Of a DNA stretch of 29,234 nt, positions 1 through 29,234 are shown in pieces. A program made the translations under genes and the position numbers. This DNA comes from a virus. Every line of letters begins with the position of its first letter. The first letter of the stretch is position 1. Below the pieces are notes generated by a model that worked only from the letters and a program-made list of their open reading frames with translations, did no database searches and was not told the origin of the DNA. The DNA is taken from IMG/VR virus record IMGVR_UViG_3300027749_000390, positions 1-29,234 of that record, one strand, 5' to 3'.

Positions 1-806
1 TGTGGAGGATTCCCAATAAGGACGCAGAAGGCGGTTTTATTGAGATACCCGTATCAAAAGCGGCTGCTATCCTTGGTCAAGGTAGTGCTATCCATGAAAA
101 CGCTCGCAAACTGAAAGCAGAACGAGCCGATTTTGAAGAATATGAGTCAAGACGCAAGTCTGAACTAGATGGATTGCAGATTGGTTTAGAGTTAACAGTT
201 ATTCCGCAGCTTCAAGGAGCAGCAGACGAACTAATAACCCTTCAGCAATATAACCAGCAATGGCGGCAAATCTACGACAGTGCGACTTCTGAAGTGCAGC
301 GTAGCGAGGCTGAAGCAGCAATGCGACAGAACGCTAAGTTAATTGAAGAAAAGTCGCAGTTCATTCAAGCGAATCGTCCGAAAATTGACTATTTTTATAA
401 TCATAGAGGCCAACAGGTTAGGCAACAACTAGAAGCTGCCCGACAAAACTTCTCTGATAAAGAACTAGCCAATAAAGCCAACTTTAACGAACTTCGTGAA
501 AAGCTGGCAAAGGACTGGAAAGGTGCTAATGCAGGTTTTGTTCCTGGTGTGCCAAACATTGATTTGGTGTCCAGTGATGAATATCTGTTGGGATTGATCC
601 GAGATGGAATGAAATTCCGTGAAGGACCCAAAGTGCGAAATGTTGGAGGTTCGCTGGCTGCTGCTAGTAAACCAACATCACGAGCCAAAACTGCACCTGA
701 AGATAAGACTACAGAACTTCAAAAGAAGGCAAATTCGGGCGACAAGTCTGCGGCCCGTGATCTTTTGGCAACAATGTTGGCGGCAAACAAAACACGCCGC
801 CGTTAA
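1..806 (+). CDS. Scaffolding / capsid assembly-like protein, 5' end missing
   Basis: The reading frame is open from position 3, so the true start lies before the window; TTG at 174 is only an internal codon. About 267 residues are visible. The visible part is rich in Q, E, K, R and A, with long predicted helical stretches (for example around RQQLEAARQNFSDK), and ends in a basic NKTRRR tail. No enzymatic motif is visible. It ends 17 nt before the major capsid gene, which is where tailed phages usually encode the scaffold, and helical charged composition with a basic C-terminus suits a capsid-binding scaffold. The role is therefore inferred mainly from position and composition. It could instead be another head-assembly protein. 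Confidence 0.6.
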   Translation, partial: WRIPNKDAEGGFIEIPVSKAAAILGQGSAIHENARKLKAERADFEEYESRRKSELDGLQIGLELTVIPQLQGAADELITLQQYNQQWRQIYDSATSEVQRSEAEAAMRQNAKLIEEKSQFIQANRPKIDYFYNHRGQQVRQQLEAARQNFSDKELANKANFNELREKLAKDWKGANAGFVPGVPNIDLVSSDEYLLGLIRDGMKFREGPKVRNVGGSLAAASKPTSRAKTAPEDKTTELQKKANSGDKSAARDLLATMLAANKTRRR

Positions 807-823
807 TCTTTAGGAGTTTTATT

Positions 824-1981
824 ATGGCTACTATCACCTCTGCCGCACTAGGCAATGGTAATGGTTCGTACACAACGGACATCGTGGTTAAGGACTTGGA
901 CTTGACCGTTTCTAACTATGTTAAAGACCGCACTCCGGTTACCAACATGGCAATGAGCAAGAAGCGCAAAGTCAACTCGACTCTGCACATCTGGCCCAAT
1001 GACTATTTCCGTGTTCCCGCTTTGAATGCAAAGTTGGAAGGTGCTTCGGTTGCTGCATCTGATGCCGCTTCTAACACCCGTTCTAACTTGGGTAACTACA
1101 CCCAGATTTTCACAACCACAATCGGTGCTACTGGTACTGCTCGTGCTGTGGAACAGGCTGGTGGTGATCCCCAGGCATATCAAGAAGTCAAGCAGTTGAC
1201 TGAGATTATGTTTGACGTTGAACTCCAGATGCTTCGTGCTGATGGCGCTTCGATCAAATACTCTGGTCAATCCGCTTCGCAAGGCTCTTCGCCCAACAAT
1301 GGTCGCCGTTTCGGTTCGCTGTTTGCCTTTGCTGGAACTCGTTCCGGTAACGACACAGACGGCACTTCGGTTCTGAACCTGGCTTCGTCTGATGGTACTG
1401 ACACCACAACCGCTACTGACACCAACACTCCGTTCAACGGCGTATTGGCTAATGCCGGTTTGGGTTATTTCACCTTCAGCACTGGTGTGACGCTGCAGCA
1501 ATTCAGCCCGTACCTGTACAAGCAGTTGGTTACTGTTGCTGAGCAACGTTTCAACGCCAAGATCACCAACATGGTGGTTCCAACGTCGATGCGTACTCAC
1601 ATCAGCGACATGATGCCTACCAGCCGTTCGATCAACCGTTTTAACCCTGCTGACAAGGGCGACACGATTGGTACTTACGAGGGTGACTTCAACTACACCT
1701 ATCAGATCGACGATTCGTGGGTCATGGATCAAACCGGTTCGGATAACACCTCCGCTTTGTTTATGAACCCTGACGTTATCCAGTGGGGTTCGTTGCGTGA
1801 ACTGGGACCAAACAATGAAGTTTTCAGCAATGCTGACGCTTCGTTGGACCAGTACATCATGGAAGGCACTTTGATTGTGCGTAACCCCGCAGGTGTGGGC
1901 GTTCTCGCTGCAATCAGCCCGACTGGCGCTGCTGTTACCGGACCCCGTCCGAGCGCACAGGTTAAGCGTTACCTGGCCTAA
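824..1981 (+). CDS. Major capsid protein, SU10-type (DUF5309-like), HK97 fold expected
   Basis: This 385-aa protein matches the pattern I know for the SU10-like major capsid family (DUF5309). It has an early DRTPVTNMAMSKKRKV segment (residues about 35-50), a W-x-N-D-Y-F strand, LEGASVAASDAASNTRSN, then NYTQIFTTTIGATGTARAVE (residues about 90-110) and the helix containing EVKQLTEIMFDVELQMLRAD. It would form the icosahedral shell. The start follows an AGGAG ribosome-binding site 8 nt upstream. The middle holds a Ser/Thr/Asp-rich stretch (residues about 185-205) that may be a surface loop. Two stem-loops directly follow the stop codon, as expected for a highly expressed capsid gene. The family is recalled from memory, not searched. 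Confidence 0.88.
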   Translation: MATITSAALGNGNGSYTTDIVVKDLDLTVSNYVKDRTPVTNMAMSKKRKVNSTLHIWPNDYFRVPALNAKLEGASVAASDAASNTRSNLGNYTQIFTTTIGATGTARAVEQAGGDPQAYQEVKQLTEIMFDVELQMLRADGASIKYSGQSASQGSSPNNGRRFGSLFAFAGTRSGNDTDGTSVLNLASSDGTDTTTATDTNTPFNGVLANAGLGYFTFSTGVTLQQFSPYLYKQLVTVAEQRFNAKITNMVVPTSMRTHISDMMPTSRSINRFNPADKGDTIGTYEGDFNYTYQIDDSWVMDQTGSDNTSALFMNPDVIQWGSLRELGPNNEVFSNADASLDQYIMEGTLIVRNPAGVGVLAAISPTGAAVTGPRPSAQVKRYLA

Positions 1982-1998
1982 ACCTCTTCGTAGGTTTT
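1980..1998 (+). terminator. Stem-loop overlapping the capsid stop codon
   Basis: AAACCT (1980-1985) pairs with AGGTTT (1992-1997) around the loop CTTCGT, and the 3' arm ends in a run of four T. The 6-bp stem with a UUCG-containing loop could be a weak intrinsic terminator or a 3'-end stabilising hairpin for capsid mRNA. The T run is short, so read-through into the next gene is likely. Confidence 0.5.
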
Positions 1999-2001
1999 CT
2001 G

Positions 2002-2027
2002 AAGGGAATCTCGAAAGGGGTTCCCTT
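2002..2027 (+). other. Second stem-loop between capsid gene and next ORF
   Basis: AAGGGAA (2002-2008) is perfectly complementary to TTCCCTT (2021-2027), with a 12-nt loop TCTCGAAAGGGG. It lies 4 nt after the first hairpin and ends shortly before the start of the next gene. There is no T tract, so an RNA-stability or translational-control element fits better than a terminator. Confidence 0.45.
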
Positions 2028-2048
2028 TGGAAAGACATGGAGCAAAGT

Positions 2049-2555
2049 ATGGAACTAAATCTAAACAATGAAGAAGCCAAGGTCAATGAGGACTATTACC
2101 TCAAAGGCAATCTTGAGGCTGGCATTGAAGGTGCATTGTTAAAGAATGACAAGATGTTCAATGAGATCAAGTCTGGCACTTGGTCCCAAACCTTTAACAC
2201 CAAAAATATTGACTACAAGATTGGTGCTGTTGATGGCGAATGTTATGTTCAATATAGCCAAAAAAACGTAGAAGCAATTAAACAGTCTTGCAAAGAACGG
2301 CGTGAGTTTTACAAAGAGCATGGCACAGACAACCCTTTCTTTGCTGGAACATTCCATGCAATGGAGTTGCCTAAGTGTTTTGCCCATGAGATTAGTTCCA
2401 AGTGGTTTAACAACCGCCCTTGGGAGTTAATTAAGCAGGTAAAAGCAGACAAGATTCTGTTTTACGCTATTGTCAACGAATATTATTCTGACTTTGTATG
2501 TCACCCTACGGGTAAAATACCTTTGCCCTATAATCCAGCTATTCCGACAAAGTAA
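2049..2555 (+). CDS. Hypothetical protein between capsid and adaptor genes
   Basis: I do not recognise this 168-aa protein. The frame is open further upstream into the capsid gene, but ATG 2049 has GGAG at 2039-2042 with a 6-nt spacer, the best start signal. ATG 2037 (four residues longer) is the alternative, with only a GGAAAG-like site. The protein is hydrophilic and mixed-charge, with a short N-terminal acidic segment, scattered Cys (in DGECYV, KQSCKE, PKCFAHE, DFVCHP) and many aromatics in the second half (WFNNRPWELI, AIVNEYYSDF). No signal peptide or membrane segment is evident. Its place in the head gene cluster suggests a capsid accessory or assembly role, which is only inference. Confidence 0.75.
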   Translation: MELNLNNEEAKVNEDYYLKGNLEAGIEGALLKNDKMFNEIKSGTWSQTFNTKNIDYKIGAVDGECYVQYSQKNVEAIKQSCKERREFYKEHGTDNPFFAGTFHAMELPKCFAHEISSKWFNNRPWELIKQVKADKILFYAIVNEYYSDFVCHPTGKIPLPYNPAIPTK

Positions 2556-2564
2556 GGAACGAAC

Positions 2565-3548
2565 ATGGCCCTTTTCATCCAATCCGCTAACGCTTTGGTT
2601 AGCCGAGTAGCACAATGGGTAGGGGCCATTCCTTCTTCCATCGGTATTAACGCTACGGCGATTAATACAACTACCGGCGTTATCACCACAGCTTCTTCTG
2701 CTGTTGGAACAGTTCTTGTTGGTGATTTTATTGGCCCGACTGTTACAGGCCCATATACGGCTGTAATGGCTGTAAGCAGCACAACCATCACAGTCTACGA
2801 TCCGGACGGGATTTGGACCGGTGTAAGCCTTCCTACAGCCATTCTTAAACTGCCTACCCAGTCTTGCATTGAGATTCTGGGTTGTATCCAGATGGCAGAG
2901 TTAAAAATGCGTACTTTGGAACTGCCTTCGCTGCGTACCAATCCCTACGATCCGACAAACCCTTCTATCTTGACTGTCAATGCACAAGGCTTGGCTCCTA
3001 TCCCTTCGGATATGAATATGCCAATTCTTTTCTTTCAAGAAACTTACAGCACAACGGCTCCGTCTACCACAGGTAATGTTGGCCCTTGGATTATTTATGA
3101 CCGAGTTGGTGACCGAGAGATTATTCGTCGCCGAATGATTGATCAGTTGTACGTCAAACCTTTTGGAGTGCCACGGGTTATTCGTGCTTCGTTCTCTGAA
3201 GTTGGCCCAAATTATGTATTTACGCCTAATCCTGGTGAAAATACGATTATTAAAGCCTATTATCAGCAAACATTTCCGTTTTTGTTTAGCCCAACCGCTG
3301 ATACATTAAATCCTATTGTTCAGAATAACGCAGTATTGTCTTCGTTCCCAGAAGGTTACTTTTATGGTACTTTGTGGGCTTATTACGATAAGAATAAGAA
3401 TACAGAAGAAGCACAGAAATGGATTGCACGATTTGATGATGCGTATGGCCTGATTGAAGACCAAAACTTTAAAGGTAAATGGCGTGGTGGAGATCAGCAC
3501 TTAACAAGTGAATTCCAGCCCCGTAACTACCGCTATTCTTTTAAATAG
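2565..3548 (+). CDS. Head-tail adaptor / tail-tube-A-like virion protein
   Basis: This 327-aa protein starts after an AAGGA site (2554-2558) with good spacing. Its N-terminal 90 residues are a Thr/Ala/Val/Ile-rich beta-type region. The remainder carries a helical motif, then PEGYFYGTLWAYYDKNKNTE and WIARFDDAYGLIED near residues 270-310. This arrangement (small-residue start, Y-x-x-L-x-A-Y helix, then W-x-x-R-x-x-x-x-Y) is what I associate with podovirus adaptor proteins that dock under the portal. Its position between the capsid gene and the fibre genes agrees. The alternative is a head decoration or closure protein. Assignment rests on pattern recall and context. Confidence 0.5.
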   Translation: MALFIQSANALVSRVAQWVGAIPSSIGINATAINTTTGVITTASSAVGTVLVGDFIGPTVTGPYTAVMAVSSTTITVYDPDGIWTGVSLPTAILKLPTQSCIEILGCIQMAELKMRTLELPSLRTNPYDPTNPSILTVNAQGLAPIPSDMNMPILFFQETYSTTAPSTTGNVGPWIIYDRVGDREIIRRRMIDQLYVKPFGVPRVIRASFSEVGPNYVFTPNPGENTIIKAYYQQTFPFLFSPTADTLNPIVQNNAVLSSFPEGYFYGTLWAYYDKNKNTEEAQKWIARFDDAYGLIEDQNFKGKWRGGDQHLTSEFQPRNYRYSFK

Positions 3549-3556
3549 GAAGCAAT

Positions 3557-6500
3557 ATGGCTACTGGTGGTCTTTACGGCAGCACTTCTACCGGCACAGT
3601 TGCTCCACAGTCCGGTTCAGAGTCTATTGGGCTGTATGGAAACAATACAGTTTTTGGTGGAACCTACTTTGAGTGGTTTATCTTCCAAGATGCGGCAATC
3701 CAACCAGCTACTCCCACGGGAGGTTCTTGGAGTTTTACAACCAATGTCGGTACACCACCTACCGGTTGGTCAAATACGCCTCCCACTAGTCCTGCTTATA
3801 AAGTTTGGATTTCTATTGCTTTGGTTAACTCCAAAGGAAATGGAACGCTAACCTGGTCTATTCCTGGTCAACTTGTAAGTCCTGCTGGTAGCGGAACAGT
3901 TACCAATGTATCTGCTCTTACGCTAGGAACTTCTGGTACAGACGTTTCCTCCACTGTAGCCAATAGCACTACAACGCCGGTTATCACTCTTAATCTGCCT
4001 ACAGCCTCTGCCACTAACCGAGGTTTGCTAAGTGCAGCGGATTGGACTACGTTTAACAATAAAGGTTCTGGCGCTGTTACCAGCGTAACTGCTACTGCTC
4101 CTCTGGCCTCTTCCGGTGGGGCAACACCTAATCTGACAATTACCGCAGCAAATAGCACTACAAGCGGTTATTTGTCTAGCACAGACTGGAATACGTTTAA
4201 CAACAAGCAACCTGCTGGTTCGTACTTGGTGTCCGGTGGGGCTCTTGGTACTCCGTCTTCTGGCACATTGACTAACGCCACTGGATTGCCACTTACTACC
4301 GGCGTAACAGGACTGCTCCCAATAGCAAATGGTGGTACAAACGCCTCGACTGCTGCTGGTGCATTGACAAATCTTGGCGCTTATCCTGCAAGCAATCCTT
4401 CTGGATACACATCAAACACTGGAACAGTAACTTCGGTTGCCTTGTCTGGTGGTACGACTGGATTGACCACTTCTGGTGGCCCAATTACAACCAGCGGAAC
4501 AATTACTCTTGCTGGAACTTTGGCAGTTGCTAATGGCGGTACTGGAACTACTACACCTTCATTGGTGGCTGGAACCAACATCACAATTAGCGGAACTTGG
4601 CCTAATCAAACTATTAACTCCACTGCAATTGGAGGCGGTACAGTTACTCTTGTATCCACAGGAACGGGATTGACTGGTGGTCCAATCACCACAACCGGAA
4701 CAATCTCTCTTGCAAACACAACAGTAACTGCCGGTACTTACACCGCTGCAAACATCACTGTTGACGCTCAAGGCCGTATTACAGCAGCAGCCAATGGCTC
4801 TGGTGGTGGTGGTGGAACAGTTACCTCGGTGGCATTAAGCGCACCAGCTTTCCTTACTGTAAGCGGAAGTCCTGTTACTACATCTGGAACATTGGCTCTT
4901 TCGTACTCAGGTACGGCTCTTCCAGTGGCTAATGGTGGTACAGGTGTAACTACTTCAACAGGCTCTGGATCGGTTGTTTTGTCTACTGGTCCTTCTTTGG
5001 GTAGTGCAACTGTTTCCGATTACGAAACATTTACAAGCGTTTCTGCTCCAACATATACAGCAGGACGTATTTGGTACGATTCAACACAAAAAGCATTGTC
5101 GTATTACAACGACATAACCAATAACACAATTCATATTGGTCAAGAAACGCAATTAAAAGTACACAACAACACTGGATCAACCATTACAAAAGGTTCTCCG
5201 GTTTACGTTACTTCTACATCTAGTGGATTTTCATATCCAAATATTGCTCTTGCAAAAGCAGATACATTGACAACAGGAAATTGTATTGGTTTGGTTAACC
5301 AGGACATTGCCTCTGGTGCAGATGGATATGTAGTTATTTCTGGTCTTGTTACTGGAGTAAGCACTGGATCGTTTACTGTTGGCGACATTCTTTATGTAAG
5401 CCCGTATTCTGCGGGTCAATTGATGAACACATTTCCTCCAACGGGATATGCTGTTCGTATTGGTGTGGTTGCTTATGCAAATTCTCCAAATGGAAACATT
5501 TATGTAAATCAATCAAATGCTTTTGTTCAATCGTCTGCTATTGTTGGTGCTGTTGCAATTGCAAATGGTGGTACAGGTCAGACCACAGCAGCCGCAGCAA
5601 TTACTGCATTGGCTGGAACGCAAACTTCTGGCTACTACCTTCGTTCCAATGGTACAAATACGTTACTAGCTGCTATCCAGGCCGCTGATGTACCAACACT
5701 CAATCAAAATACAACCGGAACTGCTGCCAACATTACGGCTACTAGCAATTCCAGTCTGACAACTCTGAGTTCTTTAAGTTTGCCTGGTTCGCAAGTTACC
5801 GGCAACATTAGCGGAAATGCAGCAAACGTAACAGGCACTGTAGCCATAGCAAATGGTGGCACTGGACAAACTACTGCATCTGCTGCGTTTAATGCTCTTT
5901 CCCCAATCACTACTACCGGTGATTTGATTATCGGCAATGGTTCTGGGACTGCTACTCGCCTTGGTATTGGCGCAAATACTTATGTCCTTACTTCTAACGG
6001 CACAACGGCAACATGGGCTGCTGCTGCAAGCGGTTCTGGAACAGTAACCTCTGTTACCGCTGGTACAGGACTTACTGGTGGAACAATCACCACTAGCGGC
6101 ACAATTGCACTTGCTACTACTGCTGTAACGGCTGGAAGCTACACAAGCACAAACATCACAGTTGATGCTTATGGACGCATTACTTCTGCTTCCAATGGTT
6201 CTGGCGGTGGAGGCGGTGGCACTACTTATGTACGCACTTCATTTACTGCTACTGCTGGACAAACCGCATTTGTTGTAAATTACACAGTTGGTGCTTTGCA
6301 AGTATTCCTAAACGGCGTATTGTTGGCAACATCTGATTACACAGCAACAAGCGGAACAGGATTTACATTAGCAGTTGCAGCGGGTGTAGGTGATATTGTT
6401 GAAGCTGCTGCATTTAACTCTGGCGCTTACACCAGAACATCATTTACAGCAACTTCTGGACAAACAGCGTTTTCTGCAACTTACACAGTTGGCTATCTGC

Positions 6501-7729
6501 AAGTCTATGTAAACGGCGTATTCTTATCTACAACAGACTACACGGCAACTGATGGTGCAACAGTTACGCTTGGCGTTGCTACTGTTGCTGGTGACACTGT
6601 AGACATTATTAACATTACTACAACTGCTGCTAGTGGTAATGGTGGTTTGTCTTGGCAAGCTGTTCAGACAGCAAACTTTACCGCTGTAACTGGTAATGCT
6701 TATCCAATAAATACAACATCTGGCGCAATTACAGTTACGCTACCTGCAAGTCCTTCTGCTGGAAATTTTGTTTGTTTAACTGATTACGCTGGGACATTTG
6801 CAACCAATAATTTAACAATTAATCCAAACGGAAGCAAATTAGATGGAACTACGATAAATGCTATCGTAAACACAAACAGAGAATCAGTGCATTTGGTTTA
6901 CATTGATTCAACTCAAGGTTGGATTCCTTATTCTGGATTTAACACATCAACACCAATTCAAACGTATTCTGCTTCCTATTTAATAGTTGGCGGCGGCGGT
7001 GGTGGTGGCAATGGTTCTGCGGGAGTGGATAATGGCGGCGGCGGCGGTGCTGGTGGAGTAATTACAAATACAACTACTCTTACAGGAGGAACTACATATT
7101 CCTTTGTTGTAGGTTCTGGCGGAGCAGCAGGAACTGCTGGAACAAGTTCTACTGGATTTTCTTTAACCGCAATTGGTGGAGGGCGTGGAGCAATGGCTGC
7201 TGGTGCTGCTGCAAGTTCTGGCGGCTCTGGAGGTGGCGGTAATGGAACCACAAATACTGCTGGAGGCACAGGCACATCAGGACAAGGATATGCTGGCGGT
7301 ACTGGCGGCTCAACTGGCGGCGCTTGTGGAGGCGGTGCAGGCGCTGTTGGAAGTAATTATGTTTCTGGAGGAACGGGTGGTGTAGGAGTATCTTCATCCA
7401 TCACAGGCTCTGCTGTTTACTATGGCGGAGGCGGCGGTGGTTCTGGCGGTATTTACACATACCCCAATGGTGGCAATGGTGGCGGCGGTACGGGAAATGC
7501 AAGTGGGGCTGCTGGCGCAGCAGGGTCTGCAAACACAGGCGGCGGCGGCGGAGGCGGTTCCGGTTCTGGCGGTAGCAATACAACTGGCGGCGCTGGCGGT
7601 TACGGAGTAATTATTCTTTCCGTACCAACCTCTAATTACTCGGGCTTAGTAACTGGATCGCCAACAGTTACCACTTCTGGATCTAACACAATCATCAAAT
7701 TTACTGTTTCTGGGAGTTACACCGCATGA
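3557..7729 (+). CDS. Large repeat- and glycine-rich tail fibre / adhesin (1390 aa)
   Basis: This is a long fibre-type virion protein. Residues about 110-480 are T/S/G-rich beta repeats, including the ANGGT module common in phage fibres. ANGGT occurs five times in all (near 4325, 4530, 4930, 5560 and 5850). A T-G-L-T-G-G...ITVDA-x-GRIT-x-A-x-NGSGGGGG module of about 60 aa occurs twice (from 4637 and 6038). A globular segment around residues 487-654 (HNNTGSTITKGSPVYVTS, ADGYVV, VGDILYV) resembles a domain in aquatic-phage tail proteins. Residues about 890-1022 are two tandem copies of a beta unit (RTSFTAT-x-GQTAF...VNGV...DYTAT). Residues about 1143-1350 are dense poly-Gly with alternating small residues, like glycine-rich adhesin tips. 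AGGA precedes the start. It probably binds the host surface. Confidence 0.82.
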   Translation: MATGGLYGSTSTGTVAPQSGSESIGLYGNNTVFGGTYFEWFIFQDAAIQPATPTGGSWSFTTNVGTPPTGWSNTPPTSPAYKVWISIALVNSKGNGTLTWSIPGQLVSPAGSGTVTNVSALTLGTSGTDVSSTVANSTTTPVITLNLPTASATNRGLLSAADWTTFNNKGSGAVTSVTATAPLASSGGATPNLTITAANSTTSGYLSSTDWNTFNNKQPAGSYLVSGGALGTPSSGTLTNATGLPLTTGVTGLLPIANGGTNASTAAGALTNLGAYPASNPSGYTSNTGTVTSVALSGGTTGLTTSGGPITTSGTITLAGTLAVANGGTGTTTPSLVAGTNITISGTWPNQTINSTAIGGGTVTLVSTGTGLTGGPITTTGTISLANTTVTAGTYTAANITVDAQGRITAAANGSGGGGGTVTSVALSAPAFLTVSGSPVTTSGTLALSYSGTALPVANGGTGVTTSTGSGSVVLSTGPSLGSATVSDYETFTSVSAPTYTAGRIWYDSTQKALSYYNDITNNTIHIGQETQLKVHNNTGSTITKGSPVYVTSTSSGFSYPNIALAKADTLTTGNCIGLVNQDIASGADGYVVISGLVTGVSTGSFTVGDILYVSPYSAGQLMNTFPPTGYAVRIGVVAYANSPNGNIYVNQSNAFVQSSAIVGAVAIANGGTGQTTAAAAITALAGTQTSGYYLRSNGTNTLLAAIQAADVPTLNQNTTGTAANITATSNSSLTTLSSLSLPGSQVTGNISGNAANVTGTVAIANGGTGQTTASAAFNALSPITTTGDLIIGNGSGTATRLGIGANTYVLTSNGTTATWAAAASGSGTVTSVTAGTGLTGGTITTSGTIALATTAVTAGSYTSTNITVDAYGRITSASNGSGGGGGGTTYVRTSFTATAGQTAFVVNYTVGALQVFLNGVLLATSDYTATSGTGFTLAVAAGVGDIVEAAAFNSGAYTRTSFTATSGQTAFSATYTVGYLQVYVNGVFLSTTDYTATDGATVTLGVATVAGDTVDIINITTTAASGNGGLSWQAVQTANFTAVTGNAYPINTTSGAITVTLPASPSAGNFVCLTDYAGTFATNNLTINPNGSKLDGTTINAIVNTNRESVHLVYIDSTQGWIPYSGFNTSTPIQTYSASYLIVGGGGGGGNGSAGVDNGGGGGAGGVITNTTTLTGGTTYSFVVGSGGAAGTAGTSSTGFSLTAIGGGRGAMAAGAAASSGGSGGGGNGTTNTAGGTGTSGQGYAGGTGGSTGGACGGGAGAVGSNYVSGGTGGVGVSSSITGSAVYYGGGGGGSGGIYTYPNGGNGGGGTGNASGAAGAAGSANTGGGGGGGSGSGGSNTTGGAGGYGVIILSVPTSNYSGLVTGSPTVTTSGSNTIIKFTVSGSYTA

Positions 7730-8055
7730 GCCATTTTGCAAAAGTTGTTGATGGAATTGTTGTTAAAGTTATTTCTGCTGAACAAGAATTTTTTAATACA
7801 TTTATTGACACTAGTCCGGGGCTTTGGTTGCAAACTTCTTACAACACTAGAGGTGGCATTCATTACGCACCAGATACCAACACGCCAGACGGCGGTATTG
7901 CATTAAGAAAAAACTACGCTGGGATAGGATACACCTACGACTCAACCCGTGATGCGTTTATTTCACCTAAACCCGCTGGCGATTGGACGTTAAACGAAAC
8001 TACCTGCCAATGGGAAAATAATGATATTGTCCAAGTTGGTACTACTGGAGCCTAA
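7726..8055 (+). CDS. Small tail-fibre-associated protein (possible fibre chaperone)
   Basis: This 109-aa protein starts in the ATGA overlap with the large fibre gene, so it is translationally coupled to it. MSHFAKVVDGIVVKVI, WLQTSYNTRGG, RKNYAGIGYTYD and the late WTLNETTCQWE are features I know from a small protein family encoded next to tail fibres in cyanophages and other aquatic phages. The precise function of that family is not established to my knowledge. The W-x(7)-W ending resembles tail-fibre assembly proteins. The C-terminal peptide DIVQVGTTGA recurs in the protein at 10495-10791, so the two share a module. A role in fibre assembly or as a small fibre subunit is inferred. Confidence 0.7.
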   Translation: MSHFAKVVDGIVVKVISAEQEFFNTFIDTSPGLWLQTSYNTRGGIHYAPDTNTPDGGIALRKNYAGIGYTYDSTRDAFISPKPAGDWTLNETTCQWENNDIVQVGTTGA

Positions 8056-8057
8056 AC

Positions 8058-8504
8058 ATGAGCCTTGCACGAAATCTATCCTTTTTGCCAGAGAACCTGG
8101 CTAGTACAGGTGCTACGTTAAGCATCCAAGAACTTGCCACAACGTCTGCTACGGCTGCTACGGGTACTGTTAACTTTGATGCAGTCACCCAGTCGGTGCT
8201 GTATTACACGACTAATGCTTCAGCTAACTGGACGCTTAATATCAGGGGTAATAGCACTACTACGTTGAATTCTGTAATGACTACAGGACAAAGCCTGACT
8301 ATTGCTTTCTTGGTGACTCAGGGTTCAACGGCGTATTACAACAATGCCCTAACGATTGATGGAACATCGGTAACGCCTAAATACCAGGGTGGAACGGCTT
8401 ATACCGCAGGAAATGCTTCCGGTATTGATGCTTACACCTATACAATCATTAAAACTGGATCAGCCGCTTTTACAGTATTGGCAGCACAGACTCAGTTTAA
8501 GTAA
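8058..8504 (+). CDS. Small beta-rich virion protein of the tail-fibre region
   Basis: This 148-aa protein starts after GGAG (8047-8050) with a 7-nt spacer inside the end of the previous gene. The sequence is Ser/Thr/Ala-rich with alternating hydrophobics (SVLYYTTNASANWTLNIRG, TTGQSLTIAFLVTQGS, SAAFTVLAAQTQFK), which predicts an all-beta domain. Closely similar segments occur in tail-fibre or structural proteins of cyanophages and pelagiphages, sometimes as part of longer proteins; this is recalled, not searched. No signal peptide or membrane span is evident. It probably is a structural module of the fibre complex, but direct receptor binding cannot be argued from sequence alone. Confidence 0.7.
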   Translation: MSLARNLSFLPENLASTGATLSIQELATTSATAATGTVNFDAVTQSVLYYTTNASANWTLNIRGNSTTTLNSVMTTGQSLTIAFLVTQGSTAYYNNALTIDGTSVTPKYQGGTAYTAGNASGIDAYTYTIIKTGSAAFTVLAAQTQFK

Positions 8505-8512
8505 GGAATCGT

Positions 8513-10492
8513 ATGCCTTTGATTAGCCGAATTGGATCAGCAGCATCTAGAGGGTTTGGCCTTTTTGGTGCTGTTGCAAAAGTCCTTGATCCTTACTTTA
8601 AGTACGTTACCTTACTTCTGCATGGTGACGGGACTAACGGCGCTCAAAACAACACGTTTCTTGATAGCAGCACAAATAACTTAACTATTACCCGTAACGG
8701 CAATACTACACAGGGTACGTTTAGCCCCTATGGTGCTAATTGGAGTAATTATATTGCCGCAACATCCTCTTTACAGGCACCCAGCGGTTCAAGTATCTCT
8801 GGCACAGGTAATTTTACATTAGAAGTTTGGATAAATCCAACAACTTTTGCAAGTGGATATCAGGTTATATTTGCCAATGATACTTCTTATGGATTTAGTT
8901 TTTCAATTAATTCAACAGGTACTCTTGGTTATGGACGCTCTTTGATATCAAATGATGGTACAACAACTGGAACAGTTACCTTTAACCAATGGAACCACAT
9001 TGCTTTTGTTAGAAGCGGAACTGGAACAAGTCAATTTATTTGCTATATAAATGGTGTGAGTGCTGGTTCATTTACAAATTCTACAAGTTATGCAGCCGGT
9101 ATTGTAAGAATCGGTACCGACGGTGGTGGTTCATCATTACCGTATACTGGGTATATATCAAATTTACGAAGCAATACTACAGCAGTATACACATCAGCAT
9201 TTACGCCGCCAACTGCTCCATTATCTGCTATTTCTGGTACGACTTTATTGACTTGCCAATCTAATCGTTTTATTGACAACAGCACCAATGCTTTTGCCAT
9301 TACCGTTAACGGCTCCATATCCATTCAACGCTTTAGCCCATTTAGCCCACCTACTGCATACAGTACAAGTGTCATTGGTGGGTCAGGGTACTTTGATGGT
9401 AATGTGGATTATTTGTCTGCACCTAGCAATGCAAATCTTGCACTTGGTTCCGGAGATTTTACTGTAGAGTTTTGGATTTATCCTTTAGATAATGGTGGCA
9501 GCGGAAGATCAATAATCGATCAAAACACAAACGGATCATTATTTTATTATTTGCAAAGCGGAACATTTAGTTTTCGTATTTATGCAACATCAACGCCATT
9601 ACAAGCAAGTTTGCCATATACAAACGGATGGGTTCATGTTGCCGTAAGTAGACAAAGCAACACGCTTCGTGCTTTTATAAATGGCGCATTAACTGGATCA
9701 ACAACAGATACCAATAACTATACTCAAAGCGGGACATATATTGGGACGTATGCTGGTGGCGCATCTCAATTTAATTATGGATATTTAGCAGACTTGCGAC
9801 TTGTAAAAGGCACTGCTGTTTACACCTCCGCATTTACTCCCCCTACCACTCCTCTTACTGCTATCACCAACACTCAATTTTTGCTTAATTACACCAATGC
9901 TGGCATCTATGACAACGCTGAGATAAACGACTTGCAGACTGTTGGCAATGCACAGGTAAGTACAAGTGTTAAAAAATTTGGCACAGGATCAATGTCGTTT
10001 GATGGGACTGGTGATTACATTATTGGTTCTCAATTTAGTTCACCAATTCATGCAATAGGAAGCGGTGATTTTACGATTGAAGCATGGTTGTATACCAATG
10101 CAAATAAGTTACAAATTATTCTTGATACTGGCACAACAAGCGGTTCAACAACTGGAATTCAATGCAATTTAAACAGCAGCGGTTACCCATACATTGTGTT
10201 AAATAACACAGTTGTTTTAACGTCATCTATTGTTGTTAGTTTATCAACTTGGACGTATGTCGCATGGGTAAGAAGTAGCGGCACAATTACGATATATGTA
10301 AATGGCGTTTCTGGCGGTACTGCATCAAATTCAACTAACGCATCAGATACTGGTTTGACAATTGGAACTCCTAATGATTACAGAGATTCTAGTTCTACAT
10401 ACCATTTCAATGGATACATTGATGATTTGCGTATCACCAAAGGTTACGCACGAACCATAACTACGCCAACAGCGGCATTTCCTAACAATTAA
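8513..10492 (+). CDS. Tail adhesin with three LamG/concanavalin-A-like lectin domains
   Basis: The 659-aa protein has three tandem units of roughly 205 aa, each ending in a LamG-like (jelly-roll lectin) domain: residues about 80-225, 290-435 and 495-645. Each carries the LamG_3-type signature strands: F-T-(L/V/I)-E-(V/F/A)-W-(I/L) near 101, 316 and 520; a W-x-(H/Y)-(I/V)-A sequence near 160, 373 and 580; a Y/F-(I/V)-NGV/A strand; and a closing GY-(I/L)-x-(D/N)-LR-(I/L/S) at 213, 423 and 634. A short linker with a D-x-(S/N) motif precedes each domain. The N-terminus (residues 1-30) is basic and amphipathic and may attach it to the virion. AAGGA precedes ATG. Such domains bind glycans, so it is likely a receptor-binding protein. 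Confidence 0.8.
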   Translation: MPLISRIGSAASRGFGLFGAVAKVLDPYFKYVTLLLHGDGTNGAQNNTFLDSSTNNLTITRNGNTTQGTFSPYGANWSNYIAATSSLQAPSGSSISGTGNFTLEVWINPTTFASGYQVIFANDTSYGFSFSINSTGTLGYGRSLISNDGTTTGTVTFNQWNHIAFVRSGTGTSQFICYINGVSAGSFTNSTSYAAGIVRIGTDGGGSSLPYTGYISNLRSNTTAVYTSAFTPPTAPLSAISGTTLLTCQSNRFIDNSTNAFAITVNGSISIQRFSPFSPPTAYSTSVIGGSGYFDGNVDYLSAPSNANLALGSGDFTVEFWIYPLDNGGSGRSIIDQNTNGSLFYYLQSGTFSFRIYATSTPLQASLPYTNGWVHVAVSRQSNTLRAFINGALTGSTTDTNNYTQSGTYIGTYAGGASQFNYGYLADLRLVKGTAVYTSAFTPPTTPLTAITNTQFLLNYTNAGIYDNAEINDLQTVGNAQVSTSVKKFGTGSMSFDGTGDYIIGSQFSSPIHAIGSGDFTIEAWLYTNANKLQIILDTGTTSGSTTGIQCNLNSSGYPYIVLNNTVVLTSSIVVSLSTWTYVAWVRSSGTITIYVNGVSGGTASNSTNASDTGLTIGTPNDYRDSSSTYHFNGYIDDLRITKGYARTITTPTAAFPNN

Positions 10493-10494
10493 TC

Positions 10495-10791
10495 ATGCTT
10501 TACTCTAAACTTGGTTCTATTCCCAAACTTGAGACAGACAGCACAGAAGGCTGGATTGAGGTATCTGATCCTCCTACTGCTGGTGAAGGACAAGAAGTGG
10601 TTTGGTGGTATCCACCAGGCTGGGTAGTACGTCCTGTTAAGCCCGAGGGTAATTGGTCTTGGAGCCAATCTACGGAACAATGGGTTGAGTACACCATTGA
10701 AACTATAGACGTTCAAACTACAAGCACCGATACAATCCAAGTCGGTACTACCAATAACGACACAATCCAAGTTGGAACGACATTAACATGA
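10495..10791 (+). CDS. Small protein with repeated IQVGTT tail, fibre-region module
   Basis: This 98-aa protein begins 2 nt after the LamG gene and has a weak ribosome-binding site, suggesting coupled translation. The middle is Trp/Pro-rich (VVWWYPPGWVVRP, GNWSWSQSTEQWVEY). The end contains two copies of a 10-aa unit, T-D-T-IQVGTT and N-D-T-IQVGTT. The W-x(7)-QW segment followed by IQVGTT parallels the end of the 109-aa protein at 7726-8055, so the two small proteins bracketing the LamG adhesin share a C-terminal module. Similar Trp-rich small proteins occur beside aquatic-phage fibres. I infer a fibre assembly or attachment role, but the biochemical function is unknown. Confidence 0.65.
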   Translation: MLYSKLGSIPKLETDSTEGWIEVSDPPTAGEGQEVVWWYPPGWVVRPVKPEGNWSWSQSTEQWVEYTIETIDVQTTSTDTIQVGTTNNDTIQVGTTLT

Positions 10792-12407
10792 CCGACTACA
10801 CCAGACTTCGCACTCCGTTTGTGAACATGAGTTTCACACCGGATGTGCCGTCCAATGCGCTTGGACCCAACGAATACAACAGCGGATTAAACGTTGAAGC
10901 AGATGTTCGTGGGATTAAGAAAGTGTCTGGTGAGCAAGAAATTTTGTCTACTATTCCTGGAAACGTGGTTTTTATGGATGGTGGATTTCGTAACAACAAT
11001 GCTTGGGTCTACATTGCCGCTACTCGTGAAGGTAAGTGGTATATGGTTACCTCTAGCGGGATTAGCAACATTACCCCTGGTGTTGGAGCAAATCCCAATG
11101 TAGCATTGTCTGGCTATTCTGATGATATCAATATCACTACCTCTTGGGTGGGTGAGGTGTTTTTCATCAACGATACGCTTCGTTCCCCAATGTATTTCCT
11201 GCCGACAGCAACGGAAATTTATTTGTACGATGCTGCTCCTGACAATTACATTTGGAATTACGATGTTGGAGTGTCTGCAACTCGTGCTGAATTTGTACGC
11301 AACTATTGCGCTCCTAATGTTGGCAACATTCTTATTGCTGGCAACATTACTAAAGACTACACAAGCAGCGGATTAACTGTTAACTACCCTACAACTGTTC
11401 GCTGGTCACAAGCCTTTGCTAATACTGGTGTAGCAGCCTCTTGGATGCCTACTCTTACCAACATAGCCAATGAACAAGAAATTCCTGTTCGTGGTCCTAT
11501 TGTTGACGGATTCTTCCTTGGTGGAAATTTCTACGTTTGTTCTTATTGGGATACAGTAGTTTTCTCTCCTATTGCCTATCAAAACAGTACAGCACCTGTA
11601 TTTGGTGTTCGTCTGTTTAACCAAGGCCGTGGATTGATTAACAACAACTGCTGGTCCAACACAGATGCAAACGTTTACGGCATTGATAGCAGGGATATTT
11701 GGATTTTTGATGGTTCTAACTTTAATCCTCTTGGCAATCAAAAAGTTCGTGATTACTTCTTTGCCAATCTGAGCACAACGTATTCTGATCGTGTTTTCAT
11801 GGTCAACAATACTCAAAAGAACCAAATTGAGATTTATTACCCAGATCAAACGTCAACTGGCTGGTGCAACAAGATGCTGTCTTGGAGATACGATTTGCAG
11901 GTCTGGAATGCCCCCAAAGACGTAGCAAACGCCTGTAGTGGGTGTGAAGCCCCCAAGCTGGTCAGTGGAGCCTTTAAATATGCTTCTAGGACTGTTTCAT
12001 ACGCTCGAGGTGGAACAGCCAGTTCTAAATTAATTCAGACAGGAATTGGTAATTCGTTTATCAACAATGCTGCAATTCCTGCTTTGTTTGAAAGAAACAA
12101 CGTTGTTCTTCAGACTCAAAATGGTCCAGTTCCTTACAGTTCTAAACTTTACGTTCACCGATTACTGCCTGAGATTGCCGGTAGCGGAACTATTAACATC
12201 ACAACTGGTGGTTCTAACTCTACTGCCCAGGCTGCTACTTATGGTCAGACGGGAACAGTTTCCATAGTTACGGACAATCCTTGGGTGACCACTCAGCAAA
12301 ACAACGTAAGAACAGTTTCTGTCAAAGTCGCTTCTAATGATGCAACAGATACTTGGAATCTGACGGCAATAAACTGGCAAGCCACTGTTGTTGAGGATGC
12401 TTTCTAA
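10788..12407 (+). CDS. Tail nozzle / stabilisation-like protein (P22 gp10, T7 gp12 type)
   Basis: The 539-aa protein overlaps the previous gene by ATGA. It shows the repeated beta-blade style of podovirus nozzle proteins: GLNVEADVRGIKKVSGEQEIL near the start (cf. the opening of P22 gp10-type proteins), then FMDGGFRNNNAWVYIAA, VEFxR-type loops, RDIWIFDGSNFNPLGNQKVRDYF (residues about 305-327), and QIEIYYPDQ...WRYDLQVWN (about 355-380), followed by a C-terminal beta domain. In known podoviruses this protein sits below the adaptor and plugs the DNA channel. The gene lies inside the fibre cluster, not next to the adaptor gene. A different beta-propeller virion protein is possible, but the motif set fits a nozzle best. 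Confidence 0.6.
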   Translation: MTDYTRLRTPFVNMSFTPDVPSNALGPNEYNSGLNVEADVRGIKKVSGEQEILSTIPGNVVFMDGGFRNNNAWVYIAATREGKWYMVTSSGISNITPGVGANPNVALSGYSDDINITTSWVGEVFFINDTLRSPMYFLPTATEIYLYDAAPDNYIWNYDVGVSATRAEFVRNYCAPNVGNILIAGNITKDYTSSGLTVNYPTTVRWSQAFANTGVAASWMPTLTNIANEQEIPVRGPIVDGFFLGGNFYVCSYWDTVVFSPIAYQNSTAPVFGVRLFNQGRGLINNNCWSNTDANVYGIDSRDIWIFDGSNFNPLGNQKVRDYFFANLSTTYSDRVFMVNNTQKNQIEIYYPDQTSTGWCNKMLSWRYDLQVWNAPKDVANACSGCEAPKLVSGAFKYASRTVSYARGGTASSKLIQTGIGNSFINNAAIPALFERNNVVLQTQNGPVPYSSKLYVHRLLPEIAGSGTINITTGGSNSTAQAATYGQTGTVSIVTDNPWVTTQQNNVRTVSVKVASNDATDTWNLTAINWQATVVEDAF

Positions 12408-15040
12408 TGCCGTATTTGCTTGATAGTAATCCATCGTCTTCAGAAATTTCTGAGGCGCTTAACTATTTGCTTTGCAACTTTGATACCAGCATTAGCAGCG
12501 ATGCAAACACTGGTGAAGTAAAAGGACCAACTGGAGGAATTGTTGGTTACTTATACAAGTACATGGCAATCAAATATGCAGATTCTTTTGATGGCTCTGT
12601 AAACTTTAGCAATAGTCCTAGCGGAAGATCATATTTTGGTATTAGAAACAGCAATGATGCTTCTGAATCTTCCAATTACACGGATTACATTTGGAATAAA
12701 GTAACTGGTGGATTTGGTACTACTAAGTCTCTTTGGTACATAACCACTGGTGGACGGCAAATTCAATTTTCCGTTTCTGTTGCTTCTCCTGGTACAGGTT
12801 GGGTTATGGATGCAGGAGCATCTATTGATCTAGATGTTGTAACGTCTGGAACATCAACAACTATTGCCCAAGCATTTGTTTCGTATTTTTCTCCTAGTGT
12901 TCTTCAAGTTCCACGAACTGGATCACCTTTAAATCCTGTTTTTACAGGAATAACTCCTGCTTTGTATGCAACCAATTCCGGTGTTATTGTTCCTTTTACT
13001 AGTGCACAAACAGACACAAACGTTGCTTTTGTAAACAATTCATGGCGTATTGGCAATTCTGCAACAACGGGTAATGGAGACATTTCCTATACCAACATAA
13101 CAATTGGTTCTCCTGCTGATGCTGGTGACTATGCTCTTTGGCCTACTCCAACGGCAATGTCTTCTAGTCCTGCCTACATAACAGTCCCCATTCGATTTAA
13201 AAACAGTACGGGCGTTGTTACCCAAGCATCTGTTTCTGGTATTCAATTGGTATTTTCTGATCCTGGTGCACAAGGTTCTACAGGAGCCACAGGAGCAACA
13301 GGAGCCACAGGAGCAACAGGCGCAGAGGGAAGTAAAGCAATAACCATAAGTGCTTTTCAATGGGCTACTTCTGCCCCATCTGTACCAACACAGGCTTTTA
13401 CATATACATGGAGTTCTGGGGCTATTAGTGCCTATCCTTCAGGATGGACTTCTGCTGCTACATCAGCACCTGGTACTGGATACGTTCTATATCAATTAAA
13501 CGTAATTATTACTGCTCTTGCTTCTGCAACATCTACCGCAACCAACTGGAATGTTGGATCAATTGGAAGCATTGGTTATCGTCAAGACGGAAGCATTGGT
13601 CCACAAGGAAATAATGCCCGTCTTATGTACGGAAAAGTAACGTCTGGAACTACATTTACAGGCACGGAAACAACTACAGGTTCTACCTCTTATCCAGATA
13701 CAGGCAGTCACTTTGGTGTTTCGGGAGTAACTTGGCAAGCCTCTCCACCAACGTTATCTGTAAACGAATCTTTGTTTCAATCAGACGGCATTTATACTAC
13801 TGGTGGCAATACACTTTGGCAAACACCTTATCTTTCTAATTTAAAGGTAGGTTCGCTATCTGCTATTTCTGCCAATCTTGGTGTAGTTAACATTTCTACT
13901 GCTGGAAATCTTAATTCTGGCAAAACATCTTTTTCTGATACAACTGCTGGTTTCTTTTTAGGCAATGATTCAGGAACACCTCGTCTTTCAATAGGAAATT
14001 CAAGCAGTTCATTTACTTGGGATGGTTCTGCTTTAGCTGTAAATGGTGGTTCTTTTACAAGTGGTGTTTTGCAAACAGCAACAAGTGGCGCAAGAATTGT
14101 TATAAGTAATTCTGATAATTCAATAAAAATATATAACGCATCTGGTCTTGCTGCCACTTTATATGGTTCTGCTTCTGATGGAGTAATTTCTTCTGCTGCT
14201 AGTGGTAGTGTTGCTGCAATATTAGGTATTCAAACTAGTACTTATCCAGCAATTTATGGTTACACCATTGGCACAAATTCTTCTCAAAATGCAATTTATG
14301 GAACTTCTTATGGAGTTGGCGTAAAAGGAGTAAGTAGCACTGGAGCAGAAGGTGTTTTTGGAATTGCAAATGTTGCTGGTGGTGGAAATCACGGAGTTCG
14401 TGGACAAAATCTAAATGGTGCTGGAACAGGATTAGTAACTTCTGGAATTATTGGTGTATCTATTGGATACGATTTTTATGCCGATGGAGCAGGAACAAAC
14501 TATGGTCCGTTTACAGGCGCTCACGATGGATTGCTTCCTGTTGGTCAAACTGTTGAAATTGGCGATATATTGGTAGACGTTAAATGCGTTATTAAAAAGA
14601 ATTTATCCAATACAGTTTTTGAAGTTGCTCAATCTACACAACCACAGCAAGTAGGAGTAATTGGTGTTTTGGTTGTAAACAACGGATTATTGGCTAACTC
14701 CAAACCAGCTGCTTTTATTGAACGCTTAGATGTAGATACATCTGGTAGTCCACCACAATACCAAACTGTTCAAGTAATGTATCCAGAATATGATTTAGTA
14801 AAAAATGACTATCAGTACATTGCCATGAACGCTGTTGGTGAAGGCCAAATAAACGTTTGTGGTGAAAATGGCAATATTGCTGTTGGAGACTTTATTTGTA
14901 GTTCTTCTATCCCAGGAAAAGGCATGAAACAAAATGCCTCAACTATAATGAACTACACAGTTGCAAGGGCAAGAGAACCAATTACTTTTGACAATCCAAG
15001 TGAAGTGAAAATGGTTGCTTGTATATACGTTTCTGGTTAA
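12407..15040 (+). CDS. Tail fibre with collagen-like stretch and chaperone-like C-terminus
   Basis: The 877-aa protein starts in a TAATG overlap with the nozzle gene. The N-terminal 110 residues (NPSSSEISEALNYLLCNFD, YKYMAIKYADSFDGS, FGTTKSLWYITTGGRQIQF) match a head known from podovirus fibre proteins and probably attach it to the tail. Residues 287-308 are G-X-Y collagen-like repeats. Residues about 595-700 contain YG-V-x-G-V repeats of beta-helix type. From about residue 704 (AHDGLLPVGQTVEIGDILVD) to the end (GEGQINVCGENGNIAVGD, SSSIPGKGMKQ, YTVARARE) it resembles the C-terminal domain of aquatic-phage fibres that acts like an intramolecular trimerisation chaperone, in some families autoproteolysed. 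It is likely a second or third host-binding fibre. Confidence 0.75.
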   Translation: MPYLLDSNPSSSEISEALNYLLCNFDTSISSDANTGEVKGPTGGIVGYLYKYMAIKYADSFDGSVNFSNSPSGRSYFGIRNSNDASESSNYTDYIWNKVTGGFGTTKSLWYITTGGRQIQFSVSVASPGTGWVMDAGASIDLDVVTSGTSTTIAQAFVSYFSPSVLQVPRTGSPLNPVFTGITPALYATNSGVIVPFTSAQTDTNVAFVNNSWRIGNSATTGNGDISYTNITIGSPADAGDYALWPTPTAMSSSPAYITVPIRFKNSTGVVTQASVSGIQLVFSDPGAQGSTGATGATGATGATGAEGSKAITISAFQWATSAPSVPTQAFTYTWSSGAISAYPSGWTSAATSAPGTGYVLYQLNVIITALASATSTATNWNVGSIGSIGYRQDGSIGPQGNNARLMYGKVTSGTTFTGTETTTGSTSYPDTGSHFGVSGVTWQASPPTLSVNESLFQSDGIYTTGGNTLWQTPYLSNLKVGSLSAISANLGVVNISTAGNLNSGKTSFSDTTAGFFLGNDSGTPRLSIGNSSSSFTWDGSALAVNGGSFTSGVLQTATSGARIVISNSDNSIKIYNASGLAATLYGSASDGVISSAASGSVAAILGIQTSTYPAIYGYTIGTNSSQNAIYGTSYGVGVKGVSSTGAEGVFGIANVAGGGNHGVRGQNLNGAGTGLVTSGIIGVSIGYDFYADGAGTNYGPFTGAHDGLLPVGQTVEIGDILVDVKCVIKKNLSNTVFEVAQSTQPQQVGVIGVLVVNNGLLANSKPAAFIERLDVDTSGSPPQYQTVQVMYPEYDLVKNDYQYIAMNAVGEGQINVCGENGNIAVGDFICSSSIPGKGMKQNASTIMNYTVARAREPITFDNPSEVKMVACIYVSG
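13265..13330 (+). repeat. Collagen-like G-X-Y repeat within fibre gene
   Basis: Twenty-two codons give GAQ, GST, four GAT triplets, GAE and a closing G (fibre residues 287-308). At the DNA level an 18-bp unit ggagccacaggagcaaca is repeated twice in a row. Such stretches form triple helices in trimeric phage fibres, and the near-identical DNA could change length by slippage. Confidence 0.85.
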
Positions 15041-15051
15041 AAGGATAAATC

Positions 15052-15666
15052 ATGGGCTCTCCCACAATGTCAACACAATCTCCACAAACTGGAGGTAAGT
15101 CAAATCAACTAGGTCAATTGGGTCAACAGGGTCTAGCTGGCGGTAAAGGCACGGCTGGTGGCATAGGTCAAAGTATGCAAGGGCAAAATACTATCCCTAC
15201 TTCTGACATGATGACTAATTTTCAAAATGCTAGTCAAAATCAACAGATGCCACCTATTGCTGCGCCATCTATGCGACAGCCAGATAATTCTGGGATGACG
15301 GGTCAAATTATGATGCCGCAACGTCCATCACCTATGCCTCAACCTATGGGTCAAGATATGTTGGGCAGTGGTGTGGGACAAACTCAATCAACTAATCCTC
15401 AACAATCTGCTGGTGGCAAAGGAATAGCAGGTGGCACAATGAACGCTGCTAGTCAGCAAATGCCTTCCATAGCTGCACAAGAACAACCTGGCATGGGACA
15501 AGGCAATATTACTTATCCTAGCCAAAGTGGTCAGCCAGTAATGGGTATGCCTAATGCTTATTCCAATACTGTTGGACAACCAAATACACCAATGACACCA
15601 ATGAATTCTGATGCTGGTATGCCTGGTGGTAAGAGTTCTCAGCAAAACGGCAAAATGGGCCGTTAA
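15052..15666 (+). CDS. Low-complexity Gln/Gly/Met-rich virion-region protein
   Basis: I do not recognise a function for this 204-aa protein. It is dominated by Q, G, M, S, P and N, with GGKG-x-AGG type motifs (near residues 29-36 and 121-127) and many PMxQPM-like tracts, and few charged or aromatic residues. This indicates a disordered chain. It starts after AGGATAAATC, a start context shared with the genes at 17133 and 17492. Its place between the fibre and repeat-array genes suggests a virion-interior or linker protein. Similar Q/G-rich proteins occur in podovirus late regions without assigned roles, so the assignment is by context only. Confidence 0.65.
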   Translation: MGSPTMSTQSPQTGGKSNQLGQLGQQGLAGGKGTAGGIGQSMQGQNTIPTSDMMTNFQNASQNQQMPPIAAPSMRQPDNSGMTGQIMMPQRPSPMPQPMGQDMLGSGVGQTQSTNPQQSAGGKGIAGGTMNAASQQMPSIAAQEQPGMGQGNITYPSQSGQPVMGMPNAYSNTVGQPNTPMTPMNSDAGMPGGKSSQQNGKMGR

Positions 15667-15679
15667 TTAGGAGCAAATC

Positions 15680-17122
15680 ATGGGAATGGGTAAATCATCA
15701 GGTAATCAAACAACCACTGTTCAGATGACTCCTGAACAGCAGGAAACGCTTCGCATTCAAAATGCTGCGTTAAGAGATACTTTTCTTCCTGCTTACCAAA
15801 ACACTGTTGGTGGGGCTCAAAACGTTTACAACCAAACCGCTGGAAATGTTGCAAATGCAGCAACTAATGCGAGTAATGTTGCTGGTGCAACTGGTGCGCT
15901 ACAAGGTGCTGCTGGAGCCCTTGGCTTAGGAACAGGAACTCTTGGTCAAACCGGACTTGCAAGTCAATTGCAAAATGCTGGTCAAAACATGAGTAATTTT
16001 GGTCAAGGAATGTCCGGTCAGATTGCTGGAGGACAAAACTTTGCTGGAACCAATATGCAAAACGTAGGCCAGGGTATGTCTGGTCAGATTGCAGGTGCAC
16101 AGAATTATGCTGGCACTAATATGCAAAACGTTGGACAGGGCATGGCGGGGCAAATAGCCGGTGCACAAAACTATGCCGGTACCAATATGCAGAATGTTGG
16201 TCAAGGAATGTCTGGACAAATAGCAGGGGCTCAAAATTTTGCAGGTACAAATATGCAAAATGTTGGACAGGGAATGTCCGGACAAATTGCTGGTTCACAG
16301 AATTATTTGGGTAATCAATATCAAAATGCTGGCGCTGCTGGTCTTGCAAGTTTGTTTTCTCCTCAATACAAAAATGAACAAATTCAAGCATCTTTGCAAC
16401 CTGCTAGAGAAGAAATTCGTGAACAATTAGGTGGTCAAAATGCTATGTTTGGAGGAGCCGGTGGTTTAGGTTCTTCTCGTATGGCATTGGCTAATCAAAA
16501 CTTGTCTCAACTTGGTCAACAACGTCTTCAATCTGCTGCTGCACAAACTTCTGCTGCTGTGGAACAACAACGTCAAAACGCCGCAAATGCTTTGTTTGCC
16601 GGTGGTCAGAATGCAATAGGACAAGCAAATACTTCTTCTCAAAACTTGCTAACCAGTGGTCAAAATGCTATTGGACAGGCAAATACAGCTTCTCAAAACT
16701 TGCTTAACTACGGACAAAACGCTATTGGTCAGGCTAACACGGCATCCGGAAATTTGCTGAATTATGGTCAGAACGCCATTGGACAAGCAAACACTGCTGC
16801 TGGAAACTTGTTGACAGGTGGTGCAAATGCAATAAACGCAGCAAACACAGCTTCTGGCAACTTGTTGAACTATGGACAAGGGTCTTCTGGTCTTGCTGCT
16901 GGTTTGTATGGCAACCTTGCTAATCAAGGCGCTTCTAATCTTACGGGTGCTAACCAAGCTGCTGCATCTCAAATCGGCTATGCTGGAGCCCCACAAGATT
17001 TGTACTCTAGATATGCAGGTATCGTATTTGGTACGCCTCAAGCATCTACTACACCGAACTATGCTGGTACTCAAGGTGGCAGTTCTAGTGGTGGAAGCAA
17101 AAGCAGTGGCTTTAGACTTTAA
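15680..17122 (+). CDS. Repeat-array virion protein, candidate interior/ejection protein
   Basis: The 480-aa protein has a helical N-terminal region, then five 22-aa repeats (GQGMSGQIAGAQNYAGTNMQNV type, residues about 108-217), a helical charged centre (REEIREQLGGQN and QQRLQSAAAQTSAAVEQQRQ), and five 18-aa repeats (GQNAIGQANTASGNLLNY type, residues about 309-398). It ends DLYSRYAGIVFGTPQ...GGSSSGGSKSSGFRL, an ending I associate with internal proteins of SU10-like and freshwater podoviruses. No signal peptide or enzymatic motif is present. AGGAG precedes the start. The repeats likely form extended, possibly membrane- or DNA-associated, structure. Function is inferred from composition, the C-terminal pattern and position upstream of the lysis module. 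Confidence 0.65.
   Translation: MGMGKSSGNQTTTVQMTPEQQETLRIQNAALRDTFLPAYQNTVGGAQNVYNQTAGNVANAATNASNVAGATGALQGAAGALGLGTGTLGQTGLASQLQNAGQNMSNFGQGMSGQIAGGQNFAGTNMQNVGQGMSGQIAGAQNYAGTNMQNVGQGMAGQIAGAQNYAGTNMQNVGQGMSGQIAGAQNFAGTNMQNVGQGMSGQIAGSQNYLGNQYQNAGAAGLASLFSPQYKNEQIQASLQPAREEIREQLGGQNAMFGGAGGLGSSRMALANQNLSQLGQQRLQSAAAQTSAAVEQQRQNAANALFAGGQNAIGQANTSSQNLLTSGQNAIGQANTASQNLLNYGQNAIGQANTASGNLLNYGQNAIGQANTAAGNLLTGGANAINAANTASGNLLNYGQGSSGLAAGLYGNLANQGASNLTGANQAAASQIGYAGAPQDLYSRYAGIVFGTPQASTTPNYAGTQGGSSSGGSKSSGFRL
16001..16330 (+). repeat. Tandem repeat array, five 66-bp units
   Basis: Units start at 16001, 16067, 16133, 16199 and 16265, each coding for a 22-aa repeat beginning G-Q-G-M-(S/A)-G-Q-I-A-G. 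The first four are very close. The fifth diverges in its second half (SQNYLGNQYQNA). Many differences are synonymous (ggtcaaggaatg versus ggacagggcatg), so the protein repeat is kept while the DNA drifts. Confidence 0.92.
16604..16873 (+). repeat. Tandem repeat array, five 54-bp units
   Basis: Units start at 16604, 16658, 16712, 16766 and 16820, coding for an 18-aa repeat with the pattern GQNAIGQANTASQNLLNY. The fifth unit varies (GANAINAANTASGNLLNY). A partial sixth starts at 16874 (GQGSSG). The array is in frame and distinct from the 66-bp array 270 bp upstream. Confidence 0.92.
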
Positions 17123-17132
17123 AGGATAAATT

Positions 17133-17480
17133 ATGGCTACAGGTTCTTTTGGTAGTGCTGGTTTAGGGCAACTTGGTCAAGACAAAAGTTATGCTACTGG
17201 AGGTGGTCCTTTAAGTGATGCTTTTTCTGGCGCTAAAGATATTTTATTGACCAAAGGAATTAAAGCCAGCGGACTTCAAGATTATTTAAATGGACTTGGC
17301 GGTAACACCGCTGTTCCACCACCTACTTCTACTCCTGTTGCTCCAATGGCTCCCGCTGCTCCAATGGCTCCTCCTGTTGCTCCTGTTATGAATATGGGTG
17401 CTGCCGATATGGGTGCAGGTGCTATGGAGTCAATTCTTCATCCAGAATTGGCAAGCACATTACTAACATCGTTGTTTTAA
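17133..17480 (+). CDS. Small Ala/Pro/Met-rich hypothetical protein
   Basis: This 115-aa protein is not recognised. Its first 60 residues (GSFGSAGLGQLGQDKS, SDAFSGAKDILLTKGIKASGL) are Gly/Ser-rich with a short amphipathic helix. Residues about 65-85 are a Pro/Ala/Met tract (PVAPMAPAAPMAPPVAP), and the C-terminus is a hydrophobic helix ending STLLTSLF. The start follows the same AGGATAAATYATG context as its neighbours at 15052 and 17492. Only 10-11 nt separate it from each flanking gene, so it sits in the same late operon. Most likely a small virion or ejection-complex subunit, but no domain supports that directly. Confidence 0.65.
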   Translation: MATGSFGSAGLGQLGQDKSYATGGGPLSDAFSGAKDILLTKGIKASGLQDYLNGLGGNTAVPPPTSTPVAPMAPAAPMAPPVAPVMNMGAADMGAGAMESILHPELASTLLTSLF

Positions 17481-17491
17481 TAGGATAAATC

Positions 17492-19039
17492 ATGGCAGAA
17501 CCACTAATCCCATTAACTCCTGTTGAAGACAACTTTCCCGCTATGGGGCCAGGTGTTGTTGCTGACACTTCTGCTCAATTTGGACAAGCAGTAGACAATC
17601 GTGATACTAAACAATTGCGTCAAATTGCCGCCAACAATGATGGCACTCCTATTGCAGATGCTGCAAATCACGTTGCAGAAGTAGTACATCGTGGCAATAA
17701 AGAATATAACGATACTTTTGGTCCAATTGAAAAGGCAGGTGGTCCAGCAACTCCAGAAGGTCGAGTAAAAATTGCAGATACCTGGAAAAACAATAGCCAA
17801 AATCCAAAGTACGGGGACGCTTTAATTGAGTTTGTTCTTGGAAATAAACAAGGTGCTCGTAAACTAATTACTGGTGGCACTCTTAGCACCAAGATTACTT
17901 ACGACAATGCTGGCAATCAATTGTTGGAAAACGTTGATGAAGTTGGAGATAAACATTCAGTAGTTGATCTTGCAACTGGCAAACAACTTTCCCCACAGGA
18001 ATATGCTGTTCGTAAAGGCGGTCAAGACAAACTGGCAGATACTCTTGGCTATCTTGCAGAAAAGAAAAACCTTGAAACAAATATTGCAGCAACAAATCTA
18101 ACTATTGACAAAGCTAACAAAGCATTAGCTGCTGCTCCTGCTCAAATGCAAATGAATCAAGAGTTTGGTGCATTGTTGTCTGATCTAAAAAACAGCGATT
18201 TGCCACCAGATGTACTGGCAAAAGTTGCTCAGTTTTCCACAAGTTCAATTGGCACTTCTCAAGCAAGAAGCCAAGCACTTACCAAACTTGGTCAATTGAT
18301 TAAAAGTGGTAGTGTGAAAGAGGGCGATCAAGTTGAAGCAGGTATGGCTGCTGGGCTTGGTATTGATGGTGCTGCTCACTTTAATGGCAAAGGCGGGATT
18401 ACACTTAGCAATGGTAAGAGTAAAAGTCTAAATGACCTTGCTCAAGATCAAAACAGCACAAACCTCAACAGTCAGATTGAACGCAATTATTCACAGACGC
18501 AAGAAGACCTGGCTAAGTACCTTAAAACAGGTGCATTGGCAGACAAGCCTGAACTGCAATTGAAGTTGAACAGGGCTCTTGAAGTGGCAAAAATGATTGC
18601 TCAAAAGCAAACAGAAGTGCCAGATCATCCGTTTAATGTTCCTACAGTGGGATTTGGTGTTACCGATGAATATGCTCGAGGTCGCATTCAAGCGGAACAA
18701 GGTTTACTTAACGCAAAAGCTAATGACGCATTTGGTAAATGGGCTGCTCAACAACTCAAAAACTACCCCAAAGATTCTGCTCCAAAACCAGCAGAACTTG
18801 AAGCTGCTTTTGCTAAAACTCCGTTGTATCAATCTTTAATCGCAGAATACTCAAACAGAGCAGATGCAATTTTAAAAGAACCCCGTAGTTTTGCAAAAAA
18901 TGTAAGTGTTGCTAACACTGGAATAGGAATGCCTGGTGGAGAAGCCGTTGCTCCTCCAACACCTGCTGCAAATGCACCAAAAAATACTGCTGGCAAAAAA
19001 CCTAGCCTTTCTGATTTGGCTTCTCAATTTAGGAAATAA
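17492..19039 (+). CDS. 515-aa helical virion-interior protein candidate
   Basis: I do not recognise a conserved enzymatic domain. The protein is mostly hydrophilic and helical (for example residues about 185-215, KKNLETNIAATNLTIDKANK, a probable coiled coil), with a globular-looking segment (residues about 90-180) holding LITGGTLSTKITYDNAGNQLLENVDE. The C-terminal 40 residues are Pro/Ala-rich then basic, ending SLSDLASQFRK. It lacks a signal peptide and clear membrane span. It lies between other low-complexity late genes, and such medium-sized helical proteins ahead of the lysis genes often are ejected internal proteins in podoviruses. That is inference. AGGATAAATC precedes the ATG. Confidence 0.65.
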   Translation: MAEPLIPLTPVEDNFPAMGPGVVADTSAQFGQAVDNRDTKQLRQIAANNDGTPIADAANHVAEVVHRGNKEYNDTFGPIEKAGGPATPEGRVKIADTWKNNSQNPKYGDALIEFVLGNKQGARKLITGGTLSTKITYDNAGNQLLENVDEVGDKHSVVDLATGKQLSPQEYAVRKGGQDKLADTLGYLAEKKNLETNIAATNLTIDKANKALAAAPAQMQMNQEFGALLSDLKNSDLPPDVLAKVAQFSTSSIGTSQARSQALTKLGQLIKSGSVKEGDQVEAGMAAGLGIDGAAHFNGKGGITLSNGKSKSLNDLAQDQNSTNLNSQIERNYSQTQEDLAKYLKTGALADKPELQLKLNRALEVAKMIAQKQTEVPDHPFNVPTVGFGVTDEYARGRIQAEQGLLNAKANDAFGKWAAQQLKNYPKDSAPKPAELEAAFAKTPLYQSLIAEYSNRADAILKEPRSFAKNVSVANTGIGMPGGEAVAPPTPAANAPKNTAGKKPSLSDLASQFRK

Positions 19040-19041
19040 TC

Positions 19042-20415
19042 ATGGCTTTTGACGAACAAGGTTTTAGAAAGGCTGCGGCTGCTGCTGGTTATAGCGCAGA
19101 TGAGATTGAATCTCATGTAGCCAAAGAAAAGCAGGGTGCAGAGCCTAAGTTGCCTGAAGCAAATACTTATGAAGACTTTGCTGGCAAAGAAATGGCAAAC
19201 CAGCCATCTGCTGCAAAACGTTTAGAGCAAAAAGCCTCTGAAGTTAATCCTGCAATTCCGTATTTGGGTGCTGCTGGTGTTGGTGCTTTGGGTGCTGCTG
19301 CTGCAATGGGTGCAGGTAAGAAAATCTACAATTCTTTAACCGACAAAATGGCAGCAGATGCTGCGGCTAAACAAGCAGAAGCAAAACGCATTGAGCCTGA
19401 GTTAAACGTTTCTAATAAGCCTGTACCTGGTGAACCTACATTTGATTTTTCACCTGTTAATACTCCTCCTGCGCCTCCAGCACCTCCAGCACCACAACCA
19501 AAGCCTACTGTTGAACAACTAAAACAGAAGCTAGGCGTTGCTCCTCCTGCTGAAGTCGCACCAGAAGTACCTTTAGAGCCTCCAAAACTATCTGAGTGGG
19601 CATCAAAAGGCCAATCTACAACTCCTCCAGAAGCACCTGTTCAACAAGCACCTGCTGCTCCTCCTGAAGCTGTTGCACCTCCTGTTGCACCAGCAGAGAC
19701 TGCACCCGTCAAACAGGCTCCTGCTACTCCGGAACCTTCTGCAAAAGCAGCAGTACCACCTCCTGTACAAGAGTTAAGAACCGGTACTGGTAAACCTGCG
19801 TTTGTTGGTCAAGGTCCTGAAAATCCCAAAAAGTTTAAAACAAAATATGATAGTGTTCACGATGTACCCAAAGGATACGCTTTTGTTCCAGGGGCAAATA
19901 CTATTGACACTGCAAGAAATACTCTTGGACAAGAAGTATATACAAAAGAGTTTACTAACAGAAATTTTCCTGCAACTAATGAAGAATCTGCAAAAATAAG
20001 TGAACAAATTAATCGTTCATTAGGCCGTCCTACTAATGAAGAATTAAAGGCACAAGGTGTTAAACCTCCATCAGGAACACCAGGAGTTGCAAAATTAATT
20101 GCTGGTAAACGAATAGTGCAAGTTGGTGGCATTGTTGGTGCATTGGTTGCAATACCTGATATTGCTAAAGCGGCAACTAAAGGGAATTATGCAGAAGCAG
20201 GATTACGAGCCGCAGATTTAGCTACCGATTACATTCCTGGCGTTAATGCTGCAAAAACATCATTGTCTGGAATGGGTCTTGGAGAAAGTCCTGAACAACT
20301 TAATGAATTTGGTAAAAGGCTAGAATATATTCAACGCACTGGCGGTGGACGAGGACTGCAAGGTTCTGCCGGTGGTGGTCAAGGTTTCCGTGGAATAGCA
20401 CCTCCAACCCGATAG
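19042..20415 (+). CDS. 457-aa protein with two hydrophobic helices and Pro/Ala linker
   Basis: The start follows TAGGAAATAATC, 2 nt after the preceding stop. The N-terminus (residues 1-30) is a small helical unit, FRKAAAAAGYSADEIESHVA. Residues about 72-92 form a Gly/Ala hydrophobic helix (PYLGAAGVGALGAAAAMGAG). Residues about 140-245 are a Pro/Ala/Val/Glu linker of PPAPPAPPAP type. Residues 250-350 look globular. Residues about 356-376 form a second hydrophobic stretch (IVQVGGIVGALVAIPDIAKA), and the tail is Gly-rich. Two membrane-compatible helices in a late non-lysis protein suggest an ejection protein that enters the host envelope. No family is recognised, so this stays inference. Confidence 0.62.
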   Translation: MAFDEQGFRKAAAAAGYSADEIESHVAKEKQGAEPKLPEANTYEDFAGKEMANQPSAAKRLEQKASEVNPAIPYLGAAGVGALGAAAAMGAGKKIYNSLTDKMAADAAAKQAEAKRIEPELNVSNKPVPGEPTFDFSPVNTPPAPPAPPAPQPKPTVEQLKQKLGVAPPAEVAPEVPLEPPKLSEWASKGQSTTPPEAPVQQAPAAPPEAVAPPVAPAETAPVKQAPATPEPSAKAAVPPPVQELRTGTGKPAFVGQGPENPKKFKTKYDSVHDVPKGYAFVPGANTIDTARNTLGQEVYTKEFTNRNFPATNEESAKISEQINRSLGRPTNEELKAQGVKPPSGTPGVAKLIAGKRIVQVGGIVGALVAIPDIAKAATKGNYAEAGLRAADLATDYIPGVNAAKTSLSGMGLGESPEQLNEFGKRLEYIQRTGGGRGLQGSAGGGQGFRGIAPPTR

Positions 20416-20423
20416 GACTTGAT

Positions 20424-20660
20424 ATGAGCCCAGAAGAACGTAAAGAATTAATTGTCGAGTTGATGGACCAACTCAAAACGGTTAATTCGTTGACCGATGA
20501 TGAGCAGCGTTGGGTCCGGATGGCAATAGAAAAAGAGGCTCAGTCTATTGCCCTTCGTAAAGCAATCATTGAAAAGACTTTGACTAGTCTGATCTGGATG
20601 ATTGTTGTTGGCATTGGTTACGTTTTTCTTGATTTCCTTCGGGATCATGGATTTAAGTAA
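20424..20660 (+). CDS. Small single-TM protein upstream of lysis genes
   Basis: The 78-aa protein starts after TAGGACTTGAT (AGGA with good spacing). It has a charged helical N-terminal half (ELIVELMDQLKTVN, DEQRWVRMAIEKEAQSIALR) and one hydrophobic membrane segment at residues about 53-71 (TSLIWMIVVGIGYVFLDFL), then a short polar end. No signal-peptidase or lipobox motif is evident. I recall similar phage proteins with a QRW-V-x-x-A-I and R-K-A-I-I-E-K-T core near lysis cassettes, always of unassigned function. It could be a holin, antiholin or other membrane effector; the sequence alone does not decide. Confidence 0.65.
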   Translation: MSPEERKELIVELMDQLKTVNSLTDDEQRWVRMAIEKEAQSIALRKAIIEKTLTSLIWMIVVGIGYVFLDFLRDHGFK

Positions 20661-20823
20661 CCAGATTGCTTCTGGTGAAAATCCCTGGCCCAACACTCAG
20701 CAAAAAATAGAACTAGTTTGTAAAGAATTAAAGCCCGATCAAAAGATTGGAGTAAACGAATTTGTAAAGGATGGCAAACTTTGCCAATGGACACTGGTAC
20801 TGAAACATGAGCCCAAGAAGTGA
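20647..20823 (+). CDS. 58-aa hypothetical protein in the lysis region
   Basis: ATG 20647 lies inside the end of the previous gene (14-nt overlap) and the stop overlaps the next start (GTGA), so this short frame is part of the coupled chain. An upstream TTG at 20602 is open too but would overlap much more. The product has KIELVCKELKPDQKIGVNEFVKDGKLCQWTL with two Cys and alternating charge, and no membrane helix. The Shine-Dalgarno sequence is poor (CGGGATC), consistent with translational coupling. I do not recognise the family. A lysis or envelope role is only suggested by its neighbours. Confidence 0.55.
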   Translation: MDLSNQIASGENPWPNTQQKIELVCKELKPDQKIGVNEFVKDGKLCQWTLVLKHEPKK

Positions 20824-21314
20824 TAGACCCCATCAGCATTACAGTGGCATTTGCTACGGCACAAGCCGTGGTCAAGCACATCAAGGATGCTGTGGCCTTG
20901 GGGAAGGATGTAAAGTCACTATATGGGCAATTCTCTGCCTTCTACACAGCAGCGGACCAAGTTCACTCGGCATCAACTAAAGCCCGAATAGCTGACCTAC
21001 AAAAAACAGATGCACAAATAAACGCAGAATCCCTCAAGATAGCAATGGCCTCCAAAGCCTTGCGAGACCATGAAAGAGAGTTAAAGGATTTGTTGTTTAT
21101 GACCGGTAATGCTCCGGTCTGGGAAGAGATGATGGCAGAGCGAGTCCGTATGCACAAAGAACGGGCCGAAATGGAACGTGTAATGGAAGAGAAGAAGCAG
21201 AAGGACAAAGAGGCATTTGGTGAGGCAATAATGAATGCCTTGTTATTTGTTGCTGGTATAGCGGTATTGGTCCCTCTGGGTGGTTTGGCATGGCAGTTTT
21301 TGATTGAGAGGTAA
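20820..21314 (+). CDS. Helical protein with C-terminal membrane anchor, lysis region
   Basis: The GTG start at 20820 overlaps the previous stop (GTGA). The 164-aa product begins MIDPISITVAFATAQAVVKHIKDAVALGKD, then a long charged helical region (AESLKIAMASKALRDHERELKDL, MAERVRMHKERAEMERVMEEKKQKDKE, a probable coiled coil), and ends with one transmembrane helix (residues about 142-160, LLFVAGIAVLVPLGGLAWQFLI). I recall this architecture from phage proteins next to holins, but its role is not established. It could be an antiholin, a holin partner or a spanin-like component. It lacks the lipobox expected of an o-spanin, and its membrane segment is C-terminal, unlike an i-spanin. Confidence 0.68.
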   Translation: MIDPISITVAFATAQAVVKHIKDAVALGKDVKSLYGQFSAFYTAADQVHSASTKARIADLQKTDAQINAESLKIAMASKALRDHERELKDLLFMTGNAPVWEEMMAERVRMHKERAEMERVMEEKKQKDKEAFGEAIMNALLFVAGIAVLVPLGGLAWQFLIER

Positions 21315-21316
21315 CT

Positions 21317-21811
21317 ATGTTTGAGATACTTTCTGGCGGTATTTTTGGCTCATTGCTTGGTGGCATATTTCGTTTAGCCCCTGAAGTCCTGAAGTGGTTG
21401 GACAAAAAGGATGAACGAGCCCATGAGTTGTTAATGTTTGGTCAGCAATGCCAACTGGAAACTCTTCGTGGTCAACAGAAGCTGGCAGAGATTGGAGCCC
21501 AACGGGAGGCCACTGTAGACGCAGGGGTGATGAATGCCTTCAATTCAGCCATAGAACAGCAGACAGAGATGGTTAAAGCTGCTGGTGGATGGGTAGCCAG
21601 CCTATCCGCTTCTGTGCGTCCTATCGTTACTTACTGGATTTTGTTTATCTGGTCTTTTATCCACGTTTGGTTTGCGTGGAATTCCTGGTTGTTGGGTGAT
21701 CCACCTGCCGTAGTGTTCAATTTGATGATGTCCGGAGACTTTGCTGCTCTGGTTTCCGGTACGTTGAACTACTGGTTCCTTGATCGTACATTGTCTAAAC
21801 GTGGACTATGA
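21317..21811 (+). CDS. Holin, 3-TM family resembling GTA-type holins
   Basis: The 164-aa protein has a Gly-rich N-terminal hydrophobic segment (ILSGGIFGSLLGGIF), a charged helix (LKWLDKKDERAHELL, LRGQQKLAEIGAQREA), then the S-V-R-P turn near residue 100 followed by a transmembrane helix (IVTYWILFIWSFIHVWFAW) and a last hydrophobic region (AALVSGTLNYWFLDRTLSKR). The order (amphipathic start, E/Q-rich middle, S-x-RP then membrane helices) fits the 3-TM holin family of GTA and phages. A holin would permeabilise the inner membrane to release lysozyme. The next gene is a GH24 lysozyme starting in this gene's end (ATGA), which supports the assignment. Confidence 0.75.
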   Translation: MFEILSGGIFGSLLGGIFRLAPEVLKWLDKKDERAHELLMFGQQCQLETLRGQQKLAEIGAQREATVDAGVMNAFNSAIEQQTEMVKAAGGWVASLSASVRPIVTYWILFIWSFIHVWFAWNSWLLGDPPAVVFNLMMSGDFAALVSGTLNYWFLDRTLSKRGL

Positions 21812-22248
21812 AACTCGACATAGCAGCAGCACTGTGTAAGCAGTTTGAGGGGTTTAGAAGTAAGCCCTATCTCTGCCCTGCTGGTATACCCACAATTGGG
21901 TATGGTAGTACCTATTATGGGAATGGTGCAAAGGTTACGCTATCCGATGAACCGATTAGTGAAACCATTGCTGAAGCATTACTGCTCCACGAACTGCAAT
22001 TTACTTACCTTCCAGGGGTGTTGCGTAATTGCCCTATTTTGTTAACAGATGAGCGTAAGTGTAATGCCATCATAGACTTCTGTTATAACCTCGGAGTTGG
22101 CAGACTCCAAACCAGTACATTGAAGCGAAAAATCAATGAGCAAGACTGGGAAGCCGCCAAGGAACAATTGTTATTGTGGAACAAAGGCGGTGGCAAAGTC
22201 CTTCCAGGATTAGACAAACGCCGAAAAGCAGAAGCCCTGCTCCTATAA
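21808..22248 (+). CDS. GH24 lysozyme (endolysin, muramidase)
   Basis: The 146-aa protein hydrolyses the N-acetylmuramic acid to N-acetylglucosamine bond of peptidoglycan. The family's catalytic pattern E-x8-(D/C)-x5-T is exact: Glu14 in QFEGFR, Cys23, and Thr29 in PAGIPTIGYGS. The C-terminal part has FCYNLGVGRLQTSTLKRKIN and W-N-K-GGG-x-x-LPGL-x-x-RR-x-AE, typical of phage GH24 enzymes, and the length matches P22-type lysozymes. Having Cys at the central position is a known variant. There is no N-terminal signal or SAR anchor, so export depends on the holin encoded just before. It starts in the ATGA overlap with the holin gene. Confidence 0.93.
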   Translation: MKLDIAAALCKQFEGFRSKPYLCPAGIPTIGYGSTYYGNGAKVTLSDEPISETIAEALLLHELQFTYLPGVLRNCPILLTDERKCNAIIDFCYNLGVGRLQTSTLKRKINEQDWEAAKEQLLLWNKGGGKVLPGLDKRRKAEALLL

Positions 22249-22256
22249 GGATTTGT

Positions 22257-23210
22257 ATGATTTCTGAAGAACAGTTTTTGGAATCTTGGAATAGATTAAA
22301 GTCTGCAAAGTTAGTGGCAGACGAACTGGGCGTTACGGAAAGAGCAGTGCATGGAAGACGTAGGAGACAAGAAGAAAAGCATGGCAACGTTTTACCAATA
22401 AACGATCAACGTTGGGTTTACCGGCAGCATATCTTTCCGACTGCATTGGATTTGGGGATAGAAAATGGCACAGTCATCGTTTTTTCGGACGCTCACTTTT
22501 GGCCTGGTATTCGTTCAACGGCATTTAAAGCGCTGTTATATGCAATTGAAACGTATGCCCCCAAAGCAGTTATTTGTAATGGGGATGCCTTTGATGGCGC
22601 TGCTATATCTCGTCACCCGCCTATGGGTTGGGAAAACCTTCCATCTGTAATCCAAGAGTTAAATACTTGCAAAGAAATGCTGGGGGAGGTGTCAGAAACT
22701 GCCAAACAAGCCAGACGAAATGTAAAGCTAATTTGGACATTGGGTAACCATGATGCGAGATTTGCTGCGAGATTGGCATCCAATGCACCACAGTATGTTC
22801 AGACCCCAGGATTTAAACTGGAGGACCACTTTGAGCAATGGAAGTTTGCCTGGTCGGTGTGGTTGACCAAGGAAGTAATTGTCAAACATCGGTACAAAGG
22901 CGGGGTTCATGCCACCCACAACAACACTGTTGGAGCCGGTACAAGCATCGTTACAGGCCATCTACATAGCCTGAAGGTCACTCCTTATGCTGATTACAAC
23001 GGAAACCGATTTGGGGTGGATACAGGCACTTTGGCAGACCCTTATGGTCCACAGTTTTCGTACTCAGAACACAATCCGCTAAACCATCGTTCGGGATTTG
23101 CCTTACTTACGTTTAAAGATGGTCAATTGTTGTGGCCTGAACTGTTTCATGTTTGGGCCAAAGACCAGGTTGAGTTTAGGGGTGAGGTAATAAAAGTAGG
23201 CGGTTATTAG
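22257..23210 (+). CDS. Metallophosphoesterase with N-terminal helix-turn-helix
   Basis: ATG 22257 follows AAGGA with a short spacer, 8 nt after the lysozyme stop; upstream in-frame codons overlap the lysozyme gene and are not used. Residues 1-42 form an HTH-like unit (FLESWNRLKSAKLVADELGV then TERAVHGRRRRQEE). The rest is a calcineurin-like metallophosphoesterase with all metal motifs: D78-x-H80, G109-D110, GNHD 163-166, His218 in GGVHATH, and GHLH 234-237. The final residue is 317. Such phage enzymes are usually called nucleases or phosphodiesterases without a defined substrate. It is the last late gene, followed by a hairpin that includes its stop codon. Confidence 0.85.
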   Translation: MISEEQFLESWNRLKSAKLVADELGVTERAVHGRRRRQEEKHGNVLPINDQRWVYRQHIFPTALDLGIENGTVIVFSDAHFWPGIRSTAFKALLYAIETYAPKAVICNGDAFDGAAISRHPPMGWENLPSVIQELNTCKEMLGEVSETAKQARRNVKLIWTLGNHDARFAARLASNAPQYVQTPGFKLEDHFEQWKFAWSVWLTKEVIVKHRYKGGVHATHNNTVGAGTSIVTGHLHSLKVTPYADYNGNRFGVDTGTLADPYGPQFSYSEHNPLNHRSGFALLTFKDGQLLWPELFHVWAKDQVEFRGEVIKVGGY

Positions 23211-23215
23211 CCGCC
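23199..23215. terminator. GC-rich hairpin at the convergent junction
   Basis: GGCGG pairs with CCGCC and the stem continues with a G-T wobble and a T-A pair, leaving a 3-nt loop. The stem overlaps the metallophosphoesterase stop codon TAG. Neither side has a long T tract, although the minus strand reads TACTTTTATT after it. It could be a weak terminator for the plus operon or for both converging transcripts. Confidence 0.5.
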
Positions 23216-23232
23216 CACTCTTATGGACAAAA

Positions 23233-23448
23233 TTAAAACTCGTATTCAATTTCGTCTTCGCACTCGTACCAGTCGTCCGACTCTTCGTCGTACCAGTACC
23301 ACACATCATTTTCCTCATCGAACCAATACGCCGTACCTTCGTCGTCGTACTCGTACTCTTCTTCGACTTCTTCGTCTTCAATGATCTCTTCAAAACCCAT
23401 TAGATCAAGCAAGTCCTCGAAATCAAAAACAATAGCAAACGTATACAT
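23233..23448 (-). CDS. Extremely acidic aromatic 71-aa protein (DNA-mimic candidate)
   Basis: ATG at 23448 follows GGGAG five nt upstream; longer in-frame forms extend into a stem-loop and are less likely. By my count the 71-aa product has 32 Asp/Glu residues and no Lys, Arg or His. The first third is a short hydrophobic helix (MYTFAIVFDFEDLLDLMGF). The rest is acidic runs and Trp/Tyr repeats (YWFDEENDVWYWYDEE, then SDDWYECEDE), with a W-x-x-DEE spacing. Acidic composition without basic residues is typical of DNA-mimic proteins that block restriction or repair enzymes, but similar acidic-aromatic proteins in phages have no proven role. It is the last gene of the minus operon. Confidence 0.7.
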   Translation of the reverse strand: MYTFAIVFDFEDLLDLMGFEEIIEDEEVEEEYEYDDEGTAYWFDEENDVWYWYDEESDDWYECEDEIEYEF

Positions 23449-23461
23449 AAAAACTCCCAAA

Positions 23462-23492
23462 ATGTGGTTACAGCAAGTCGCTGCACCCACAT
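23462..23492 (-). promoter_or_regulatory. Stem-loop in the leader of the acidic gene
   Basis: On the minus strand ATGTGG pairs with CCACAT, then a G-A mismatch, then TGCAGC pairs with GCTGTA (one G-U), around the loop GACTT. This 31-nt element is followed by TTT and then GGGAG-TTTTT-ATG of the acidic gene. It may act as a partial terminator between the upstream genes and the acidic gene, or a processing or translational-control hairpin. Confidence 0.6.
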
Positions 23493-23498
23493 CCTAGC

Positions 23499-23666
23499 CT
23501 ATTCTTTTGCGGTTTCCATGTCAGACAATAAGTCCTTTATAGCCAGCAAACATAGTTTTATACGTTGTAATTCTTCCTGCTGTTCTTGCATACGAATATA
23601 TGAATCTTTGCAGAAATTAGCCAAGTTTTCGTTGGACCAAGCACCAAAATTGGGCAAATCATTCAT
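23499..23666 (-). CDS. Small helical 55-aa protein
   Basis: This short frame begins ATG at 23666, sharing TAATG with the stop of the upstream gene, with AGGA seven nt before it; the stop is TAG. The product is MNDLPNFGAWSNENLANFC followed by a helical, probably coiled-coil segment (MQEQQEELQRIKLCLLAIKD). It has no membrane helix. Length is typical for the micro-genes of this block. I do not recognise a family. Translational coupling and the good Shine-Dalgarno site support it as a real gene. An overlapping plus-strand ORF is less likely because the strand's whole gene order here is minus. Confidence 0.65.
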   Translation of the reverse strand: MNDLPNFGAWSNENLANFCKDSYIRMQEQQEELQRIKLCLLAIKDLLSDMETAKE

Positions 23667-23908
23667 TACGTTTTCCTATTCGGTTTAGGACAGTTCTCCG
23701 GTATGTTGGCAACACACCATACTGCCTGTTCTCGTAATCCCTGTCGTGCTTCAAGCCATCTGTCTATGTAGACATCAGGCATAGAGGTTAATGCGTTTCT
23801 AATTGAATCCTTGTTGAGTTTAAGTAATTCGCCTATTTCATTTGCTGTCAGGCCATCTTCGTGCTGTTTAAGCACATTTCTGATGTCTGGATGCCTCGAT
23901 TTGCTCAA
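23666..23908 (-). CDS. Small winged-helix / HTH DNA-binding protein
   Basis: The 80-aa protein uses TTG at 23908, supported by AAGGA 8 nt upstream. Residues about 12-40 form a helix-turn-helix: VLKQHEDGLTANEIGELLKL then NKDSIRNALTSM. The segment PDVYIDRW and the ending VWCVANIPENCPKP resemble a small family found in Burkholderiales-associated phages (recalled, not searched). It overlaps the upstream gene by 41 nt, more than its neighbours. It may be a regulator of phage or host promoters. The late position in the operon and small size fit an accessory regulator. Other targets are possible. Confidence 0.72.
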   Translation of the reverse strand: MSKSRHPDIRNVLKQHEDGLTANEIGELLKLNKDSIRNALTSMPDVYIDRWLEARQGLREQAVWCVANIPENCPKPNRKT

Positions 23909-24092
23909 TTTGTAATTCCTTATCTTTATTTCTTTTGGGGAGGGGTAACCAGCCTAAATAGAAAAAATCATTCCATGATCCAACAACACAAACACCACCT
24001 TTGGTTAACAGGATCACCTTATGATCCTCCGGTGGTCTAGGGTCACCTGCAACTGGGTACAAAAATTCCTGTCCGTCTGCAAAGTAATTCAT
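23868..24092 (-). CDS. Small phage protein with conserved W-x-PLPKR motif
   Basis: The 74-aa protein starts ATG in an ATGA overlap with the preceding gene, with AAAGGA just upstream. Its middle (HKVILLTKGGVCVVGSWND, then YLGWLPLPKR) resembles a widespread small phage domain of unknown function in which a short beta-sheet unit ends W-x-PLP (DUF551-like by appearance). The C-terminal 20 residues are a charged helix (DKELQIEQIEASRHQ) that overlaps the next gene. No enzymatic residues are apparent. I cannot assign a role. Context is the accessory end of the early operon. Confidence 0.68.
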   Translation of the reverse strand: MNYFADGQEFLYPVAGDPRPPEDHKVILLTKGGVCVVGSWNDFFYLGWLPLPKRNKDKELQIEQIEASRHQKCA

Positions 24093-24289
24093 TTTCCTTT
24101 TATCCTTTTGTAGTCCAAAGCACCAGGACGAACGTATTCGTTTTTAGGCGGCTGATAGACCGGTTGCGCCCAGATGTTTATAGAGTTGGCTAAAGCCTCG
24201 TTTTGAACCCTTTGACGGCGTTTCCAAGGAGTAACTATGTTTAGCGTCTTACGGGCTGAATCTGATTCAATTTTTAGCGTAAAAGTCAC
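24089..24289 (-). CDS. Small basic hypothetical protein
   Basis: The 66-aa protein starts GTG at 24289 in a GTGA overlap with the upstream gene and ends in an ATGA overlap with the next gene. The product has TLNIVTPWKRRQRVQNEALANSI-type basic helix and an aromatic/Pro segment (IWAQPVYQPPKNEYVRPG), ending DYKRIKGK. It is net basic, so nucleic-acid binding is possible. I do not recognise the family. The 4-nt overlaps on both sides make expression as part of a coupled chain very likely. Confidence 0.65.
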   Translation of the reverse strand: MTFTLKIESDSARKTLNIVTPWKRRQRVQNEALANSINIWAQPVYQPPKNEYVRPGALDYKRIKGK

Positions 24290-24441
24290 AGCATTGCTTC
24301 TTCATGGTTGTTGGAATTAAATGGTAATTTACCTACGGGTTTTGTTGGACGTAATGCAACAGGAAAAGGCCATTGGATTGGTTTACGTTTTTCCATCAGC
24401 TTGTCCTGCGCTGCTGCTTTCTTTGATTTGTAGCCTGTCAT
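24286..24441 (-). CDS. 51-aa basic, Pro-rich hypothetical protein
   Basis: ATG at 24441 overlaps the previous stop (ATGA); a longer in-frame version from 24471 would overlap 34 nt and is not preferred. The product is MTGYKSKKAAAQDKLMEKRKP, then PFPVALRPTKPVGKLPF and NSNNHEEAML. It has a basic helical N-terminus, a Pro-rich centre, and no membrane segment. The family is not recognised. Reality rests on coupling by overlap at both ends and location in a uniform run of small genes. Confidence 0.6.
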   Translation of the reverse strand: MTGYKSKKAAAQDKLMEKRKPIQWPFPVALRPTKPVGKLPFNSNNHEEAML

Positions 24442-24593
24442 TTCAACACCACCGCACCGACTAACATCCATACGCCTACAACGATGGCTGCAAAGGCTAG
24501 GATGCCTTTAATCTGTTGAGCAAGAAACTCCCAAGTGTCATGCTCCTCCTCGGGTGTTTCATGCGCCATATACGCTTTGTCTGCGTCTGTCAT
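24438..24593 (-). CDS. 51-aa single-TM protein
   Basis: ATG at 24593 follows GGAG eight nt upstream and overlaps the upstream gene's stop (ATGA). A longer frame to 24770 exists but is the shadow of the neighbouring gene. The product is MTDADKAYMAHETPEEEHDT, a short charged linker, then a C-terminal hydrophobic helix (residues about 30-50, GILAFAAIVVGVWMLVGAVVL). Small tail-anchored membrane proteins in early phage operons sometimes modify the host envelope or block superinfection; that is speculation here. The family is not recognised. Confidence 0.65.
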   Translation of the reverse strand: MTDADKAYMAHETPEEEHDTWEFLAQQIKGILAFAAIVVGVWMLVGAVVLK

Positions 24594-24802
24594 TTGTTGC
24601 GCTCCTTGAGCATGGCATCTGCCATTTCGTATGCAAGGCCAACCAAATCTGAATACATGAAGGTTTCTCCTTTTGCGGCGCAACCAGAAATAGCACCTTG
24701 CATAGCCAGCGCAGCAAAGTGATCGCGCAGCGTCATGTCCTTGGCGTAGCCGCCTGTCTTCTTCATCCATGTTGGATCAATTTGTATTGTGTCTTCTTTC
24801 AT
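24590..24802 (-). CDS. 70-aa conserved small phage protein
   Basis: The start at 24802 has AAAGGA with a 6-nt spacer and sits in an ATGA overlap with the preceding gene. The product has the pattern M-T-L-R-D-H-F-A-A-L-A-M-Q followed by YSDLVGLAYEMADAMLKER, a layout I know from many phages and prophages as a small protein of unknown function. It is soluble and mostly helical. No catalytic motif is visible. It may interact with a host protein, but nothing in the sequence specifies which. Confidence 0.7.
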   Translation of the reverse strand: MKEDTIQIDPTWMKKTGGYAKDMTLRDHFAALAMQGAISGCAAKGETFMYSDLVGLAYEMADAMLKERNK

Positions 24803-24990
24803 TTGTATTCCTTTAAACGTGTTGTTAAACGTTCTATACGGGCCAAATTTAAATCCAAAACAGCAGATGCGTACTCACAAGCGTTTTCAGCTTCCAGCCT
24901 GTCAAGATGTGCTTGGGCTAATTCCCTAGAAATTACTTCAATGGGTGTCAGTTCACGCCAGAAATCTTTAAAGTGCTTTAAGAATTTCAT
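24799..24990 (-). CDS. 63-aa helical hypothetical protein
   Basis: This protein starts ATG in an overlap with the mazG-like gene's stop (ATGA) and ends in an overlap with the next gene. The sequence MKFLKHFKDFWRELTPIEVISRELAQAHLDRLEAE followed by ASAVLDLNLARIERLTTRLKEY is all-helical with heptad-like leucines, a probable coiled coil. The RELAQAHLDRLEAE core looks familiar from short phage proteins of unknown role. No membrane segment is present. Function cannot be assigned. Confidence 0.68.
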   Translation of the reverse strand: MKFLKHFKDFWRELTPIEVISRELAQAHLDRLEAENACEYASAVLDLNLARIERLTTRLKEYK

Positions 24991-25292
24991 GCTTTGACAA
25001 ACACGCCGTTTTCACGAAGGGTCCCTTTGCGGTTTTTGATGGCATCGTATGCCACTTCCATGCAGTCCACCAGGTTAAGATTCTGCAAAGCACAGTAAAT
25101 AATCAAGCAGACCATCGTATCGCCAACGGCATCCACGATGTCTTCTCGGTTATCTTTGATGGTGGCATCAGCCAATTCACCGATTTCCGATACAGCTTTT
25201 AACAACTGTGTTTCAGGTGTTGAGTTTGGCACGATCTTTCGAGCCTCTGCCCAACGTATTATGTCCATCTCTACCATTGCGTAAGTAGTCAT
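24987..25292 (-). CDS. MazG-like NTP pyrophosphohydrolase
   Basis: The 101-aa protein has the all-alpha MazG fold pattern. A segment reading VSEIGELADATIKDN provides the E-x-x-E pair (Glu36, Glu39), and EDIVDAVGDTMV provides acidic Asp54 and Asp58. Together they form the metal-binding E-x-x-E ... D-x-x-x-D core, followed by hydrophobic helices. MazG proteins hydrolyse nucleoside triphosphates to monophosphates and pyrophosphate; phage versions may alter host nucleotide or alarmone pools. ATG at 25292 has only a weak GAAAG site. A 6-bp G/C hairpin sits 12 nt before the start. The next gene overlaps its stop (ATGA). Confidence 0.82.
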   Translation of the reverse strand: MTTYAMVEMDIIRWAEARKIVPNSTPETQLLKAVSEIGELADATIKDNREDIVDAVGDTMVCLIIYCALQNLNLVDCMEVAYDAIKNRKGTLRENGVFVKA

Positions 25293-25304
25293 ACAATTCT
25301 TTCT

Positions 25305-25321
25305 GGGGGGATATTCCCCCC
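25305..25321. promoter_or_regulatory. G6/C6 hairpin between small gene and mazG-like gene
   Basis: Six G (25305-25310) and six C (25316-25321) form a perfect stem with loop ATATT. On the minus strand it lies 5 nt after the stop codon of the 49-aa gene and 12 nt before the mazG-like start. It has no following T tract on that strand but is followed by TTT on the plus strand. It may limit read-through, protect an mRNA end or affect mazG translation. Confidence 0.6.
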
Positions 25322-25326
25322 TTTGG

Positions 25327-25476
25327 TTAATCTTCTTCTACAACCGGAGCAATAACTTGTGGATTTGCTTGCTCTTGGATTTTCTCAATCAGAGTTTTGA
25401 CTTGTTCGTAAGGGAACTTAGACAATGCTCCAAGGATTGAGTTAACTTCATCAATCGAAAATACTAAAGTAATCAT
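25327..25476 (-). CDS. 49-aa small protein
   Basis: The ATG at 25476 begins MITLVFSIDEVNSILGALSK, a helical Leu/Ile-rich unit with FPYEQVKTLIEKIQEQ, and ends acidic (VVEED). The frame could extend to TTG 25518, but no ribosome-binding site supports that; the chosen start has a weak GAG 10-12 nt upstream. It overlaps the neighbouring 56-aa gene by 26 nt. The pattern (short beta strand then S-x-x-E-V-N-x-I-L-x-A-L and Y-x-x-V-x-x-L-I-x-x-I) is familiar from small phage proteins without a known function. Confidence 0.6.
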   Translation of the reverse strand: MITLVFSIDEVNSILGALSKFPYEQVKTLIEKIQEQANPQVIAPVVEED

Positions 25477-25621
25477 TTTGCGGTTTCTCGTTAAAAAGTG
25501 ATAAGGGTTTGTCGTCAAAAGCAGGGTTTGTTTTCAACCATATTGTTCCATTGGAAGACAACCAGGACGATGGTGTCTCCACAATGACTTCGCCAGTTTC
25601 AGGGTTAAGTAGCGTGTTCAT
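25451..25621 (-). CDS. 56-aa small protein overlapping its neighbours
   Basis: ATG at 25621 shares TGATG with the stop of the SSB-tip gene, giving a typical stop-start coupling. The product is MNTLLNPETGEVIVETPSSW, then a polar centre (WLSSNGTIWLKTNPAFDDKP) and FNEKPQNDYFSIFD. The NPETGEVIV opening is a common beginning of small phage proteins, and the acidic-aromatic end (DYFSIFD) is notable. It is soluble. I do not recognise the family. The position between a DNA-binding-type gene and a helical gene in a coupled chain supports it. Confidence 0.6.
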   Translation of the reverse strand: MNTLLNPETGEVIVETPSSWLSSNGTIWLKTNPAFDDKPLSLFNEKPQNDYFSIFD

Positions 25622-25872
25622 CAGAATGGCAGATCATCATCTGGTTTTGTTTTGCGGGTAGATGCAGAACTTTGGCGAGGGGAGTCTTGTTTTTCTTTGA
25701 CTGACAAAGAGAAAAACTTGGTCCCATCTTTCTTTGATTCTTTGATCCAGGCATTTAGCCAGTACTCAGTACCCTCGACATTGATAGACCCGTTGTAATC
25801 GGGGTGTCGGTCTTCCTCTTTCTTTGTGTTTTTAAAGAGTGAACCTCGGTTCGTGTTGTCGTAATCAGCCAT
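25621..25872 (-). CDS. Small protein with SSB-like C-terminal tip (DDDLPF)
   Basis: The 83-aa protein starts ATG 25872 after GAGG; a longer in-frame version overlaps the Sak-like gene and is not preferred. The body has SLFKNTKKEEDRHPDYNGSI and VEGTEYWLNAWIKESKKDGT, then KFFSLSVKEK, a beta-rich layout I know from small phage proteins next to recombination genes. Residues about 62-77 form a disordered basic Ser/Arg/Lys linker, and the end DDDLPF closely resembles the conserved acidic tip of bacterial SSB (DDDIPF). The start overlaps the end of the Sak-like gene by 8 nt. It may bind ssDNA or compete with host SSB for partners. Confidence 0.72.
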   Translation of the reverse strand: MADYDNTNRGSLFKNTKKEEDRHPDYNGSINVEGTEYWLNAWIKESKKDGTKFFSLSVKEKQDSPRQSSASTRKTKPDDDLPF

Positions 25873-26440
25873 TTTTTTCCTCATCAAGTTTAGATTTGTA
25901 CGCTTTGATAGCAGAGCGCACCTTACTGTCAATCTTTAGTGCTTCCCACACTGCAAGACGAACCTCGTTGTCGGAAATGGATTCCCATTCCCCATACATT
26001 CCAGCCATGTCACCTTTGGCGTGTAAACCTTTAATGGCCTCCACCACCTGGTCAATCAGGCCGGTATCCATCTGCGGCAGGTCTTCACCGGCATAGATAT
26101 ACAGACCCAATCCATGCAGCGACAATGCTTTGGTCATGCAACGCATGATGGCTGTATTGACTGCAAAAGCATCAGGGTGCTGGATAGCCTTGTTCCGATG
26201 GTCCATAACCGGCAATTGGCAGGTTATAGGCTTGTTAAACAGGGTTACTGTTACCCAAACCATGTAAGTGCCGTTAATGTCGATCCAGCATTTGTCGCCA
26301 AACATCTGCACTTGGAAGTGAGCATTGGGATCGGCCTTGAGTGCTTCAGCCCATGCCCAAGCCCATGACAGGTAAGTAAGGTTGCCCTTCTTTTCGGTAT
26401 GCTCGTTTACGTTTAGTTTGAGCAGTGTATTAACGTCCAT
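25865..26440 (-). CDS. Sak-like (DUF1071) single-strand annealing protein
   Basis: The 191-aa protein carries the signature of the DUF1071/Sak recombinase family: LTYLSWAWAWAEALKADPNA near residue 21, then NTAIMRCMTKALSLHGLGLYIYAGEDLP-like sequence near residues 95-122 (LHGLGLYIYAGEDLP is typical). Such proteins anneal complementary ssDNA and support phage recombination. ATG 26440 follows AGGA with a 9-nt spacer; the frame is open to 26539 but that part overlaps the Cys-rich gene. It lies upstream of the SSB-tip protein and downstream of RusA, making a recombination module. Confidence 0.87.
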   Translation of the reverse strand: MDVNTLLKLNVNEHTEKKGNLTYLSWAWAWAEALKADPNAHFQVQMFGDKCWIDINGTYMVWVTVTLFNKPITCQLPVMDHRNKAIQHPDAFAVNTAIMRCMTKALSLHGLGLYIYAGEDLPQMDTGLIDQVVEAIKGLHAKGDMAGMYGEWESISDNEVRLAVWEALKIDSKVRSAIKAYKSKLDEEKNG

Positions 26441-26648
26441 TGCGTTTTTCCTCTTGTTTAGCGGCAATTTCTGCCCACTGTATTTCTTCATTGATGATGT
26501 CCATCTGTTCGCTGGTTTCCAGGTCTTGGAACGGAACAAAGTGGTTTTCTTGGCAGCAGTGGTATTTGTCGCCTTTGGGCTCGAGACAGTAGCAGCAGTA
26601 CTCTATGTCTTTGAACTCTTCCCGATACATTTCAAATGCCGTTTTCAT
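26430..26648 (-). CDS. 72-aa cysteine-rich protein, possible zinc binder
   Basis: ATG 26648 has AGGAG with a 6-nt spacer, so it is preferred over TTG 26654. The product begins MKTAFEMYREEFKDIEYCCYCLEP and has a second Cys pair, GDKYHCCQENHF, giving C-C-x-C...C-C plus His. The spacing suggests a small zinc-binding unit. The C-terminal half is an acidic helix (MDIINEEIQWAEIAAKQEEK). Similar Cys-rich small phage proteins exist but lack a defined role. It precedes the Sak-like gene with an 11-nt overlap, so it may serve recombination. Confidence 0.65.
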   Translation of the reverse strand: MKTAFEMYREEFKDIEYCCYCLEPKGDKYHCCQENHFVPFQDLETSEQMDIINEEIQWAEIAAKQEEKRNGR

Positions 26649-26743
26649 ATTCAACTCCTATACAAATATTAAAGTCTGAGTTCCTCGAGGTGAGGAGCCT
26701 GTATCCTAACGCAGATTTCCGTTTTTTTTCTAGGTGTTTTCCC
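26649..26743 (-). other. 95-nt gap upstream of the Cys-rich gene: longest spacer of the minus block
   Basis: This is the only sizeable gap in the minus operon. It contains the ribosome-binding site AGGAG, a stem-loop with TCCTC (26682-26686) pairing with GAGGA (26692-26696), extendable by a wobble and one G-C pair, and a run of eight A (minus strand). I could not find a convincing -35/-10 promoter pair. It may contain an internal promoter or an RNA-control element. Confidence 0.4.
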
Positions 26744-27163
26744 CTATGGCAAAACTTCGTGAATTGTGATATGGACACCAGGCTCTATGCTGTACTTCTT
26801 GTAGACGTGTAGACGGATCACTTGGACATCGTCCTTGTATACAATCCCGTTCATTGCATCCAAGAATGCTTTGGCAATATTGTCTATGTCGGGCTTCTTT
26901 GTAGGCCATTCCTCGCCTGTTAAACAAGCCGTAGTACGTTTTTTCGAGTAAGACGCTGGTACTCCGACATGGACAATCAGGGTAACACTTAAAGGCGTTT
27001 CTAGCGGTTCTCTGGGGAACATATGCAGTCTGGCAGCATTGGCTATGCTTTCCTCATACATCTTGGTCTTGGCATCGGTGTAGGTCTTGGTGAACTTCCC
27101 TACCCTAGAAAACCTTGGTCTTCCCTTGCCCTTGGGTTCACTGAGTACTTTAAAGTAGATCAT
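26744..27163 (-). CDS. rusA: RusA-family Holliday junction resolvase
   Basis: The 139-aa protein has the RusA layout: a start with PKGKGRPRFSR, then KKPDIDNIAKAFLDAMNGIVYKDD-type sequence containing Asp92, Asp94 and Asp111/Asp112 of the acidic catalytic core, and VQVIRLHVYKK. The family resolves four-way DNA junctions, freeing recombining or replicating phage DNA for packaging. AGGA with an 8-nt spacer precedes the ATG. It overlaps the previous gene by 14 nt. Length is usual for RusA (about 120-140 aa). Context with Sak-like and helicase genes is consistent. Confidence 0.93.
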   Translation of the reverse strand: MIYFKVLSEPKGKGRPRFSRVGKFTKTYTDAKTKMYEESIANAARLHMFPREPLETPLSVTLIVHVGVPASYSKKRTTACLTGEEWPTKKPDIDNIAKAFLDAMNGIVYKDDVQVIRLHVYKKYSIEPGVHITIHEVLP

Positions 27164-27365
27164 TGAGTAATTCCTGTTCGTCTATTTGTCTCATGTAACC
27201 TCTGACTCGTTTATCAAAGTCAAATCCATAATGACGTTGTATAACTCGTATACGTTTTGATAGCCTTTCTGCTGCTTCTGCTTTGCCAACCTTTTCAACG
27301 TTGTTGTAATAGAACGGCAGAAGTTCTCGAGCCTCTGCCTTTTCTAGGATATCCCTGTCACTCAT
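27150..27365 (-). CDS. 71-aa helical protein between helicase and resolvase genes
   Basis: The start ATG 27365 overlaps the helicase stop by 8 nt; the longer frame to 27389 would overlap more. The product is MSDRDILEKAEARELLPFYY, a helical region with GKAEAAERLSKRIRVIQRHYG that may contain a helix-turn-helix-like unit, and an acidic end (IDEQELLNDLL). Basic clusters (SKRIRVIQRH, DKRVRGYMR) suggest nucleic-acid contact. The family is not recognised. Its place between helicase and RusA genes suggests a replication or recombination accessory. Confidence 0.68.
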   Translation of the reverse strand: MSDRDILEKAEARELLPFYYNNVEKVGKAEAAERLSKRIRVIQRHYGFDFDKRVRGYMRQIDEQELLNDLL

Positions 27366-28314
27366 AAACGAACACCGGATCGTTGGCATTGCCTAAGAAC
27401 TGGCCTGAGTCTTTATGCAGCCAAAGGGCAATAGAGGGCTCACCATCACCAGAACCTTCGTAGTGACGTTGTTTGCAGCACTTCAACACTGCATCAAACT
27501 CACCAGCCTTGGTCCCAAACTTCCCATTGTTTCGTATATCGTCTTCTTTCGCTTTGTTCCGGAAGACAGTGAATACGTTGTCCACCTGGTCGGAGATCGA
27601 GCCACTACCCTTTAAATCGTATTTATCAGGGATGACGTGTTCGTTCTGTGGCTTTCTAACATGATGGATCAAGTGGATGTGGATTTGGTAATCCTTCGCA
27701 ATTGAGAACAACTCACTGACCAACATCTTCTGTCCGGTCATATCCTCTTCCGATCCAACTACTTTCATCAATGAGTCGATAAACAAGTGGGTAATTTTCA
27801 ATTCCTTTGCACAGTACCTGGCAACACCAATCACAGTCTCAGCATTGGTTGTGCCGGTTTGATCGTAAATCCACAGATTCTTGGACCATGCACCGAACTT
27901 GTCGAACAGAGCATCAAGTACCTCAAAACCTTCATCGTTCTGGTATTCCTCTGTAAACGGATTTGTACCAATGTACATCCGAGACATTAAACGTATTGTC
28001 TCAATCGGTTTCATTTCAAAGGATGCCATGCAAACCTTCTCGCCTTGCTTCATCAGAGACATTGCTATTTGGGCAGTGACTTGGGACTTACCATGCCCAT
28101 TCATTCCTGCCCAAACAGTAACCTCACCTGGACGAAAGTAAAACGAATCATTAGCTTTCTGCCAAGGGGTCCAAACCTTTCGCTCCTTACCAATGTTCCT
28201 CATCCGCTCCTTAATGGACGGAATGTACATAGATGCAGACTTTACGTTTGTTACGTTTTCTGTTTCTTTCAGATATTGGCTAAAGTCAATGTTGTCTTCA
28301 ATCATGTTAGCCAT
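27358..28314 (-). CDS. DnaB / T7-gp4-like replicative helicase (RecA fold)
   Basis: The 318-aa protein has Walker A GMNGHGKS (residues 70-77), the catalytic Glu100 in ASFEM, Walker B HLFIDSL (Asp180), and the helicase motif HLIHHVRKP (214-222), followed by DLKGSGSISDQVDNV. This is the C-terminal helicase domain of DnaB/Twinkle/gp4 proteins; no primase or zinc-binding part is attached. It likely forms a ring that unwinds phage DNA. ATG 28314 overlaps the end of the upstream gene by 8 nt and has a modest GGA site; an in-frame upstream extension is not supported. The neighbouring initiator-like gene fits a loader-helicase pair. Confidence 0.88.
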   Translation of the reverse strand: MANMIEDNIDFSQYLKETENVTNVKSASMYIPSIKERMRNIGKERKVWTPWQKANDSFYFRPGEVTVWAGMNGHGKSQVTAQIAMSLMKQGEKVCMASFEMKPIETIRLMSRMYIGTNPFTEEYQNDEGFEVLDALFDKFGAWSKNLWIYDQTGTTNAETVIGVARYCAKELKITHLFIDSLMKVVGSEEDMTGQKMLVSELFSIAKDYQIHIHLIHHVRKPQNEHVIPDKYDLKGSGSISDQVDNVFTVFRNKAKEDDIRNNGKFGTKAGEFDAVLKCCKQRHYEGSGDGEPSIALWLHKDSGQFLGNANDPVFVYE

Positions 28315-28642
28315 AGTAATGTTCCATCCATTTCGTTTCAAATTTCTCGGGTCCGGTCTGTACTGTTTGGCAAGCAATCACAGTAGTAGCACCATGCTTC
28401 TTGCAAGCCTTTAAAAGGGCTTTTCCACGACTTTCTGACTCAGTTGATATGTGGACCTGCGTTCCGATTAAAAACCGCAAATCAAGGGTTTCTATCGCAT
28501 CACCTTTTACACAGACATGGGGGAACTCTCCATGCTCATGCCAATCAATGTTGGGGGAAGGGAAGCTGTAGTCATCAATAAAGATCGCTTCTGGCATTAA
28601 ACGTTTTAAACGCAATGCAATGATGTGTTCGTGGCCTCTCAT
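28307..28642 (-). CDS. Conserved phage protein of unknown function, replication module
   Basis: The 111-aa protein begins MRGHEHIIALRLKRLMPEAIFIDD, then has CVKGDAIETLDLRFLIGTQVHIST and SRGKALLKACKKHGATTVIAC. I recall this layout from many phages as a small conserved protein beside replication genes, with no function proven. It starts in an ATGA overlap with the initiator-type gene and overlaps the helicase start by 8 nt, so it is made together with both. It could be an accessory of helicase loading or a nucleotide- or DNA-binding factor; sequence gives no catalytic clue. Confidence 0.75.
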   Translation of the reverse strand: MRGHEHIIALRLKRLMPEAIFIDDYSFPSPNIDWHEHGEFPHVCVKGDAIETLDLRFLIGTQVHISTESESRGKALLKACKKHGATTVIACQTVQTGPEKFETKWMEHYYG

Positions 28643-29234
28643 ATCAAACCTCTTTTGTAATCAGGAACAAGGGAAACAACTTCATCCTGCCAACGTCCTT
28701 GGTTTAACCAGGTAGCTGGCATAGGAATAAATTGTCCGTTTTCTTTTTTCCATTGGTCGGTGTTCTTTTGTTGGGCAATGGCTTTAAGCATTGTTTGCAA
28801 AAGTTCGTTGTTTACTTTGCGTTTAGCAAAAGCGGTACGAGCCAAGTCTTTGCCGGTCTTCTTGGGATAGGCTTTCCAAAATTCTTCAAAGTTCTGATTA
28901 ACCTGCTTTTTCTCTGTCTCTTTCTCTCTCTCTTCCTCTGTCTCTGGGATAGCATCTTGATAGCGATCTGCTAGCACTCCGCTAGCAATTACAAAAAAAC
29001 CCTTATCAATCAATGGCTTAATACCATCTGAGTAATCTTTTTGGGTAATGTGTAATCGAAACATCAACTCTTCGCAAGAAGCCTCAAAGATGCCATCTTT
29101 GGTTTCACTTGCAAGCAACCAAAGCATTGGTGCTAGCGCCTTGCTAGCAATAGGCAAGCATACAAATGCCCTATTGTTTAACAAGTCTCGGTGGAGTTTG
29201 ATCCAGGGTGGGCAGCGGTCTTTGTAGTGTTGAA
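28639..29234 (-). CDS. Replication initiation / helicase-loader-type protein, 5' end off window
   Basis: The frame is open to the window end (first visible residues QHYKDRCPPWIKLHRDLLNN), so TTG 29184 is not the start; about 197 residues are visible. The visible N-terminal part has the WIKLHRDLL and LWLLASETKDG motifs of phage replication proteins with a winged-helix domain. A charged linker (residues about 95-110, EEEREKETEKK) leads to a C-terminal FEEFWKAYPKKTGKDLARTAF and FIPMPATWLNQGRWQDE segment, typical of DnaT/DnaD-like and lambda-O/P-like partners. It likely binds the origin and recruits the helicase encoded two genes later. Confidence 0.78.
   Translation of the reverse strand, partial: QHYKDRCPPWIKLHRDLLNNRAFVCLPIASKALAPMLWLLASETKDGIFEASCEELMFRLHITQKDYSDGIKPLIDKGFFVIASGVLADRYQDAIPETEEEREKETEKKQVNQNFEEFWKAYPKKTGKDLARTAFAKRKVNNELLQTMLKAIAQQKNTDQWKKENGQFIPMPATWLNQGRWQDEVVSLVPDYKRGLI

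Follow-up and report, generated by a model that had tools for sequence, protein, structure and literature searches.

The window, a virus contig of 29,234 bases analysed over its whole length, carries a single copy of a gene for a small and extremely acidic protein, which ends a minus-strand early operon and converges on a metallophosphoesterase gene (Table 1). The open reading frame begins with ATG at 23448-23446 and stops at 23235-23233, the plus strand of the same interval being interrupted by a stop codon; the translation is MYTFAIVFDFEDLLDLMGFEEIIEDEEVEEEYEYDDEGTAYWFDEENDVWYWYDEESDDWYECEDEIEYEF, and an identical protein is encoded at L017. An earlier, sequence-only reading had counted 32 Asp/Glu and no Lys, Arg or His among the 71 residues, and had described Trp and Tyr alternating with acidic runs; the minus-strand translation bears out both, with 18 Phe/Tyr/Trp and a core that reads EYEYDDEG / TAYWFDEEN / DVWYWYDEES / DDWYECED. 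The other genes of the window contain 8% Asp/Glu and 9% Lys/Arg/His (approximate values from rough gene calls), against which the binomial chance of at least 32 Asp/Glu in 71 residues is approximately 8e-17 and that of no Lys/Arg/His approximately 1e-3; the most acidic other stretch of 71 residues has a net charge of about -12 on the same rough gene calls.

Table 1. Features at and around the acidic gene of the window, with the basis of each assignment
Feature	Position	Strand	Basis
Acidic-aromatic protein ORF, 71 aa, net charge -32	23233-23448	-	Translation, relatives, purifying selection
Conserved acidic-aromatic core, codons 30-64, predicted four-stranded antiparallel beta-meander	23257-23361	-	Alignment, AlphaFold2
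Variable N-terminal part, codons 1-19, short hydrophobic/helical version	23392-23448	-	Alignment, AlphaFold2 models
-10-like hexamer TAGGAT	23491-23496	-	Leader alignment
Inner stem-loop GCAGC-GACTT-GCTGT, covarying across the family	23470-23484	-	Covariation, fold
Whole leader hairpin of the window member, -20.3 kcal/mol, z -5.4	23458-23496	-	Fold
Shine-Dalgarno-like GGGAG	23454-23458	-	Sequence
Terminator-like hairpin 3' of the acidic gene, shared with the end of the convergent phosphoesterase gene, -20.2 kcal/mol, z -5.2	23190-23224	-	Fold, sequence
Metallophosphoesterase (PHROG 221, Pfam Metallophos), convergent neighbour, last gene of the plus-strand late block	22260-23210	+	Profile matches
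55-aa protein, no function assigned, upstream neighbour	23499-23666	-	ORF, annotation
80-aa protein, helix-turn-helix-like by eye, frequent in the early operons of relatives	23666-23908	-	ORFs of the window and relatives

Some features of the surroundings may be recorded here. Early operons beside the acidic gene may encode as many as three diverged copies of the 80-residue protein in tandem (window, L018, L020, L031 and L055). The phosphoesterase has a weak excisionase-like match N-terminal to its domain (PHROG 9668, E 0.013) and relatives in at least 599 stretches in IMG/VR. No named phage record other than Caudoviricetes sp. MW202484 (Manatee Spring) is matched by the first 25 kb of the window; its DNA identity with positions 1-3879 is ~76%.

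The acidic ORF is a real gene and not an accident of composition, since its reading frame is shared by relatives, third codon positions hold 55-62% of the differences among them, and the median dN/dS of 0.13-0.19 indicates purifying selection. The protein is one of a large, previously undescribed family of small polyanionic proteins of phages: about 100 relatives were found in IMG/VR phage contigs, where a protein query gave 15 loci and a profile gave 64. Among 45 distinct aligned proteins the pattern E-x-Y...D-x-x-G-x-A-Y-W-x-D-x-E-N-x-V-x-Y-x-Y-D-x-x-x-D-x-W is invariant. The N-terminal part comes in three versions, i.e. the short form of the window protein, a form MEFTLTIDFGFGE...FWK that is modelled as a beta-hairpin plus a helix, and a diverged MLFTVSVDL type, which came to light through the leader described below. 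Homology across the main types rests on more than acidity: the diverged type matches the first family with a profile-profile E of 1e-15 and the family profile finds one match per record in 11 of 13 records (E down to 6.5e-7), with two of the 13 giving no match. Over 105 unique family proteins the net charge ranges from -18 to -53, Lys/Arg average about 2% and pairwise identity falls to 12%; the Asp/Glu fraction of 0.29-0.48 is partly a product of construction, since the collection was gathered in part with acidity filters (Asp/Glu above 0.20-0.28). The N-terminal module is absent in the window type and the aromatic core is absent in the type represented by L163. Two side observations concern variation: near-identical proteins at L088-L119 differ in their C-terminal acidic tails by whole EDEA units, in the manner of a length-variable repeat, and L186 and L195 encode a further acidic type, MIKLEISIAEYDW / MYKMEVNIGEYDF, on the strand convergent with the phosphoesterase.

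No convincing sequence match to the family was found in Pfam, PHROGs, NCBIfam or the PDB. HMM search of the 71-residue sequence against phage proteins, which had been proposed as a check, found family relatives, none with a named function, and the impression that the protein is unlike known DNA mimics holds in that neither a known mimic nor any other named protein was matched by sequence. A tblastn search found no relatives in named phages, a result of little weight because the low-complexity filter can mask such sequences. Annotation by homology thus overlooks a family of small phage proteins that is sizeable and has no name.

AlphaFold2 models built with the family alignment are of moderate confidence overall (the mean pLDDT is 67.5 in the window model, 70.2 in that of the longer type) and better in the core, with pLDDT 84-89 for residues 31-60 of the window model and about 84-91 for the core strands of both. 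The acidic-aromatic core is predicted to form one four-stranded antiparallel beta-meander (strands 32-34, 40-44, 49-54 and 59-62 in the window model). Structure prediction, also put forward with the sequence-only reading, thus gives a candidate fold at moderate pLDDT. Foldseek searches of the PDB with this moderate-confidence model returned no match below E 1.9; the list includes the OCRE domain of RBM10 (2mxw) at E 3.5. A second fold search returned single beta-propeller blades (Z 2.9-3.5 over ~35 residues), a likeness that is not evidence of kinship, and the lack of other folds among the matches carries no weight; a beta-propeller was rejected, since the model has a single four-stranded sheet and no ring of several blades. 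The best viral matches in Foldseek (BFVD), A0A6J5NEZ6, A0A6J7WGB1 and A0A6J7WIK2 of uncultured Caudovirales phage (35-41% identity, probability 1.00, E 1e-3 to 2e-2), are likely relatives; they are uncharacterised and unannotated.

Where a member has a leader, this block of ~50 nt immediately precedes the coding sequence: TANNAT is followed after a few nt by a 5-bp stem that closes a loop of ~5 nt, then by a T-rich stretch, and last come a Shine-Dalgarno sequence and the ATG. The T, A, A and T of TANNAT are invariant in 35 of 35 aligned leaders, and RNAalifold retains the inner stem only, three of its six pairs being changed on both sides. In a larger set of 72 unique leaders, which were selected for a TANNAT so that the hexamer is there by construction, 68 have all 5 bp of the stem, with compensatory changes, and four of the five pairs exist in more than one fully exchanged form. 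It is this covariation, and not energy, that argues for the hairpin, since for L067 and L095 the fold of the whole leader is not clearly better than that of shuffled sequences. When the hairpin pattern was used without protein information, 48 of the 49 viral contigs matched had an acidic-family gene behind it, the exception (L093) also being without TANNAT; the pattern recovered the diverged protein type, which was absent from its definition. A leader covariance model matched untrained sequences of the diverged type with E 1e-5 to 2e-4 and gave a single convincing site per locus; it found no match in relatives starting within ~11 nt of the phosphoesterase stop, and at all 19 matches with E<1 the acidic gene is on the strand convergent with the phosphoesterase. 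The leader thus provides a DNA-level handle on members with diverged proteins. A search of Rfam with window positions 23000-23700 gave nothing near a gathering score. Leaders of the same layout with an unrelated stem, TGGCA/TGCCA, occur at L186 and L195. An origin of the family in host genomes was rejected: no relative could be confirmed with the core profile in a genome collection, and all eight leader-pattern matches there were without a TANNAT at its proper site and without an acidic gene downstream.

The leader accompanies acidic genes that need a transcript of their own and is absent from those coupled to the phosphoesterase gene, which suggests that it drives expression of the acidic gene; it would then be a promoter plus a 5'-UTR hairpin. 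No -35 box was recognised in the leaders, despite TANNAT and a conserved upstream block, so the promoter reading is a weak one. The block TGTCA-N11/12-TA[AG]GAT lies directly at the acidic gene in 59 of its 63 matches (the match at L060 is at the same site, with one base change), and a general phage promoter was rejected, as the block is almost confined to this gene in the loci collected; the window leader keeps TAGGAT and is without the TGTCA block of many others. A sigma-54 reading of TTGCA was discarded on its spacing, judged by eye. A transcription attenuator or protein-binding operator, with the gene regulated by read-through, could also fit and is a possible, if less favoured, account: many leaders have a GC stem followed by ATTTTTA, a T-run follows the hairpin in most members, and in the predicted fold of the window leader TANNAT is able to pair with the T-run. 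However, across the 35 leaders the two free TANNAT positions change without a matching change in the T-run while T, A, A and T stay fixed, and the stem contains G-U pairs, as expected for RNA but not for a DNA palindrome. In either case the covarying stem is a regulatory element open to direct assay.

The genome position of the acidic gene differs from phage to phage, and the gene usually has its own leader. It may be convergent with the phosphoesterase gene and end the other strand's operon, as in the window; it may lie on the phosphoesterase strand with a gap and leader between; it may follow on that strand with its start -8 to +11 nt from the phosphoesterase stop, in which case the leader was not detected; or it may have the major capsid gene on one side and an opposed HNH gene on the other, in which case a terminator-like hairpin and T-run usually separate the capsid gene from the leader. 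The last two contexts share the protein type GEEYEYD..CYCWYD.EYDAWYWL.E.TGEWLLVEDDEADWGD. Downstream of 80 listed relatives of the phosphoesterase, 66 loci could be assessed, and in 58 of these an acidic aromatic ORF adjoins it, on the same strand in 38 cases and convergent in 20; a few of these ORFs need not be homologous, since the filter considered composition only, and the profile reaches several. A dedicated partner or antidote of the phosphoesterase was rejected, as the latter was not found in 11 capsid-context records, which are possibly incomplete, IMG/VR records being mostly fragments.

At the capsid site the order in IMG/VR contigs is capsid - acidic gene - HNH - next gene. The named phages Pag-Yong1, DSL-LC04 and HTVC023P, with capsid proteins 62-71% identical to those of the capsid-context phages, have neither an acidic nor an HNH gene right after the capsid gene; the gene next to it encodes a minor capsid, cement or hypothetical protein. 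An insertion between genes that are adjacent in relatives is thus seen here as presence versus absence, which could reflect gain or loss. Among the best 80 capsid relatives in IMG/VR an acidic ORF is present in three of 53 assessable loci and absent in 50, so that it is a minority trait at this site, and the comparison allows the gene's status as an accessory trait to be tested. The small HNH endonuclease gene (PHROG 3106/2255), on the opposite strand directly after the acidic gene (L026, L036, L067, L089, L095 and others), accompanies it at the capsid site almost always, and the two may travel together.

The sequence-only reading had placed the gene last in a run of early genes, where anti-defence proteins often sit. 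This describes the minus strand of the window and does not carry over to relatives, in which the gene lies behind the late-strand metallophosphoesterase or beside the major capsid gene; the early anti-defence position is therefore not a family property, and an early anti-defence island was rejected in that sense. The proposal of a DNA mimic or host-factor inhibitor accordingly loses its argument from position and keeps that from acidity, which proves family-wide. Negative charge is the trait that outlasts sequence divergence and the loss of half the protein, in a set gathered partly by charge. As acidity is kept while identity falls to 12% and either half can be lost, a polyanion mechanism like that of DNA mimics is favoured, and we put the probability that the protein acts by electrostatic mimicry at roughly 0.35, ahead of an assembly role, another host-directed function or peptide binding. 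The small aromatic beta-meander and acidic tails would hold a dense negative surface, which would bind to and block the face by which a basic protein of the host (or phage) contacts nucleic acids, in the manner of DNA mimics; the partner would thus be a nucleic-acid-binding protein. Set against this, known DNA mimics give no sequence match and the models are moderate (mean pLDDT 67-70), frequent late or capsid-adjacent transcription poorly fits inhibition of restriction at DNA entry, and virion, chaperone or ion-binding roles fit strong acidity too.

Of these other roles, that of a late accessory to virion assembly, e.g. an acidic chaperone or minor head component shielding a basic structural or DNA-packaging protein, would account for the many relatives in which the gene lies between the major capsid gene and the following structural genes, and for those coupled to the final gene of the late block. 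It is nevertheless unlikely, given that the named relatives are without the gene at the capsid site, that the window gene is on the early strand and that head and tail PHROGs give no meaningful score with any member. We think it about equally doubtful that the gene is a moron-like fitness gene with another host-directed action (e.g. superinfection exclusion or metabolic interference) and charge as a by-product; its being extra at the capsid site, with its own leader, on either strand and at several sites, fits such a gene, but no specific host target is indicated and charge outlasts both fold and sequence. Improbable to a greater degree is a WW/OCRE-type domain, in which an aromatic beta-meander grips a proline-rich or basic peptide and acid gives affinity. 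The predicted four-stranded meander with its aromatic strands and D-E-E-G/N/S turns is as such a domain would have it, and RBM10 OCRE is among the Foldseek matches, albeit at the E value given above; Pfam, however, is silent for WW and OCRE in ten family members even at E up to 10, the best matches among solved structures are the single propeller blades, and the meander is missing from some members. Returning to electrostatic mimicry, a broader and more tentative form of it would be a mobile 'polyanion cassette' in environmental phages, in which a conserved promoter and 5'-hairpin leader accompany a fast-evolving acidic protein of which only charge is required, exchanged among distant tailed-phage lineages and positions as a general-purpose electrostatic inhibitor.

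Comparison with known systems gives partial likenesses. As with phage morons, the acidic gene is present where relatives are without it, with a promoter-like element 5', on either strand, and in the window with a terminator-like hairpin 3'; it differs in that the promoter is putative and many acidic genes are coupled to the phosphoesterase without a leader. With OCRE and WW domains the family shares short Tyr/Trp-rich strands and acidic-glycine/asparagine turns, but it has no Pfam match, another repeat length (by eye) and far more acid. T7 Ocr, with 34 acidic and 6 basic residues among 116 according to PMC4872106, needs its acidic residues for activity (PMC4872106), which illustrates the principle only and says nothing on the window protein. 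Like the DNA mimics T7 Ocr and ArdA, the family proteins are small, strongly acidic, poor in basic residues and encoded by phages or mobile elements, and the strong excess of acidic over basic residues of Ocr, ArdA and DMP-type proteins is also found in the window protein and its family. The fold of Ocr is mainly helical. The acidic family, by contrast with Ocr and ArdA, is without a sequence match, has a predicted beta-meander, and lacks a conserved early, entry-linked position. To our knowledge DNA mimicry has not been described before in such a fold or in a late, capsid-adjacent setting, and if the charge reading is correct it would gain both.
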